Both the position numbers and the translations under genes were made by a program. 64,000 nucleotides of DNA from NCBI GenBank assembly GCA_951813395.1, contig OX638356.1, positions 1,343,340-1,407,339 on the forward strand, read 5' to 3'. Position 1 is the first letter of the stretch; every line of letters starts with the position of its first letter. Under the pieces are notes generated by a model that was not told the origin of the DNA, made no database searches, and saw only the letters and a program-made list of their open reading frames with translations. Below, one piece after another: positions 1 through 64,000 of the stretch. This DNA comes from Longimicrobiales bacterium. GTDB taxonomy: Bacteria > Gemmatimonadota > Gemmatimonadetes > Longimicrobiales > Gaopeijiaceae.

Positions 1-562
1 CGATGGCGAGGGCCGCCTCGACGGCGCGGAGCGCGTGGGTGGCGTGGCCGTCGCTGAGGGCTTCCAGTTCGCTGTCGGCCCATCGGTGCGTGGTCACGGC
101 GGTCGCGCCCAGGAGGCCTGTTGCCGTGAGCGCGACAATGGCGGGGTAGCGGGGGGCGGGTGGGGTTCTTCGCCGCGCCACGGCCCAGGCGGACATGAGC
201 AGCGATCCGAGCAGCGCGAGGGCGGTGGGGGCGGGGGGGAGGGGGGTCATGCGGGGTTGCGGCGGGACGGTGATCCGGACGGCGGGCTGGAGCGAGCCGG
301 TGCGGTAGGCATGCGTGCCCGAACCGGAGCGGGTCTCGCCCTCCGGCACGGCCTCGATCGCCACACGGTCGTCCAGGAAGGCCCGAGCGGCCTCGTCCAC
401 GCCGCCGGCCAGCTCCCACAATTCGGCGGCCATGCGGGCAACGTCTCTGGCCGCGGCCGCCTGCGCGTCGCTCAACCCTCTGACCGCCACCGCAATTGTC
501 AGCGCCGTCCCGGCCGTGAACGCCACGGCGGCGAGTACGGGAAGGGCGGCCCGCCCCCTCAT
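1..562 (-). CDS. Hypothetical membrane protein, truncated by window edge
   Basis: The minus-strand frame opens with ATG at 562 and stays open to base 1, giving at least 187 residues. The ATG overlaps the stop of the solute-binding protein gene (ATGA), so the two are probably translationally coupled. Hydrophobic stretches lie near residues 7-27, 109-124 and 139-158. Between the first two is an extracytoplasmic-looking segment of about 80 residues, and after the third a charged helix-like region (RWADSELEAL) runs out of the window. An ABC sugar cluster should have permeases here, but the visible part does not look like MalF or MalG. It could be an unusual permease N-terminus or a sensor protein. 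Function is not assigned. Confidence 0.55.
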   Translation of the reverse strand, partial: MRGRAALPVLAAVAFTAGTALTIAVAVRGLSDAQAAAARDVARMAAELWELAGGVDEAARAFLDDRVAIEAVPEGETRSGSGTHAYRTGSLQPAVRITVPPQPRMTPLPPAPTALALLGSLLMSAWAVARRRTPPAPRYPAIVALTATGLLGATAVTTHRWADSELEALSDGHATHALRAVEAALAI

Positions 563-1859
563 CGCCTCAGAACCTCGTCGACCCTGCGCGCAACGTCCGC
601 CGCGCTCGAGGCGAGATCCTCGCCACCGAGAAGCCGCCGGTCCATGATCTCCACCGCCAGCGCCTCGACGCGGGAGAAATCCCGGACATGGGCGCCCCAG
701 GTCACCCGGGCACCCTCCACCAGCGAGATGAACGCGGCCTCCACCCCCGTGGTGTCCCTTGCGGCGACCTCCGCCGCCACGTCGGCGCGCGACGGGATGG
801 CCAGCCCGGACCGCGCGCGGATCCGCTGCGCTTCCGGCGATGCGAGGAATCCGGCCAGGTCGATCGCCTGACGCAGGTTGGCCGCGTTCGGGGGCACGGC
901 CCACCCGGAAGCGTAGAGGACGCTCGTCGCGCCGCTCTGGGAGGGATGGTGGGGAATCCGGACGATCGCCAGGTCGAGCTCCCCCGTCTCCACCAGGTCC
1001 CGGAAGACGGGGAGTGTCCAGTGACCGGACAGCAGGAACGCCTGCCCGCCCGAAGCGAAACGGGCTTCGCGGGCCGGGTCCCCCTGCTGGACGAATTGGG
1101 CGCCGGGTGTCAGGCCGTCCTCTGCGAGTCCCGTCAGGAACGCGTATGCCTCCAGTGCGGCGGGGCCGTCCATGAACCCCGAGGCCGCGTCGCCCCCGGG
1201 AGACAGGATGTCGCCGCCGGCAGACCACACGAATGGCACCCACTGGTAGAGGTTGCGCGGAAAGTCGAAGCCGTAGACATCCGGTCTGCCGTCGCCGTCG
1301 TGGTCGACCGTGGTGGAGCGCGCCGCGCGGCGGAAGTCATCCCACGTCCACTGCGCGCTTGCGGGCGTGTCGATGCCGGCGCTGGACAGCACGTCGAGGT
1401 TGACGTATAGCACCATCGGCGTGAAGTCCTTCGGCAACGCGAAGAGTGAGCTGCCGCGCCGGAACGCGTCCAGCACCTGCGGGAAGACGCTGTCGGCCCG
1501 AAACCCGAGCGCTTCCCGGTAGGGCTGGAAGTCGACCGCCAGCCCGCGGTCCACGAAGGTGGGGATGTCGGGCGAGTCGAGCAGGTAGACATCGGGAGGG
1601 CGACCGGCGGCGATCGAGGTGAGCAGTCGCTCCTCGTAGCCGTTCGGCGCCGATTCGAGGACGACCCGCGTACCGGGACGGAGAGTTTCGTACCGGTCGG
1701 CGACCCGCTGCTCGATCTCGAGCTCGGTGCCCCCCGCCCAGAGCGCGACCCGCAGGGTGATGGCAGCCGGCGGGGAGGGCGAGCATGCCGCCGTCGCGAG
1801 GAGGAGCGTTGCGGCCAGGGTACGGAATCCAGTCCGAAGGGTCAACATATAATATAGCA

Positions 1860-1860
<1 letters not shown>
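559..1860 (-). CDS. ABC transporter sugar-binding lipoprotein
   Basis: This is an extracellular solute-binding protein of the family 1 (sugar) type, about 433 residues, expected to be anchored outside the inner membrane and to pass a carbohydrate to a MalFGK-like importer. The N-terminus has a hydrophobic signal ending in LLLATAAC, a plausible lipobox. Family features include RVALWAGGTELEIEQRVADR near the start of the mature protein, PPDVYLLDSPDIPTFVDRG, a LFALPKDFTPMVLYVNLDVL segment and a W-W rich hinge region. The ATG at 1860 overlaps the stop of the ATPase gene (TAATG); a second ATG at 1848 gives a neater signal peptide and may be the true start. Neither has a clear Shine-Dalgarno sequence. 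Confidence 0.85.
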
Positions 1861-2983
<1,123 letters not shown>

Positions 2984-2987
<4 letters not shown>

Positions 2988-5302
2988 GGCCACGGGACCC
3001 GGAGCGGACGGTCGCGCGGTCCGTCGTGGCGCCGCCCGTCCACCGTCAACGTGGTGCGGTCTCCCGTCAGCCGCACCGAGACGGTGCGCCCCCGGGTCCG
3101 CAGGGGACCCATTGCGACATCCTGGAGGCCATGCGGCAGGGGCCACACCCTCGCGCGCTCGTGATCGATGTCCAGTCCGGCGATTCCGCGCGCCAGCAGG
3201 TCCAGCACCCAGGAATGCTGATAGTCGTCGATCCCCCGGAAACGACAGGCGCGACCGTTGTGCGGGTTGTAGTGCTCGTAGCAGTTGGGGCGCGCGGTGT
3301 CGCCGCCCGAGAACATCATGCGCACGAACCGCGTCAGCATACCCGCCGCCAGCGCGCCCGCTCGGCCATTGCCCCGGCCCCAGCACCTCAAGAGCCCCTC
3401 GATCACGTGGCTGGTCGTCATGGGCCAGACGCGCCCGTTCCAGGGACAGTTCCGCCGCTTTCCCCTCCAGATCCCCTCCGCGGAGAAGCGAGGGTCGTCG
3501 ACGCTGGACGAGGGAAGGGGGTAGCGAGTCCCGAAGGTCCCCGGGTCTTCAAGGTGATCCATCATCGTCCCGAGACGAGGTCCGTCGACCAGATCGGTGA
3601 GCATCGGATAGAAGCCGACGGCGGCCTTCACCTCCGTACGTTCGAGGGTTCGTCCATCGACATCGGTGAAGAGGCCGGCTTCGGGGGACCACATGTGCTC
3701 TCTGATCGCTTCTCCGGTTCGGGACGCTCGCGCCCGCCAGCCGGATTCATCCCCGTCGCGTCCAAGTTCCCTTGCGATCTTGCCCAGCGCCCGGAACAGC
3801 AGGTACGCGTACACGGTCACGTCGATCCCCTTCAGGCGCAGGCGAGGCTGCCACCCGGCCGTGTCCGCCCGCGGATCGACCGCCATGTAGCGCGACATGT
3901 ACTCCTGGCCCGTTTCGAAGTGGTTGACGACCGTGAACATCCCCGAATCCTCGGGGTCGCGCGACCGCTTCAGCCACCCCGCGTACCGGCACAGCCCGTC
4001 GTAGCAGATCGCGAGTCCGGCGGTGTCCGGCTGCATGCGGTGCACGGCCAGGACCGCGTCGCCCCAGTTTGCATGATAGAAATCGGTGCGTTCGAGATGG
4101 TTGGCATAGAGCCGCCCGTGCAGGGATCCGTCCTCCTTCTGGTTGTCGAGGAAGTTGAGGATCGACCCCCACGCCTCGCGCCCGCCCGCGCGCCAGCGCA
4201 TCTCCATCATGTGGCATTGCGCGCTGTAGGTGATCGGCACGTGGAAGTACTCGGGTCCCTCGGCGATGGCGGGATGCCGGATGTTGCCCCAGCGTCCGCC
4301 GATGCGGTTGAGCCCCAGCCCGTAGACGCGGTAGTCGAAGTAGCGGTCGAGGTGGGGGTCGCCCGACGCGAAGGCGGGGAAGCCCGCGAAGAAGGACTGC
4401 CACGGGCGGATCGGCGGCAGCGTGTCCGTGAGTTCGTGGACGCTTGATGGCTGGGGGACCGCGGGCGCGGGTGGTTCGGTGGCCGGCCGATGTGCCGCGC
4501 CCGTCTCGGCGATTCCAGGCGCAAGCTTCATACTCAGGCCGATCGGCCGCTCACCGTGCACTTCGACCGCCACGGCCACCCAGATCCAGCCGATGGCGTC
4601 GTCCCGGGGTGGTGGGTCGGCCGGTGCCGGGTGCGAACCCTCGGCAAAAGGGGACAAGCCCCAGTCCGGCGACGCGCCTCCCTCGGAAGCGACGATCCGG
4701 TGCCAGGCGGGACTCGGGTCGCCCGACAGCTCCATGGCCACGGGCAGCTCCTCGCCCGCGCGATCCCGGACGGTCCGGACCCATGTCACGCCGGCGCCGG
4801 AGGCCCGCACGCCGGTCGTCGAGCACAGGGGCTGCGCGGTGAACGCGACGAGCCAGCCGGTGGTGGGCGGCTTGAGGGTCCATGTGGACTCGAGACAGCC
4901 GCCGGGCAGCACGCGCCGGTCCTCGACGGCCGTGAGCGGCACGGCATGCGGGACGTGCCGGCTGGACGCGAGGCCCGACACCGGGCCCGGCTGGGGGATG
5001 GGTCCGTTCCCGGAGCGCGCCCGCCACCGCGCGGTGATGCGGCCCGGGCGCCACATCGACGCGTGGCCCCCGGTCCGCGTCTCCGGCGCGAGCGCGACCT
5101 CCCGACCTTCGGCGTTCAGGAACGCCACCGAGAAGCACGGCGCGAGTTCATAGTGCAGCAGGTGGACGGGATCCCAGAAACCGGGCCTGTTCAGCCATCG
5201 CGGGAACGGCGGCGCCCACACGACGCCGTCCAGTCCGCCCAGAAACCATTTGTCGGGGCGGGCGAGGGCGGCGATGCGGTCTTGGGCGGCTGGAAGCGTC
5301 AA
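2984..5302 (-). CDS. Putative (alpha/alpha)6-barrel glycoside hydrolase (MGH1/GH63-like)
   Basis: The 772-residue product appears to have an N-terminal beta-rich region (about 1-290) and a C-terminal helical-barrel glycosidase domain. The barrel resembles the MGH1/GH63 group of clan GH-G: FLDNQKEDGSLHG, FYHANWGDAVLAV, EYMSRYMAVD, WRGKRRNCPWNGRVWPM, EHYNPHNGRACRF and DYQHSWVLDLLARG. The WNGRVWP and Asp/Glu-rich segments line the active site in that fold. No signal peptide is seen, so it is probably cytoplasmic and acts on an imported oligosaccharide or glycoside. It heads the ABC operon with a 4-bp overlap into the ATPase gene. Substrate and exact family are uncertain; the fold-level call is firmer. 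Confidence 0.65.
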
Positions 5303-5436
5303 CTGGCTATTGTCCCGCGCGCTCGCTCGAAACGCTCTTGCACGTCCGGTCCGCTCGAACAGCCACGCAAGCAGTGGTGTAGGACAAGTGATCCGCCATC
5401 ATATCACAACCCTGATTCCCCTGATAGATTGGGCAC

Positions 5437-7641
5437 ATGGCGACGACCGCGGCGGCTGAACGCACCACGACGATCCGGGGGTTTCCCCGCCCCCTGGCCC
5501 GGGCCATGGAACAGTACGCCGACCGCCTCGACATCGACACGATTCGCGCGGCCTACGAGCTGGCGGACGAGGCGCACGCCGGGCAGCGCCGGGCGTCGGG
5601 TGAGCCTTTCATCAACCACGCCGTGGAGGTCGCGACGATCGTCGCGGAGTTGCAGCTCGACACCGCTTCGGTGATCTCGGCGCTCGTCCACGACGTCGTG
5701 GAGGATACGGTCGTCTCGATCCATGGAATCCGCGAGATCTTCGGCGAGGAGGTGGGCGCGATCGTAGACGGGGTCACGAAGATCGGGAAGGTGCGCTTCC
5801 GGTCGAGCACGGAGCGACAGGTCGAGAACTACCGCAAGCTGCTGCTCTCCATGGCGCAGGACGCGCGCGTCATTCTGGTCAAACTGGCCGATCGTCTGCA
5901 CAACATGCGCACGCTCGAGCATCTGCCGCCCGGCAAACAGCAGCCGATCGCGAGGGAGACGCGCGAGATCTACGCGCCGCTGGCGCACCGGCTCGGCATG
6001 GCGGCAATCAAGTGGGAGCTGGAGGATCTGGCCTTCAAGTTTCTCGATCCCGAGTCCTACGACGGCCTGCGCAAGCTGGTGCGGCAACGGCGGCGCGCCC
6101 GTGAGCGGCACATCCTGGAGATGCAGCGCCCGCTCAAAGATGCGCTGCGGGCGGCCGGCGTTCCGGGCGAGGTGACGGGACGTCCCAAGCACCTCTGGTC
6201 GATCCACCGCAAGATGGTCACCCAGGACCGGAGCTACGACGAGATCTACGACCTCATGGCGCTGCGCGTAATCACCGATTCGGTCGCGCACTGCTACGCC
6301 GCCCTGGGCATCATCCATGGCCGCTGGACACCGATTCAGGAGCGCTTCCACGACTACGCGGCCACACCGAAGTCGAACATGTACCAGTCCATCCACACGA
6401 CCGTGTACGGCCCCGGCGGACGCAGGTACGAGGTGCAGATTCGCACCGCGGAAATGCATCGCACGGCCGAGTTCGGGATCGCGGCGCACTGGCGGTACAA
6501 GGCCGAGGCGAAGGAGAGCGGGGTCGACGATGCCCTCACGTGGTTCCGGCAGGTCCTGGAGTGGCAGAAGGACGCCAGCGAACCGGAGGACTTCATGGAA
6601 TTCCTCCGCATGGACCTCTTCCAGGGGGAGATCTTCGTATTCACTCCGAAGGGCGAAGTGAAGCAGTTGCCGGTAGGCTCATCGCCCATCGATTTCGCCT
6701 TCTCGGTACACACCGAGGTGGGGCTCCACTGCGCCGGCGCCAAGGTGAACGGACGCATCGCACCCCTGTCCCGGCAGCTGGCCAGCGGCGATTCGGTGGA
6801 GATCATCACGAACTCCCGCCAATGGCCCAACCGCGACTGGCTGGGCTTCGTGAAGACGTCGCGGGCGCGCACGCGAATCCGCCAGTGGATCCGCCGCGAG
6901 GAATTCGATCGCGCGCGGCAGCTCGGCCAGGAACTCTTCCAGCGGGCCCTGCGCAAGGCCAGGCTGGCGAGGCCCAGCGACGAGGAGACGCTCCGCGTGG
7001 CCCGCAAGCTGGGCTACAGGAGCTTCGACGAGGCTCTGGCGGCGCTGGCTCGCGGCGACATCGGACCTTCGGCCGTCATCCGCGGCTTCTACCCCGACGA
7101 GGATCCGGCCCAGGTCGTGAAGCGGTCGCCCTCCGCGCTGGAACGGATCGCCGAGAAGATCCGCAAGTCGAACCGCGGCGTGACCATTCAGGGGATGGAC
7201 AACCTGATGATCCGCTACTCCCAGTGCTGTCAGCCCGTCCCCGGGGACAAGGTGATCGGGTACATCACGCGGGGGCGCGGCATCTCGATTCACCGGACCG
7301 ACTGTCCGAATGTCCTCAACCTGACCGAGGACCCCGACCGGCGGGTGGAGATCGAGTGGCGGGCCGAGCGCGGAGACCGTTTCTTCGTGCACCTGCACAT
7401 GGAGGGCACCGACCGGCGGGGCCTGCTCGGCGACGTGGCGAGGACGATCAGCGAGACGGCGACCGATATCCAGCACGCGGACATGCGCGGCACGGACGGC
7501 GGCATGACCGCCGCATTCGTCGTGGAGGTGCAGGACCTCAACCACCTCAAACGGGTCATGCAGGCGGTGCAGCGCGTGAAGGGCGTGGTCTCCGTGGTGC
7601 GGCGCGAGAGCATCCACGAGAGCGAACTCTTCGATGCCTGA
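5437..7641 (+). CDS. rel: Bifunctional (p)ppGpp synthetase/hydrolase (RelA/SpoT family)
   Basis: This long RSH protein (734 residues) makes and degrades the alarmone (p)ppGpp. The HD hydrolase domain is intact ([28 protein letters not shown]). The synthetase domain follows ([50 protein letters not shown]). Next are a TGS domain ([27 protein letters not shown]), a helical/zinc-finger region with [10 protein letters not shown], and a C-terminal ACT domain. The charge motif that is RFKD in bifunctional enzymes and EFDD in RelA-type synthetases reads RFHD here. The gene is divergent from the glycosidase; a TAGATTGG element lies 12 bases upstream of the ATG. It overlaps uvrB by 8 bp. Confidence 0.96.
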
Positions 7642-9622
7642 GTTCGAGATTCGGGCGCCCTTCGAGCCGGAGGGTGACCAGCCTTCCGCAATCGCCGAAC
7701 TGGTCGAGGGACTGGGTGGCGGCGCGCGCTTCCAGACGCTGCTGGGCGCGACGGGGACCGGGAAGACGCTGACCATGGCCCACGTCATTGCCGAGTCGAA
7801 GCGTCCCACCCTGGTCATGTCGCACAACAAGACGCTCGCCGCCCAGCTCTACGGCGAACTCAAGTCGCTGCTTCCAGCCAACGCCGTCGAGTACTTCGTC
7901 TCGTACTACGACTACTACCAGCCCGAAGCCTACGTCCCCGCGACCGACACCTACATCGAGAAGGACGCGTCCATCAACGAGGACATCGAGCGGCTGCGCC
8001 TGCGCGCCACGTCCTCGCTGATCGAACGTCGCGACGTGGTCGTCGTGGCGTCGGTGTCCTGCATCTACGGTCTGGGCAATCCGATCGACTACCGGGGATT
8101 GATGCTGCACCTGGAAGTCGGCGAAGAGGTCCCGCGCCAGAAGATCCTGCGGGGTCTGGTCGACATCCTGTACAAGCGAAACGACATCGCCTTCGAGCGC
8201 GGCGCCTTCCGGGTGCGCGGCGATACGGTCGAGGTATTCCCGGCCTACGAGGAGCAGGCGATCCGGATCGAACTCTGGGGCGACGAAATCGAGCGGATCA
8301 CGCGCTTCGACCCGCTCACCGGCGAGTCGATTGCAAAGCTGGGCCGGACCTCGATCTACCCGGCGTCGCACTACGTGACGCGGCAGTGCACGATCGAGGA
8401 GATGGCCCCTTTGATCCGGGAGGAGATGGCCGCGCAGGTGGAAAGATTCAAGGCGGCGGGACTTCTCCTGGAAGCGCAGAGGATCGAGTCGCGCACCAAC
8501 TTCGATCTCGAAATGATGCTGGAGATGGGGACCTGTCCGGGGATCGAGAACTACAGCCGCTACACGAGCGGTCGGGAGCCCGGTGAGCGGCCGGCGTGCC
8601 TCCTCGACTTCTTCCCCGAGGACTTTCTCATGATTGTCGACGAATCCCACGTGACCCTTCCGCAGCTCCACGGGATGTACAAGGGCGACCGGTCGCGCAA
8701 GGAGACGCTGGTGCAGCACGGCTTCCGCCTGCCTTCGGCGATCGACAACCGCCCGCTCCGTTTCGAGGAGTGGCGGTCGCTGCTGAACCAGGTCGTGTTC
8801 GTGTCGGCGACCCCGGGCGACTACGAGCTGGAGCAGAGCGGGGGGGTCGTGACCGAACAGATCATCCGCCCCACGGGGCTGGTGGATCCGCCGATCGACG
8901 TGCGTCCGGTGCGTGGACAGGTGGACGACCTGCTCGCCGAGATCCGGGAACGGGCGGAGCGGGACGAGCGGGTCCTGGTCACCACCCTGACCAAGCGCAT
9001 GGCCGAGGATCTCTCCGAGTACTTCCAGTCGGTCGGGGTCAAGGTGCGGTACATGCACGCCGACATCGACGCGATCGAGCGGATGGAGATCCTGCGCGCG
9101 CTGCGCCTTGGGAGGATCGACGTGCTCGTGGGGATCAACCTGCTGCGCGAAGGGCTCGATCTGCCAGAGGTCTCGCTGGTCGCGATCCTGGACGCCGACA
9201 AGGAGGGATTCCTGCGCAACGCCCGCTCCCTGATCCAGACGGTGGGCCGCGCGGCGCGCAACGTGAACGGCAGGGCGATCCTCTACGCGGACACCATCAC
9301 CGGGTCGATGCGGGTGTGCCTCGACGAGACCGGGCGCCGCCGGCGGGTGCAGATCGCCCACAACGAGCGGCACGGGATCGTCCCGCAGACCATCCGCAAG
9401 AGCATTGAGCAGATCGAGCTCTCGACCCGCGTGGCCGACGCGCGCGACAGACCCGTCGCCAAGGTGGCCGAGTCCGCGCCCGGCTACACGGACGAGGTCG
9501 ACTCGGAGGCCTTCGTGAAGATCCTCGAGGAAGAGATGGCCAAGGCGGCCGAGGCGCTCGACTTCGAGAGGGCGGCCGCGCTGAGGGACCAGTTGTTCGA
9601 TCTCAAGGCGGCGGTGGGGTGA
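7634..9622 (+). CDS. uvrB: UvrABC system protein B
   Basis: This is the damage-verifying helicase-like subunit of nucleotide excision repair, 662 residues, the usual length. It has Walker A GATGTGKT (residues 38-45), the beta-hairpin region [23 protein letters not shown] that clamps DNA, DESH, the SATPG motif, the helicase motif GRAARN and a C-terminal UVR motif ([24 protein letters not shown]) that binds UvrA or UvrC. The ATG lies 8 bases inside the end of rel, and the stop overlaps the GTG of tsaE (GTGA), so the genes are co-translated. Confidence 0.98.
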
Positions 9623-10164
9623 AGCCATCGGGGGAAACCGGCGGCGACGGCACGGCGACCGGGAGTGCGCAAACGTCTGTTTCCCCAGGTTGCGGCACCG
9701 CGCAGCTGACCGAGGACGAACTGGTTGCGTGGGGCCGCCGGATCGGGGCCACGGTCACGCCCCCGGTCTTCATCGGCCTGATCGGGCCGCTGGGTGCGGG
9801 CAAGTCCGTTCTCGCAAGGGCCGTGGCGCGCGGTGCCGGTGTGCGGGGCGCTCTGCCTTCGCCGACGTTCAACATCGTGTTCCGGTATCCGGTTTCCGGG
9901 GCCGCGGTCATTCACGCCGACCTCTTCCGGATCGGTTCGGTGCAGGAGCTGGCCGGGATCGGATGGGAGGACATGCTGGCCGACAGGCGGGGCATCGTCC
10001 TGGTGGAGTGGTGCGGACGGGCCGGGAGCGAACTGCCGAACAACCGCTGGGCAGTCACGTTGGGCTTCGTCGAGGATGTCGCGCGGCGCGAGGTGCGGGT
10101 GGTGCGGTTTGGCGAACCGTCGCCGCTTCCCGGCTTCCGGGTGCCCGGCGAGGGGGCGGAGTAG
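9619..10164 (+). CDS. tsaE: tRNA threonylcarbamoyladenosine biosynthesis ATPase TsaE
   Basis: TsaE is the P-loop ATPase of the TsaBDE complex that makes t6A37 on ANN-decoding tRNAs. It has Walker A GPLGAGKS (residues 56-63), the family segment [19 protein letters not shown] and VLVEW. The start is a GTG overlapping the uvrB stop. The N-terminus is about 25 residues longer than usual and looks disordered, so a later start is possible. It is followed by tsaB and rimI, the common bacterial arrangement. Confidence 0.93.
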
Positions 10165-10196
10165 CGGTCCATGGCGCCGTCGAGCCGCGGATACGG

Positions 10197-10970
10197 GTGA
10201 CCGGGCGGGCGCCCAGCGGTCCCGTCGTGGCGATCGAGACCTCGGGCAGGTTGGGATCGGTCGCGGTCGCAGTCGGTGGATCGATTGCGGCCCGCCGTTT
10301 CCTGAGCGAGCGCGCGGGACACGCCTCGGGACTGGTTCCGGCGGTGCGGGAGGTGCTCGAGGAGGGCGGGATCGACCTGGCGCGGGTCGCGGGCGTGGTG
10401 GTCGGAGCCGGGCCGGGTTCCTTCACCGGAGTCCGGATTGCGGGGGCCGCGGCAAAGGGCCTCGCGGCGGGTCTCGCCGTTCCCCTCTACGCCACCTCCA
10501 GCCTGCACGCCGCGTCGTTTGCCATGGAGGCTTTCGCGGATGACCCCCGGGAACTCGTGGATGCGGTCGTGGAGGCCGAGGTGGCCCCCGGGGCGCATCC
10601 GGAATGGGACTCTGGGGCCGTCGCAGGGAAGGGCCGCAAACGGGAGGTGCGCTACGTCCTTTTCGACGCGAGGAACGGTCGGGTGTACGGTGCCTGCTAC
10701 GATGTGGGGGCGAACGGATCGGTCGAGGTGACGGCACCGCACGGTGGCTCGATCGTGGAGGTGCTCAATGGGCGGCCTCCGGCCGGGGCGTGCTTCGTGG
10801 GAGATGGCGCGGTGGCCCACGCGGCGCTTATTCACGCCGCCGGCTACGAAACACGGCTGCCCCCTGCCGGGATTGCCATCGCGGACGCCGTGGTAAAGTG
10901 CTGCCGCTGGGAGCCGGTGGTTATCGCCGACTGGCAGCCCGACTACGTAAGGGAATGGAGACCCGGATGA
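10197..10970 (+). CDS. tsaB: tRNA threonylcarbamoyladenosine biosynthesis protein TsaB
   Basis: TsaB is the non-catalytic ASKHA-fold partner of TsaD in t6A synthesis, 257 residues from GTG 10197. The diagnostic motifs are VAIETSGRLGSVAV at the N-terminus and VVGAGPGSFTGVRIA, which lies on the dimer interface. The open frame extends upstream through tsaE in another reading frame; GTG 10197, 32 bases after the tsaE stop, is the only start that leaves a normal N-terminus. An insertion around residues 120-145 (VEAEVAPGAHPEWDSGAVAG) is longer than in short TsaB proteins. The stop overlaps the rimI ATG. Confidence 0.9.
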   Translation: MTGRAPSGPVVAIETSGRLGSVAVAVGGSIAARRFLSERAGHASGLVPAVREVLEEGGIDLARVAGVVVGAGPGSFTGVRIAGAAAKGLAAGLAVPLYATSSLHAASFAMEAFADDPRELVDAVVEAEVAPGAHPEWDSGAVAGKGRKREVRYVLFDARNGRVYGACYDVGANGSVEVTAPHGGSIVEVLNGRPPAGACFVGDGAVAHAALIHAAGYETRLPPAGIAIADAVVKCCRWEPVVIADWQPDYVREWRPG

Positions 10971-11425
10971 CGGCGCGGGTTTCGGTGCGTCGGGCAATGC
11001 GTTCGGACCTGGTCGCCATACGCCGGATCGAGGAGACGTCCTTCTCGCGCCCCTGGACAAGCGAAACCTTTGCCGAGGTGCTCGGAGCGCCCGAGATGGA
11101 CGTGCTCGTCGCGGTCGCCGGCGGGGAGGTGGCGGGCTACGCCGTGCTGGCCACCCGGGAGCGAGAGGCCGAGCTGGCCAACCTGGCCGTAAGCGAGTCC
11201 AGCCGCGGCGAGGGGATCGGGCGGGCTCTGCTCGCTCGCTCGATCGAGGTCTTCCGTGAGCGGGGTGTACGAAGGGTGCTGCTGGCGGTCCGGACTTCCA
11301 ACCTCGGAGCGATGCGTCTGTACCGGCGCAACGGATTCAGAGCAATCGGCAGTCACAGATCCTACTACGAGGGTCCCTCGGAAGACGCCTGCATCATGCT
11401 GCTCACACTGCAAGTGCAATCCTGA
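10967..11425 (+). CDS. rimI: GNAT N-acetyltransferase, RimI-like
   Basis: This 152-residue GNAT acetyltransferase starts at the ATGA overlap with tsaB. The acetyl-CoA site is SRGEGIGRALL and the C-terminal strand is NLGAMRLYRRNGFRAIG, as in RimI, which acetylates the N-terminal Ala of ribosomal protein S18. The tsaB-rimI pairing supports the RimI name; exact protein substrate is inferred. The open frame continues upstream into tsaB, but that segment is out-of-frame shadow. Confidence 0.88.
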   Translation: MTARVSVRRAMRSDLVAIRRIEETSFSRPWTSETFAEVLGAPEMDVLVAVAGGEVAGYAVLATREREAELANLAVSESSRGEGIGRALLARSIEVFRERGVRRVLLAVRTSNLGAMRLYRRNGFRAIGSHRSYYEGPSEDACIMLLTLQVQS

Positions 11426-11482
11426 CCGGGGGTTCTCGTTTTCCGGGGAGGGGCTAACTTTCGACGCAGGTACTGCAACCGA

Positions 11483-12463
11483 ATGGAGATGATGCCCGAG
11501 GACGGCCGAAAGGTCCTGGTCACCGGCGGAGCCGGTTTCATCGGAAGTCATGTCGCCGACGCCCATCTGGAACGGGGCGACCGCGTCTGGGTCGTCGACG
11601 ATCTTTCGTCCGGCCGGCTGGAGAACGTGCCATCGGAAGCCGAATTCCACCGGATGGACATCGCGGACCCGGAAGTGGGCGACCTGTTTCACGACGTTGG
11701 GTTCGATCTCGTCAACCACCACGCCGCCCAGATCGACGTGCGCCGCTCCGTGGCCGATCCGGGCCTCGACGCGCGGGTCAATGTCCTCGGCCTGTTGAAC
11801 ATGCTGGAGGCCGCGCGACAGGCCGGGACGCGGCGCGTGGTGTTCGTTTCGAGCGGGGGCGTCGTCTATGGCGAGCCGGAGGTGCTTCCGACGCCGGAGC
11901 ACGCACCCAAGTCGCCTCTTTCCCCCTACGGGATCTCCAAGCTCGCGGGAGAGTACTACCTCAACTACTACAGGCAGGTCCACGAGATGGACTACGTGGC
12001 GCTCCGCTACGGCAACGTCTACGGCCCTCGCCAGGATCCCCATGGTGAGGCCGGGGTCGTGGCCATCTTTGCGAACCGTCTTCTGGGAGGGGAACCCCTG
12101 GGCATCCACGGCGACGGAAAACAGACACGGGACTACGTCTACGTCGGGGACGTGGCGCGCGCCAACCTGACCGCCGCGGACATGGCTCTGCCGCCAACGG
12201 CGGGCATGGACGCGAGGGCCTTCAACGTGGCCACGGGCGTTGGCACCAGCGTGAACGAACTCGCGCGCACACTGGAAGCAGCCGCGGGGACACGCACGGG
12301 AAGGATGACCTGGAAAGCACGGCCCGGGGAACTCCGCCACAGCGCCCTTGCGATCGGCCGGATCGCCCGGCGAGGCTGGGTCCCTGAGTTCAGCCTTCGC
12401 CAGGGACTGTCGGCTACCCTCGGGCACATCGCCGCCCGGCGCGCGGTGGCACGGGTCGGATGA
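11483..12463 (+). CDS. NAD-dependent sugar nucleotide epimerase/dehydratase
   Basis: This extended SDR enzyme of 326 residues is similar to UDP-glucose 4-epimerase. It has the NAD-binding motif TGGAGFIGSH, the active-site Ser region FVSSGGVVYG, the catalytic SPYGISK (YxxxK) and LRYGNVYGPRQDPHGEAGVV. It should interconvert nucleotide sugars for cell-surface glycans; the exact sugar is not evident. A TAACTTTCG element at 11455-11463 may be its promoter core. The stop overlaps the tolQ start (ATGA), so the epimerase heads the tol-pal operon. Confidence 0.88.
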   Translation: MEMMPEDGRKVLVTGGAGFIGSHVADAHLERGDRVWVVDDLSSGRLENVPSEAEFHRMDIADPEVGDLFHDVGFDLVNHHAAQIDVRRSVADPGLDARVNVLGLLNMLEAARQAGTRRVVFVSSGGVVYGEPEVLPTPEHAPKSPLSPYGISKLAGEYYLNYYRQVHEMDYVALRYGNVYGPRQDPHGEAGVVAIFANRLLGGEPLGIHGDGKQTRDYVYVGDVARANLTAADMALPPTAGMDARAFNVATGVGTSVNELARTLEAAAGTRTGRMTWKARPGELRHSALAIGRIARRGWVPEFSLRQGLSATLGHIAARRAVARVG

Positions 12464-13170
12464 GCGCGCCTCCGCAGGACCTCCGGACTCCGCAGAACAT
12501 CGCGGACATGATCCTGGGGGCCAGCCTCCCGACCCACATCGTGCTGGCCGTCCTGGCGCTCTTCTCGATCCTCTCGCTGTGGGTGATTCTCGCCAAGGTT
12601 CGCCGGTTCCGCTCGGTGCGCCGCGAAGGTGACGAGTTCCTCGCCCGCCTGGAGCGCGTCAACAGCCTCGGCGACGCCTCGGAGGCCGTGCTCACCCTGC
12701 CGGAGTCGCCCTACACCCGCCTCTTTCGCGCGGGCCTGAACTTCTTCGCGGAACTGAACCCCGGCGCCCTTGGAGGCTCGGGCCGCTCCACCGGGCTGTC
12801 CCTGACGCAGCTTGAAGCGTTGCGCCTGGTCATGGACAAGGTCGAGGCGGAAGAGGTCGACGAGCTTGGCCACGGCCTCACCTGGCTGGCGATCATCGGG
12901 TCGGTCTCGCCGCTGCTGGGCCTGATGGGCACGGTCATCGGCATCATGAATACCTTCCTCGGCATCACGACCTCCGCGTCCACCAACATCAGTGCGGTGG
13001 CGCCGGGGGTGGCCGAGGCCCTGATCACGACCGTTGCGGGCCTGTCCGTCGCGATCCCCTCGGTGATCGCCTACAACCACTTCGCATCGCGCCTCAACCT
13101 CGTTCTCGGTGAGCTGGAAGGGTTCGCCAGCGAGTTCATCGGGACCCTGGCCAAGGAACGGCACGTATGA
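12460..13170 (+). CDS. tolQ: Tol-Pal system proton channel protein TolQ
   Basis: This is a MotA/TolQ/ExbB-family inner-membrane protein of 236 residues with three membrane spans: about residues 24-45, a long pair-forming region near 140-165 (GLTWLAIIGSVSPLLGLMGTVIGIM) and 185-205 (ALITTVAGLSVAIPSVIAYN). With TolR it converts proton-motive force into movement of TolA for outer-membrane constriction at division. Context (tolR, tolA-like, tolB and pal follow) decides TolQ over ExbB. It overlaps tolR by 4 bp. Confidence 0.93.
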   Translation: MSAPPQDLRTPQNIADMILGASLPTHIVLAVLALFSILSLWVILAKVRRFRSVRREGDEFLARLERVNSLGDASEAVLTLPESPYTRLFRAGLNFFAELNPGALGGSGRSTGLSLTQLEALRLVMDKVEAEEVDELGHGLTWLAIIGSVSPLLGLMGTVIGIMNTFLGITTSASTNISAVAPGVAEALITTVAGLSVAIPSVIAYNHFASRLNLVLGELEGFASEFIGTLAKERHV

Positions 13171-13583
13171 AGAGGCGTCGGGGGAACCGCGGCCGACTGC
13201 CGGTTCGCTCGGAGATCAACGTGACGAGCCTGGTCGACGTGGCCTTCACCCTGCTGGTCATCTTCATCATTACGGCCCCGGTGCTGCAGGGAGGCGTCGA
13301 GGTCAATGTGCCGGAGGGGCACGTGGATGTCGTCGAGGCGTCGGACGACATGGTCAGGGTCACGGTTTTGGAGGACAACACGATTTTCGTCGGAGAAGCG
13401 CAGGTCGCGGAGGTCGATCTCCCGGAGATCCTCGAGCGGATCATCCAGGAGAACAACGCGGACATGGTCTATCTGTGGGGGGACTCGCTGGCCACGTACG
13501 GACGTGTTGCGGCAGCCATCAGCGCGGTGGCCGCGCAGGAGGGCGTGGGCCTTTCCCTGATCCTTCGGGAGATCCCGCGGTGA
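13167..13583 (+). CDS. tolR: Tol-Pal system protein TolR
   Basis: This ExbD/TolR-family protein has 138 residues: a short basic cytoplasmic N-terminus, one membrane span (NVTSLVDVAFTLLVIFIITAPVL) carrying the conserved Asp of VDVAFTLLVIF that takes part in proton translocation, then a periplasmic domain ending in VAAAISAVAAQEGVGLSLI. The gene sits between tolQ and the tolA-like gene with 4-bp overlaps on each side. Confidence 0.93.
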   Translation: MKRRRGNRGRLPVRSEINVTSLVDVAFTLLVIFIITAPVLQGGVEVNVPEGHVDVVEASDDMVRVTVLEDNTIFVGEAQVAEVDLPEILERIIQENNADMVYLWGDSLATYGRVAAAISAVAAQEGVGLSLILREIPR

Positions 13584-14332
13584 TCGGCGCGTCCTCGCCC
13601 ACCGAGAGCAGCGAGAAGCCTGCGCGGAGCGAGCAGAAAGCACGCAAGAGCCTGGGCAGGAAGCCTCTGGGACTGTCCCTGTCGATCCACACGGCAATGT
13701 TCGTCTTTCTGTTCTGGGTGGTCCCGGCGCTGCAGCCCGAGTCGGTGCTCTACGAGGTTGTCGAGATCAACATGGTTGCCGCGGCCCCGGAGCCGGAGGA
13801 CCAGCTCATCGTCGAGACGCCGGACGACCCGGAGCCCCAGGAGGAGTCGCCCGTGGTCGAACCGGAACCGGACCCCGAGCCCGAGCCGGAACCGGACTCC
13901 CTGGACACGCCGCCCGCCGAAGCGGAGCCACCGCCGGAGACCGAGACGGCGACCACGGCACCGGAGCCGGACGCGGGCGATGATGAAGTCACGGCGCGCA
14001 TCGAGGGATTCCGGCGGGATTTCCCCGAGTATTACGAGCGTATTACCAACCAGATCAGACGCTGCTTCAGGCCCCCGGACACGGGTCTCCGGGACGTCGT
14101 GGTGCGCTTTCTCGTCCAGAGGGACGGCAGCACCACCGATATCGGCATCATGTCCTCTTCCGGGAGCTTTTCGTTCGATACGGCGGCCGAGGAAGCGATC
14201 GAATGCGCGGGCCAGGCTGGCCGGCTGGGGCCGTTGCCCGACGAGTACCGCTATCCGGTGCTTCCAATCAACTACACCATCAGTCCGAGGGAGCTGTTAA
14301 TGTTGCTACAGCGTTTGGGAGCCACGGAATGA
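13580..14332 (+). CDS. tolA: TolA/TonB-like energy-transducing protein
   Basis: The 250-residue protein starts with GTG at the GTGA overlap with tolR. It has one N-terminal membrane anchor (about residues 38-55, SIHTAMFVFLFWVVPAL), then a Pro/Glu/Asp-rich periplasmic spacer (about 70-135) rich in PEPDPEPEPEP-type repeats. The small C-terminal domain resembles TonB/TolA C-domains (ITNQIRRCFRPP, VVRFLVQRDGSTTDI, AIECAGQAGRLGPLP). Two Cys residues in that domain could form the disulfide often seen in TolA domain III. The spacer is far shorter than the E. coli TolA helix and TonB-like in composition. Its place between tolR and tolB supports TolA. Confidence 0.82.
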   Translation: MIGASSPTESSEKPARSEQKARKSLGRKPLGLSLSIHTAMFVFLFWVVPALQPESVLYEVVEINMVAAAPEPEDQLIVETPDDPEPQEESPVVEPEPDPEPEPEPDSLDTPPAEAEPPPETETATTAPEPDAGDDEVTARIEGFRRDFPEYYERITNQIRRCFRPPDTGLRDVVVRFLVQRDGSTTDIGIMSSSGSFSFDTAAEEAIECAGQAGRLGPLPDEYRYPVLPINYTISPRELLMLLQRLGATE

Positions 14333-15762
14333 CGAGGGGCGGCGCGCGCATGCTGGCGGGCATCGCGACGCTGGCGGCTTCATTCATGGTGTCGGCGGCC
14401 GGAAGTGCGGCCCAGGAGGAGGAAGCGGCGATCCCCGGGGTGTCGCTGGGATTCGTCTTCGAAGGTGAACGCATCCCGCCCATCGCCATTCGCCCCTTTG
14501 CCGGGGGCGGTCCGGCCTCGGAGATCGCCTCGATCATCGCGACGGATCTGGACTACAGCGACCGCTTTTTCGTCAGGGATTCACTTCCCGCGGGGGTCGA
14601 CACCGACGGCATCCAGTACAGCCTCTGGGACCAGTACGGGGTCGACTGGCTGCTGACCGGAAGCGTCGAGAGCGAGGATGGGGTCGCCTTTCTCGCGGTC
14701 GAGCTCCACGACATCGTCTTCACCAGTATTCGCTCGCGTGCCCGATTCCCCATTCCGCCCCGCGGGCACGAGGGATTCCGGCTCGCGGTCCACCGGGTCT
14801 CGGATGCCGTGGTCGAGTGGGTGCACGGCGAACCCGGAATGGCCGCGAGTCGGATCGTATTCTCGATGAGGCCGTTCGGCAATCCGGACAGCAAGGAGCT
14901 GTACGTGGTCGATTCGGACGGCGAAGGGCTGCGCCGGGCGACCTGGGACGACGATCTGGCGGTTACTCCGGCCTGGGCCCCCGATGGGATGCACATTGCC
15001 TATACCTCCTACAAGTCCGGCCTGCCCAGGATCTACGAGATGAACCTGGTGGACGGCAGCGAGCGAACGGTCGAGGGCGGCGCCGCCGACGGGCAGCAGT
15101 TCTCTCCTGCCTACCATCCCGATGGGGATCGTATCGCCTTCTGGACGCTCGAAGGCGGGGGTACGAAGGGGATTTCGACCTACAACATCCGCGACGGCTG
15201 CTGTCTGACCCGTCTGATCGGCGGGTACTACCAGAATATTCAGCCATCCTACTCCCGCGACGGAAGCAAACTGGTATTCCTCTCCAACCGCCTGGGCTCC
15301 CAGACGCCGCAGATCTACGTCATGCCGGGCGAGGGGGGCGACGCCGAACTGCTGTCGCCGTACAGATACGGGCAGGGCGGCTACTTCGCCGATCCGGACT
15401 GGTCGCCCACGGCTGACAAGGTCGCCTTCGCCGGCGGCATCGTCGACCGGCGGGTATACAACCAGTACCACATCTTCGTCCGCGACATCGAGACCCCCGA
15501 CAATCGCATCGTGCGGCTCACCAGCGAGGGCAACAACGAGGACCCCAGCTGGGCGCCCGACGGAAGGCACCTCGTGTTCGCCGGGGCACGGAGCTACGGG
15601 TACGGGGTCTTCGTGGTCGACACGGCCACTGGCCGCACCCGTCTCCTGGTCGCGGGCGTGCGAGCCGCGGACACCGACTGGTCCCCCCGGCTCTCGTGGC
15701 GCGGTGATGGCGTAGCGACCGGTGGAACGGGCCTGGAACCCGAGCCGGGGGACTCCCGGTGA
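14329..15762 (+). CDS. tolB: Tol-Pal system beta-propeller protein TolB
   Basis: TolB is the periplasmic partner of Pal, 477 residues from an ATG overlapping the tolA stop. A Sec signal peptide (ASFMVSAAGSAAQ) is followed by the N-terminal alpha/beta domain (PPIAIRPFAGGG, ATDLDYSDRFFVRD, WLLTGSV) and then WD40-like PD repeats (AVTPAWAPDGMHIAYTS, FSPAYHPDGDRIAFW, IQPSYSRDGSKLVFLSN, FADPDWSPTADKVAF, EDPSWAPDGRHLVFAG). The open frame upstream of 14329 overlaps tolA in another frame and is not used. Confidence 0.95.
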   Translation: MTRGGARMLAGIATLAASFMVSAAGSAAQEEEAAIPGVSLGFVFEGERIPPIAIRPFAGGGPASEIASIIATDLDYSDRFFVRDSLPAGVDTDGIQYSLWDQYGVDWLLTGSVESEDGVAFLAVELHDIVFTSIRSRARFPIPPRGHEGFRLAVHRVSDAVVEWVHGEPGMAASRIVFSMRPFGNPDSKELYVVDSDGEGLRRATWDDDLAVTPAWAPDGMHIAYTSYKSGLPRIYEMNLVDGSERTVEGGAADGQQFSPAYHPDGDRIAFWTLEGGGTKGISTYNIRDGCCLTRLIGGYYQNIQPSYSRDGSKLVFLSNRLGSQTPQIYVMPGEGGDAELLSPYRYGQGGYFADPDWSPTADKVAFAGGIVDRRVYNQYHIFVRDIETPDNRIVRLTSEGNNEDPSWAPDGRHLVFAGARSYGYGVFVVDTATGRTRLLVAGVRAADTDWSPRLSWRGDGVATGGTGLEPEPGDSR

Positions 15763-15788
15763 ACGTCCGGTTGAGGTCCCCTGAACAC

Positions 15789-15817
15789 TTGCAAAATCCG
15801 AAGAAATCGCGTAAATA
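15789..15817 (+). promoter_or_regulatory. Candidate internal promoter upstream of pal
   Basis: The 128-base gap between tolB and pal contains TTGCAA (15789-15794), a 17-base spacer and TAAATA (15812-15817) in a locally A+T-rich stretch. Every earlier junction in the cluster is a 4-bp overlap, so this gap stands out as the place for extra transcription of pal, which is needed in high copy number. The match is moderate. Confidence 0.45.
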
Positions 15818-15890
15818 CATCGCGTGTACGCACCCCGACCCGGGACTGGCTCCCCGCCGGAACACTTTCCTCCACCACACGGGAGAAGGG

Positions 15891-16481
15891 ATGTCTAATT
15901 CACGGCTCATCCTCGCCGCCTGCGCCACAGTGCTCCTTGCGACCGCCTGTCGCCCCGATCCCCCGCCGCCGGACCCCATGCCGCCGACCGGCCCGACGGC
16001 CGAAGAGCTGGAGCGGATGAGGCAGGATTCGATCCGCGCGGCCGAGGAGGCCGCGAGGCTGGAAAGGGAGCGCATGGAGCGGGAAGCAGAGGCGGCGCGG
16101 GAACGGGCCGCGGCGGCGGCGCGGCGCACCCTCATGGAGACGGTCTACTTCGACTACGACGAAGCGGCCATCCGGCCCGACACCGAGGAACGGCTCCGCG
16201 CCAAGCTCGAAATCCTGCGGGACAACCCCGGTGTCAGCATGCGCATGGAGGGTCACGCCGACGAGCGCGGCACCTCGGAGTACAACTTCGCGCTGGGCAA
16301 CGATCGCGCCGAGTCGGTGATACGATTCCTGACCGGATTCGGGCTCGACATGGGCCGGTTCTCTTCGGTTTCGTATGGCGAGGAGCGGCCGGTGGCGCAG
16401 GGGTCCACCGAGGGCGCGTGGGCCCAGAACCGCAGAGTCGAATTCGTGATTACCGCTGGCGGCAACAACCTCGGGCGATAG
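15891..16481 (+). CDS. pal: Peptidoglycan-associated lipoprotein Pal
   Basis: This OmpA-like outer-membrane lipoprotein of 196 residues binds peptidoglycan and TolB. It starts at ATG 15891 behind a good ribosome site (GGAGAAGGG). Signal sequence ends in LLATAC (lipobox Cys about residue 20). Next come a Pro-rich linker and a highly charged Arg/Glu/Ala helix (about residues 40-82, likely coiled coil), then the OmpA domain with YFDYDEAAIRP and GHADERGTSEYNFALGNDRA, the diaminopimelate-binding region. The charged helix is longer than in E. coli Pal. Confidence 0.95.
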   Translation: MSNSRLILAACATVLLATACRPDPPPPDPMPPTGPTAEELERMRQDSIRAAEEAARLERERMEREAEAARERAAAAARRTLMETVYFDYDEAAIRPDTEERLRAKLEILRDNPGVSMRMEGHADERGTSEYNFALGNDRAESVIRFLTGFGLDMGRFSSVSYGEERPVAQGSTEGAWAQNRRVEFVITAGGNNLGR

Positions 16482-16599
16482 GGCGGATTTGCCAGGGCCG
16501 CCGGGGCGACACGCTGACAGCCGTGCCGGCGATTGCAAGGGCATGGGGCTCGCCCGTGCGTCGGAAGGCGCCGGGGCGGGAAGCACCAGACGAGGACTA

Positions 16600-17415
16600 G
16601 TGTCGCGGAATAGCAAAGCTGCGAAATGGGTTGGCATCGCGGTGCTGGGATCATCGCTGGCCGGGTGCGCGACCAAGGGGGATTTCCGGAATCTCGAGTC
16701 CGAGGTGCGTGCCCTGGCGGCTCGGCAGGACACGGCCACCCTGGCGTTGCGAAGGGTGGAGCGCGTGAACCGGGCCGTGATCGATTCCGTGGGAGCGCTG
16801 TCGGAGTCGATGTTCGATCTCAGGGGTGACGTCAGCAATCGGCTGCTGTCGATCCAGGACCAGCTTCTGCTCCTCGGGGAACTCGTGGGCCAGAGCCAGC
16901 GGAGCCTGGCCAACATGCGGGAGGAGCTCATCGCGCAGCGGCAGCAGCTCGAAGACCGCTTGACCGCGCGGGGCGAGCCCGGGGACACGCTCGAAGCGAC
17001 CGGAGGGGAGGTAGGGGGCCAGGAAGTCGTCGGTGGCGGCGACGCCGACGACGTGGCGTTCACTTCCCTGGTACAGGCGCTCGACAGGGGGAACCTCAAT
17101 ACCGCACGCCGGGGCTTCCAGCGATTCATCTCGATGTACCCCAACAGCGAGTTCGCGCCGGCCGCCCACCTGCACCTCGGAGAGCTGTTGAGCGGCGAGG
17201 AACGACTGGAAGAGGCCGTGGAGACCTATCTCGAAGTGCCGAGGCTCTTTCCCACCGCCGAAGAGGTGCCCGACGCGCTGTACCGTGCGGGGGTGCTATG
17301 CATCGAGTTGAACGACTTCGAGCAGGCCCGCCAACTGCTGGAGCGCCTGGTCAACACCTACCCGGGTCACCAGTACGTGGAGCAGGCCCGGGAACGGCTC
17401 CAGGGCATTCCCTGA
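16600..17415 (+). CDS. cpoB: Tol-Pal system protein CpoB (YbgF-like) lipoprotein
   Basis: The 271-residue protein begins at GTG 16600, which places a signal with lipobox LAGC directly after a basic N-terminus (ATG 16543 would add 19 residues). After the lipid anchor there is a coiled-coil region (about 25-130, with LESEVRALAARQ and LANMREELIAQRQQLED), an acidic/Gly linker and three TPR-like repeats (ARRGFQRFISMYPNSEFA, AVETYLEVPRLFP, ARQLLERLVNTYPGHQY). CpoB coordinates outer-membrane constriction with septal peptidoglycan synthesis. E. coli CpoB is soluble in the periplasm; this one appears lipidated. Confidence 0.88.
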   Translation: MSRNSKAAKWVGIAVLGSSLAGCATKGDFRNLESEVRALAARQDTATLALRRVERVNRAVIDSVGALSESMFDLRGDVSNRLLSIQDQLLLLGELVGQSQRSLANMREELIAQRQQLEDRLTARGEPGDTLEATGGEVGGQEVVGGGDADDVAFTSLVQALDRGNLNTARRGFQRFISMYPNSEFAPAAHLHLGELLSGEERLEEAVETYLEVPRLFPTAEEVPDALYRAGVLCIELNDFEQARQLLERLVNTYPGHQYVEQARERLQGIP

Positions 17416-17460
17416 AGGGACGCCGAGCAGTCCGTGGACAAAGCTGGCCGAGCACGGTGA

Positions 17461-17991
17461 ATGATCTGCCCGGCCTGTGAATCCGGATCCAGCAAGGTCG
17501 TTGACACCAGGGCGGCCAAGGGTGGACGAGCCATTCGCCGCCGCCGCGAATGCCTCGGTTGCGGTCAGCGGTTTACCACGTACGAGCGTGTCGAAGCGCG
17601 CGCGGTGCGCGTGGTGAAGCGTGATGGCAGCGCCGAGGACTTCCAGCGCGACAAGCTGGAGGCGGGAATCGCCACCGCGTGCGCCAGGCGTCCGGTGTCA
17701 CCGGCGGAGATCGAGGCCCTTGTGGACCGCATCGAAGACAACGTATCCGGGTCCGCCCGCGTCCAAATACCGTCGCACGTGATCGGGGAGCAGGTCATGG
17801 AGAGGTTGAAGCCTCTCGACCGTGTGGCGTATGTGCGCTATGCCTCCGTGTACCGGAACTTTCAGCATATTGATGAATTCCAGGAAGTCGTGGACGAACT
17901 CACCGTGAGGGATCAGCGCGAGAACCGGCGGCGCTTCCAGCGCGAACTGCCGCTGCCGGGGAACGACGACATGGCGGGAGACGTGCAATGA
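17461..17991 (+). CDS. nrdR: Transcriptional repressor NrdR
   Basis: NrdR is a nucleotide-sensing repressor of ribonucleotide reductase genes, 176 residues. It has an N-terminal zinc ribbon with C3, C6, C31 and C34 (MICPAC...ECLGCG) and an ATP-cone domain beginning VVKRDGSAEDFQRDKLEAGI, ending in YVRYASVYRNFQHIDEF. The C-terminal 25 residues after the ATP-cone are an extra basic tail. The stop overlaps the tatC ATG. No ribonucleotide reductase gene is in the window. Confidence 0.95.
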   Translation: MICPACESGSSKVVDTRAAKGGRAIRRRRECLGCGQRFTTYERVEARAVRVVKRDGSAEDFQRDKLEAGIATACARRPVSPAEIEALVDRIEDNVSGSARVQIPSHVIGEQVMERLKPLDRVAYVRYASVYRNFQHIDEFQEVVDELTVRDQRENRRRFQRELPLPGNDDMAGDVQ

Positions 17992-18971
17992 ACAGGCTGC
18001 GCGACGGCCTCCTCTCGCGAGGGCCGCGCAACTCGAAGGCCGAGATGCCCTTCCTGGACCATCTGGAAGAGCTGCGCTGGCGCCTTCTGCGGAGCCTGCT
18101 GGCGATCATTATCGGGTTCGCGGTCGGTGTGGTGGTGGTGACCTTGCTGGACATCACGAATCTTCTGCTCGAACCCGGGAGGGCCATCTTTGGCGAGGAC
18201 TGGCTCCCTCAGGTGCTCGCGCCCACGGACACCTTCTTCATTCTGCTCAAGGTGTCGCTCGCGATCGGGTTGATCCTGGCGTCGCCCACGATCATCTACC
18301 AGGCCTGGGCCTTCCTGGCCCCTGCGCTGGAGAAGCACGAGCGCCGGACGATCGTTCCCGCGCTCTACATTGGACTGGTGCTCTTCGTGGCCGGAGTGGT
18401 GCTGGCGTACTTTGTGCTGCCGATCTCGCTTCGGTTCCTGACCGGGCTTCTGTCGAACCTCGTGGAGCACGACTGGACCTTCGGTCGGTACATGGAGTTC
18501 GTCGTCAAGCTGATGCTCGCCTTCGGGATCCTCTTCGAGCTTCCCGTGGTAGTGCTGGTGCTGAGCGCGCTCGGACTGGTCACGCCCGCGTTCCTGCGGT
18601 CCAAGCGCAGGCACGCCATCGTCATTATCGCCACGCTGGCGGCCATCCTGTCGCCGGGCGACGTGATCGTCGTCACGGTGATCATGATGGTGCCGATCTA
18701 CCTCCTCTTCGAGTTGAGCATCCTGATGTCGGACGTGATCTGGCGTCGCCGGGACGAGCGGCAGCGTGAACGCGAATCGGAGGCGGACGCCGGGGCTGCC
18801 GCAGCCGTGGATCCCGATCCGCCGCCAGGGACCGAGCCCACGCCAGGGGCCGAGCCCACGCCGTACGATCACGGTGACCCGGCCCGGCAGGCGGACCCGA
18901 ACGGCGCCCGCGGATCGGACGGTGCCGAAGACGACGCCGAGGCAGACTCGACCCCGGACGGCGAGGAGTAG
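17988..18971 (+). CDS. tatC: Sec-independent protein translocase TatC
   Basis: TatC is the Tat signal-peptide receptor in the inner membrane. The N-terminal FLDHLEELRWRLLRSLLAI is diagnostic, followed by six membrane spans and LALGILFELPVVV-type sequence (FGILFELPVVVLVLSALG). The last 75 residues are an acidic, Pro/Asp-rich disordered tail absent from E. coli TatC. It starts at the ATGA overlap with nrdR. tatA lies 7 kb downstream (25922). The Tat-like dipeptidase at 56746-57966 is a plausible client. Confidence 0.95.
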   Translation: MNRLRDGLLSRGPRNSKAEMPFLDHLEELRWRLLRSLLAIIIGFAVGVVVVTLLDITNLLLEPGRAIFGEDWLPQVLAPTDTFFILLKVSLAIGLILASPTIIYQAWAFLAPALEKHERRTIVPALYIGLVLFVAGVVLAYFVLPISLRFLTGLLSNLVEHDWTFGRYMEFVVKLMLAFGILFELPVVVLVLSALGLVTPAFLRSKRRHAIVIIATLAAILSPGDVIVVTVIMMVPIYLLFELSILMSDVIWRRRDERQRERESEADAGAAAAVDPDPPPGTEPTPGAEPTPYDHGDPARQADPNGARGSDGAEDDAEADSTPDGEE

Positions 18972-18978
18972 CGGGCTC

Positions 18979-21975
18979 GTGGCGAGCCATGCGCGGACCG
19001 GCCTGCGCCCGACGGTCCGGCGCCCCGCTCGTCGGGCTCGCGGCAGCCGTGCGAGTGCGACGGGGACGGGACCACGCCGGGCCGTGACCGTTCTCTCGCT
19101 GGCCGGCTGCTTTCTGGCCGCGTCCGCGGCGTACGCCCCGGCATCGGCACAGGAACTCTCGGACTCGCTCCGCAAGGTCGTCCAGGAGCGACTGGAAGCC
19201 CTTACCCGGCGCGTGGGCGATTCCACCGGCCTCGCGCCGCCGGACACCACCCAGGAACGGAACAGCCTCGCGGAAATGGCCCAGGACTCGTCCGTCAGGG
19301 AGCTGTTGTCGCTGCCGGGCTACGAACTGGTTCAATACCGCAGCGAGTCCGCCACCTTCGAGACCGAGTCGAGATTGCTGACCCTGCTGGGCTCGGAGGG
19401 GACGAGCGCGATCATCAACCGGGAGGGACTCGAGTTGACGGCCGACTCGGCGCTCGTTTTCAACGAGAACACGGGACGGCTGGTGACGAGGGGCCAGGAA
19501 GCGACCTACCGGCCCGAGCAGGGCGACGAAGTGCTGACCCGCCGCATCGTCTTCGATCTGGACGAGAACCGGGCCACCGCCCTCGACGCCAGGACCCAGA
19601 TGAACGCCGGCATGGGCAACTGGCAGGTTCGCGGTGATTTTCCGTGGGTCAACGAGGACGTGTCCTATGGTCACGACGTCATGTTCACCAGCTGTGAGGA
19701 CGACGAGCCCCACTACCACTTCGTCGCGCGCCAGATCAAGATCCATCCGGGTGGCACCCTGGTCGCGCGGAACGTCCTGCTCTACTTCTCGGACGTGGGG
19801 GTATTCTGGCTCCCGTTCATTGCGCAAAGCACGCAGCAGGGACGCCGGTCGGGCCTTCTGCCGGTCCGCTTCTCGGTCAACGACATCGTGCGCACGTCGG
19901 GGAGCTATGCACGCCGCATCTCCAACCTCGGCTTCTACTGGGCGATGAGCGACTACTCCGACGCCGAGCTGGGGATGGACTGGTGGAGCGGCAACTACAT
20001 GGCGGTCACGGGTCGCCTGCAGTACAGCTGGCTGCGCCAGTTCCTGGAGGGCAGGGCCAACTTCCGCCGCTTCTGGCGCGTCGAAGGCGGGACCGAACTG
20101 GCGTTTGACACCGACCACAGCTGGGAGATTTCCGAACGGATGCAGTTGCGGCTGTCGGCCGCGTACGCGTCCAGCGCGGCCTTCGTGCGCCGCAATTCCT
20201 TCGACCCGCGAGAAGTCACGCAGTCCATCGATTCGGACGGCGGGCTGAACCGGCGATTCGACTGGGGGAACCTCTCGGTGAGTGCGAATCGGAGGCAGTT
20301 CCTGTCCGACGACCGCGTGGAGGCGACCATGCCGACGGTCAACCTCTCGCTGTCGACGATCACGCTCTTGCCGGCCCCCTTCAACCGTGCGCGCTTTTAC
20401 AACAACATGACTCTGTCGGCGTCCGCACGCGGCTCGCGCACGATTCGCGACCTGCCCGTCCAGGATCTGACACAGGGCCCATTCGAACTGGGCAAGGCGG
20501 ACAGCGAGGCGTTGCGCGGCGGCCTTTCCGCTACACTGTCGGCCGGTGCGTTTTCCATCGCGCAGAGCCTTGAATTGAACCGGGACATCCGGCGGGACCT
20601 GCCCTTGAACTTCTTCGACCCCACCATGCCGGCCGCACGGGCCGGGATCGGAAGCGTGGGCGATCTGCAACGGTCGATCGTCTTCCCGCAGGCCGCGGAG
20701 AACATGAACCTCAACTCCGACGCGCGCAGCTGGTCGACAAGCATCAACTACCAGGTGAACCTGATCGGCTCCACCTCGGTCACGCCCCAGCTGGCGCTCT
20801 CGGGCAATGCCATCCGGTCCGACACCAGCTCGGTGGGGACGGGCGGGTTCATTTCCGCGCCGAGCCGCCTGTCCTTCGGAGCCCAGCTCAAGACCGACTT
20901 CTACGGCTTCTACCGCAACGATCGCCTGCGCCACAAGATCTCCCCGACCTTCGACTACGCGTACACCCCCGAAACCCAGCCCACCGACATTCAGCGGGCG
21001 ACCTTCGGGACGCGGGCAATTCAGCCGAAGAACGAAATCCGCTTCGGACTGACACAGACCTTCGAGGCCAAGGTGGGCGACGAGGAATCGGACACCACGG
21101 CCGCAGGCGAGGCGGAGCCGCAGTCCACGGATGGGGGTCCCCTCCGGCTGCCGCAGGCGCAAAAGGTGACGGTGCTGGCGCTGCGCACGAGCGCGGTAAC
21201 CTACGACTTCGAGCAGGCCGGACAGCTTGGCCACTTTACCCGCGGTTTCGCCGACAACCTGCGGATCTCGCATCAGCTCAGTTCGGACTTCCTGAGGGGG
21301 CTGTCGGTTTCGATGGAGCACGGGGTGTTCGACAACACCGGAGTCTCCCCGGAAGGCGGCGCGCGCGGTTTCGACCTGTTCCTTTCGAACGTCAACATGT
21401 CGTTCTCGCTGAGCAACGAGTCCTCGCTCTTCCGCTGGATCCGCCGCCTCTCCGGCGAGGAAGAGGAGGATTCGCCTCCGGCCGCGACAACACCGGAGGA
21501 AGAGACTGACCCGACCGACCCCAGCGGATTCGAGACCGCCGATCTCGGCGAGTCGACGGTCGTTCCCACCGGCGGTCGGGACCGCGACCAGGAACGGCAG
21601 CGCGCCCCGAGCGGCGAGGTGGGCAAGTGGAACGCGTCGTTCTCGTATTCCCTTGCCCGCAGCCCCGGGATGCAGGTGGGCGGCAACCAGATGCTGCAGG
21701 CCAATCTCAGCTTTCAGCCGACCGAGAAGTGGTCGGTGAACTGGCGGACTTCGTACGATGTGGCCGGGCGCATCTTCAACGATCACGTGATCAGCCTGCA
21801 GCGCGACCTGCACCGTTGGGAGGCCGATTTCTCCTTCCAGCAGACGGCCACGGGAAACTGGAGCTTCGTCTTCGAAGTGGCGCTGTCCGACAACCGGGAC
21901 CTCCATTTCGACTACGAGCAGCGCGCCGGAGGCACCCAGGGTCCCGGACGGTCCAGGCCCGGGCGAGGATTCTGA
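18979..21975 (+). CDS. lptD: LptD-like LPS assembly outer-membrane protein
   Basis: This is a 998-residue predicted outer-membrane protein. GTG 18979, seven bases after tatC, gives a long Arg-rich N-region before the signal peptide (LSLAGCFLAASAAYAPASAQ); GTG 19084 would give a compact signal instead. The segment around residues 140-290 is OstA/LptD-like: a beta-jellyroll region (ADSALVFNENTGRLVTRGQEA), then FTSCEDDEPHYHFVARQIKI and VLLYFSDVGVFWLPF, typical of LptD. The rest alternates as amphipathic beta strands of a large barrel. A low-complexity acidic loop occurs near 835-880. It should insert lipopolysaccharide into the outer leaflet. LptE and other Lpt genes are not in the window. Confidence 0.82.
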   Translation: MASHARTGLRPTVRRPARRARGSRASATGTGPRRAVTVLSLAGCFLAASAAYAPASAQELSDSLRKVVQERLEALTRRVGDSTGLAPPDTTQERNSLAEMAQDSSVRELLSLPGYELVQYRSESATFETESRLLTLLGSEGTSAIINREGLELTADSALVFNENTGRLVTRGQEATYRPEQGDEVLTRRIVFDLDENRATALDARTQMNAGMGNWQVRGDFPWVNEDVSYGHDVMFTSCEDDEPHYHFVARQIKIHPGGTLVARNVLLYFSDVGVFWLPFIAQSTQQGRRSGLLPVRFSVNDIVRTSGSYARRISNLGFYWAMSDYSDAELGMDWWSGNYMAVTGRLQYSWLRQFLEGRANFRRFWRVEGGTELAFDTDHSWEISERMQLRLSAAYASSAAFVRRNSFDPREVTQSIDSDGGLNRRFDWGNLSVSANRRQFLSDDRVEATMPTVNLSLSTITLLPAPFNRARFYNNMTLSASARGSRTIRDLPVQDLTQGPFELGKADSEALRGGLSATLSAGAFSIAQSLELNRDIRRDLPLNFFDPTMPAARAGIGSVGDLQRSIVFPQAAENMNLNSDARSWSTSINYQVNLIGSTSVTPQLALSGNAIRSDTSSVGTGGFISAPSRLSFGAQLKTDFYGFYRNDRLRHKISPTFDYAYTPETQPTDIQRATFGTRAIQPKNEIRFGLTQTFEAKVGDEESDTTAAGEAEPQSTDGGPLRLPQAQKVTVLALRTSAVTYDFEQAGQLGHFTRGFADNLRISHQLSSDFLRGLSVSMEHGVFDNTGVSPEGGARGFDLFLSNVNMSFSLSNESSLFRWIRRLSGEEEEDSPPAATTPEEETDPTDPSGFETADLGESTVVPTGGRDRDQERQRAPSGEVGKWNASFSYSLARSPGMQVGGNQMLQANLSFQPTEKWSVNWRTSYDVAGRIFNDHVISLQRDLHRWEADFSFQQTATGNWSFVFEVALSDNRDLHFDYEQRAGGTQGPGRSRPGRGF

Positions 21976-22010
21976 CCGGCGGACGTCGCCGGCGTCCCGA
22001 ATCCGCCGGT
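21975..22010 (+). terminator. Inverted repeat after lptD
   Basis: A perfect 9-bp stem (ACCGGCGGA at 21975-21983 with TCCGCCGGT at 22002-22010) begins at the lptD stop codon. The loop is 18 bases and no T-run follows, so it is at best a Rho-assisted or mRNA-protecting hairpin that ends the tol-pal/lptD cluster. Confidence 0.4.
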
Positions 22011-22213
22011 GGGACTCCCTCCAGGTCCCGCCGTTCCCGATGCAGGTGACGCACCGTCACCGGCAGGGGACACCCGTTCGCGGGCCTCAGCATCGTAAGT
22101 CATTGTGGGGACATACGATGCGGTTGTGGTACGTCGAATGCATGTGTGACTGGCAAGGGTCGCGGCCGCGTGGTGAGGCCGAGCCCGTTCATGGCACATT
22201 GCGAGGGGGAAGC

Positions 22214-23347
22214 ATGCGAGTCTTGAAGTGGGGTATGGCCGTGGCGGCAGTGCTGGCCGCAGGGTGCGACGATGACTATTGGCTGGTGGCGGATCCGCCG
22301 GATGCGCCTCGAGATCTCGAGGGCTACTACTACGCCGGCGCCGTCGATCTTTCGTGGCGCCTGGGAGGCGGGTGGGACGGGGAGGCTTTCCGCGTCTACG
22401 GCAAGCGGGCGAGCGATCGGGACTACTTCTTCATTGCCGAGGTTACGAGCTGCACGGACGGGCTCTGCGTCTACCGCGACATCAACGTCCGGGCCGAGAC
22501 CACCTACGAGTACTATGTATCTGCCGTGAGTCCGGGCACGGGAGAGGAGACCGCGAGCAACTACTCGGTCGAAGTGTACGTTCCCAGGCCGGTGCCTCCG
22601 CCGGTGCCGGATCCTGTGGAGGCCGTCGCGCTGGACAACTCCGCGTACGTGCGCTGGCACGATGGTGCGTCGGCGGAAGAGGACTTTGCCTTCTACCGCG
22701 TCTACGTGGCTGACGACGACAGCGAGTACCTCGTGGGCGAGACGGACTCGCCGGGGTTTCTGGATTTCCTGGCCGAGAATGGACGAACCGCCTCCTACTT
22801 CGTAACGTCGGTTGACGATCAGGGCCACGAGAGCGCAGCAAGCGAGGTTGCGTCGTGCACACCGCGACCCGACTACACGGGCGAGGTCATGTATTCCTAC
22901 GAGGATGTCGCCGCCAGCGCGGGCTTCCGCTTTCAGGAGGCCGACGACCTGCAGGCGGTGATGCCGGGCGACAGCCCGCACCGTCATTTCCGGCTCGAAT
23001 CGGATGGTACGGGCCTGTGGCTGGCGCCGGGACCGGAAGGCCGTGTTCACCCCGAGCCTCGTTGGACATCGGCTCTCAAGTGCGGGGTCGGCTCCGATCT
23101 GGACTGCCAGTCCTGGGAGCGCGCGCCGATGTCGGGTTACTCGGCGAGGCGGATCGCCCTCGACGCGGGGTTCACGTACATGTTCCGGGTTCGTGGCGAC
23201 GACGGCGAAACGCGGTTCGGGTCCGTCCGGGCCAGCCATGTCGGCCTGGATCAGGACGGGCACCGGCTGATCGTATTCGACTGGGCCTACCAGACCCAGA
23301 TCGGCAATCCCGGCCTCTCGACCGCCGGGGGCACGCAGGGCTGGTAG
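22214..23347 (+). CDS. Lipoprotein with two fibronectin type III-like domains
   Basis: The 377-residue product starts at ATG 22214 behind GAGGGGGAAGC. Its signal ends in the lipobox LAAGC followed by an acidic DDD, which favours outer-membrane retention. Two fibronectin III-like modules are visible: residues about 30-125 (PPDAPRDLEGYYYAGAVDLSW...TTYEYYVSAVSP) and about 130-220 (VEAVALDNSAYVRWHDG...ASYFVTSVDDQGHESAAS). A C-terminal domain of about 150 residues, containing four Cys counted over the region, is not recognised. Function is unknown; surface binding or scaffolding is a guess. The 238-base region upstream holds a 7-bp stem at 22045-22061 and an 8-bp inverted repeat at 22090-22121. 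Confidence 0.75.
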   Translation: MRVLKWGMAVAAVLAAGCDDDYWLVADPPDAPRDLEGYYYAGAVDLSWRLGGGWDGEAFRVYGKRASDRDYFFIAEVTSCTDGLCVYRDINVRAETTYEYYVSAVSPGTGEETASNYSVEVYVPRPVPPPVPDPVEAVALDNSAYVRWHDGASAEEDFAFYRVYVADDDSEYLVGETDSPGFLDFLAENGRTASYFVTSVDDQGHESAASEVASCTPRPDYTGEVMYSYEDVAASAGFRFQEADDLQAVMPGDSPHRHFRLESDGTGLWLAPGPEGRVHPEPRWTSALKCGVGSDLDCQSWERAPMSGYSARRIALDAGFTYMFRVRGDDGETRFGSVRASHVGLDQDGHRLIVFDWAYQTQIGNPGLSTAGGTQGW

Positions 23348-23426
23348 GCAGGCGCAAACGCGGCAAAGGCTTGCGGTTGACGGCCGCGACCACCGGCCAA
23401 TCCCGTGCGCGAGGCGGGCGGGCGGC

Positions 23427-24401
23427 ATGACCGGGATCGTGGAGGCTGTTCCCAACTTCAGCGAGGGTCGTGACCCGGCGTTCGTTCGGGCGGCTGCGAG
23501 TGCCTTCGCGGACGCGGGGTGCGAGGTACTCCACACGACGATGGACCCCGATCACCACCGTTCCGTGGTCACGGCGATCGGGTCGCCCGCCTCGGTTGAG
23601 GAGGGTGCGGTGGCGGCGGCCGCTCTGGCGCTCAAGCGTATCGACATGCGGCGCCACCGGGGCGTCCACCCCCGCATCGGGGCGCTCGACGTCCTTCCGT
23701 TCGTGCCTCTCCACGGAATCGACATGGCGGGCGCGGCGGAGTTGGCCCACCGGGCTGCGGCCCGGATCGCCCGGCTCGGAATCCCCGTCTACCTGTATGG
23801 CGCGGCCTCGAAGCCGCGGGGACGCGGCCTGGCGTCCATTCGGCGCGGCGGCTTCGAGGCGCTGGCGGCGCGTCCCCGGCGCGGTCGCGCGGCGGCCGAC
23901 CTGTACGGGCGGGGCCGTGGCCACTCGGGGGACCCCGTCGCGGAGGCGCATGCACACCGGTTCGTCCATCCCACCGCGGGTGCCGCCTGTATCGGCGCCC
24001 GGGAAGTGCTGCTTGCCTGGAACGTGGACATCGAGGGTGTGCCCCTTGCGGAGGCCCGCGAAATCGCGGCGGGCATTCGGGAAGCAGGGGGAGGATTTGG
24101 CGGTCTGCGAGCCCTCGCGCTTCTGCTGCGCGGACAGAACCGTTTGCAGATCGCCATGAACCTGGAGGACCCCGCGGCAACCGATCCGCTGATCGTTTTC
24201 CGAACGATCGAACACCGTGTTCGAGGCCTTGGCGGACGCGTCGCCGGCACCGAGGTGATCGGGATGCTTCCCGATCAGATCTCGCCCGGGGCTGCTCGCC
24301 GGATGCGCGTTCGCGATTGGTCGGAGGCACGCATGCTGCGCCGCCGCGTACAGTCCTACCTCGCGGCTCGATCACCGTCCGACGCCGGGTCGGCGGCATG
24401 A
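23427..24401 (+). CDS. ftcD: Glutamate formimidoyltransferase
   Basis: This enzyme transfers the formimino group between N-formimino-L-glutamate and tetrahydrofolate, in histidine breakdown. The 324 residues cover only the transferase part (N- and C-subdomains), without the cyclodeaminase domain of the animal enzyme. Family motifs are VPNFSEGRDP, MDPDHHRSV with the conserved His pair, and HPRIGALDVLPFVP. No other hut genes are nearby, and it sits between a surface lipoprotein and a prenyl synthase. The Ala/Arg-rich composition of the middle region is typical of high-G+C homologues. Confidence 0.9.
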   Translation: MTGIVEAVPNFSEGRDPAFVRAAASAFADAGCEVLHTTMDPDHHRSVVTAIGSPASVEEGAVAAAALALKRIDMRRHRGVHPRIGALDVLPFVPLHGIDMAGAAELAHRAAARIARLGIPVYLYGAASKPRGRGLASIRRGGFEALAARPRRGRAAADLYGRGRGHSGDPVAEAHAHRFVHPTAGAACIGAREVLLAWNVDIEGVPLAEAREIAAGIREAGGGFGGLRALALLLRGQNRLQIAMNLEDPAATDPLIVFRTIEHRVRGLGGRVAGTEVIGMLPDQISPGAARRMRVRDWSEARMLRRRVQSYLAARSPSDAGSAA

Positions 24402-24402
24402 A

Positions 24403-24420
24403 GTCCGCACCGGTGCGGAC
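24403..24420. promoter_or_regulatory. Perfect 18-bp palindrome in ftcD-prenyl synthase gap
   Basis: GTCCGCACCGGTGCGGAC is a perfect palindrome one base after the ftcD stop. It could act as a homodimeric operator for the downstream gene, whose candidate promoter core (TACCTTTTG at 24451-24459) lies 30 bases further on, or as a hairpin at the end of the ftcD message. No T-run follows it. Confidence 0.45.
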
Positions 24421-24489
24421 ACCGGCTGTGCGCGTCACCATCCCTGCCGCTACCTTTTGTCTGCAAGAGCGTCCTTCCTGCACCTTCCC

Positions 24490-25494
24490 ATGACCTACCC
24501 GCTTTCGGCCTTGCCCAGAACAACAACAGGACTTGCCGCGATCCAGGCTCCGGTGAAGGAGCGGCTGGAGAGGGTCTTCAACGAGTTGCGGACCGTGGCC
24601 GTTTCGGATTTCGAGATGGTCGAGGAGGTCAACCAATACCTCCTGAGCGTTCCCGGAAAGCTGTTTCGTCCCACGCTGGTGCTCCTGTCCAGCGAGGTTG
24701 GCGGCGAGGCCTCCGACGAATCGGTAACGCTGGGCGCGGTCGTGGAACTGGTCCACATGGCGACACTTGTGCACGACGACGCCGTCGACCACTCGGTGCT
24801 GCGCCGCGGGATGCCCACGGTGAACTCGCTCTGGACGCACCAGATCGCGATCATCATGGGTGACTACCTCTACAGCCGGGCCGTGACCGAACTGGCACGG
24901 CTCGGCGACCTCGAAGCCGTGCGGGTGCTCGCGTCCGCGGCGAACGAGATGAGCGTCGGGGAGATGCGGCAGCTTCTCTGCTACGACGACATCAGCTACT
25001 CGGAATCGGAGTACTTCAAGCTCATTTCGGCGAAGACTGCGTCGCTGATGTCGGCAGCTTGCGAAATGGGCGCGCTGGCCGGCGTACCGGCGTTTCGGGT
25101 CCCGCTCAAACGGTTTGGGCACTGCCTGGGCATGGCCTTCCAGATTGCCGACGACATGCTTGACTATGCCGGCAGCCAGGAGGAGACGGGGAAGCCCACC
25201 GGACTGGATTTGCGCGGCCGGAAGGTGACGCTGCCCCTTGTGGGAGCTCTCCGGGAAATGACGGTTGCCGAGATCGAGCAGGTACAGCACATGTTCACGC
25301 TGGTCGAGCCGGGCGACGAAGACGTGGCTGCGACCATCGACCTGGTGCGTCGCAACGGGGGGCTGGAATACGCCCGGAGCAAGGCGCGGGAGTACGCGGA
25401 TTCAGCTCAGGCAGCGATCGCACCGCTGCCTCCCGGGCCAGCGTTGGACGCGCTCAGGGAATCCGTTTTCTACGCAGTCGAACGATCGCGGTGA
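24490..25494 (+). CDS. Polyprenyl (trans-isoprenyl) diphosphate synthase
   Basis: This all-alpha isoprenyl synthase of 334 residues (ATG 24490; a TTG at 24457 would add 11 residues) builds a long-chain polyprenyl diphosphate, most likely the quinone side chain. Both Asp-rich motifs are intact: DDAVD in LVHDDAVDH and DDMLD in QIADDMLDY. FRPTL and GMPTVNSLW are also conserved. Chain length cannot be read reliably, though the small residues before the first Asp-rich motif fit a long-chain enzyme. It overlaps the next small gene by 4 bp. Confidence 0.9.
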   Translation: MTYPLSALPRTTTGLAAIQAPVKERLERVFNELRTVAVSDFEMVEEVNQYLLSVPGKLFRPTLVLLSSEVGGEASDESVTLGAVVELVHMATLVHDDAVDHSVLRRGMPTVNSLWTHQIAIIMGDYLYSRAVTELARLGDLEAVRVLASAANEMSVGEMRQLLCYDDISYSESEYFKLISAKTASLMSAACEMGALAGVPAFRVPLKRFGHCLGMAFQIADDMLDYAGSQEETGKPTGLDLRGRKVTLPLVGALREMTVAEIEQVQHMFTLVEPGDEDVAATIDLVRRNGGLEYARSKAREYADSAQAAIAPLPPGPALDALRESVFYAVERSR

Positions 25495-25775
25495 CGGCGA
25501 TGGAGCCCAACTACAAGCGCAGCATCACGCGGGGATTCTGGACGCTGGCTCTGGGCATGTTCCTGGGGGGGCTTCTCACGATGCTCGCCGAGACCTTCCT
25601 GCCGGACAGCGCGGCGCGCGCCTTCCTCACGGGATCGGTACAGTCTTCCATCGGCCCGTTTTCGGTGGACCTGGTGGCGGTGGCCATCACCATCGGACCG
25701 ATCTCGTTCTTCCTGAATGTCCTGACGATCGTCGGAATCGGGATCGTGGCGCTGGTGGTGCGCTCCTGGATGTAG
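25491..25775 (+). CDS. DUF4321 small membrane protein
   Basis: This 94-residue protein has two hydrophobic spans (about 16-36 and 65-90) separated by a polar loop (AETFLPDSAARAFLTGSVQ). It fits the DUF4321 family, of unknown function. It starts at the GTGA overlap with the prenyl synthase gene (GTG 25491) or at ATG 25500, which is three codons shorter. Coupling to quinone biosynthesis is suggested by position only. Confidence 0.75.
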   Translation: MTAMEPNYKRSITRGFWTLALGMFLGGLLTMLAETFLPDSAARAFLTGSVQSSIGPFSVDLVAVAITIGPISFFLNVLTIVGIGIVALVVRSWM

Positions 25776-25816
25776 GTTCACCCTGGACGGGGCCCCGGGA
25801 TGGCTCCCCGGGTTCC

Positions 25817-25835
25817 TTTGGCGCGGCGCGCCAAA
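25817..25835. promoter_or_regulatory. 19-bp inverted repeat upstream of tatA
   Basis: TTTGGCGCG (25817-25825), one centre base, then CGCGCCAAA (25827-25835) form a perfect inverted repeat. It covers the place of a -35 element (TTTGGC, 18-base spacer) for a TAGGTTG core at 25841-25847, upstream of tatA. A dimeric repressor bound here would block that promoter. A preceding CCCGGG-type hairpin at about 25786-25812 may end the upstream message. Confidence 0.5.
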
Positions 25836-25921
25836 ACCGTTAGGTTGTCGTTCCAACGAGTGGCGGACCGAAACCGGGGAATGCCCCCGCGCTGGGTCTC
25901 GGACACAAGGAGGTAGCGGAT

Positions 25922-26176
25922 ATGCCTTTCGGACTCGGCATGGGGGAGGCGATCGTCATCTTCCTCGTCGTGCTGCTGCTGTTCGGAGCGAAGCGGCTTC
26001 CGGAGATCGGGACCTCCCTGGGCAAGGGGATCCGCGAGTTCAAATCCTCGGTGCGGGAGATCGAATCATCGGTCCGCGTCGAGGGCGAGCTGAAGGCGCC
26101 GCCGGATGAGTCGACGAGCACTCGAGTTGCAGAGGGTCAGGAGGAGGGCGCGCCGCGCCGCCTCACCACGAATTGA
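25922..26176 (+). CDS. tatA: Twin-arginine translocase subunit TatA
   Basis: TatA is the pore-forming subunit of the Tat exporter, 84 residues. It has an N-terminal membrane helix (EAIVIFLVVLLLFGAKRLPEIG), with the FGAKRLPEI hinge of the TatA/E family, followed by the amphipathic helix and an acidic tail. A strong ribosome site, AAGGAGGT, lies 8 bases before the ATG. It ends 30 bases from the convergent foldase gene. A tatB gene is not seen, so this TatA may serve both roles with the TatC at 17988. Confidence 0.93.
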   Translation: MPFGLGMGEAIVIFLVVLLLFGAKRLPEIGTSLGKGIREFKSSVREIESSVRVEGELKAPPDESTSTRVAEGQEEGAPRRLTTN

Positions 26177-26206
26177 CCCGGGTGGCGCCCACGCCCCCCT
26201 TTTGCG

Positions 26207-28045
26207 CTAGAACACCGGTGGCAACTGCGACAGCGGCTGGTCCTCCGGCGGGTTGAGCACCTGCTCCCGGCGGTCGACGATGTCGGCTGACTCGCGGAGG
26301 GCGTCGATCCACTGATTGAGCCGCTGCTGCCGCATCATGGCGACCGTCTGTGCCCGCTGTGAATCGAGCTGGTCCAGCCAGGCGACGCTGTCCGCCGGCT
26401 CGGAGCCCGTCCGTTCGATCACGAAAGCGTTTGTGTTGGCGCGTACGGCATCGGACACCTCTCCGATCTCCAGACCGAAGGCCGTGCCGACCGCTGCGTT
26501 GTGACGCCCGAGACCCGACACGAACTCGCTGCGCGTGAACGGTCCCGCGTCCCGAACTTCCAGTCCGATCTCACGCGCGACCTCGGCCAACGACCGACCT
26601 TGCCTGACCTCGGCGACCATCGCCCGGGCCTCGTCCAGGGCAACGTCCAACTTCTTGCGGGTTCCGATGTTGCCTCGTATTGCCGTCTCTGCCTCCTCCT
26701 CGGTGAGGTAGCGCGCGGGATCGAGCGAGACGAGTTCGAGAGCGTAGAAGGACGTTCTGTTCTCGAACACCGGGCTGACGTCGCCGACCGATGTCTCGGG
26801 ATCGAAGACCCAGTCGCCCCCTTCCTCCACATCACCCGCGCCCGGGACGATCGGCCGCGTTTCGATGAGGTCGAGCGTGTCGGCCTCGAGTCCGATGAGT
26901 GCCGCAGCGTCCGCCAGCGCCATCGTCTCACCGAGTTCCTCGAGCGAGTCGGCCATGGCGAGCATGTCGATCTCCGATTCGTCCGTGCGTTCAAAGGGGA
27001 GCAGAATGTGACGGGCGGCCGCGGAATCCTGTCCCCACCGTTCGGTCACCTCGATCAGGTGGAATCCGAAGCTGGTCCGGACAGGCTCGGTGACGCGATT
27101 GAGACGCGCCGCGAACACCGCCGAATCGAAGGGCACGGTCATGCGTCCCTTCGCAAAGACGCCCAGGCTGCCGCCTTCCGTGGCGGAAACGGCGTCGGAC
27201 GATTCCGTCTGGGCCAGTTCGGCGAAATCGGCCCCGTCAAGGATCTCCTGTCGCAGCTCAAGGGCCTTGTTCTCCACCGCCAGGGAGTCCGCGGATGTCG
27301 GTGCCTTGGTGAAAGCGACCGACACGATGCTGGCGCTGGCGGGAACGGAAAACTCCTCCAGGTTGTCGCGGTAGTAGTCGCTGATTTCCCGCGGCGTGAT
27401 CTCGATCTGGTCGTCGGAGACGCGCGCGAGGGGCTCAAAGGCGACGTAGCGGACGCTGGCCCGCTCGTTGCCGTCCTTGTAGGCGGTCCACAGTTCGGCG
27501 TCGGAGACGTAGATCCCGGATCCCACCTGCCGCAACAACTTCCCGCGCGGGATCACGTCCCGATAGTAGGCCTCCAGCTGCAGGAGCACGACGCGTTCCG
27601 CCGTGGAGATGAACTGCTGATACCTCATCAGGTCGAACTCGCCGTCCGTCATGAAGGCGGGGTTGGCAACCACGTCCGGCGGAGGGCTGAAGCGCGCGGC
27701 GTTCAGGACCTCTTCATCCGATACGACGATTCTTCTTCGCTCCAGTTCCTGCTGGATCAGGATCGAGTTGACGACCTCGTCCCACGCCTGGTCCTCGATT
27801 CGCGTGTTCTGGACGGTCGTTATCGCTTCTTCCTGCATTGACTGGGCCTGGTCGTACAGGTTCCGATACGAAGCCATGTATTGCTCGTAGACGACCGGCG
27901 TCCCGTTTACGCGCCCGATCTCGCCGAACGATCCGGCGGTCTGCCCGGTGATGTCCATGCCCCACTCGAAGAACATGAGGCCCCCGAAGGCGAGCGCCAC
28001 GAGGATCATGATCCACTTTGTACTCTTGCGAAGTTCCTGCATCAT
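26207..28045 (-). CDS. ppiD: PpiD/SurA-like peptidylprolyl isomerase, membrane anchored
   Basis: This 612-residue periplasmic foldase starts at ATG 28045 behind AAGGAGGT. One N-terminal membrane helix (WIMILVALAFGGLMFFEWGM) is followed by a SurA_N-type chaperone region (about 40-220, with VNGTPVVYEQYMASYRNLY). A parvulin rotamase domain comes at about 270-375 (FAELAQTESSDAVSATEGGSLGVFAKG, TSFGFHLIEV), then a second helical region with a degenerate parvulin-like part. It resembles PpiD, which assists proteins leaving the Sec channel. The longer open frame upstream runs through the promoter and hairpin and is not coding. Confidence 0.88.
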   Translation of the reverse strand: MMQELRKSTKWIMILVALAFGGLMFFEWGMDITGQTAGSFGEIGRVNGTPVVYEQYMASYRNLYDQAQSMQEEAITTVQNTRIEDQAWDEVVNSILIQQELERRRIVVSDEEVLNAARFSPPPDVVANPAFMTDGEFDLMRYQQFISTAERVVLLQLEAYYRDVIPRGKLLRQVGSGIYVSDAELWTAYKDGNERASVRYVAFEPLARVSDDQIEITPREISDYYRDNLEEFSVPASASIVSVAFTKAPTSADSLAVENKALELRQEILDGADFAELAQTESSDAVSATEGGSLGVFAKGRMTVPFDSAVFAARLNRVTEPVRTSFGFHLIEVTERWGQDSAAARHILLPFERTDESEIDMLAMADSLEELGETMALADAAALIGLEADTLDLIETRPIVPGAGDVEEGGDWVFDPETSVGDVSPVFENRTSFYALELVSLDPARYLTEEEAETAIRGNIGTRKKLDVALDEARAMVAEVRQGRSLAEVAREIGLEVRDAGPFTRSEFVSGLGRHNAAVGTAFGLEIGEVSDAVRANTNAFVIERTGSEPADSVAWLDQLDSQRAQTVAMMRQQRLNQWIDALRESADIVDRREQVLNPPEDQPLSQLPPVF

Positions 28046-28081
28046 GGCGGAAGCCACCTCCTTGATCGGCCGGGACGGGCC

Positions 28082-28117
28082 GAAACGCCCGGACGCAATC
28101 GTGCGGCCGGGCGTTTC
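28082..28117 (-). other. Strong hairpin in 5' leader of ppiD
   Basis: GAAACGCCCGG (28082-28092) pairs perfectly with CCGGGCGTTTC (28107-28117). Inside, CGCA/TGCG adds four more pairs around an ATCG loop, so nearly the whole 36 bases fold. A TAGCTT core on the minus strand (28136-28131) would start the ppiD mRNA only a few bases before the hairpin. It is therefore probably a 5'-terminal mRNA stem-loop and not a terminator, since the flanking genes diverge. Confidence 0.6.
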
Positions 28118-28206
28118 ATTTCCCACGGGGAAGCTAACGCAGTGCGGCCCGCGGCAGAAACCCCGTTTGCATTCCGCGCGCGCGAGATCCCGGCTGCTCC
28201 GGCGCG

Positions 28207-28236
28207 TTGACACTGTCGGCGCGGGAAACATATTTT
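28207..28236 (+). promoter_or_regulatory. Candidate promoter of the aroQ-efp-accBC cluster
   Basis: A consensus TTGACA (28207-28212), an 18-base spacer and TATTTT (28231-28236), in A+T-rich sequence, lie 65 bases before aroQ. The element also fits the recurrent TAnnTT core seen elsewhere in the window. Confidence 0.6.
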
Positions 28237-28301
28237 TCGGCCCGGACTGCCGAACGAGAGGTCCGTGACCGAAACGCAGATGCTGCCGGAGAGGACCGAC
28301 C

Positions 28302-28748
28302 GTGAGAATCGCCGTAGTCCACGGCCCCAACCTGAACCTGCTCGGAACGCGAGAGCCCGAGGTCTACGGGACCGCTACCCTGCGGGATGTCAGCCGGGAA
28401 ATCGCCGCTCTGGCGGAGGCGCTGGAGGTCGAGATCGTGGAGTTTCAGTCGAACTCCGAAGGGAAGATTCTCGATTTCCTCGCCGAAGTCCGCGACACGG
28501 CCGCCGGGGTGGTAATCAATCCGGCGGGGCTCGGACACACCTCGGTCGCGCTGCTTGACGGGCTGCTCGGGATTTCCAGGCCCTTCGTCGAGGTGCACCT
28601 GAGCAATCCGGCAAGCCGCGAGGCGTTCCGGAGGCATTCCATGATCGCCCCGGCAGCGGTGGGGACAGTCGCCGGTTTCGGGGTCGACAGCTATCTTTCA
28701 GGGCTGCGTTGCCTGCACAACCATCTGTTGCGGCAGCGCCACGAGTGA
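28302..28748 (+). CDS. aroQ: Type II 3-dehydroquinate dehydratase
   Basis: This enzyme dehydrates 3-dehydroquinate to 3-dehydroshikimate in the shikimate pathway, as a dodecamer. The 148 residues match the usual length, with a GTG start. Visible motifs are GPNLNLLGTREPEVYG (lid Arg and catalytic Tyr), FQSNSEG, GHTSVALLD, and EVHLSNPASREAFRRHS with the catalytic His. The usual INPGAYTHTS segment reads INPAGLGHTS, a modest departure. It leads a cluster with efp, accB and accC, a common bacterial order. Confidence 0.93.
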   Translation: MRIAVVHGPNLNLLGTREPEVYGTATLRDVSREIAALAEALEVEIVEFQSNSEGKILDFLAEVRDTAAGVVINPAGLGHTSVALLDGLLGISRPFVEVHLSNPASREAFRRHSMIAPAAVGTVAGFGVDSYLSGLRCLHNHLLRQRHE

Positions 28749-28814
28749 TTCCCGGCGGGCCAGGACCGCGGAGGCGGAATCAAATCCCACGGATCAGGAG
28801 ACTGCAAGAACGGC

Positions 28815-29381
28815 ATGGCAAGCACCGCTGACTTCCGCAACGGCATGGTGCTGGATATCGACGGCGCGCTCTGGACGATCACTTACTTCCAGCATGTGAA
28901 GCCCGGGAAGGGCGGCGCCTTCGTGCGCACCAAGCTGAAGAACGTCCTGTCCGGTGCCGTGGTGGACAAGACCTATCGGGCAGGAGAGAGGGTAAACAGC
29001 GTCAGGCTGGAGAGACGTCCCGTCAACTACTCCTACACGGACGGCGACCTGTACCACTTCATGGACCAGGAGACCTACGACATGATCCCCATTGGCGGGG
29101 ACATGCTCGGCGAAGACCAGTTGAAGTACCTGAAGGAGAACATGGAATGCGAGGGGCTGGTCCACGACGGCAACGTGATTTCGGTCGAGTTGCCCGCGTT
29201 CGTCGAGCTCGAGGTCACGGATACCGATCCCGGGCACAAGGGCGATACCGCGCAGGGCGCGACCAAGCCCGCGACACTCGAGACCGGCGCGGTCATCCAT
29301 GTCCCGCTGTTTGTCGACGTGGGCGATTTGCTGAGGATTGACCGGCGGGAGGACAAGTACCTTACCCGGGTGAGCGGATGA
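28815..29381 (+). CDS. efp: Translation elongation factor P
   Basis: EF-P relieves ribosome stalling at polyproline stretches. The 188 residues form the three expected beta-barrel domains. The loop KPGKGGAF carries the Lys (residue 32) that is modified or remains unmodified in different bacteria; no EpmA-type modification gene is nearby. Family sequence [15 protein letters not shown] and [18 protein letters not shown] are clear. Many envelope proteins in this window, such as the TolA-like protein, have Pro-rich stretches. The stop overlaps the accB ATG. Confidence 0.97.
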
Positions 29382-29851
29382 TCGACATCGAGTTTGTGCA
29401 GGCCCTGATCCGGATGCTCGACGAATCGTCGCTGGACAGTCTCGAGCTCAGGCGCGGAGGCACGCGGATCCGGCTGTCGAAGTCGCCGGCCAGCGCGACC
29501 GTTGTCGCCGAGGCCGCGCCGGCTCCCCCCCGGGAGGACCATGCCCCGCCTGCGCCTGCGACCGAGCCGGCGGCTTCCGCGGCGCCGGTTGCCGAAGCGC
29601 CGGCGAGCGATCTGGTGGACATCACGTCGCCGATGGTGGGGACCTTCTACAGGGCGCCGTCTCCAGAGGCCGATCCGTATGTCGAGGTGGGGGGCGCTGT
29701 TGCCGCCGGCGACGTGCTGTGCGTGATCGAGGCCATGAAGCTGATGAACGAGCTCGAATGCGAGGTCGCCGGTCGAATCGTGGAGATCTGCGTCGAGAAC
29801 GCCGAACCCGTCGACTTTGGACAGGTTCTGTTCCGCTTGGACCCAGCCTGA
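29378..29851 (+). CDS. accB: Biotin carboxyl carrier protein of acetyl-CoA carboxylase
   Basis: BCCP carries biotin between the carboxylase and transferase parts of acetyl-CoA carboxylase, the first step of fatty acid synthesis. The 157 residues comprise an N-terminal helix region, an Ala/Pro-rich linker (about 38-78) and the biotinyl domain with [10 protein letters not shown]; Lys121 is the biotin site. It overlaps efp by 4 bp and is followed by accC 19 bases later. Confidence 0.96.
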
Positions 29852-29870
29852 CCGGGCACACCGCGCGAGC

Positions 29871-31226
29871 ATGTTCTCCAAGCTTCTCATCGCGAACCGG
29901 GGCGAGATCGCCCTGCGCATCGTGCGCGCATGCCGCGAGCTGGACATCGCCACGGTGGCCGTATACTCGGAGGCCGATCGCGAGTCACTGCATGTACGGT
30001 TCGCCGACGAGGCCGTGTGCATCGGTCCGGCCCAGGCCACCGAGTCGTACCTCAAGGTTTCGCGCATTGTCGCTGCCGCGGAGATCACGGGAGCGGAAGC
30101 CGTGCACCCCGGGTACGGTTTCCTGGCGGAGAACGCCGAGTTCGCGGAGATCTGCCAGCGCTCGGATCTCGTCTTCGTGGGGCCGACGCCGGAACAGATC
30201 CGGTCGATGGGCGACAAGGCGGTCGCCCGTGAGACGATGCGCGCCGCGGGGGTGCCGGTCGTGCCGGGGTCGGACGGAATCGTGCGCGACGAGGAGGAGG
30301 CTCTGTCGCTGGCCCGCGACATCGGGTTTCCGGTGATGATCAAGGCAGCCGCGGGCGGCGGTGGCAAGGGAATGCGCGTGGCGAGCGACCCGACGGACTT
30401 CCAGCGGCACTTCAACGCCGCGCAGGCCGAAGCCGCGGCGGCCTTTGGCGAGGACGGCGTCTATCTCGAGCGTTGTATCGTGCGGCCGCGGCACATCGAG
30501 TTCCAGGTATTCGGGGACCGACACGGACGCGTGGTGCACGTGGGTGATCGCGACTGTTCGATCCAGCGCCGTCACCAGAAGCTGGTCGAAGAGGCGCCCT
30601 CGCCGGGGCTGACCCCCGAGCTTCGGCGCCGAATGGGCGAGGCCGCGGTGGCGGCGGGCCGCGCCATCGGGTACGTGGGGTCCGGAACCGTGGAATTCCT
30701 CCTGGATCCGTCCGGGGAATTCTTCTTCATCGAGATGAATACACGCATCCAGGTCGAGCACACGGTGACCGAGGTGACCACCGGCCTTGATCTTGTCAAG
30801 GAGCAGATCAGGGTCGCGGCCGGCGAACCCCTGTCCTTCCCGGAGGGCGAGATCCCCCAGCGCGGCCACGCCATCGAGTTCCGGATCAACGCCGAGGATC
30901 CCGAGCGCGGCTTCGCCCCCGCTCCCGGCACCATCACGACCTTCCACCAGCCGGGGGGACCGGGCGTGCGCATCGACACGCATGTCTACTCGGGCTACCG
31001 CGTTCCGCCGTTCTACGACTCCCTGATCGCGAAGCTGATCGTGTCCGGCAATACGCGTGAGGAGGCAGTCGTTCGGGGCCGAGAGGCGCTGGAGTCCTTC
31101 ATCGTCGAAGGGATTCCGACCACGATCGGGTACCTGTCGCGGATCACGCGTGACGAGACGTTCCGGGCCGGCGGTGCCGATACCGGCTTCGTGGGGCGCT
31201 TCATGGGCGGCAACGCCGCTCCCTGA
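29871..31226 (+). CDS. accC: Biotin carboxylase of acetyl-CoA carboxylase
   Basis: This ATP-grasp enzyme carboxylates the biotin of AccB; 451 residues, the normal length. It starts [20 protein letters not shown]. Other motifs are [14 protein letters not shown], the Gly-rich ATP loop [11 protein letters not shown], the [12 protein letters not shown] segment, and [14 protein letters not shown] with the catalytic region. ATG 29871 is the first start consistent with the family N-terminus. Confidence 0.97.
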
Positions 31227-31234
31227 GCAGCCCG

Positions 31235-31954
31235 ATGCGGATCAGCGTCTGCTTTTCCCCCGACGAGGTGGACCGGAGCCGACTGGCCGGAGCGGCGGCG
31301 GTCGTGATCGATGTCGTTCGCGCGACCTCGTGCATCGTTGAGGCGGTTGCCAACGGCGCACGGACCGTCCATCCCGTGGTGTCGGTCGACGAGGCGTTCA
31401 GACTGCGTGGGTTGCTGGGGGCGGACACCCTGCTGTGCGGCGAGCGCAAGGGACTTCGCATCGACGGCTTCGATCTCGGCAACTCGCCCGCCGAGTTCTC
31501 GCGGGCGACCGTGTCCGGGAAGCGGCTGGTGATGACCACCACCAACGGCACCCGCGCGTTTGCCGCCGCGGCCGCCGCCGACCGGGTCTTCACGGCGTCG
31601 TACTGCAACCAGGGCGCGGTCGTGGACGCATTGCCCGGCCGCGGGTCGGTCGTGGTGGTGTGCGCGGGCAAGGAGGGGCGGTTCTCGCTGGACGACACCG
31701 TGTGCGCGGGGATCATCGTGCGCGGGTTGTGCGACCGCGTCCGCGGGCCGGTCCGCCTTGACGACGGGGCGGCTGCGGCGGCCGATCTGGCCGGGATCCA
31801 CCCGGTGACCGGGGACATGCTGGCGGGGACGGCAGCGGGGCAAGCGCTCGTCGACGTGGGCCTCGGCTCCGACCTGGCACTGTGCGCAAGAGCCGACAGG
31901 CATCAGATTGTACCCATGATGTTCGATGGCGTGATTGCGGCCCCGCGCGGCTGA
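31235..31954 (+). CDS. comB: 2-phosphosulfolactate phosphatase family protein (ComB)
   Basis: The 239-residue protein belongs to the ComB family, whose archaeal members dephosphorylate 2-phosphosulfolactate in coenzyme M synthesis. Conserved segments are AVVIDVVRATSCIVEAVANG, LLCGERKGLRIDGFDLGNSP and MTTTNGTRAF. No other coenzyme M genes are present, so the bacterial role here is open. It lies 8 bases after accC and shortly before ftsK, suggesting cotranscription with house-keeping genes. Confidence 0.85.
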   Translation: MRISVCFSPDEVDRSRLAGAAAVVIDVVRATSCIVEAVANGARTVHPVVSVDEAFRLRGLLGADTLLCGERKGLRIDGFDLGNSPAEFSRATVSGKRLVMTTTNGTRAFAAAAAADRVFTASYCNQGAVVDALPGRGSVVVVCAGKEGRFSLDDTVCAGIIVRGLCDRVRGPVRLDDGAAAAADLAGIHPVTGDMLAGTAAGQALVDVGLGSDLALCARADRHQIVPMMFDGVIAAPRG

Positions 31955-31998
31955 GCGTCGTGCCCAGATCCCGCGGGGCAGGGAGGACGGCGAAACGC

Positions 31999-34350
31999 GT
32001 GGCCAAGCGAAAGCGGTCCGCCGGAAAGAAGCGGCCGGCGAGGCGAAGGGCCACCGCCGACGGACGAATGCGGCAGCGCCGTGCTCTCGCGGGGATGACC
32101 GCGCTCCTCGCCTTTCTGGTCGCCGCAGCCATCTTCCCGGTGGAGTGGCTGGGCGAGCGCGCCGCCAGCGTCTTTCGTTCGGGCAACCCGATGGGCGTGC
32201 TTGGGGACATGGTCGACCAGCGACTGCTGGCTGCGCTCGGCGTGGGGTGCGGGGTCGTGCCGCTGGCGCTTGTGGCGGCCGCGGCCTCGATCGGTGCGTG
32301 GGGGTCGGCGTCCGGCCGCAAAAGTCTCTGGATCGTGACCGCCTCGCTGTTGGTCCTGATCCCGGTGTCCGCTTTTCTGGCCGGCGCGGGAGACGTGGCG
32401 AGCGGGTTCGTCGGCACCGCGCTCGGCGGACCGTTGCGCGACACCGTTGGCTGGCTGGGAGCGTGGGTTCTGGTGGGCGCCGCCGTCGTCGCGACTTCGC
32501 TCGCGGCATTCCGGTTCAACCCGTTGATTCCGCCGGCGGCGGCCGTTGCGAAGACGTACCGCGGCACGAGCCGCGGCGTCCGTGCGCTTGCGGCGGCAGG
32601 CGGCCGATGGCGGCACCGCAGCACGGAACGGCGCGAGGCCAGGCGCGCGGAGCGGGCAGCACGACCGTCCGCCGCGTCGCCGGACACGTCGGCCGCGGAA
32701 GGGGCCGAGTCCGTGGCGGGGACCGCGGCGGAGCCGGAGGCGAAGATTCCGGAGCCGGCCGCGCCGATTGCGCCGTCCGGCGGACCCGATCTTCTCCGGG
32801 ACGACGAGTTGCCGACCGTGGACTACCCGTTGCCGGGCCTGGAGCTGCTCACTGCTCCGCGGCACGAGAGCCGCCTGGGCATGGAGCGCGAACTCGACGG
32901 CCTCGGGGAGGTGCTGACCCGGACGCTGGAGACCTTCAGCATCAAGAGCAGAATCGTAGGGCGTACGACCGGGCCGGCCGTGACCCAGTACGAGGTCGTG
33001 CCGGCTCCCGGGATCAAGGTGAACCGGATCGCCAATCTGGACGCGGACCTTGCCCTGGCGATGAAGGCGAGGAGCGTGCGGATCGTAGCCCCCATACCCG
33101 GTAAGGGCGCGGTCGGTGTCGAGATCCCGAACCCGCAACCCGAGATGGTTCGTCTGCGCGAGATTCTGGACGCGCCGGTCTTTGCGCGATCGCGCGGCCT
33201 GCTGCCGCTCGGGCTCGGAAAGGATCTCACGGGCAATCCATTTGTGGCGGACCTGGCGGGGATGCCCCACGCGCTCATTGCGGGCGCCACGGGTTCGGGC
33301 AAGTCCGTCTGCCTGAATACGATCATCACGAGTCTCGTCTACAGGCACGGTCCCGACCGGTTGCGATTCATCCTCATCGATCCGAAGATGGTCGAGCTTT
33401 CCGCGTACGCCGACCTTCCGCACCTGCGTCACCCGGTCGTGACGGATCCGCGCGACGCCGCAGGCACGCTGAAGTGGGCCGTGCTCGAGATGGACCGCCG
33501 ATACGGCCTGCTCAGCGCCAACGGAGTCCGGTCGCTGCTGGAGTTCAACGAGCGACTGGAGGCGGGCGCAGAGATGCGGTTGGCGGTGCCGGACGGGCCG
33601 GAAGAGGAAGAGGACAGCTGGGTGTACGACGGTGGGCCGCTCCCCTGGATCGTTGTGGTCGTGGACGAACTGGCGGACCTCATGATGACCGTCCAGGCCG
33701 AGGTCGAGAAGCCCCTGACGCAACTCGCGCAGAAGGCCCGGGCGATCGGCATCCATCTCCTCGTGGCCACGCAGCGCCCGAGCGTGAACGTGATCACCGG
33801 GCTGATCAAGGCCAACTTCCCGTGCCGGATCGCTTTCCGGGTCGCCTCCAAGACGGATTCCAGAACGATCCTCGACCAGAACGGCGCCGACTCGCTCCTG
33901 GGCTCGGGCGACATGCTGTTCCTGCCCCCGGGCAAGAGCGAACCGGTCCGGATGCAGGGCGCGTACATTTCCACGCGGGAGACGGAGGCATTGATGGGGT
34001 GGTACCGGGCACAGGCCGACACCCTGGAAGCGCTGAAATCCCGTGTAAGGAGCGACGAGGCCGACATCCTGGAGGCCGTCAGGGCCGCGGAGGGCGAGGA
34101 TGACGCGGCGGGTAACGGCGCCATTCGCGGGGATTGGGACCCGCTCTTCCGGGAGGCCGCGGGAGCGTGCATCCAGCAGGGCTCCGGGTCGACCTCGCTG
34201 TTGCAACGGCGTCTGCGGATCGGGTATGGCAGGGCGGCCCGCATCGTTGATCAGCTCCACGAAGCGGGTGTCCTGGGGCCTCCGGACGGCTCGAAGCCGC
34301 GCGAGGTGCTGGTGGGCCAGGCCGGGCTGGACGAGATATGTCCCAGTTGA
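31999..34350 (+). CDS. ftsK: DNA translocase FtsK/SpoIIIE
   Basis: FtsK is a hexameric pump that clears chromosomal DNA from the division septum. GTG 31999, preceded by GGGAGG at suitable spacing, gives 783 residues. After a very basic N-terminus come four hydrophobic segments (about 35-190), a linker rich in Ala/Glu/Arg, and the motor domain with Walker A AGATGSGKSV and Walker B IVVVVDELADLMM, plus RPSVNVITGLIKANFPCRIAFRV. The C-terminal gamma winged-helix (GSTSLLQRRLRIGYGRAARIVDQL) that reads KOPS-like sites is present. GTG 31960 is an alternative start. Confidence 0.94.
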   Translation: MAKRKRSAGKKRPARRRATADGRMRQRRALAGMTALLAFLVAAAIFPVEWLGERAASVFRSGNPMGVLGDMVDQRLLAALGVGCGVVPLALVAAAASIGAWGSASGRKSLWIVTASLLVLIPVSAFLAGAGDVASGFVGTALGGPLRDTVGWLGAWVLVGAAVVATSLAAFRFNPLIPPAAAVAKTYRGTSRGVRALAAAGGRWRHRSTERREARRAERAARPSAASPDTSAAEGAESVAGTAAEPEAKIPEPAAPIAPSGGPDLLRDDELPTVDYPLPGLELLTAPRHESRLGMERELDGLGEVLTRTLETFSIKSRIVGRTTGPAVTQYEVVPAPGIKVNRIANLDADLALAMKARSVRIVAPIPGKGAVGVEIPNPQPEMVRLREILDAPVFARSRGLLPLGLGKDLTGNPFVADLAGMPHALIAGATGSGKSVCLNTIITSLVYRHGPDRLRFILIDPKMVELSAYADLPHLRHPVVTDPRDAAGTLKWAVLEMDRRYGLLSANGVRSLLEFNERLEAGAEMRLAVPDGPEEEEDSWVYDGGPLPWIVVVVDELADLMMTVQAEVEKPLTQLAQKARAIGIHLLVATQRPSVNVITGLIKANFPCRIAFRVASKTDSRTILDQNGADSLLGSGDMLFLPPGKSEPVRMQGAYISTRETEALMGWYRAQADTLEALKSRVRSDEADILEAVRAAEGEDDAAGNGAIRGDWDPLFREAAGACIQQGSGSTSLLQRRLRIGYGRAARIVDQLHEAGVLGPPDGSKPREVLVGQAGLDEICPS

Positions 34351-35042
34351 TGTTCCTCCGGATCGTCCCGGCCGCCGCCGCGACGCTCGTGCTGCTCGCC
34401 GGCGCGCGTCCCGTCGCCGCACAGGCGAACGGCGCGCTCGGCACCATGGAGGAAGCGGCGAGGCGCTACAGTGAAGTTCGCGTGATGTGCGCCGACTTCG
34501 AACAGGTCATCGAAGCCCGGCTGCTGAGAAGGACCATCGAGAGCGCAGGCCGCATCTGTCAGCAGCGGCCCAACCTCTTCTCGATGCGCTTTACCGAACC
34601 GCAGGGAGATCTTGTCGTCTCCGACGGGCGGCATTTCTGGGCGTACTACCCAAGCATGGACGCCGAGCAGGTCATGCGGTATCCCGTGGCCGATTCTCCG
34701 GGCCGGCACGACTTCTTTCGCGAGTTCCTCGAGGACCCCGCCGCCAAGTACACGGCTAGCGACGGTGGCACGGAATCCATCGCCGGTTACGAGTGTCGAG
34801 TGGTGAGCCTGACGCCCACAACCGGGGCATCGTACCGCCGTGCACGCCTTTGGGTCGACGCGGAGTCCCACCTCGTCCGGCAGTTGGAACTGCATGAGGA
34901 GAGCGGGAACATCCGCATTGTGACGCTGCACAACGAGGATCTCGCGCCCGCGCTCGATCCGGCGCTGTTCACCTTCCAGCCGCCGGCAGGGGCGCGAGTC
35001 CTCGGCCCTCCCGGTTCGCCGGGCACACGCACGGGCCGGTGA
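34338..35042 (+). CDS. lolA: LolA-like outer-membrane lipoprotein carrier
   Basis: This 234-residue periplasmic protein should ferry lipoproteins from the inner to the outer membrane. A signal peptide (ATLVLLAGARPVAAQA) precedes a LolA-type domain: RYSEVRVMCADFEQVIEARLLRRTIESAGRI, FSMRFTEPQGDLVVSDGRHFWAYYPSMDAEQV and a C-terminal VTLHNEDLAPALDPALFTFQPP. It overlaps the end of ftsK by 13 bases, the usual ftsK-lolA order. The LolCDE exporter is not in the window. Confidence 0.85.
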   Translation: MSQLMFLRIVPAAAATLVLLAGARPVAAQANGALGTMEEAARRYSEVRVMCADFEQVIEARLLRRTIESAGRICQQRPNLFSMRFTEPQGDLVVSDGRHFWAYYPSMDAEQVMRYPVADSPGRHDFFREFLEDPAAKYTASDGGTESIAGYECRVVSLTPTTGASYRRARLWVDAESHLVRQLELHEESGNIRIVTLHNEDLAPALDPALFTFQPPAGARVLGPPGSPGTRTGR

Positions 35043-36496
35043 GGCTTCGCACACGGGAACTGCCCGTGTTCCCCGTCGCCTCCGAACCGGTCAGGCCGGG
35101 GGTGGATCCGGGCGTGCGCGCAGTTGACCCGCGGTCCTTCGAACTCGGTTCCGAAGACGGGCCGCGTCTGGGCGTCGTAACCCTCGGCTGCGACAAGAAC
35201 ACCGTCGACTCGGAACACATGATGGCTGCGCTGGTGTCCGCGGGGGCGAGGGTCACCAGCGATGTCGAGAGCGCGGACGTGGTGGTCGTCAATACCTGCG
35301 GCTTCATCGATGCCGCCAAGGAGCAGTCGATCGATACGATCCTCGAAGCCTGCGCCCTCAAGGAGCGGGGGCAGGTCAAGGCGGTGGCCGCGGTGGGGTG
35401 CATGGTGCAGCGCTATCGGGAGGAGCTGGCGCGCGAGATTCCGGAGGTCGATCTCTTTCTGGGGATCGCGGAGATGTCGCGGCTGGTCCCGGAGCTGCGG
35501 GCCCGTGGATACATCGGCGAACACTTCATCCCGACCATGGAGCGCCCGCTGCGCATTCTGGCCACCGAAACGCGTCACGTCTCGTTCCTCAAGGTGAGCG
35601 AGGGCTGCGACCACCGTTGCGCGTTCTGTGCCATTCCTCATATGCGGGGCCTGCACCGCTCCGCGGATCTCGAGGGTCTGGTCGCGGAGGCGAAAGCGCT
35701 GGGCGAGCAGGGTGTCCGCGAACTGAATCTGGTCTCTCAGGACACAACTTGGTACGGGCGGGATCTCTGGCGCCATGATCGGTCGGCACCCCTTCTTCAG
35801 GACCTGCTGGAGGCGCTGTTGCAACGCACGGAAGTGGACTGGTACCGGCTCCTGTACATGTATCCCTCCGGGATCACACCGGGGCTCGTGTCGCTTCTCG
35901 CTCGGGAACCGCGCCTGCTGCCGTATCTCGACATGCCGCTTCAACACGGTAGCGACCGGATCCTGACCAGGATGCGGCGCCCGGAGCGCCAGGCCACGAT
36001 CCGCGAACGGGTCCGCTGGCTCAGGGACAGTGTCGACGACCTCACCCTCCGCACGACCGTGATCGTCGGCTTCCCCGGCGAGACCGACGAAGACGTCCGC
36101 GAAATGGTCGACTTCCTCGAGGAAATCCGATTCGACCGGGTCGGCGCCTTCCCGTACTCGATCGAGGAGGGAACCGCGGCCGCCGCGATGCCCGACCAGG
36201 TGCCCGACGAGGTCAAGGCGGAGCGGCTGGAACTTGTAATGGAGCGCCAGAGAGAGATCTCGCACGAGTCCAACCGTGCCAGGATCGGGTGTCGCGAGAG
36301 CGTGCTCGTGGACTCGTTTTCAACGGAGGAAGAGGGATGCCAGGCCGTGGGGCGCAGCCGCGGTCAGGCCCCGGAGGTCGACGGAAGGACCTGGTTGAGG
36401 GAGTTGGGGCGGACGCGCCCGGGTGACATAGTGGAGGTGGAAATCGTGGACGCCGACGACTACGACCTTACCGGAAGGGTGCTGCAGAATGCCTAG
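35039..36496 (+). CDS. rimO: Ribosomal protein S12 methylthiotransferase RimO
   Basis: RimO is a radical-SAM enzyme that adds a methylthio group to an Asp of ribosomal protein S12. The N-terminal UPF0004 domain has C51, C87 and C121 for one iron-sulfur cluster. The radical-SAM motif is CDHRCAFC (C190, C194, C197), and a TRAM domain ends the protein. LGCDKNTVDSEHM identifies RimO as opposed to MiaB. The GTG start overlaps lolA by 4 bases; the first 40 residues before GPRLGVVTLGC are longer than usual, so the start may lie downstream. Confidence 0.94.
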   Translation: MRLRTRELPVFPVASEPVRPGVDPGVRAVDPRSFELGSEDGPRLGVVTLGCDKNTVDSEHMMAALVSAGARVTSDVESADVVVVNTCGFIDAAKEQSIDTILEACALKERGQVKAVAAVGCMVQRYREELAREIPEVDLFLGIAEMSRLVPELRARGYIGEHFIPTMERPLRILATETRHVSFLKVSEGCDHRCAFCAIPHMRGLHRSADLEGLVAEAKALGEQGVRELNLVSQDTTWYGRDLWRHDRSAPLLQDLLEALLQRTEVDWYRLLYMYPSGITPGLVSLLAREPRLLPYLDMPLQHGSDRILTRMRRPERQATIRERVRWLRDSVDDLTLRTTVIVGFPGETDEDVREMVDFLEEIRFDRVGAFPYSIEEGTAAAAMPDQVPDEVKAERLELVMERQREISHESNRARIGCRESVLVDSFSTEEEGCQAVGRSRGQAPEVDGRTWLRELGRTRPGDIVEVEIVDADDYDLTGRVLQNA

Positions 36497-37508
36497 CGCA
36501 GGGGACCGTGTGCGAGTGGGTGTCATAGGAACGGGTGCGGTGAGCCAGCTGATGCACCTGCCGATCCTGTCCGAGCGTGCCGATGTGGAAGTCGCGGCGA
36601 TATCGGATCTGGACGACCTGAAGGCACGCGCCATCGCAGGGCGCTTCGGCGTGCCGCGAATCCTGGACGACGACGCGCTGGTCGCGGACGACGGGATCGA
36701 CGGGGTGGTGATCAGCGCACCGAGCTTTCTGCACGAGGGACTCGTGGGGGCGTGTCTCAATGCGGGCAAGCACGTGCTGGTCGAGCGGCCCCTGGCACTG
36801 TCATCCGGCGGCGTGCGCTGGGTGCTCGAACAGGCGGAAGGCACGGGGTGCGGGGTCGTGCTGGGGATGTCGCACCGGTATCAACCGGACGTCAGCGCGC
36901 TCCGTGCGGTGATTGCGGACGGTGGGCTCGGAGAGGTGAGCATCGCCCGCGTCGACTGGCTCAATCAGGCCGTGCGGCGTCCTCGGACCGGATGGCGGCG
37001 GCGCGCGCTCGAGTCCGGCGGCGGCGCGCTGATGGATCTGGGCGTGCCGGCACTGGACCTTGCGCTGTGGGTCCTCGGCTACCCGAGGGTTGCCCGCGTC
37101 GCCGCGCTGACGCCGGGAGACGGCTTCGACGTCGAGGAAGAAGCCCACCTGCATGCGGTTACCGAGGACGGGGTCGGCATTGCCCTCGCGGCAAGCTGGC
37201 GCTTCCATGGGACCGAAGACCGCCACTCCCTGCAGGTCCTTGGCGCGGAGGGCTCGGCCCGGCTTTCTCCGCTGTCGATCTTCAGGGAAGAGGGCGGGCG
37301 TGCCGTGAACGTGACCCCGCGGCTGCCCATTCCGCGCGGAGGCGAGGATGGGTACACGAGCGGGTATCGCCGTCTGCTCGATCACTTTGTACGGATCACG
37401 GCCGGCAAGGCCGCCCACGAACCGCCTGCCGAGCAAGCCGGCCTGATGGATCTCATCGAGGGAGCGTACGAGTCGGCGCGGGAGGGCAGGGAGGTCTCGT
37501 TGCCCTGA
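36489..37508 (+). CDS. Gfo/Idh/MocA-family oxidoreductase
   Basis: The 339-residue protein has an N-terminal NAD(P)-binding Rossmann domain (RVGVIGTGAVSQLMHLPILSER) and a C-terminal alpha/beta domain with GGGALMDLGVPALDLALWVLG. In active family members the EKP motif supplies a catalytic Lys; here it is ERP (HVLVERPLALSSG). It overlaps rimO by 8 bases and its stop overlaps the lnt ATG (TGATG). Substrate is unknown; a sugar or glycan role is typical of the family. Confidence 0.85.
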   Translation: MPSAGDRVRVGVIGTGAVSQLMHLPILSERADVEVAAISDLDDLKARAIAGRFGVPRILDDDALVADDGIDGVVISAPSFLHEGLVGACLNAGKHVLVERPLALSSGGVRWVLEQAEGTGCGVVLGMSHRYQPDVSALRAVIADGGLGEVSIARVDWLNQAVRRPRTGWRRRALESGGGALMDLGVPALDLALWVLGYPRVARVAALTPGDGFDVEEEAHLHAVTEDGVGIALAASWRFHGTEDRHSLQVLGAEGSARLSPLSIFREEGGRAVNVTPRLPIPRGGEDGYTSGYRRLLDHFVRITAGKAAHEPPAEQAGLMDLIEGAYESAREGREVSLP

Positions 37509-39094
37509 TGCGGGCCGCGGTTGGCGTAACGCTGCGCCCGTGCCTGCTGGCGGCGGTGTCAGGCGTTCTCGTGGGCGCGACCTTCTCGCCACATGGAGGT
37601 CCGGTCCTGCCCTTCCTGGCCTTCGCTCCCCTGGCGTTCGCGCTGGGCGCCAATGCGCCGCCCTTTGCCGTGGGCTTCGTGAGCGCGGCGATTGCCCATG
37701 GAATTGGCCTCTACTGGATGGTCCCCGCGCTGTCGTGGAGAACGGTGCTTGCCGTTCCCGTGTACGTCCTCGTGCTCGTGATGATCGGCATTGTCGCCGG
37801 GGCCGCCACCACCGGAGCCGTCAACCTCCATCGATGGAGGCGCTGGCCGCTCCCGCTGTCGCTGGCGATGTGCTGGACGGGTTTCGAATGGACCGCGGCC
37901 CATGTGCCCGGGGTCTCGTATGCCTGGCTGAACGCCGGTGGGTCGCTGGCGTGGTATCCCACCGCCGCCGCCGGGGCGGAGCTGGCGGGTGCACGGTTGC
38001 TCACGGTCTGGACCGTCGCCTGCGGGGCGGTGGCTGCCGAGGCCGCGAAGAGCGGCTGGAGGGAGGGGTTGCGGGGGACACCGGGCCGAATGCTTCTGCT
38101 GGCGGGGCTGGTGGGCATTCCACTTGCGCTCGGCAGCGTCCGCCAGAGGGGTCTCGCCGCGGACGACCCGCTGTTGCGGGTGGCGATGGTACAGGCCGGC
38201 CACGGCAACGTGGCCGAGGGGGGCGAGGACGGCGGGCGACCGGAGGCGACGGAGGGTCTGGCGAGGTGGGTCGAACCGCTCCGCGCGCTTCGCGAGACCC
38301 GGCACTTCGACATTGCGGTGTTCCCGGAGCGGTACGTGGCGGCGACGCTCCGGGACCCGGCCGGTGGCAGGATGTCGGCGGCGGGCCGGGAAGCGGCGGG
38401 ATTCGCGACCGAGCTCGGCGTACCGCTGCTGTTGGGCGCGCTTGACGGCGAGGTTGCGGATACGGGCATCGACACGCTCTGGTACAATGCAGCCTTCGCG
38501 TTGCTGCCGGACGGTACGCTGCCCCGTGCATACCGCAAGCGCCGTCTTGTGCCGGGGCTGGAAGGGACAGGCCTGGTCGGAGACGCGTTTGGAGCCCGGA
38601 ACCGGGGCTATGCCGTGGGTCGCGAAACGGTGCCGCTGGCCATGGGCGGGAATACCGTCGGCGCCATGGTCTGCTACGACTCGGCCTATGCGGAGACCGC
38701 ACGGGCCCTTGTCCGTGGCGGGGCGGAGTGGCTCGCCGTGCTGTCCAACGACGACTGGCTGGACCCCGAGCTGCCCTTGCGCGTGACCTGGGCCTATTGG
38801 CAGCACGCCACGCACGGCCGCCTGCGGGCCATCGAGAACCGGATCGGCCTGGTCCAGGTCGCATCCACGGGGTACACGTTCGCGGTAATGCCGGACGGGA
38901 CCGGTCCCGAGTCCTTGCTACGGCCGGCTGCGGAAGACATTGCGGTCGCCGGCGTAGGCCGGAGGGTCGTCACGACCCTGTTCACGCGGATCGGGGATAT
39001 CCTGGGTCTCGCGTGCTTTTTCGCTCTCGCCGCGGGACTGTTCACACGCAGTCCGCGGAACGGGAATCTCCCGGTGCCGGGAACCCGTCATTAG
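37508..39094 (+). CDS. lnt: Apolipoprotein N-acyltransferase
   Basis: Lnt adds the third acyl chain to the N-terminal Cys of lipoproteins. The 528 residues show about seven hydrophobic segments in the first 220, then a nitrilase-like periplasmic domain. The catalytic triad is visible as E274 (AVFPERYV), K344 (AYRKRRLVP) and C389 (AMVCYDSAY), followed by LAVLSNDDWL and a final membrane helix. The start is at the TGATG overlap. It fits the unusually large number of lipoproteins in this window. Confidence 0.93.
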   Translation: MRAAVGVTLRPCLLAAVSGVLVGATFSPHGGPVLPFLAFAPLAFALGANAPPFAVGFVSAAIAHGIGLYWMVPALSWRTVLAVPVYVLVLVMIGIVAGAATTGAVNLHRWRRWPLPLSLAMCWTGFEWTAAHVPGVSYAWLNAGGSLAWYPTAAAGAELAGARLLTVWTVACGAVAAEAAKSGWREGLRGTPGRMLLLAGLVGIPLALGSVRQRGLAADDPLLRVAMVQAGHGNVAEGGEDGGRPEATEGLARWVEPLRALRETRHFDIAVFPERYVAATLRDPAGGRMSAAGREAAGFATELGVPLLLGALDGEVADTGIDTLWYNAAFALLPDGTLPRAYRKRRLVPGLEGTGLVGDAFGARNRGYAVGRETVPLAMGGNTVGAMVCYDSAYAETARALVRGGAEWLAVLSNDDWLDPELPLRVTWAYWQHATHGRLRAIENRIGLVQVASTGYTFAVMPDGTGPESLLRPAAEDIAVAGVGRRVVTTLFTRIGDILGLACFFALAAGLFTRSPRNGNLPVPGTRH

Positions 39095-39127
39095 TTTTCC
39101 TCTTTCCCCTTCACGAAGAGCCGGTTC

Positions 39128-39613
39128 ATGCTGGACGAAATCAAGGCCAGGATCTCCGAGGAGGTCGAGGCGCTAACCCGCGAACTCAACGTCGAACTGC
39201 CGGACAGGATCCAGAAGGCAGTCGAACTGGGCGACCTGCGCGAGAACTCCGAATACAAGTCCGCGCTGGAGCGCCAGCAGTTCGTTCAGGCGAGGATCGC
39301 GCACCTCGCGGGTCGCATGGCCGAAATCTCGAAGATCAACGTCGAAGACATGCCCCTGGACCGGGCGGGTTTCGGGTCCACGCTCAGGGTACATGACCTC
39401 GCGCTGGATCGTGAAGTCACCTTTACGATCGTGGCGGGTGACTTCATCGATCTGGAGGCGGGGCACGTCTCGCTGGACTCACCGATCGGGCGAGGATTGA
39501 CTGGCGCCCGGGAAGGCGATGAGGTCACGATCGAGCTGCCGGCGGGCCAGCGGCGGTTCAGGGTCGTGGACTTGTCCACCTTGCCCCGGCAGTTGGCCGA
39601 GGAGAGCACGTAG
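39128..39613 (+). CDS. greA: Transcription elongation factor GreA
   Basis: GreA rescues backtracked RNA polymerase by stimulating transcript cleavage. The 161 residues comprise an N-terminal antiparallel coiled coil with the acidic tip GDLRENSEYKSA, which retains the Asp and Glu that enter the polymerase secondary channel, and a C-terminal FKBP-like domain (LDSPIGRGLTGAREGDEVTIELP). A TAGTTTTC element at 39092-39099 may be a promoter core. Confidence 0.95.
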   Translation: MLDEIKARISEEVEALTRELNVELPDRIQKAVELGDLRENSEYKSALERQQFVQARIAHLAGRMAEISKINVEDMPLDRAGFGSTLRVHDLALDREVTFTIVAGDFIDLEAGHVSLDSPIGRGLTGAREGDEVTIELPAGQRRFRVVDLSTLPRQLAEEST

Positions 39614-39656
39614 CCCTGTTGCCGTCACGTCCGGATGGGCCGCACCGGCGCCCGCG

Positions 39657-42578
39657 TCAATTCCCTTTCAGAATCGACTCGTAGACGATGGGTCGCAACA
39701 AACGGTCGACGGGTGCTCCGCCGAACGGCTGGAGCTGGGTCCAGGCGAAGGCGATGAGTTCCTCCGCCGGATCGATCCAGAAGTAGGTGTTGGCCACGCC
39801 GGACCACCAGTAGGCGCCGTCCTCCTCTTCGGCGGGCACCGCGAAACCCAGTCCGAATCCGGTATCCGCGAGCCCGGGCAGTATCGGGATCAGTTCCTCC
39901 GGCAACTGGTTGCGCGTCATTTCCCGGACCGTCTCCGGCCGTAGCAGCCGCACCCCGTCCACTTCTCCACCGCCGAGCAGCATCCGCGAGAAACGGAGGT
40001 AGTCGGTAGCAGTCGACGTGAGGCCCCCTCCTCCGGAGAACCATGTGGCGGGCCGGGTGAACGCATCGTCGCCGGGCTGCCCCGCGGGTTGCAGGCCCTG
40101 TCTCGAGACCCGGTACATCCGGGTGAATCGGCCGTGCTTTTCGGCAGGCACACGGAACCCGGTATCGTCCATGCCGAGGGGCTCGAAGATGCGCTCCCGG
40201 AAGAAGTCGTCCAGCGACTGGTCCGCCACGACCTCCACGACGCGGCCGAGGACATCGGTGGACATGCTGTAGACCCACCGATCACCCGGATCGTCGACGA
40301 GCGGGAGCGAAGCGATGACGTCGACGCGCCCTTCCAGATCCTGCCGCGATGCCGCAGAGGCGGCGGACAACGCGCGATTGTACATCGAGTCGACCGGACT
40401 GTCGCCGAAGATGCCGTAGGTGAGCCCCGAGGTGTGCGTCAGGAGGTCGCGGATCAGGATGGGACGGTCGGGGGGACGGGTGGCGCCGCCATCGTAGACC
40501 GCGGCATCGGCAAACTCCGGGATGACGCTCGCAAGTTCGTCGTCCAGGGAGAGAAGGCCGTCCTCGACGAGCATCATCGCGGCGACGCTGGTGACGGGCT
40601 TGGTCATCGAGTAGATGCGGAAGATGTCGTCGGGCTCGAGCGGGTCCTCGTCGAGCACGCGCCATCCGTGCGCCTCCCAGTGCACCACCTCGCCGCGCCG
40701 CGCCACCATGGTCATGATCCCGGCGGTGCGATCCGCGTCGATGAACCGTTGCATCGTCGGACCGATCCGGGCCAGAACGTCGCTGGACAGGCCCACGTCC
40801 TCCGGGGCGGCGGTCGTCCGCGCCGCCGCGGCGGCTGGACCCTGCTCGGCGTCCAGCGCGAAGGTCCACATGTAGGGCGCTCCCACCGTGGACACGCGCC
40901 CTGCCGCGACCGACACGTACTGGCGGCCGTCGATCGAGTAGGTGACCGGAGACCCCGCGCCTCCGCCGATGTCCGCGGACCAGAGTTCCTGCCCGGTGCG
41001 GGCGTCGAGAGCCGCCAGGCTGGAGCCCGTGGCCCAGAACACGAGGTTGCCGCCGGTCGTCATCGTGCCGCCGTGACCTCCCTGGGCCGGGACGCGCCAC
41101 ACCTCGCGGTTCTCCGCGGGGTCCCAGCCCAACAGCAGGTTCGCGGGCCCCTTCAACGCCGGCCGTTCCGGACGGCCGCCCGCGTTGCCGCGGGCCGTGC
41201 CGGTGTTCCACCTGCCCTGCTCGTACTCGTACGCGCCGGTCTTCTCGTAGTAGTAGTTGTTGTTGGTCGCGGGCAGGTAGACGAGACCGGTTCCCGGGTT
41301 GAAGGACATGGTGTGCCAGTTGTGGGCGCCGCGCGGCCCGGGCGCCAGGTAGACGCCCCTGCCGGTCATGCCGTACCGCGCGTCCGGCGTCTCGATCGGA
41401 CGCCCGGTCTCCAGGTCCACGCCGGATGCCCAGGTCAGGTCGTCGGCGAAGGCCTCGGCGGAGATGAGTTCTCCGGTGATCCGGTCGACCACGTAGAAGA
41501 AGCCGTTTTTCGGGGCCTGCACGATGACCTGTCGCTCGCGGCCGCCGATCTCGAGGTCCAGGAGCATGAGCGGCTGCGTGGCCGTGTAGTCCCAGTCGTC
41601 GCCCGGTGTCGTCTGGTAGTGCCAGACCACGGAGCCGTCATCGACGTCCAGCGCCATGATGGCCGAGAGGTAGAGGTTGTCCCCGCCACCGGGACTGCGG
41701 TGATCCCGGTTCCAGGGCGATCCGTTCCCCGTGCCGATGTAGAACAGCCCCGCGGACGCGTCGTGGACCATCGCGTCCCACACCGTACCGCCGCCGCCCG
41801 CGACCCACCATTCGCCGGTCCAGGTCTCGGCCGCCGCGCGCATGGCGTCGCTCTCGAATCCCAGCGCGGGGTTTCCGGGCACCGTGTAGGTGCGCCACAG
41901 CTGCTCCCCGGTCCCGGCGTCGTACGCGGTGACATATCCGCGAACCCCGTATTCGGCGCCGCCGTTGCCGATGATCACGGCGCCGCCCGCGACACGGGGC
42001 GCCCCCGTGATCGTGTAGTCCGAGCCGGGCGGGGTGGTCTGCGTGGTCCACCTGACCGATCCGTCGTGCCGGTCGAGCGCCACCAGGCGACCGTCGAGCA
42101 GCGCGGCGTACACGAGGTCGCCGTCCACGGCGACGCCACGGTTGACGTCGCCACAACAGGCGCGAGGCCCGCCGTGGTCGGCATCCGGGATCCCCGGGTC
42201 CCAGCGCCAGATCTCCTCGCCGGTGGCCGCGTCCAGCGCGAAGACGAAGCTGAGTGGGCCGGTGGCGTACAGCACACCGTCCACGACCAGCGGCGTGGCT
42301 TCGAGGCGGGCCCCGATCTTCGGGATTTCCCAGCGCCACGCGAGGCCGAGCCCGCCGACGTTGTCGGTGTTGATCTGGTCGAGCGGGCTGTACCGGGTCT
42401 CGGCCGCGTCGCGCCCGTGCATGGGCCACTGCGAGACTGCCCGGTCGGTGCCGGCCTGTTGTCCGGCAAGCGTCGACCCAGTGGCGTTTGCGACCGCTGC
42501 GAGCATGCCCGCGACCGCGATCAGCGTTGGCATTGTGGGGGCGGTGAGAGGGCGTGGGGCCAGGGAGGTCGGCTTCAT
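39657..42578 (-). CDS. PQQ quinoprotein dehydrogenase fused to a serine beta-lactamase-type hydrolase
   Basis: One uninterrupted 973-residue frame encodes two enzymes. After a signal peptide (LIAVAGMLAAVANATGSTLAGQ), residues about 50-590 are an eight-bladed quinoprotein alcohol dehydrogenase-like propeller with QWPMHGRDAAETRYSPL, the vicinal disulfide pair C141-C142 in ACCGDVNRG, GNGGAEYGVRGYVTAYD, the TTPGDDWDYTA segment with the presumed catalytic Asp, and tryptophan-docking repeats. After an Ala-rich linker, residues about 605-973 form a class C beta-lactamase/esterase-type domain with catalytic S657-MT-K660, Y770 in WVYSMSTDVLG, LLTHTSGLTYG, and a C-terminal WSGVANTYFWIDP strand. It is exported, probably periplasmic. 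It diverges from a cytochrome c gene 116 bases away, a likely electron acceptor. Substrate is unknown. Confidence 0.85.
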   Translation of the reverse strand: MKPTSLAPRPLTAPTMPTLIAVAGMLAAVANATGSTLAGQQAGTDRAVSQWPMHGRDAAETRYSPLDQINTDNVGGLGLAWRWEIPKIGARLEATPLVVDGVLYATGPLSFVFALDAATGEEIWRWDPGIPDADHGGPRACCGDVNRGVAVDGDLVYAALLDGRLVALDRHDGSVRWTTQTTPPGSDYTITGAPRVAGGAVIIGNGGAEYGVRGYVTAYDAGTGEQLWRTYTVPGNPALGFESDAMRAAAETWTGEWWVAGGGGTVWDAMVHDASAGLFYIGTGNGSPWNRDHRSPGGGDNLYLSAIMALDVDDGSVVWHYQTTPGDDWDYTATQPLMLLDLEIGGRERQVIVQAPKNGFFYVVDRITGELISAEAFADDLTWASGVDLETGRPIETPDARYGMTGRGVYLAPGPRGAHNWHTMSFNPGTGLVYLPATNNNYYYEKTGAYEYEQGRWNTGTARGNAGGRPERPALKGPANLLLGWDPAENREVWRVPAQGGHGGTMTTGGNLVFWATGSSLAALDARTGQELWSADIGGGAGSPVTYSIDGRQYVSVAAGRVSTVGAPYMWTFALDAEQGPAAAAARTTAAPEDVGLSSDVLARIGPTMQRFIDADRTAGIMTMVARRGEVVHWEAHGWRVLDEDPLEPDDIFRIYSMTKPVTSVAAMMLVEDGLLSLDDELASVIPEFADAAVYDGGATRPPDRPILIRDLLTHTSGLTYGIFGDSPVDSMYNRALSAASAASRQDLEGRVDVIASLPLVDDPGDRWVYSMSTDVLGRVVEVVADQSLDDFFRERIFEPLGMDDTGFRVPAEKHGRFTRMYRVSRQGLQPAGQPGDDAFTRPATWFSGGGGLTSTATDYLRFSRMLLGGGEVDGVRLLRPETVREMTRNQLPEELIPILPGLADTGFGLGFAVPAEEEDGAYWWSGVANTYFWIDPAEELIAFAWTQLQPFGGAPVDRLLRPIVYESILKGN

Positions 42579-42694
42579 GAGGGTCCCGGTTCGATTGGGT
42601 TCGATGGAGTGGCTTGTGCCCGGATCCGAGCCCGGCGCGGAACAAGATGCGCCGGGTGGCTGGATTCCGCGAGTCGCCGGTATCTTTGAGGCTC

Positions 42695-43306
42695 ATGAGA
42701 ACGAACGACGTGCAGGCCCGCGCTACACCGACATCCCGTGTCCGCCGCGGGGCATGGGCGCGCGCCCCGCTCCCGCTGCCCTTCCTGTGCCTGCTGCCAC
42801 TGCTGGTCGCCTGCGCGGACGGCGGCGACCCGCCCGCCTTCGTGGCGGCTGCCGACGCTCGCCAGCTCATGGTCTCCGTGATCGAGCCCGCCGCCGAAGT
42901 CTACTGGGATGCCGTCGGGGTGATCATGGACGAAGAAGGGACGCACGAGATCGAGCCCCGTACCCCGGAGGAGTGGCAGACCGTTGAAGACGCAGCCTGG
43001 GTTCTGGCCGAGTCGGGCAATCTGCTGTTGCTGGACGATCGTGCGCAGGGCAGGGGGCACTGGATCGCCATGTCGCGATCGATGATCGAAGTCGGCAGGC
43101 GCGCGGTGGACGCTGCGGTCGCGAAGGACCCGCAGGCGGTGTTCGACGTGGGCGCCGAAGTCTACTTCGTGTGCACCGGGTGCCACGCGGTCTACGCTGC
43201 CGAAACGCTGCGTCCGAACGCCCTTCCGGCCGCGGAGTCCGGAGATTCCGCTTCCGGCGCGCCCGCGGACGGCGACCCCCACACACCGGATCCACGCCGC
43301 CCGTGA
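42695..43306 (+). CDS. c-type cytochrome lipoprotein
   Basis: The 203-residue protein has a signal ending in LLPLLVACADGG (lipobox) and one haem c site, C160-TGC-H164, in YFVCTGCHAVYA near the C-terminus. The arrangement, a helical N-terminal part with VYWDAVGVIMDEEG and a late CxxCH, resembles cytochrome c' -like four-helix proteins. It could accept electrons from the divergent quinoprotein fusion. ATG 42695 is chosen because it gives a compact basic N-region; a TATCTTTGAG element begins only 14 bases upstream, so the transcript leader would be very short. It overlaps the next gene by 4 bases. Confidence 0.8.
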   Translation: MRTNDVQARATPTSRVRRGAWARAPLPLPFLCLLPLLVACADGGDPPAFVAAADARQLMVSVIEPAAEVYWDAVGVIMDEEGTHEIEPRTPEEWQTVEDAAWVLAESGNLLLLDDRAQGRGHWIAMSRSMIEVGRRAVDAAVAKDPQAVFDVGAEVYFVCTGCHAVYAAETLRPNALPAAESGDSASGAPADGDPHTPDPRRP

Positions 43307-43860
43307 TCGAGCGCTTGCTGGGCTGGCTGGGAGAGACCCCCTGGAGCGTCGCGCTCCTGGAGTCGCTGTACGCGTGGCCGCTGGTGGAATCGACACACGT
43401 CCTTGCGCTGGGCCTGTTCGTCGGCACGACCGCCATGATGGACCTCCGCCTGGTGGGCATCGCGTTTCGCGGGGTTCCGGTCCAGGCCTTCACGGGACGC
43501 CTCCTGCCGTGGACGCACATCGGCTTCGCGATCATTGCCGCGACGGGCGTGCTCCTCTTCTACTCGCAGCCGCTGCGCTACTACCACAACGTGTTCTTTC
43601 GCGTGAAGGTCCTGGTGCTGATCGCGGCCGGGATCAACGCGTTCGTCTTCCACCGGCGCGCACACCGGAATGCCGCGAAATGGGGAGCTGACGCCGTACC
43701 GCCCCGGGCGGTGCGCGCAGCGGGGGCGGTTTCGCTGGCGGCCTGGACGGTGGTCGTCGTGACCGGCCGCCTGATCGCGTACAACTGGTTCGACTGTGAC
43801 CTTCAGCCGCAGCCGGACTGGGTGAACTGGGCAGCGGGCTGCGCGGTCGGGTCGGAGTAG
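43303..43860 (+). CDS. DUF6644-like membrane protein (first paralogue)
   Basis: This 185-residue integral membrane protein starts at the GTGA overlap with the cytochrome gene. It has four hydrophobic segments; the second carries MMDLRLVGIAF, and the third and fourth contain THIGFAIIAATGVLLFYSQPLRYYHNVFFRVKVL. The pattern fits the DUF6644 family of unknown function. Conserved His and Arg residues near the membrane faces could ligate haem b or bind quinone, but that is speculation. A second copy follows 41 bases later. Confidence 0.65.
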   Translation: MIERLLGWLGETPWSVALLESLYAWPLVESTHVLALGLFVGTTAMMDLRLVGIAFRGVPVQAFTGRLLPWTHIGFAIIAATGVLLFYSQPLRYYHNVFFRVKVLVLIAAGINAFVFHRRAHRNAAKWGADAVPPRAVRAAGAVSLAAWTVVVVTGRLIAYNWFDCDLQPQPDWVNWAAGCAVGSE

Positions 43861-43901
43861 ACATCGTGCCCGCGGTCGTTTCCGGAGTTGCGGAGTAGCC
43901 C

Positions 43902-44372
43902 ATGCTGGAGCCCTTCTTCCGCTGGTGCGAGTCCACCCTGATCGGCAGCGCCGTCGCCGAATCCGTCTGGGCGTTCCCGATCCTGGCGGCGCTCCACCTG
44001 CTGGGACTCTGCGTGCTCGGAGGGGCGCTGCTGGTGGTCGACCTGAGGCTGCTGGGCGCCGGACTTACCGGGCAGCCCGTCGCCCGGCTCGCACGGAGTG
44101 CGCGACGGTGGCTGATCACGGGTCTGTTGACAATGGTCGCCACGGGGATCCCGCTCTTCCTGTCGGAGGCGATCAAGGCGTACTACAACACCTCATTCTG
44201 GGTGAAGATGATCACGCTCCCCGTCGCGCTCCTCTTCACCTTCGCGGTGCGCGAGCGCGTTGCCCGCGAGGAGGGCGGGGACCCCGGCGTACGCGGCAAG
44301 GTCGTGGGCGCGGTGTCGCTGGCCCTGTGGTTCACCGTCGCGGCTGCGGGGCGCTGGATCGGGTTTTCGTGA
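43902..44372 (+). CDS. DUF6644-like membrane protein (second paralogue)
   Basis: The 156-residue membrane protein is a diverged duplicate of the preceding gene product: VVDLRLLGAGL aligns with MMDLRLVGIAF, and ITGLLTMVATGIPLFLSEAIKAYYNTSFWVKM aligns with the third and fourth segments of the first copy. With the upstream cytochrome they make a three-gene unit, possibly a membrane electron-transfer module for the quinoprotein across the divergent promoter. No direct functional motif is seen. Confidence 0.65.
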   Translation: MLEPFFRWCESTLIGSAVAESVWAFPILAALHLLGLCVLGGALLVVDLRLLGAGLTGQPVARLARSARRWLITGLLTMVATGIPLFLSEAIKAYYNTSFWVKMITLPVALLFTFAVRERVAREEGGDPGVRGKVVGAVSLALWFTVAAAGRWIGFS

Positions 44373-44407
44373 GAGCTCTTGCGGATTCCCGGCATACTGG
44401 AGCTTCG

Positions 44408-45730
44408 ATGGGCGATTCCCGGGAGGATTCGAGGAAGAACCACAAACGTAGCGAAGGGGTGGCCAGGGCAAGAGTGCGCTCACTGATCTCCGCGATTGCT
44501 CTGTTCCTTTGCGTCCTTTGCGCGCCGGTATCGATAAGCGCGCAGGTCGTGTGCCCGACACCGTGGCGATTAGATGAAGTCCTGCGGATCGGCTCTCGAG
44601 AGAGCGGGCACCTGTTTGGAAACATCAACGATCTCGCGGTCGGGCCTGACAGCGTCCTCTATGTCGCACAAGCCATGGTGCCCGCAGTCAAGGTTTTCTC
44701 ATTCGATGGCCGGTTTCTACGGGAGATCGGCCGGGCGGGACAGGGACCAGGTGACATCTCCGGCGCGGCCTCCGGAGTGGGGTGGATCGGAGACACTCTT
44801 TGGATAGCCGACCGAAGCCGTATCCAGCTGTTCACCACGAGCGAACGCGTGCCGGACGAGGTTATACAGTTCACCATGCCCGTGCCCGGGGAAGGAACGC
44901 GCCTGACGCCTGGCCGAATGCTCGCGGACGGAACATTGGTGGCGGGGCGCCGCAGCATCACTGACTGGAGAGCCTGGTTGACCGCATCGTCGCTCCCTCT
45001 ACGCCGCCTGTCACGATCAGGAGAGGTCATCGACACGTTGGCGATCGTCGATTGGTCGAGCAACGCCGTAGAGTATGAGGCGGACCCCGGTCGACCGTGG
45101 CTTGCCATACACCCGCTCAAGGACCTGCCGACTCATGGACTCAACGAATACCTGACGACACCCAGGCCCGACGGCTCCGCAGTGGTGCAGGTGGCGAAAG
45201 TGAATGAAGACGGAACTCCGCCTTCGTTTGACATCCTGGTGATCTCAATCGGTGGAGACACTCTCTTGCATCGAGCGGTCGAGTACGAACCGCGCGAAGT
45301 TACTTCCGCGATGGAGAGCCGCCTTGCGGACGAATTCACGGCAGTGGTGGTCGGGGATCAAATAAGCCCATCCCTGCGAGCCCCCATGAGCGAAACGACG
45401 CGCTCGCGCCGACGCCGTGCGGCTCGCAGCGCGTTCTGGGTTCCGGAATACCATCCTCCGGTCAGGGAGGTAGTAGCCGGAACGGATGGGACTATCTGGT
45501 TGCTACGAGAGATGCGTGAGGACCGTGTCGATGTCTGGGAGATCTACGATTCGGATGGAACGCTAGTGGCCAGGGTCGAGGTTGAACAGGGTCGCATATT
45601 CGGAAAACCTTGGCGTCCTCGTCTCGGCATTGTCCTCGCGAGCCGTAACGAGGTCTGGGGCACCACGTTCGACGAGTTCTCTGTTCCATACATTCACCGC
45701 TACCGCGTTGATCAAACATGCGCGCGTTAG
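44408..45730 (+). CDS. Secreted six-bladed beta-propeller protein
   Basis: The 440-residue product has a polar N-terminus, a signal helix (SLISAIALFLCVLCAPVSISAQ) and NHL/6-bladed propeller repeats (NDLAVGPDSVLYVAQAMVPAVKVFSFDGRFLREIGRAGQGPG, GVGWIGDTLWIADRSRIQLF, VVAGTDGTIWLLREMREDRVDVWEIYDSDG). Such propellers are numerous in Gemmatimonadota and are presumed binding proteins. Base composition is clearly lower in G+C than its neighbours: three sampled 60-base rows give 65, 57 and 55 percent. It is convergent with the DUF6152 operon. Confidence 0.7.
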   Translation: MGDSREDSRKNHKRSEGVARARVRSLISAIALFLCVLCAPVSISAQVVCPTPWRLDEVLRIGSRESGHLFGNINDLAVGPDSVLYVAQAMVPAVKVFSFDGRFLREIGRAGQGPGDISGAASGVGWIGDTLWIADRSRIQLFTTSERVPDEVIQFTMPVPGEGTRLTPGRMLADGTLVAGRRSITDWRAWLTASSLPLRRLSRSGEVIDTLAIVDWSSNAVEYEADPGRPWLAIHPLKDLPTHGLNEYLTTPRPDGSAVVQVAKVNEDGTPPSFDILVISIGGDTLLHRAVEYEPREVTSAMESRLADEFTAVVVGDQISPSLRAPMSETTRSRRRRAARSAFWVPEYHPPVREVVAGTDGTIWLLREMREDRVDVWEIYDSDGTLVARVEVEQGRIFGKPWRPRLGIVLASRNEVWGTTFDEFSVPYIHRYRVDQTCAR

Positions 45731-45947
45731 GAGATGTCGAGTTCCAATCGCGGCACCCAGGCCGCCACGGGGGAGGTCATCGCTCGAACCCTCCCTCGCC
45801 ACGCTCGGGGCCGCGGGGCCGGGGCGGCCGGGGAGATGCGTGCTACGCTCCGACCGCGCACCCGCTCGACAACCCTGTCGACAAGGGTCGACCGGGTTGA
45901 CCAGGCCAGCAGCAGCGGCCCCAAAGGGCCAGCAAGCCCCACCCAAA

Positions 45948-45968
45948 TGCTAGCAGTCAGTGCTAGCA
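45948..45968 (-). terminator. Hairpin between convergent units
   Basis: TGCTAGCA occurs twice (45948-45955 and 45961-45968) around GTCAG. The copies form an 8-bp stem, and each is itself palindromic. On the minus strand the stem begins at the stop of the DUF6152 gene and is followed by TTTGGG, so it may end that operon; on the plus strand it would end the propeller message. Confidence 0.5.
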
Positions 45969-46412
45969 CCGCCCCCGTTCCCGTCTCGCCTTCAGCAGCT
46001 CCTCGTCGTACGGCGCCCCCGTGCCCGATGACCCCAGGAAGATCTTGCTCCCGTCCGTGAAGGTCACGTCACGGCCGTTGGCGCGCTTCAGCGAGTGGTC
46101 CTTGGCCTGGTATCCGTCAACGATGATCTCGGTGCCTGGCTGCAGGCAATCGCGCCGGAGCCCCCGCCGCAACAAAACGTTCGGCGTGCCTCCCTCGACC
46201 GCCCACACCTCGGTCGCGCCGTCCTCGTTCTCGATCTCCAGGTGGATCCAGGTGTGCGGATTCACCCACTCCAGCTTGACGATCTTCCCCTGCAGCCGCA
46301 CCGGCGCATTGCGGTCGAACTCGGCTCCGAAGGCGTGATGCGCCACCAGGGGCACTGCCACACCCGCCAGCAGGGCAACGGCGCCGGTCACCATCGTCCA
46401 GGTCCTTCGCAT
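45963..46412 (-). CDS. DUF6152 secreted protein
   Basis: This 149-residue exported protein belongs to the DUF6152 family. It has a signal peptide (VTGAVALLAGVAVPLVAHHAFGAEF) and the family core VRLQGKIVKLEWVNPHTWIHLEI, with AVEGGTPNVLLRRGL. The fold is probably a small OB-like beta barrel. DUF6152 genes are often found beside secreted proteins of the kind upstream. It is the last gene of the minus-strand quinohaemoprotein operon, 4 bases after its neighbour. Confidence 0.8.
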   Translation of the reverse strand: MRRTWTMVTGAVALLAGVAVPLVAHHAFGAEFDRNAPVRLQGKIVKLEWVNPHTWIHLEIENEDGATEVWAVEGGTPNVLLRRGLRRDCLQPGTEIIVDGYQAKDHSLKRANGRDVTFTDGSKIFLGSSGTGAPYDEELLKARRERGRC

Positions 46413-46416
46413 GGTC

Positions 46417-47514
46417 CTATTCCCTTCGCTCTTCGGCCCGCGCCCCGCGCAGGACGTTCTCGAGCGCGTAGTTTGCTTCGTGGCAGGCGTATTCGTAGAC
46501 GAGCCCTTCGAGCCGCTTGAACGGCACCTCGCCGCTCCAGGGCCGCGTGAACACCAGCGGATCCTCGACCGTGAACTCGTAGTTGATGGTGTGCTCGTCG
46601 GCGCGCGTGAAGCGTTCGGTCACCTTGAACTCCTCGGACGGCGCGAAGCCCTGCAGCGTCTGGTTCGGGTGGAGATTGGTCGTCTCCACGACCAGGGTGT
46701 CGCCGGCCCAGCGCCCCCACGAGTCGCCCATCCACGGGCGGACGTGGGGCGGCAGACGGCTCGGCTCACCGAGACGGATGATCCTCACGTCGTGCACCAT
46801 CTCGGTCATGATCATGACATGGTCCGGGGTCTGCACGATGGTGTAGTTGTTGTTGTAGAAATAGTTGGGAAGCATCGGCGGGCCCGCGTTCGACCCGAAT
46901 GACATGATGCAGCGCTCGGCCAGCGGACGGTTCTCCGGGTTGTCGAAGGCGCCGAACTGTGCACGAAAGCGCCGCCGCTCCGCCATCCGCCGCCGCCCCT
47001 CGTCGTTCAGTTGCGGCAGCCGCCCGTCCTCCGGGTCGACGACGAGCGACGTCCGTGGCTCCCCGTTGAAGACCGCGACGCGCTCTCCTGCGTCGATGAA
47101 GAAGGAGTTGTAGCCCCCGGTGCCCCCCGATGCGGCGTCGAAGAGCGGGTTCCCGGTGAACACGCCGCCGACCGGCGGAGCCTCCCGGTTGGGATCGCTG
47201 TCGGCGTAGGCCTCCACGCGCGAGTCGTAGACCCATCCCTCGATCTCGGCGACTTCTTCCCAGGTGTAGACCCGCCCCTGGTCCTCCCGGCGCTGAATGG
47301 GCGTGATCGTGGCGTTGGACCAGTTGCCCTGCAGGTCCGGGTGACCGGCGGGCGTGCGTGGGACGACCCACTCCGCCTTCTCCTGTTCGCTCTCCTGTCC
47401 CGCGAGTGCGGAGGCCGCGACAGCGAAGGCCACGCCGGCCAGGAGGACCGCCGCCACCGCCAGGGTCCCCGTGCTGGCGGCGCTAGCGAATCGGATTCTT
47501 GCGCAGATGTCCAT
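46417..47514 (-). CDS. Secreted protein of unknown function (365 residues)
   Basis: An exported protein with a signal peptide (LAVAAVLLAGVAFAVAASALAGQ). The mature part starts with PRTPAGHPDLQGNWSNATITP, followed by FNGEPRTSLVVDPEDGRLPQL, QTPDHVMIMTEMVHDVRIIRL, a WMGDSWGRWAGDTLVVETTN strand pair, and LVYEYACHEANYALENVLRG. No catalytic motif is recognised. The same GRWxGDTxVVE block and end region occur in the upstream gene product, so the two are distant paralogues. Such proteins commonly sit beside DUF6152. It overlaps the upstream gene by 32 bases. Confidence 0.65.
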   Translation of the reverse strand: MDICARIRFASAASTGTLAVAAVLLAGVAFAVAASALAGQESEQEKAEWVVPRTPAGHPDLQGNWSNATITPIQRREDQGRVYTWEEVAEIEGWVYDSRVEAYADSDPNREAPPVGGVFTGNPLFDAASGGTGGYNSFFIDAGERVAVFNGEPRTSLVVDPEDGRLPQLNDEGRRRMAERRRFRAQFGAFDNPENRPLAERCIMSFGSNAGPPMLPNYFYNNNYTIVQTPDHVMIMTEMVHDVRIIRLGEPSRLPPHVRPWMGDSWGRWAGDTLVVETTNLHPNQTLQGFAPSEEFKVTERFTRADEHTINYEFTVEDPLVFTRPWSGEVPFKRLEGLVYEYACHEANYALENVLRGARAEERRE

Positions 47515-48322
47515 AGATCAACTCCTCGACGAACTCGACGCACTTGAACTGACCAAGGCGCGCGTTCGGGTCGATATTGCGGTAGAGCGGCATCCGGATC
47601 GTCCAGGAACGCGAAAACGTCTCGGGGTCGTCGAGTTCGGCCTCGTACATGATGTGGTCGGGGCCGAGCATCGTGTAGCGTTCGGTGACCCTGAGTCGCG
47701 CGCCGTGGTGGTTGCCTGCGCGGTCGAGCCAGGTCTGGCCGTTGAAGCCGTTCACCTCGACGACGAAGGTGTCGCCCTCCCAGCGGCCCACGGACTGGCC
47801 CATCCACGAATCGACCTGGGGCGGTCCCGGGTCCTCCAGGTAGATGTCGCGCATGGCGCCCGCGTATTCGTAGGCGATGAAGAACCTGGCCTCACTCTGG
47901 AAGATCCGGAACGGGAACGGCATGTAGGTCGCGCGGGGCACCCCCGGCAGGTAGCACCTGATCTCGGGGTCGCGGTCCAGCCAGAGTTCGCGGTTCTCGT
48001 CGCGGCGCTCGAGCGCTTCGGGCAGATACGGGATTTCTCCGCCCACGACCACGCCATAGCCGGATGGGACCGACCCCACCGCACCCATGGCGACCACCTC
48101 GCCGGCGGGCACGGGGATCACGGGACCCGGCTGCATCGCAAGTGCGGGACGCGCCGTGTGCGGCTCGATATCCCAGTGCGCATTGCCGAGCGCCTGCCAC
48201 AGCCCGTTCATGTCGGGTCTGCCCGAGGCGGTGCGGGGAATGGAGGCGTCCTGGGCGCAGGCCGCACCCGGGAAGGCCATGGCCGCCAGCGCCGCCAGCA
48301 TCAGTGTTCTGGGTCGTCTCAT
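47483..48322 (-). CDS. Secreted protein of unknown function (279 residues)
   Basis: ATG 48322 gives a clean signal peptide (LAALAAMAFPGAACAQ). The mature protein has the ASGRPDMNGLWQALG opening, EIRCYLPGVPRATYMPFPFRIFQ, SWMGQSVGRWEGDTFVVEVNGFN and a C-terminal CVEFVEELIYGHLRK. It shares the DxxGxW opening and the GRWxGDTxVVE block with the following gene product. Role is unknown; a partner of the quinohaemoprotein upstream is suggested only by operon position. Confidence 0.65.
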   Translation of the reverse strand: MRRPRTLMLAALAAMAFPGAACAQDASIPRTASGRPDMNGLWQALGNAHWDIEPHTARPALAMQPGPVIPVPAGEVVAMGAVGSVPSGYGVVVGGEIPYLPEALERRDENRELWLDRDPEIRCYLPGVPRATYMPFPFRIFQSEARFFIAYEYAGAMRDIYLEDPGPPQVDSWMGQSVGRWEGDTFVVEVNGFNGQTWLDRAGNHHGARLRVTERYTMLGPDHIMYEAELDDPETFSRSWTIRMPLYRNIDPNARLGQFKCVEFVEELIYGHLRKNPIR

Positions 48323-48391
48323 GCCCGCTTTCCGATCACGAGTGTGTCCGGTCACGCTCCCAATGTGCGGACTCACGGGGGTCGGGTCCAG

Positions 48392-50254
48392 TTACCTGAC
48401 CCCGAAGGCGAGCAGTAGGTTGCCGGGCATCTGGTTGAACGTCCCGTATCCGCTGTTTACGAAGAGCATCCCGCCGGCGACCACCGGCCCCGGTCCGTCG
48501 ATGGCACCGCCCCGGGCGGGCACTCCGTTGGAGGACTCCGTCACGTGGGTGGTGTCGAACTCCCACACGACCGTCCCGTCCATGGTCGAATGGGCGCGAA
48601 TGACGCCGTCGAGGCCGCCTGCAAACACCACTCCGTCGATCGCGGTGACGGCGGCCGAGATGGCCGCATAGCATCGCTCCTTGCCCTCGCAGCCGTTCTC
48701 TGGAGCCGGCGCGCCCCACACGACCTCGCCGGTCATCAGATCGAGCGCGTACAGCCCCGGTGCGCGCTCGTGCTCGGGATTCACGTCCGAGATCACGGCG
48801 TTGCGGTCGGCGTTCGGCGCGTACGCGAGCCGGCCGTCGGTGGCCATGCCCCAGTGAATCCCGCCCAGCATGCTTCCCTTTCCCACCTGGGTCGACCACA
48901 GCACGGCGCCGTCGGCGTCGGGGTCCAGCGCCCACACCGTCCCCGATTTCTGGCCGGCGACCAGGATTTCCCGGCCATCGGCGCGCGTAACCAGCATCGG
49001 GGCCATGCCGAAGTCGAAATCCGGCCCGATGGGGTCGGGGCAGTTCTCGCGAAACCGCAACTGCGTACACGCCATGTTGAAGGCGTCGCCGGATGTCGCC
49101 TGGAACGACCATGCGAGCTCGCCGGTCTCCATGTCGATCGCGACGACCGCGTCGCTGTTCCCGGTGGTCGGACGGGTGAGGTTCTCGCCCGTTCCCGCGT
49201 AGATGCGCCCGCGACGGGGATCCACGGTCGGACTGGACCACACCGCCGCACCCGATGGCGCCCACTGCGGCGTGCCTGCCGCGTTGGCCTCGATTGCTTC
49301 CGGATAGCCCGGAATGATCCGGTGATACCACAGCGTCTCGCCGGTGAGGGCGTCCAGGGCGGCGACCGCTCCCGACGACGTGCAGCATTCGTAGCGCGGG
49401 TCGCCTGCCAACACGACTTCCAGGGAGGAGATGGGGACGAAGAGCCGTCCGTCGTGCAGGGCGGGCGTGCCGGTTCCGTAGGACGCCGGGTGCCAGCCCA
49501 CGCGGGACTTCCACAGCAGGTCGCCGCTCTCGATGTCCAGCGCGTAGACGTTGGTACGCGAGTCCATGAACCATGCGGTCGGCCTGCCTGCCGGCCCCTC
49601 GCCCACCAGCACCGCTCCGCGCACGCCGGCATCCGCCTCGAATCGCCAGCGGGCGCATCCGGTCTCCGCATCCAGGGCCAATACGTTGCCGAAGGGCCCG
49701 CCCACGACCACGTGCCCGCCCGCGACGGCAGGCGACGTGCGAACCTGGCCCGCGTCCGGGAACGCGAACGCCCAGCGCAGTTCCAGATTCGGCACATCCG
49801 CCGCATCGAGTCCCGCCCCTTGCGGGGGCTGGAATCCCGTTCCCGCCAGGTTGCCTGCAAACCCCATCCACGAAACGTTCCCGACATCCAGGGGGAACCA
49901 GCCCGCGTCCGCGCAGAACGCCGACTCGGGGAAGCTCCCGGCCACGTAGGTCCGGCGGGCCAGGTACTCCGCCACCCGGATCCGCTGCTGCGGCGACAGT
50001 GCAGCTCCCTCCGCCCGCATCACCCCGTCCTCCAGCGAGGCCACGATCGCGCGCGGAGACAGCTGGTTGAGGAGCCCGGTGCCGGGTGTGCGCTCGTCCC
50101 CGGCCGAGGTGTGGCAGCTTGCGCACTCCTGTGCGAAGATTCGCGCGCCCTCCCCCTCTTCCCGCTCTCCGGGATCCTGCGCGCAGGAGAGTCCGGGGAC
50201 CAGGGACGCGACGACCCCCGCAGCCATCGTGACCGCCGTGCCCATGCCCTTCAT
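48392..50254 (-). CDS. Quinohaemoprotein dehydrogenase (cytochrome c plus PQQ propeller)
   Basis: The 620-residue protein has a signal peptide (VASLVPGLSCAQ), an N-terminal cytochrome c domain (C44-AS-C47-H48, FAQECASCHTSAG) and a PQQ-binding beta-propeller from about residue 130 with repeated ALDAxTG blades. The domain order, cytochrome first, and the vicinal pair C290-C291 (YECCTSSG) resemble polyvinyl-alcohol dehydrogenase-type quinohaemoproteins. It would oxidise an alcohol in the periplasm and pass electrons to its own haem. Substrate is unproven. It is the first large gene of a four-gene minus-strand operon. Its start lies 30 bases after an intrinsic-terminator-like hairpin. Confidence 0.85.
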   Translation of the reverse strand: MKGMGTAVTMAAGVVASLVPGLSCAQDPGEREEGEGARIFAQECASCHTSAGDERTPGTGLLNQLSPRAIVASLEDGVMRAEGAALSPQQRIRVAEYLARRTYVAGSFPESAFCADAGWFPLDVGNVSWMGFAGNLAGTGFQPPQGAGLDAADVPNLELRWAFAFPDAGQVRTSPAVAGGHVVVGGPFGNVLALDAETGCARWRFEADAGVRGAVLVGEGPAGRPTAWFMDSRTNVYALDIESGDLLWKSRVGWHPASYGTGTPALHDGRLFVPISSLEVVLAGDPRYECCTSSGAVAALDALTGETLWYHRIIPGYPEAIEANAAGTPQWAPSGAAVWSSPTVDPRRGRIYAGTGENLTRPTTGNSDAVVAIDMETGELAWSFQATSGDAFNMACTQLRFRENCPDPIGPDFDFGMAPMLVTRADGREILVAGQKSGTVWALDPDADGAVLWSTQVGKGSMLGGIHWGMATDGRLAYAPNADRNAVISDVNPEHERAPGLYALDLMTGEVVWGAPAPENGCEGKERCYAAISAAVTAIDGVVFAGGLDGVIRAHSTMDGTVVWEFDTTHVTESSNGVPARGGAIDGPGPVVAGGMLFVNSGYGTFNQMPGNLLLAFGVR

Positions 50255-50283
50255 GGATTCATGTTCCGCTGAACCAAAGCGAA

Positions 50284-50326
50284 AGCCCCCGGGACGTCCG
50301 GTACTATCCGGAACATCCCGGGGGCT
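50284..50326 (-). terminator. Terminator-like hairpin in leader of quinohaemoprotein operon
   Basis: AGCCCCCGGGA (50284-50294) pairs with TCCCGGGGGCT (50316-50326); inside, TCCGG and CCGGA add five pairs around a TACTAT loop. On the minus strand the stem is followed by TTTCGCTTT, as in a weak intrinsic terminator. It stands between the micro-ORF and the quinohaemoprotein start, where it could end a short transcript or attenuate the operon. Confidence 0.6.
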
Positions 50327-50390
50327 CTAAACCGGCCGCAACCCGGCGCGAACACCGCCTACGGCGCGAACAGTTGGATCGTGTTTCGGC

Positions 50391-50453
50391 TTAGTTGCCG
50401 AAGCGGCGATCGCTTGCCCTTGCCGGGTTGGGCTGGGTACTTGGACTAGACAA
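50391..50453 (-). CDS. Candidate 20-codon leader/micro-ORF
   Basis: On the minus strand a strong Shine-Dalgarno sequence (AAGGAGGTGG, 50467-50458) is followed at good spacing by TTG 50453 and 20 codons to TAA (50393-50391). The peptide is polar, rich in Ser, Pro and Arg, and matches nothing I know. The stop lies in a small stem-loop (TTCGGC-AACTAA-GCCGAA). A promoter-like element upstream and a terminator-like hairpin downstream frame it as a leader peptide or independent small gene. A GTG-started frame from 50461 to 50327 (44 codons) is an alternative, but its start is too close to the Shine-Dalgarno sequence. Confidence 0.35.
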   Translation of the reverse strand: MSSPSTQPNPARASDRRFGN

Positions 50454-50560
50454 GAGACCACCTCCTTTTTTTCGGGTTTGACATCGGGCGGGATTCCACA
50501 TCCAGCTCGAAACCGGGCCGCCGCTCTCGGCGACACGGCATGGCCTTGTGAGCCGCCTGT

Positions 50561-50590
50561 AATGTATACTCGGCTGTATTCGGGAATCAA
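50561..50590 (-). promoter_or_regulatory. Candidate promoter for leader/quinohaemoprotein operon
   Basis: On the minus strand TTGATT (50590-50585) is followed after 16 bases by TATACA (50568-50563), or after 18 bases by TACATT (50566-50561), which fits the recurrent TAnnTT core. The transcript would begin near 50555 and carry about 300 bases of leader. Confidence 0.45.
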
Positions 50591-50685
50591 GCCGGGGGAC
50601 GGTCGACCAGGACCTGGTGCGCCCGTGCCCGGACCCTCGCTCCGCGGCAGCGGCGCGGTCTTCCCATGACGACGAGGCCAATCAC

Positions 50686-52956
50686 GTGAACCGACGATTC
50701 CTCCGCCGAGCCCGCGCCTTTCCCACCATCGCCGCCGTCGCGACCGCATGCTCCGGGACCGACCAGGCCGGCCCCGCCGACCTGATCCTGGCGGGTGGTC
50801 CGGTGATCACGCTGGACGGCGAGAGCCGGGTGGCCGAAGCGGTGGCGGTTCGCGGTGATCGTGTGGTCGCGGTGGGCACGGCCGCCGGGATCGAAGCCCT
50901 GGCGGGCCCGGGCACCCAGCGCGTCGATCTGGCGGGGCGCGCGGTCACCCCGGGGCTCATGGACGCGCACGTCCACTTCGCGAGTGGTGGGGCGAGCCGG
51001 CTCTATCGTCTCGACCTCAGCTACCCGAACGTCGAGAGCATCGGGGACGTGCAACGCCTGGTCGCCGCTCAGGCCGAGCGCGCGGGCGAGGGTGAATGGG
51101 TGCGGGGCGGCGGCTGGGACGAGGGCAAGCTGGACGAGCTGCGCTACATATACGCATCGGATCTGGACGCGGTCGCGCCCGAGCGTCCGGTCTGGCTGTC
51201 CCACACGATGGGCCACTACGGCGTGGCCAACTCGCTCGCCCTGCAGATGGCGGGGATCACGTCCGACACGCCCGATCCGCCGGGCGGGACGATCGACCGC
51301 GACGCGGACGGCAATCCCACGGGAGTCCTCAAGGAGTCGGCCCAGGGGCTGGTGTCGCGGCTGATCCCCGGTCTCGGCCCCGAGCAGCAGCGGGAGGGGA
51401 TCCGATCCCTCGCGGATGCCTTCAACGCCGAGTGTATGACGGGTGGGAAGGATCCAGGCGTCGGCCCGGGTACCTGGGACGCCTACCGGGACGTGTTGGC
51501 CGACGGGGACCTCAGCGTAAGGATCTTCACCCTGTGGCGGGGACGCGACGGCACGATCGACGAGGTCCGCGCGTATGCGGACAGCCTCGCCATCTTCACG
51601 CGCCCGTACGAGTCGACGGGCGACGACCGCCTGATCTCCGGCGGCGTGAAGCTCTACATCGACGGCAGCGGCGGCGCGCGCACGGCGTGGCTGCATGAGG
51701 ATTGGAACCGCGAGCACACCGGCACCGACGCCGGCAACCGCGGCTACCCCACGATGGACCCGGACGAACTGCGCCAGCGCTTCCGCGCCTACCACGACGC
51801 CGGCCTGCACGTCAGCATCCACTCGATCGGCGACCGGGGGATCGACTGGACCGTCGACAGCTTCGTGGAGGCCCTCGAGGCGACGCCTACGCGGGGACTC
51901 CGGCACGGCATCATTCACGCCAACATTCCCACCGACCGTGCGCTCGACATCATGGCCGAACTTCAGCGGGACTGGGAAGCGGCCTACCCCGAGCCGTCCC
52001 CGTCGTTCACCTGGTGGATCGGCGACACCTACGCGGGCAACTTCGGCCCCGAACGCGCCCTGCGCCTGAACCCGTTCCGCTCGTACCGGGAGCGCGGGAT
52101 GATCTGGGCAAGCGGGTCGGACTACTTCGTTACCCCTTTTCCGGCCCGGTACGGCGTGTGGGCCTCGGTCGCCCGCCGGCCGCTGCTCGGCGTGTACGGC
52201 GCGCAGCCCTACGGCACCGAGCAGTCCGTCGACGCGGAGACCGCGCTGCGCTCGTTCACGACCTGGGTCGCGCACCAGATGTTCCTGGAGGACGAGGTGG
52301 GGACGATCGAGCCCGGCAAGTACGCGGATCTGGCCGTTTGGGACCGGAACCCTCTCACGGTGCCGACGGACGAACTGCGCGACATGACCTGCGAGATGAC
52401 GGTCTTCAACGGGGAAGTCGTGTACGAGCGCGAGGTGGCGGACAATGGCGGGCCGCCGGCCGAGGCCGACGCTTTGCCACCGGCGCAGCGCCAAAGAGCG
52501 CTCCTCCTCTGGGGCCGGGCGGGCCCGGACCGCGTACAGCTGGATCCCGCGGTCGTCCTGCATTCCGCGCCCTCACTGCCCGAGTCTCCCGGACCCTACC
52601 GGATCGAGGGCCGAGGACCCGATGGCCAACAGCACTTCTCGCTGACCTTCGTGCCCGCCGTCGAGGCCGAGACCGGCCAGGGACATTTCGTCTTCATGCT
52701 GCCCGTGGACCCCGCCTGGGCCGGCTCGCTCGCCGGAATCACCCTCTCGGGCCCCGCCGGCTCCCACACGTTGGATGCCGCGACGGACCGGCCCATCGCG
52801 GTGATCAGCGACCCGGAAACGGGGCGAATCCGGGCGATTCTGAGGGACGCGGACGCCCTTGAGGGATCTGATGCGCGCAGCAGGCTTGCGGTCGACGCGG
52901 AAGTCTCGTTCAGCCGCGGTCTGCCCGACGCCGCAGCGCTGAGGGGGACGAAGTGA
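50686..52956 (+). CDS. YtcJ-type metal-dependent amidohydrolase lipoprotein with extra C-terminal domain
   Basis: GTG 50686 gives 756 residues with a basic N-terminus and a lipobox-like ATAC, so it is probably an exported lipoprotein. Residues about 30-590 form an amidohydrolase-3 (YtcJ) hydrolase: VTPGLMDAHVHF with the HxH metal site, GGVKLYIDGSGGARTAWL, HVSIHSIGDRGIDWTVDSF, RHGIIHA, and WASGSDYFVTPF with the metal-ligand Asp, ending EPGKYADLAVWDRNPL. About 165 further residues (LLLWGRAGPDRVQL...GHFVFMLPVDPAWAGSLAGITLSGPAGSHT) make a beta-rich domain not found in YtcJ. Substrate unknown; family members hydrolyse amides and carbamates. Confidence 0.82.
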   Translation: MNRRFLRRARAFPTIAAVATACSGTDQAGPADLILAGGPVITLDGESRVAEAVAVRGDRVVAVGTAAGIEALAGPGTQRVDLAGRAVTPGLMDAHVHFASGGASRLYRLDLSYPNVESIGDVQRLVAAQAERAGEGEWVRGGGWDEGKLDELRYIYASDLDAVAPERPVWLSHTMGHYGVANSLALQMAGITSDTPDPPGGTIDRDADGNPTGVLKESAQGLVSRLIPGLGPEQQREGIRSLADAFNAECMTGGKDPGVGPGTWDAYRDVLADGDLSVRIFTLWRGRDGTIDEVRAYADSLAIFTRPYESTGDDRLISGGVKLYIDGSGGARTAWLHEDWNREHTGTDAGNRGYPTMDPDELRQRFRAYHDAGLHVSIHSIGDRGIDWTVDSFVEALEATPTRGLRHGIIHANIPTDRALDIMAELQRDWEAAYPEPSPSFTWWIGDTYAGNFGPERALRLNPFRSYRERGMIWASGSDYFVTPFPARYGVWASVARRPLLGVYGAQPYGTEQSVDAETALRSFTTWVAHQMFLEDEVGTIEPGKYADLAVWDRNPLTVPTDELRDMTCEMTVFNGEVVYEREVADNGGPPAEADALPPAQRQRALLLWGRAGPDRVQLDPAVVLHSAPSLPESPGPYRIEGRGPDGQQHFSLTFVPAVEAETGQGHFVFMLPVDPAWAGSLAGITLSGPAGSHTLDAATDRPIAVISDPETGRIRAILRDADALEGSDARSRLAVDAEVSFSRGLPDAAALRGTK

Positions 52957-53001
52957 CCGGAGGGGGCGCAGGTGTGCCGCCGGGTGTGTCGCCCAGCGGC
53001 G

Positions 53002-53688
53002 TCAGGCCGCCCTGTAGGCCCTTCGGAAGAACAGCGCGCTGACCAGCACCGCGATCCCGATCCATATCACACCCCAGGTCACCGTCGAAATCCCGGTCAT
53101 TTCCGCGAGCATCGCCGCGTCCGACTGCAGGTGGGGGCGGTCGATGACGTCGCTCTTGATGTCGAGGATTGCGTACAGGCAGCTGGTGAGGCCCAGCGCG
53201 GTGAGGACCACGCGGCTGGCGCCGGGACCGAGCTTGCGTCCGGCGATCAGGAGAGCCGTGCCGAAGCCCAGGCCGAAGAGGAGCCCGAAGCCGTTGCGGA
53301 CGTAGAGGGCGGTGAGAGCCACGACCAGCACACCCACGGCAAAGATCAGGAAACGGTTCGAGATCCGGCTCGCGCCTGCCGCCGACAGCAGCATCACTCC
53401 CCAAAGCAGGCTGCCGAGGTAGCCAGCCGAAAGGGTCAGGAACGCGTTGCCGCCGCCACAGTAGCATGCCCCACCCTCGGCGGGGTCGAGGACGATCCGC
53501 TCGATCGTGCCTCCCGTCGCAACGGACGCGATGCCGTGGCTGATCTCGTGCAGCATGACCACGAAGATCTTGAGCGGGTAGACCACGGGCGTGTCCCAGA
53601 GAAACCAGACGGCGGCGAAGTAGGCGGCGAAACCGGCGAGAAAAGTCAGCTTGCGCCGGGTCGTGGATGGTTGCTGAGCCTGGGTCAT
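53002..53688 (-). CDS. M50B-like membrane metalloprotease family protein
   Basis: The 228-residue integral membrane protein has the HExxH motif (H47-E48-IS-H51, VVMLHEISHGIAS) inside an early membrane helix, and about six hydrophobic segments. This matches the M50B-like family related to site-2 proteases. A typical downstream Asp ligand is not obvious; YIDILD-like residues near YAILDIKSDVIDR may serve. A Cys-rich loop (GGACYCGGGNAF) is unusual. Substrate and activity are unproven. It diverges from the thioredoxin-like gene. Confidence 0.75.
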   Translation of the reverse strand: MTQAQQPSTTRRKLTFLAGFAAYFAAVWFLWDTPVVYPLKIFVVMLHEISHGIASVATGGTIERIVLDPAEGGACYCGGGNAFLTLSAGYLGSLLWGVMLLSAAGASRISNRFLIFAVGVLVVALTALYVRNGFGLLFGLGFGTALLIAGRKLGPGASRVVLTALGLTSCLYAILDIKSDVIDRPHLQSDAAMLAEMTGISTVTWGVIWIGIAVLVSALFFRRAYRAA

Positions 53689-53917
53689 GAGCAGGATTCC
53701 ATTTTTTCCAGGAAAGAGTGGCGTGCCCGAGTGCCCTCGATTGTCCTTTCCACGGCAAGGGCCGCCGACCGCCGGGCTTCACCTCCCCTACGCGCCCGGA
53801 GCCACTGGTGTTCCGATGAATCGCCGGCGGGATCGGGTTGCCGGCAGCCATTGGCTCGCCCACGCCGCTTTGGGTAGCTTGAGTCGCGACGGCGAAGAAG
53901 TCCACCGGGAGGGTCCT

Positions 53918-54442
53918 GTGAAGAAGAGCGCGTCTGCACTGCTCATGGTGCTGGGATGGGTCGCCTGTGAGGTGCCCGACTACAGGCCCCTGGAGGTCGG
54001 GGATCCAGCCCCCGCATTCGCGGCAACCACGCTTGACGGGGCCGAAGTGGGCATCGAGGACCTCACCGGCGATCCCTTCATGCTCAACATCTGGGCCACA
54101 TGGTGCGCCCCCTGCCGCGAGGAGATGCCCGAGCTGCAGGAACTCCACGACAGGTACGCCGATCAGGGCTTCCAGGTGGTGGGCGTCAGTGTTGATGACC
54201 GGGGCTCGCTCGGCACCATCGAGGCGTTCATCGCCGAAATCGGCATCGACTTTCCGATCTATCACGATCCGTCCTGGGAGATCGTCGACTCCTATTCCCT
54301 GTTGGGATTGCCGGGGACGTTCCTTGTGGACGGCGAGGGCACGGTCGTGAGGAGATGGATGGGTCCCTTCCGGCCGATGGAGGAGGATGTGCAGGAGGAC
54401 GTGCGGGAACTTCTGGCGGCTTCCGCGGCCGCGCAGCCCTGA
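53918..54442 (+). CDS. TlpA/ResA-like thiol-disulfide oxidoreductase lipoprotein
   Basis: GTG 53918, behind GGGAGGG, gives 174 residues with a lipoprotein signal (ALLMVLGWVAC). The thioredoxin fold has the redox-active pair C63-AP-C66 in IWATWCAPCREEMPEL, and the cis-Pro in GLPGTFLVDGEG. TlpA/ResA proteins reduce periplasmic disulfides, for example the haem-binding Cys pairs of apocytochromes c. At least two cytochromes c are encoded nearby. A possible promoter is TTGGCT (53851-53856), 18 bases, TAGCTT (53875-53880). Confidence 0.9.
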   Translation: MKKSASALLMVLGWVACEVPDYRPLEVGDPAPAFAATTLDGAEVGIEDLTGDPFMLNIWATWCAPCREEMPELQELHDRYADQGFQVVGVSVDDRGSLGTIEAFIAEIGIDFPIYHDPSWEIVDSYSLLGLPGTFLVDGEGTVVRRWMGPFRPMEEDVQEDVRELLAASAAAQP

Positions 54443-54464
54443 CGCACGCGCGGCAGGCTCACCT

Positions 54465-56726
54465 GTGACGTCCGGGCAACAACAGGAGGGTACGCACGCC
54501 GCCGAGGCTCGCGCCGGGGGCACGACCGGGCACGGACCGAAGGTCGTCGCAGGGCTGAGCCGCGACCTCGGACTCGTCTCGGCGCTCGCGATCGGGACGG
54601 GCACGATGATCGCCGCGGGGATCTTTACGCTGTCCGGCCTCGCCGTCGGCTACGTCGGCAGCGCGGCGATCGTCTCCTTCCTCCTCGCGGCGCTGGTGGC
54701 GGCCTTCACGGCGCTGACGTACTGCGAGTTCACCTCGATCTACCCCTTCTCGGGCGAGGGCTACCTCTACGCGCGCAAGACCTTCCCGCCGCTGCTGGCG
54801 TACCTGGTCGGCTGGTGCCTCCTGCTGGGGTACGCGTCTTCGTGCGCCTTCTACATCGTCAGCCTGTCCAGCTACTTCAACGAGTTCATCTGGCACTTCG
54901 CGATCCCGGCGCTTCCCGGGATCATCTTCCTGGCCGCGCTCACGCTTCTCAACATCAAGGGCACGAAGGAGAGCGGCACCTTCCAGATCGTGGTGACGGC
55001 GGCCAAGATCGTGCTGCTGGTGTGGTTCATCGCGGGGGGACTCGGCGGGCTCGACGCGGGCGTGCTAACGGATCGCTTCATCGCCGACGTCCCGCTCATC
55101 GCGTCCACGGCGGCGCTCGTTTTCATCACCTTCTTCGGGTTTTCGGCCATCGCGGCCTCCGCGGGCGAGGTGATCAACCCAACGAAGACGATCCCACGCG
55201 CGATCTTCATCTCGATGATCGTGGTGACGGTCCTCTACGCGCTCGTCGTGCTGGTCGTGGTGGTGGCCGACCTGACCGAGTACACGGAAGCGGCCATGGG
55301 TGTCGCCGCGAGGGCCTTCCTGGGACCGATCGGCGGCATGGTGATCGTGGCGGGCGCGCTTTTCTCGATGATCTCCGCCTCGAACGCCTCGATCCTGGCG
55401 GGCTCGCGCGTGGCGCTCTCCATGAGCCATCTGCGGCACCTTCCCGGCGTCGTTGGCCGGATCAGTGCACGCTCGCACACTCCGGTCGTGGCGCTCGTCG
55501 CCGTGGGCGGCGCCATCGGCATCTTCGCGCTGCTGCTGCCGCTGGAATCGCTGGCCCACTTCGCCAACCTCGTCCTGCTCCTGGCACTGTGCCTCGTCAA
55601 CGCGGCGCTGATCGTGCACCGCCGGCGCTTCCCCGACATGGAACGGCCCTTCCGGGTCCCGCTGGTGCCGCTCCTTCCGGCGCTCGGGATCGTGGCCAAC
55701 ATCTACCTGATCCTGCAGATCCCGGTGCAGGGACACATCCAGCCGGTGGTGCTCGCGATTCTGGCGCTCGCGCTCGGGCTGTTCGCCTACGCTGCGTGGC
55801 GCGGCACACGCTTCGACGTGCCCGATCCCGCCGGCCCGGGCTCAAGGGTGGTGGCGCTGCGGGCCTCGCCCCGAACCGCCGGCTTCCGGATCCTGGTCCC
55901 CGTGCACAACCCGCAAACCGCCGAACCCCTCGTGCGTCTGGCGGCGACCCTCGCCCGCCCCCGCGGAGGCGCGATCATCCTGCTCAGGGTCGTGCAAGTG
56001 CCGGACCAGCTGCCGGCCGAGCTTGCGCGGGCGTCGATCAGGGGGGAGGAGCAGGTGCTCGAGCGCCTTCAGGCGCTGGAGGGGGACGTCGGCGTGCCGA
56101 TTACAACGGAGGTCCGGGTCGGACGGAACGTGGGCCGCGCCATCCTGGAGTCGGCGCGCGAGGACCGGTCGCACCTGATCATCCTCGGCTGGAAGGGCTT
56201 CACCACCACCGCGCGGAAGATCCTCGGCGAGGTTACCGACGATGTCGTCCGGCTCGCCCGGTCGGACATCATGCTGGTCCGGTTCGGTGGCGAACCCGCG
56301 GTGCCGCGCCGCATCCTGCTGCCGAGCGCCGGTGGAATCCACGCGCGCAAGGCCAAGGGCTACGCGCTCGCCATGACGGACGCGAACGGCGGCGAGCTGA
56401 CGCTTGCGTCGATCGTGCTCGCGAACGCGCCCGACGGCCGAGCGGCCGAGGAGGAGGAACGGCTTGGCCGGGAGCGCGCCGAGTTGCCGGAGGAAGCGGC
56501 CGTAGCCACGCGGATAATACCCGGGACCGGCGTAGCCGAGTCGATCGTGGCCGCGGCGTCCGACTACGACGCGGTCATGGTCGGCGCGTCGGGAGAGAGC
56601 TTCTCAAGCCACATACTCTTCGGGACGATACCGGAGCGAATTGCGCGCGAGGCGAGCGGGACCGTGCTCGTGTTCAAGGGCCACGACCGGGTGCGGGCGT
56701 TCATGGGAAGGGTCGCGGCGGACTGA
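54465..56726 (+). CDS. APC-family amino acid permease fused to universal-stress domains
   Basis: The 753-residue protein has an APC-superfamily transporter (about residues 30-440, twelve hydrophobic segments) with GLVSALAIGTGTMIAAGIFTLSG, the substrate-binding helix 1 motif, and SGEGYLYARKTFPP. It then continues into a cytoplasmic part with two UspA-like domains (about 460-610, FRILVPVHNPQTAEPLVRLAATLARPRGGAIILLRVV; and about 615-745, RRILLPSAGGIHARKAKGYALAM). In Usp proteins GxxG-Ser motifs bind ATP; the second domain ends with VGASGESFSSHILFGTIPERIAREASGTVLVFKG. Transport of amino acids gated by nucleotide is the likely role. Start GTG 54465. Confidence 0.87.
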   Translation: MTSGQQQEGTHAAEARAGGTTGHGPKVVAGLSRDLGLVSALAIGTGTMIAAGIFTLSGLAVGYVGSAAIVSFLLAALVAAFTALTYCEFTSIYPFSGEGYLYARKTFPPLLAYLVGWCLLLGYASSCAFYIVSLSSYFNEFIWHFAIPALPGIIFLAALTLLNIKGTKESGTFQIVVTAAKIVLLVWFIAGGLGGLDAGVLTDRFIADVPLIASTAALVFITFFGFSAIAASAGEVINPTKTIPRAIFISMIVVTVLYALVVLVVVVADLTEYTEAAMGVAARAFLGPIGGMVIVAGALFSMISASNASILAGSRVALSMSHLRHLPGVVGRISARSHTPVVALVAVGGAIGIFALLLPLESLAHFANLVLLLALCLVNAALIVHRRRFPDMERPFRVPLVPLLPALGIVANIYLILQIPVQGHIQPVVLAILALALGLFAYAAWRGTRFDVPDPAGPGSRVVALRASPRTAGFRILVPVHNPQTAEPLVRLAATLARPRGGAIILLRVVQVPDQLPAELARASIRGEEQVLERLQALEGDVGVPITTEVRVGRNVGRAILESAREDRSHLIILGWKGFTTTARKILGEVTDDVVRLARSDIMLVRFGGEPAVPRRILLPSAGGIHARKAKGYALAMTDANGGELTLASIVLANAPDGRAAEEEERLGRERAELPEEAAVATRIIPGTGVAESIVAAASDYDAVMVGASGESFSSHILFGTIPERIAREASGTVLVFKGHDRVRAFMGRVAAD

Positions 56727-56745
56727 TCAGACAAACGGCGCTGGC

Positions 56746-57966
56746 CTACCCCCACACCTCCCTGAAGAGCCGCATCCAGTTCCCTCCCAGGATCTTCGCC
56801 ACGCGTTCCTCGCCGTGTCCGCGGCCGAGCAGCCCTTCCGCGACCATCCGCATCCGCATGGGGTCATTGAGTTCGGGCACGAAGAGCAGCTCGTGTTCGC
56901 GGGGCGCCCCGATCCCGAGCCGCTGCCGTTCGTCGGCGAAGCCCTGGAGCGTGGCGCGGTAGTCCTCGTCGTCCACGGTGGGCGTGATCGAGTTGTCCGT
57001 GCCGATCCCGACGTGGTCCTCCCCGCAGACGTTCACCGCGTGCTCGACATGCCGGTAGAAGTCGTCCGCCGTTGCCGGCCCCTCGGCGTTGAGGAAGGGC
57101 ATCATGTAGATGCCGATCACGCCGCCCTTGTCGGCCATCGCGCGCAGCTCGGCATCCTGCTTGCTGCGCGGATGCTCGTACACCGCTGAACAGCCGGAGT
57201 GCGTAATGGAAACGGGCCCCGGCGCGAGTTCGATGGCTTCCGCGGTGGTGCGCTGCCCGCAGTGGGAGAGATCGACGAGTACGCCGGTGTCCGCCATGTG
57301 AGCCACCAGTTCGCGGCCGAAGTCCGTGAGGCCGCCGTTGTCGGGTGACAGACAGCCCTGGCCGACGAGGTTGGGCAGGTTGTAGGTCAGCTGGACGATC
57401 GGCACGCCCATGTCGCGGAACTCGTCCATGCGTGTCAGATCGGTTCCCAGCATGAAGGTGTCCTGGAAACCCAGGATCAGGGCGAGCCTGCCCGACGCCT
57501 TCGCGGCGTCGATCTCGGCCGTGGTCGCGGCCAGCGTCAGCACGTCGGGGTGCGCGTCCACCTCGCGGCGCCAGTAGGCGATGTGCTCGAGCGTATTCGC
57601 GTAGGCCGCGTCCGGGTCCTCGCCTCGCCCGCTCACCGTGACGTTCACGGCGGTGATCCCCGACATGGCGGCGTTGCGCACCATCTCGTCGCTCAGGGGC
57701 TGCCCGATGCGATCGGGCACATTGAACGGACCCGGACTCGCCAGCGCGTCGATGACGGTGACGCTGTCGTATTCCGGCCAGCCGCCACGGTCTGCCCGGA
57801 CCTCGTCGGGGTCGCCAACGGCGGGATCGTCTCCTCCCTGGCTGCGGCAGGCGTGCACCAGGATCACGGGGGCCGCGATCAGGCTCCTGGCGAAGCGGCG
57901 GCGGGACAGCCGGCGTTCATCGGAGCGGCCGAGGGAGCCGGACGGGAAGTCGTGGGTTGTGGACAC
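56746..57966 (-). CDS. Tat-exported M19-like membrane dipeptidase with altered metal site
   Basis: The 406-residue protein begins with a Tat-type signal (RRLSRRRFARSLIAAPVILVHAC). The rest is a TIM barrel of the M19 renal-dipeptidase family: IVQLTYNLPNLVGQGC, GLTDFGRELVAHMADTGVLVDLSHCG, SITHSGCSAVYEHPRSKQD, GIYMMPFL, DHVGIGTDN and a C-terminal ILGGNWMRLFREVWG. The His of DLSHCG and THSG are kept. The N-terminal HxD metal pair reads VIDALAS, and the bridging Glu position reads FQDT, so the first metal site is lost or changed. Activity on dipeptides is uncertain. Confidence 0.83.
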   Translation of the reverse strand: MSTTHDFPSGSLGRSDERRLSRRRFARSLIAAPVILVHACRSQGGDDPAVGDPDEVRADRGGWPEYDSVTVIDALASPGPFNVPDRIGQPLSDEMVRNAAMSGITAVNVTVSGRGEDPDAAYANTLEHIAYWRREVDAHPDVLTLAATTAEIDAAKASGRLALILGFQDTFMLGTDLTRMDEFRDMGVPIVQLTYNLPNLVGQGCLSPDNGGLTDFGRELVAHMADTGVLVDLSHCGQRTTAEAIELAPGPVSITHSGCSAVYEHPRSKQDAELRAMADKGGVIGIYMMPFLNAEGPATADDFYRHVEHAVNVCGEDHVGIGTDNSITPTVDDEDYRATLQGFADERQRLGIGAPREHELLFVPELNDPMRMRMVAEGLLGRGHGEERVAKILGGNWMRLFREVWG

Positions 57967-58183
57967 GTCGAGTTTCCTGTCGTTTGTGGGGGGTCGCGCG
58001 GCGGCGAGGGCCGGCTGCGGCCAGAATGGGGGTGTCCGCGCCCGGATTCAAGCACCATGGAGGGCGATCACGATGAAGCCCGGCGCCACAGCCGACGGTA
58101 GCAGGACCGGCCGGGGCCTGTCCCGCGGCGGGTCGCGAAGAGGTCCTCTGGCGAGACCTCGGGTACGCACCGAAAGCGGCTTC

Positions 58184-59746
58184 ATGTCGCGGGAGCGGAT
58201 GCTGGCCAGAGCCATGGAGATGCGTCCCTGGGACGTGATCGTCGTTGGGGGCGGCTGCACCGGAATCGCAGCGGCCCTCGACGCGGCGGGCCGCGGGTAC
58301 CGTACCCTGCTGGTGGAGCGCGGGGACTTTACGAGCGGGACCTCCAGCCGGAGCACCAAGCTGATCCACGGAGGTGTCCGCTACCTTCGCCAGCGCCGTG
58401 TGCAGATGGTCTACGGTGCGCTGCGCGAACGATATCGGCTTTGGCGCAACGCGCCGCACCTGGTGGACAGCCTCCCGCTGGTCGTGCCCGCGTACAGGTG
58501 GTGGGAGCGTCCATACTATGGGGTGGGGCTGATGGTGTACGACGCGCTCGCAGGCCGCCGGGGCCTCGGACCTTCGAGGGTCGTGGGGAAGCGCGAGTGC
58601 GGCAGGCGCGTGTCCACGCTCGAGCGTCGCGACTTGCGGGGGGGCGTGATCTACCACGACGGCCAGTTCGACGACTCCCGACTCGGTTGGACGCTACTGC
58701 GAACCGCGGCCAACTTCGGCGCGGTGGTCGTCAACTACGCGGAAGCGGTCGCGCTCCGGGCACCTCGGGGGAGGATCACGGGGGTGCGCCTGCGTGATCG
58801 ACTCGGTGGTGACGAGTGGGTTGCGCTGGGTGCGGTCGTGATCAACGCCACGGGGCCCTTCGCCGATGCCATGCGAGGACTCGACGACGCCCAGGGCGGG
58901 TCCGGGGTCGTCCTGAGCCGGGGCACGCACATCGTGGTCCGCAACGCGTTCCTCCCGGGCAACACCGCCGTGCTGATCCCATCTACGGACGACGGCAGGG
59001 TCCTTTTCGCCATCCCCTGGCACGGTCACGTGCTGATCGGGACGACCGACGTCCCCGTGGCCGAACCCGATGGCGCGCCGGCCGCCAGCGACGCGGAAGT
59101 CGACTACCTGATCGACCACGCCGGCCGCTACCTGACACGACCGCTGGCCCGGTCCGATATCCTGTCCGCCTGGGCCGGACTGCGTTCGCTGGCGGCTGTG
59201 GACGCGGGAGCGGGGGACACCGCCACGCTCTCCCGCGACCATGCGGTGAGCGTCTCCAGGAGGGGACTCGTGACGGTCGTCGGCGGCAAGTGGACGACGT
59301 GCAGGAAGGTGGGCCAGGATACCGTGGACGTTGCGGCCGAGGTGGGCGGTCTGTCACCGGCGCCGTCGGTGACGGCGCGCCTTCGCGTCCACGGGTATAG
59401 CCGGCGGAAGGCCGTGCGCGACCCGTGGAAGGTGTACGGATCGGAGGCCGGCGCCGTTCGCGCGCTGGAAGCCGCGGACGAGAGCCTTGCAGCGCTGATG
59501 CACCCCGGCCTGCCGTACCGGATGAGCCAGGTGGCGTGGGCCGCCCGCCACGAGATGGCGGTGCGTGTCGAGGATGTGCTCGCGCGGCGGACGCGGACGC
59601 TGTTTCTCAATGCGGGGGCGGCGATGGCGGCCGCTCCCGGAGTGGCCCGGGTCATGGCGGCCGAGCTGGGGTACGACGGCAGCTGGGTGGAAGACGAGGT
59701 CCGCTCGTTCCGCGCGCTGGCGAAGCGCTACCTTCCGGCATGCTGA
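58184..59746 (+). CDS. glpD: Glycerol-3-phosphate dehydrogenase (FAD-dependent, GlpD-like)
   Basis: This FAD flavoprotein of 520 residues oxidises sn-glycerol-3-phosphate to dihydroxyacetone phosphate and reduces quinone at the membrane. It has the FAD motif VIVVGGGCTGIAAALDAAGRG, ERGDFTSGTSSRSTKLIHGGVRYL, TRGTHIVV-like SRGTHIVVRNAF, GTTDVP, and a C-terminal domain with RTRTLFLN. ATG 58184 is chosen for the 15-residue lead to the FAD motif. The 217 bases upstream are shared with the divergent dipeptidase gene. No glycerol kinase or GlpF is nearby. Confidence 0.92.
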   Translation: MSRERMLARAMEMRPWDVIVVGGGCTGIAAALDAAGRGYRTLLVERGDFTSGTSSRSTKLIHGGVRYLRQRRVQMVYGALRERYRLWRNAPHLVDSLPLVVPAYRWWERPYYGVGLMVYDALAGRRGLGPSRVVGKRECGRRVSTLERRDLRGGVIYHDGQFDDSRLGWTLLRTAANFGAVVVNYAEAVALRAPRGRITGVRLRDRLGGDEWVALGAVVINATGPFADAMRGLDDAQGGSGVVLSRGTHIVVRNAFLPGNTAVLIPSTDDGRVLFAIPWHGHVLIGTTDVPVAEPDGAPAASDAEVDYLIDHAGRYLTRPLARSDILSAWAGLRSLAAVDAGAGDTATLSRDHAVSVSRRGLVTVVGGKWTTCRKVGQDTVDVAAEVGGLSPAPSVTARLRVHGYSRRKAVRDPWKVYGSEAGAVRALEAADESLAALMHPGLPYRMSQVAWAARHEMAVRVEDVLARRTRTLFLNAGAAMAAAPGVARVMAAELGYDGSWVEDEVRSFRALAKRYLPAC

Positions 59747-59783
59747 TCGAGCCGCCGCCACCCGCAACCAGGAGCAGCCAGAG

Positions 59784-60305
59784 ATGCCCGACTCGCCCGT
59801 AAGGCCTCGGGAGGACGAATTCGCCGACTTCTACGGGCCGTACATCGCCGCGGCCGAGGAACCGCTGCTGAGGGGACTGGAGGGCGACGGGGAGGCCTGG
59901 CGCGCCCTGCTCGCGACCGTACCGCCTGACCGCGAAGGCTACCGCTACGCGGACGGCAAGTGGTCGGTGCGCGAGGTTGTCGGCCATGTCATCGACGCCG
60001 AGCGGATGTTCAGCGTGCGTACGATGGCGTTCGCCCGAGGGGATCGGTCGCACTTCCCTTCATTCGATGAAAACGCCTACGCAGCGGCCTCGGGAGCCGA
60101 CCTTCGCACGCTCGCCGACCTGGCAGAGGAGTTTTCGGCCGTGCGGGCTGCAACCCTGCTCCTGCTGAAGAGCTTCGACGAAGGGACCTGGGACCGGCGC
60201 GGGGTGGCCAGCGGCTACGAGTTCACGGTGAGGAGCCTGGCGTGGATCATCGCGGGCCACTCGCGGCACCACCGGGAGGTGTTGGCGGAGCGGTACCTGC
60301 CATGA
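59784..60305 (+). CDS. DinB-family protein
   Basis: The 173-residue four-helix protein belongs to the DinB/YfiT-like group of putative metal-dependent enzymes. The His triad fits: H in KWSVREVVGHVIDAERMF and the late HSRHHREVLAERY. ATG 59784 follows AGGAGC. Members often act as thiol transferases with bacillithiol or mycothiol, or have unknown roles; none can be assigned here. The stop overlaps the next ATG, so it is cotranscribed with the cyclodeaminase homologue. Confidence 0.87.
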   Translation: MPDSPVRPREDEFADFYGPYIAAAEEPLLRGLEGDGEAWRALLATVPPDREGYRYADGKWSVREVVGHVIDAERMFSVRTMAFARGDRSHFPSFDENAYAAASGADLRTLADLAEEFSAVRAATLLLLKSFDEGTWDRRGVASGYEFTVRSLAWIIAGHSRHHREVLAERYLP

Positions 60306-61270
60306 ACTTCCGAGTCATCTCCAGGGCCGAGATCCTCTCGCTGATCACCATGCACGACGCCATCGAGGCAATGGCGCGCGGCTTCGGGCAGTTGTCGGCG
60401 GGACAGGTCGAAATGCCCGTGCGGGTTCTGCTTTCGTCCGGTGACGGATTCTCCCTCTTCATGCCCGCCCGGCTGGGGGCAACCGGTGGCCGGGGCGCCA
60501 AGATCGCCTCGCTCTTCCCCGGGAACCGCGACAGGGGACTGGCGACGATCAACGGCGTGATCCTGATGATCGACGACGAGACCGGACTCCCGGCCGCGAT
60601 CATGGACGCGGGCGAACTGACGGCGATCCGGACAGCGGCCGCGGCCGGCCTGGCGGCCAGGCTGCTGAGCCGGCCGGACTGCCGGGTGCTGACGATCTTC
60701 GGCGCGGGCGCACAGGCCCCCTGGCAGATCGAGGCCATCCGGGCCGTGCGGCCGATCGAGGAAGTGCGGGTGGTCTCGCAGGGCGGCGAATCGGCGCGCC
60801 GGCTGGCGGGCTCGCTGGAGGGTGTTGACGCCCGCGCGGTCTCGGACCCGGCGGAAGCGGTGAACGGTGCCGACGTCATTGTCGCCGTGACGACGGCAAC
60901 CACGCCGGTGTTCGATGGCTCGGCCCTGCCCGCCGGGACGCACGTCAGCGGCAGCGGCAGCTTTCAGCCGCACACGCGCGAGGTGGGCGACGAGGTCGTT
61001 ACGCGGGCCCGGGTCGTGGTCGAGGAGCGCGAAGCCGTGCTCGAGGAGGCGGGCGACCTGATCATCCCGATCGAGCAGGGGCTGGTGACCGCCGACGTGA
61101 TCGACGCCGACCTGGGCGAGATCGTCAACGGCGATGCGCCCGAGGGGAACGCCGGCCGCGAACTCACGTTCTTCAAGTCGGTGGGCACGGCGGTGCAGGA
61201 CGTGGCCATCGGGGCGGAGGTGCTTCGCCGGGCCGAGGAGGAGGGGGTAGGGCGGGTGGTGGGACTGTAG
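60302..61270 (+). CDS. Ornithine cyclodeaminase/mu-crystallin family protein
   Basis: The 322-residue NAD(P)-binding enzyme has the mu-crystallin fold: MPVRVLLSSGDGFSLFMPARLG, GAKIASLFPGNRDRGLATINGVILMIDDETGLPAAIMDAGELTAIRTAAAAGLAARLL, then a Rossmann fold with TIFGAGAQAPWQIEAI, and SGSFQPHTREV. Known members are ornithine cyclodeaminase, alanine dehydrogenase and ketimine reductases; the exact substrate is not readable. It overlaps the DinB gene by 4 bases. Confidence 0.88.
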   Translation: MNFRVISRAEILSLITMHDAIEAMARGFGQLSAGQVEMPVRVLLSSGDGFSLFMPARLGATGGRGAKIASLFPGNRDRGLATINGVILMIDDETGLPAAIMDAGELTAIRTAAAAGLAARLLSRPDCRVLTIFGAGAQAPWQIEAIRAVRPIEEVRVVSQGGESARRLAGSLEGVDARAVSDPAEAVNGADVIVAVTTATTPVFDGSALPAGTHVSGSGSFQPHTREVGDEVVTRARVVVEEREAVLEEAGDLIIPIEQGLVTADVIDADLGEIVNGDAPEGNAGRELTFFKSVGTAVQDVAIGAEVLRRAEEEGVGRVVGL

Positions 61271-61280
61271 GGGGCGTCGC

Positions 61281-61432
61281 CTACCGAATCTCCTCCAGGT
61301 GCATGGTGATGTTGAAGGGCAGGATCGGTCCGTGCACCTTCATGTGGACCACCAGTCGCCGTTCGTCTCCCTGACTTCCATGGGCAGGGAGAGGCCGCGA
61401 AGGGCACGCCACAGACTCCCGCGGCTCCGCAT
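61281..61432 (-). pseudogene. Possible frameshifted gene remnant
   Basis: On the minus strand one frame reads LRGLSLPMEVRETNGDWW and stops at 61342-61340; the next frame continues LVVHMKVHGPILPFNITMHL and ends at TAG 61283-61281. Joined near 61345-61356 they make a sensible C-terminal protein end, so a one-base shift or decayed gene is likely. The family is not recognised. The evidence is coding-like wording only. Confidence 0.3.
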
Positions 61433-61473
61433 GCGCGGTGCGCGATAAACACCGGGTCGGGGTAAGCCGTCAA

Positions 61474-61502
61474 TTGACAGGCGACGGCCTGACCAGTAGA
61501 CT
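61474..61502 (+). promoter_or_regulatory. Promoter of higBA
   Basis: A consensus TTGACA (61474-61479), a 17-base spacer and TAGACT (61497-61502) lie so close to the higB GTG (61510) that transcription should start at or within a few bases of the start codon, giving a leaderless or nearly leaderless mRNA. Confidence 0.65.
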
Positions 61503-61509
61503 CTCCCAT

Positions 61510-61788
61510 GTGATCGTCTCGTTCAAGCATCGCGGGCTCAAGGCTCTGTATGAAGGACGAACGGTACGCCGCGTCGCACCGGATCACGTCCAGAAGCTAC
61601 GCGATGTTCTCGCCATTCTTGACCGCAGTCGAGGGCCGGAGGGGCTGGACCTGCCGGGCCTCCGTCTCCATCGCCTGAGGGGGCGGTTGAAGGGTCACCA
61701 TTCCGTTTGGGTCTCGGGCAACTGGCGAGTAACATTTCGGTTTGAGGATGGACACGCGACCGATGTCGACTATGTGGACTATCACTGA
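61510..61788 (+). CDS. higB: HigB-like toxin (RelE superfamily)
   Basis: The 92-residue protein matches HigB/RelE mRNA interferases, which cut mRNA at the ribosome: IVSFKHRGLKALYEG, LRDVLAILDRS, LPGLRLHRLRGRLKGHHSVWVSGNWRVTFRFEDG and a C-terminal VDYH. The basic and His residues of the last third form the active surface in the family. GTG 61510 is the first start before the family N-terminus. It is 12 bases upstream of the antitoxin gene, the toxin-first order typical of higBA. Confidence 0.9.
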   Translation: MIVSFKHRGLKALYEGRTVRRVAPDHVQKLRDVLAILDRSRGPEGLDLPGLRLHRLRGRLKGHHSVWVSGNWRVTFRFEDGHATDVDYVDYH

Positions 61789-61800
61789 AGGGAGAGACCC

Positions 61801-62088
61801 GTGGCCATGAAGAATCCCCCGCACCCGGGCGGGATCGTGAGGCGCCAGTGTCTCGAGCCGCTGGGACTGTCGGTGACGAGGGCCGCGTCCGGGCTCGGCG
61901 TGACCCGCCAGGCTCTGTCGGAATTGCTCAACGGCCACACCGGAGTATCGGTGGAGATGGCGATTCGACTCTCCAAGGCATTCGGATCGACGCCGGAGAC
62001 CTGGCTCGGGATGCAGATGGCGTACGACCTGCAGCGTGCCCTTGATCGCGCGGACGAAATTGAGGTTGAGAGATTCGAGGCTGCCTGA
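61801..62088 (+). CDS. higA: HigA-like antitoxin (XRE family)
   Basis: The 95-residue protein has a helix-turn-helix (SVTRAASGLGVTRQALSELLNGHTGVSVEMAIRLSKAFG) and the HigA opening PPHPGGIVRRQCLEPLG. It should bind HigB and repress the operon. GTG 61801 has AGGGAG at good spacing; ATG 61807 is two codons later. The repressor site is expected around the promoter at 61474-61502. Confidence 0.92.
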   Translation: MAMKNPPHPGGIVRRQCLEPLGLSVTRAASGLGVTRQALSELLNGHTGVSVEMAIRLSKAFGSTPETWLGMQMAYDLQRALDRADEIEVERFEAA

Positions 62089-62207
62089 TGCCGGCAACGC
62101 CGGCGGCTACCACCGCATCGGAGCGGGCGCCGCGGGTGCTATTGCCGGTGCGGCCGATCGGCTAAAGCCAGGGCTGGCTGTTAGTCGACCATAGCGGTCG
62201 GCGACTG

Positions 62208-62525
62208 CTATCCCGATCTCGACCGTGGCGGGATCGAGCGCGCTGCGTGCTCACCCATCCAGGCCATGAACTCATCGGCTGTGTCGCAGTCCATCGCAGC
62301 GGCGTAGACTGCCTCGAAGTCCGGACGCGACGGCTGCGCCGAAACCTCCGCCAGTTTTCGAGCCGCCTCTACGCCGAACTTGAGCTCGACAAGCCTGCGC
62401 AGCAGTTGCCGCCGCCGCTCGATGACCCGTACGATGCGCTGCTCGATCCCCTGGTCCCGACCCTCATCCACGCCGTCCCTGTACCGGCGCACCGCCCGTT
62501 TGCTCTTCGGCTTGATCACTGCCAT
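62208..62525 (-). CDS. Rpn-like C-terminal fragment or small basic protein
   Basis: The frame gives 105 residues from ATG 62525 (or 103 from GTG 62519, which has better spacing from GGGAGG). It begins with a basic stretch (KPKSKRAVRRYRDGVDEG) and continues GIEQRIVRVIERRRQLLRRLVELKFGVEAARKL, a pattern like the C-terminal coiled region of Rpn/PD-(D/E)XK transposase-like nucleases. The catalytic domain is absent, so this is probably a remnant or an internally started C-terminal product. Family assignment is tentative. Confidence 0.4.
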   Translation of the reverse strand: MAVIKPKSKRAVRRYRDGVDEGRDQGIEQRIVRVIERRRQLLRRLVELKFGVEAARKLAEVSAQPSRPDFEAVYAAAMDCDTADEFMAWMGEHAARSIPPRSRSG

Positions 62526-62555
62526 CACCTCCCTTGTCGTTCCCGCCGTCTCCAT

Positions 62556-62838
62556 TTCGGCGCCAAGTCACGGATGCATGAACGTGGGTCCGAATCGGGG
62601 GCGTTTCCATTGCTGGTTGGGACAGATTCCGTATTGGTGCTCCGGGCGTCCGGGTCACCGGCCGGAGTTTCAGCCGATCCCCCCTGAAATCGTTGCCGCG
62701 CGGAGTCGATGCGACAGGGTTTGCCGCCCGCGCGGTGCCGTGATGGCTGCTCGCCGCCACGTTGCCCACATCCTCCACTTGTTGCCGACCTTGCAGGGGA
62801 CCGGGGCGGAACCCACCCTTTGTGGGTGCCTCCCCAAC
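62556..62838. other. Non-coding stretch before propeller gene
   Basis: I see no gene in these 283 bases. The only structure is a short CACCC-TTTGT-GGGTG hairpin (62814-62828) ten bases before the first ATG of the next gene. The region may hold the divergent promoters of the two flanking genes, but no convincing element was found. Confidence 0.4.
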
Positions 62839-62859
62839 ATGATGGAGTCAGTGTCAGGA

Positions 62860-64000
62860 ATGCCCACCCGCCCTCGTTCGCCTCGCGTCCCCCTCTCCCC
62901 CCTCCCCGTCACCCTCGCGGCCACCATGGCTGTCGCCTGCGCCCAGGGAGACTCCGCTGCCGAGGCCGACGACCTCACCACCACCATCGACACCATCAAC
63001 GGCGTCCTCCACGTCACCACCGCCGGCACCCCTCCCGAGTGGCAACTCACCCAGGTCGTCTCCATCGGCCCCAGCTCCGTCACGGAACAGGAGACTCCCG
63101 ACGAATTCGGCCGTGTCAGTTCCGTCGCCCTCGGCCCCGACGGGACCGTCTTCGTCGCGGACGCCGCGAACCGCGAGATCCGCGTCTTCGGTCTGGACGG
63201 GGCGCACCTCCGCACCTTCGGGCGACAAGGCGAAGGGCCCGGCGAGTTCACAAGCATCTATTCGATCGCCTGGGCTGGGGACCGGCTTCTTGTCTTCGAC
63301 CCGCCGCTGGGCCGCATCGGCGAGTTCTCGGCCGAGGGCGAGTGGCTCGGCCAGAGGACAACCGCGGGAGGTCTGACCGGCAGCGGAATCCGGTTCTACA
63401 CGGTCGGGGCTGACGAGGTCTTTCGCTTTGCCCTCCGTTCGGATATGGAATCCCAGTGGGTAGGCCTCGACAGCCGCGGCGACACCGGCGACACCTTGCC
63501 CTACCTGCGGGCTCCTGAGGACCTGCCGGGCGCGACCCCTGCCCTTGTCTGCCGGTACGAGGGGGGAATCGGCTTCTACCCGCACACCGTCGGAGCGAAG
63601 TTGGTGCAGCAGCCGGCCTCCGGTGGAATCATGTACTCCGCGTGGGGGTACTTCTATCGGATCGCCGTAACAGCGGCCGGCGGCGACACCCTGCGCGTGA
63701 TTGAGCGTGACTTGCCGACCGAGCCGATCACGGCCGAGGAGTGGGCAGCCGGAAGCGCGGATTTCGAGGAGTTTCGGGAGCGGAGACCGGACGCCTCCTG
63801 CAACCCCCGAAGCTACAGCCGGCCGGATCGCAAACCATTCATCGAAGAGATCTTCGTGGCTCCCGACGGCAAGTTGTGGGTCGAAGTCATCCGCACCGTG
63901 GGCAACCGCTGGGAGTTCTTCGATTCAGAGGGGAGGCTGCTCGGCAGCGTGCCCGCCGTCCCGTACAAGGAGCGTACGGTTCCGGTATTCCGTGGCGATC
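62860..64000 (+). CDS. Six-bladed beta-propeller lipoprotein, truncated by window edge
   Basis: The plus-strand frame runs to the window end, at least 380 residues. ATGs at 62839, 62842 and 62860 are possible; the last gives the most compact N-terminus. The signal ends LAATMAVACAQGDS (lipobox-like VAC). The mature part has NHL/6-bladed repeats: EFGRVSSVALGPDGTVFVADAANREIRVFGLDGAHLRTFGRQGEGPGEF, SIAWAGDRLLVFDPPLGRIGEF and IEEIFVAPDGKLWVEV. It is the same type as the product of 44408-45730. Confidence 0.75.
   Translation, partial: MPTRPRSPRVPLSPLPVTLAATMAVACAQGDSAAEADDLTTTIDTINGVLHVTTAGTPPEWQLTQVVSIGPSSVTEQETPDEFGRVSSVALGPDGTVFVADAANREIRVFGLDGAHLRTFGRQGEGPGEFTSIYSIAWAGDRLLVFDPPLGRIGEFSAEGEWLGQRTTAGGLTGSGIRFYTVGADEVFRFALRSDMESQWVGLDSRGDTGDTLPYLRAPEDLPGATPALVCRYEGGIGFYPHTVGAKLVQQPASGGIMYSAWGYFYRIAVTAAGGDTLRVIERDLPTEPITAEEWAAGSADFEEFRERRPDASCNPRSYSRPDRKPFIEEIFVAPDGKLWVEVIRTVGNRWEFFDSEGRLLGSVPAVPYKERTVPVFRGD

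Follow-up and report, generated by a model that had tools for sequence, protein, structure and literature searches.

A single open reading frame joins an apparently intact PQQ-dependent alcohol dehydrogenase to a family VIII.1 esterase in Gemmatimonadota

In a 64,000-nucleotide stretch of a Longimicrobiales genome, which we call the window, one intact open reading frame of 973 codons (39657-42578, minus strand) encodes a quinoprotein alcohol dehydrogenase followed by an esterase. To our knowledge, quinoprotein alcohol dehydrogenases have been found with cytochrome c partners and not with hydrolases. We consider it somewhat more probable than its opposite that the product is a periplasmic bifunctional enzyme, in which a flexible linker connects a calcium-type PQQ-dependent alcohol dehydrogenase with a serine esterase of family VIII.1, that the fusion was born in this lineage and that a separate cytochrome acts as its electron acceptor. 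The gene is composed of the following parts:

39657..42578, minus strand: fusion gene, 973 aa, with signal peptide, quinoprotein alcohol dehydrogenase, linker and family VIII.1 esterase.
42465..42578, minus strand: signal peptide region, approximately residues 1-38, ending ...STLAG, recognized by the hydrophobic N-terminus of the translation; the mature start is putative.
40845..42440, minus strand: PQQ alcohol dehydrogenase beta-propeller, residues 47-578.
40806..40844, minus strand: flexible linker, approximately residues 579-591, of variable length among orthologues.
39660..40805, minus strand: family VIII.1 esterase domain, approximately residues 592-973, with S657-MT-K660, Y770, GGxG at 849-852 and W925-S-G927.

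Both domains are recognized in the same frame by Pfam, with matches to PF01011 (PQQ) that begin at residue 51 (E 9e-74) and to PF00144 (Beta-lactamase) over residues 610-954 (E 4.9e-66), and by NCBIfam, which bears out a sequence-only reading of this DNA that had described a single-frame fusion of a quinoprotein with a hydrolase. The residues named in that reading are located where it had placed them, namely C141-C142, GDDWDY at 326-331, S657, K660 and Y770. It had also raised two grounds for doubt, a sequencing error and an absence of the fusion from all close relatives, and neither is borne out. Of the 23 genomes of the genus, 20 have the fusion in unbroken form; that of the window is one of them, and the remaining copies are 72–91% identical to the window copy. 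It is also present in G057, a genome of another genus. For ten close pairs, dN/dS amounts to 0.08–0.16 in the propeller half and to 0.09–0.20 in the esterase half and, as judged from these ratios of about 0.1, both halves are under purifying selection. The intact frame together with the constraint on both halves excludes chance or assembly error, and the probability that two adjacent genes were joined artificially is practically negligible, since the same open frame is found in 20 separately assembled genomes at 72–100% identity and nothing was found in favour of such an artefact.

The N-terminal half passes the NCBIfam model TIGR03075 (PQQ-dependent dehydrogenase, methanol/ethanol family) with 539.6 bits against a cut-off of 480.05 over residues 45-561, and by this score belongs to the small-alcohol dehydrogenase type. 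Its sequence matches the quinohaemoprotein alcohol dehydrogenase 1kv9 with an E value of 1.8e-165, and the predicted structure can be superposed on 1kv9 with Z 51.0 and 51% identity across 526 residues. In an alignment to 1kb0, C141-C142, E209, N285 and D330 correspond to C116-C117, E185, N263 and D308, which we take to be the vicinal cysteine disulphide pair, the calcium/PQQ ligands Glu and Asn, and the catalytic Asp of that enzyme. Among 46 sampled quinoproteins, fused and separate, C141, C142, N285 and D330 are invariant, and E209 is kept in 45 with an Asp in the remaining one. All 46 copies carry Thr332, two residues past D330, at the switch site that is occupied by Asp in lanthanide enzymes of the XoxF/ExaF type. 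Hence, dependence on a lanthanide, which the earlier reading had entertained as a possible metal, is unlikely. A scan of the sequence found no CxxCH in the fusion protein, and C141 and C142 are its only cysteines, so that it has no covalent haem site and is not a quinohaemoprotein. We regard the propeller as an apparently intact, calcium-type PQQ-dependent alcohol dehydrogenase.

The C-terminal half matches the family VIII esterases 7pp3, 7u1b and 4ivi with E values of 1e-78 to 1e-70. Its model aligns with EstG (7uda; 373 residues, Z 48.7, 43% identity) and with EH7 (7pp3; Z 48.6, 41% identity), the two matches spanning 373–377 residues. Family VIII.1 is characterized by the presence of SxxK, Y-x-x and W-x-G and the absence of GxSxG (Table 1 of PMC9795927). 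The domain possesses S657-K660, Y770 and W925-G927, contains no GxSxG and reads GGGG at 849-852; S657, K660 and Y770 are invariant among 42 esterase copies, fused and separate. Two other assignments were rejected: a class C beta-lactamase, given that residues 770-772 are Y-S-M instead of Y-A-N and that the domain harbors no K/H-T/S-G motif corresponding to K-T-G, and the methyl acetate hydrolase AcmB, for which the NF052559 score is 192.8 against a cut-off of 550 bits. This half appears to be an intact SxxK esterase of family VIII.1.

Structure prediction, which had been proposed as a check, yields both folds with confidence and matches them to 1kv9 and EstG/EH7, respectively. The AlphaFold2 model of the fusion, built from 79 aligned sequences, has a mean pLDDT of 84.4 and falls below 50 solely at residues 1-46, 579-586 (within the linker) and 742-745. 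Its pTM of 0.63 fits an uncertain orientation between the two domains.

The fusion in G057 is 63% identical to the window copy and is situated at a different locus from the copies of the genus. Short ORFs resembling pieces of integrases or transposases are found a few kb from it (L109/L162, G057:C25), and their vicinity suggests that this fusion may have been transferred. G032, which is binned under genus g2, has a fused copy too, along with both parts as separate genes. Because of these separate copies, and because its fused propeller half is nearly identical to that of G002 (dS 0.024), this bin is probably mis-binned or contaminated. The bin bears the title RHO2_bin_50 and is labelled Gammaproteobacteria, and its contig G032:C63 (L157, L032) is near-identical to the fused locus of the genus. 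When 395 genomes were sampled across the phylum, no further fused copy was found, nor was there a plasmid-borne one among 72,556 plasmid records, none of which covers 80% of the query. In a scan of GTDB contigs by exact peptide patterns of the fusion protein, the reach of which is confined to close relatives, all full-length loci came from Gemmatimonadota bins bar the one in G032. The named matches are uncultured Gemmatimonadota, many of whose titles we take to belong to sponge metagenome series, and the fused genus appears to be mostly sponge-associated. Full-text searches of the open-access literature found no PQQ/esterase or PQQ/beta-lactamase fusion. Such a fusion without a cytochrome c domain did not turn up in the papers and plasmid records covered, and the architecture seems not to have been described in the open-access publications that we searched; both component families are well known.

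Comparison with related genera indicates that the halves of the fusion descend from separate genes. The stand-alone quinoproteins of these genera stop where the fused propeller stops (...WTFALD), and the stand-alone esterases, past their own signal peptide, start where the fused esterase starts (...TTAAPEEVGLSSEVLARIGP). The joint is a variable linker rich in Ala, Gly, Pro and Gln, which comprises about 8–25 residues in the genus and is longer in G057. At this locus g36 and g2 have only the esterase, which there bears a signal peptide itself, the arrangement in g16 is nearly the same, and the 5′ coding start region of the fusion is similar to that of the stand-alone esterases at this locus. 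Since the outgroups carry the esterase alone at the same site, the propeller would have been added to a resident esterase gene, with a stand-alone esterase as the ancestral state. The orthologous quinoprotein of g2 is 75% identical and located elsewhere in the genome. A search for a tandem arrangement of the two genes, as might have preceded the fusion, found the quinoprotein and esterase genes of the relatives at different loci. In G036 the stand-alone quinoprotein gene is found near greA and orthologues of the window genes 53002 and 53945, and from this position it is possible that the quinoprotein was formerly encoded near the esterase locus. As for direction and mechanism, we infer as the simplest account that the quinoprotein sequence came to lie in frame behind the signal peptide and ahead of the mature esterase.

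The propeller was later dropped at least once, and probably twice, with the esterase being kept. The esterase tree places the stand-alone copies from g2, G020 and G017 within the fused clade, the last two genomes being members of the fused genus. With the groups for the AU and constraint tests having been picked after the trees were seen, they reject both an esterase tree that holds the fused copies together (AU p 4.5e-4) and one that holds the whole genus together without g2 (p 5.5e-5). The neighbouring genes back the nesting of G020 (support 98), and loss of the propeller in G020/G017 is well supported by these phylogenies. An orthologous quinoprotein is absent altogether from both genomes, so that the esterase works alone there. 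In g2 a loss of the propeller is probable. The neighbour-gene tree of g2 agrees with its nesting (support 95) and speaks for g2 having received the whole locus from g1, yet an AU test does not reject a single g1 clade with g2 placed separately (p 0.35). The propeller tree unites the fused copies of the genus (support 83) and puts G057, which has a long branch, with g2. A tree with all fused propellers in one clade is disfavoured (p 0.017), and the fusion in G057 may thus be a second event. Since the esterase began as a stand-alone enzyme and fused ancestors have given up the propeller again, coupling of the two activities is not essential.

Next to the fusion gene, the window contains the following genes of a conserved locus, which was traced by synteny:

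42695..43306, plus strand: gene of a monohaem (CTGCH) lipoprotein, divergent from the fusion gene, with a class II cytochrome c-like four-helix fold predicted from alignment and model.
43303-43860 and 43902-44372, plus strand: two DUF6644 membrane proteins.
45963-46394, minus strand: DUF6152 protein.
46417-47514 and 47483-48301, minus strand: two secreted proteins, paralogous to each other, that match no Pfam or NCBIfam family.
48392-50254, minus strand: quinohaemoprotein with an N-terminal cytochrome c and a propeller.

The cytochrome gene lies 116 bp from the fusion gene. Its product carries a lipobox and a single haem site, the CxxCH being C-terminal, and is modelled as a four-helix bundle, whose best fold matches are weak (E 0.03–1; cytochromes c′, cb562 and a Kuenenia haem-protein complex). 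Since the fusion protein itself carries no haem, this cytochrome is a candidate for its electron acceptor. An arrival of the cytochrome together with the propeller was rejected, as the gene already adjoins that of the stand-alone esterase in g2 and g36. The cytochrome and DUF6644 genes are found at this locus without the propeller too, beside another quinohaemoprotein, which they may serve instead. The locus at 42695-50254 recurs in several genera, with or without the esterase. Among 117 genomes of the family, both halves are encoded in 31 and only one or the other in 24 and 6, which is more co-occurrence than expected (p 8e-8 by genome, 0.004 by genus), the values being uncorrected for phylogeny and the fused genomes, which themselves supply much of the signal, being included. 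With the same uncorrected ancestry and inclusion of fused genomes, the quinoprotein and the esterase each co-occur with the cytochrome too. In most fused genomes, a protein of 815–890 aa is encoded between the fusion and greA (L123:3107-5686, minus strand); it is secreted, has bacterial Ig-like domains in the copy examined and is absent from the window genome.

A second fusion of this kind was observed in the window genome, where a PQQ propeller and an M28 peptidase are joined in a protein of 1068 aa (G000:C1:829274-832462; L174:5257-8463, minus strand). Its gene adjoins one for a CxxCH cytochrome and is intact in six genomes of the genus, and the parts are separate in relatives. Together with the losses of the propeller, this fusion speaks against an obligatory coupling of dehydrogenase and esterase.

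We propose that the fusion protein would be secreted into the periplasm with both sites active, and that the tether would keep two steps of one pathway together. In the simplest case an ester or lactone would be cleaved and the resulting alcohol then oxidised, or the two steps would run in the opposite order; ester hydrolysis followed by oxidation of the freed alcohol by the propeller, as put forward in the earlier reading, would be plausible. The electrons would leave PQQ to a separate cytochrome c, for which the divergent lipoprotein cytochrome is the first candidate. More tentatively, a built-in acceptor may have been swapped for a hydrolase, giving one periplasmic enzyme for ester or lactone opening and alcohol oxidation in either order, which along with the M28 fusion would represent a general 'quinoprotein plus hydrolase' design.

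Both halves might instead be active but unrelated, the fusion being a near-neutral joining of genes that was kept because it is harmless and secures co-export. This would agree with the esterase-only descendants nesting inside the fused clade and with the second quinoprotein fusion, to a peptidase whose counterparts remain apart in relatives. However, the fusion is intact and constrained across most of the genus, related genera tend to have both halves even where these are unlinked, and genus g14 has a fusion of these two families that may have arisen separately, so that we judge an unrelated pair to be a serious but rather unlikely explanation.

Alternatively, oxidation might come first: the quinoprotein would turn a hydroxyl group (a secondary alcohol or lactol) into a ketone or lactone, and the serine hydrolase would cleave this product, as in the degradation of PVA. 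The pva operon of Sphingopyxis sp. 113P3 joins exactly these three functions, a PVA dehydrogenase, an oxidised-PVA hydrolase and a cytochrome c (PMC4611681). The quinohaemoprotein encoded at the locus (48392-50254) would likewise suit this order of steps. However, the propeller scores as a member of the small-alcohol dehydrogenase subfamily and the PVA hydrolase belongs to another hydrolase family, and we regard oxidation before hydrolysis as unlikely.

With EstG of Caulobacter as the closest solved structure of the hydrolase half, the latter might be an envelope enzyme like EstG and act on periplasmic glucans or cell-wall material, while the propeller would oxidise a sugar or its reducing end. 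The substrate of EstG is a cyclic glucose hexamer (PMC11389396). Yet the ester hydrolase EH7 is equally close, no glucan genes were seen nearby and the propeller subfamily is of the alcohol rather than the sugar type, which makes a role in glucan turnover improbable. Finally, the quinoprotein half might have no cofactor in vivo and serve solely as a scaffold, an 'empty quinoprotein'. The 23 genomes gave no PqqC match, in a search that was blank in control genomes too, and solely PqqE matches far below the cut-off. Since PQQ can be taken up, the cofactor and catalytic residues are all conserved and the score is far under the cut-off of the empty-quinoprotein model (332 versus 650), we consider such a scaffold very improbable.

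Should the proposed bifunctional enzyme be confirmed, a natural hydrolase–dehydrogenase fusion would imply that two very large enzyme families are connected in a pathway. It would also provide a cascade biocatalyst for esters and lactones that is ready for use, and give a hint of the periplasmic oxidations carried out by uncultured sponge-associated Gemmatimonadota. As there are relatives with fused halves, with separate halves and without the propeller, what is gained by tethering can be tested directly.

When compared to characterized systems, the propeller resembles the type II quinohaemoprotein alcohol dehydrogenases (ADH-IIB 1kv9, 1kb0 and 1yiq), with which it shares the positions of the disulphide, the calcium ligands and the catalytic Asp. 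While these enzymes possess a C-terminal cytochrome c domain, the fusion has a hydrolase in its place. The esterase half has the motifs of the family VIII.1 esterases EH7 (7pp3), 4ivi and EstG (7uda) at 40–43% identity and Z 47–49; the known members stand alone, whereas here the domain is fused behind a quinoprotein. AcmB (NF052559), a related SxxK esterase, releases methanol and hence an alcohol, but is itself stand-alone as well. The fusion with the M28 peptidase likewise combines a quinoprotein propeller with a C-terminal hydrolase in the same genus, but with a different propeller (40% identical) and an unrelated peptidase partner. In the pva operon a hydrolase and a cytochrome c likewise work alongside a quinoprotein dehydrogenase (PMC4611681), there as separate proteins with a known substrate, in contrast to the one fused protein described here.
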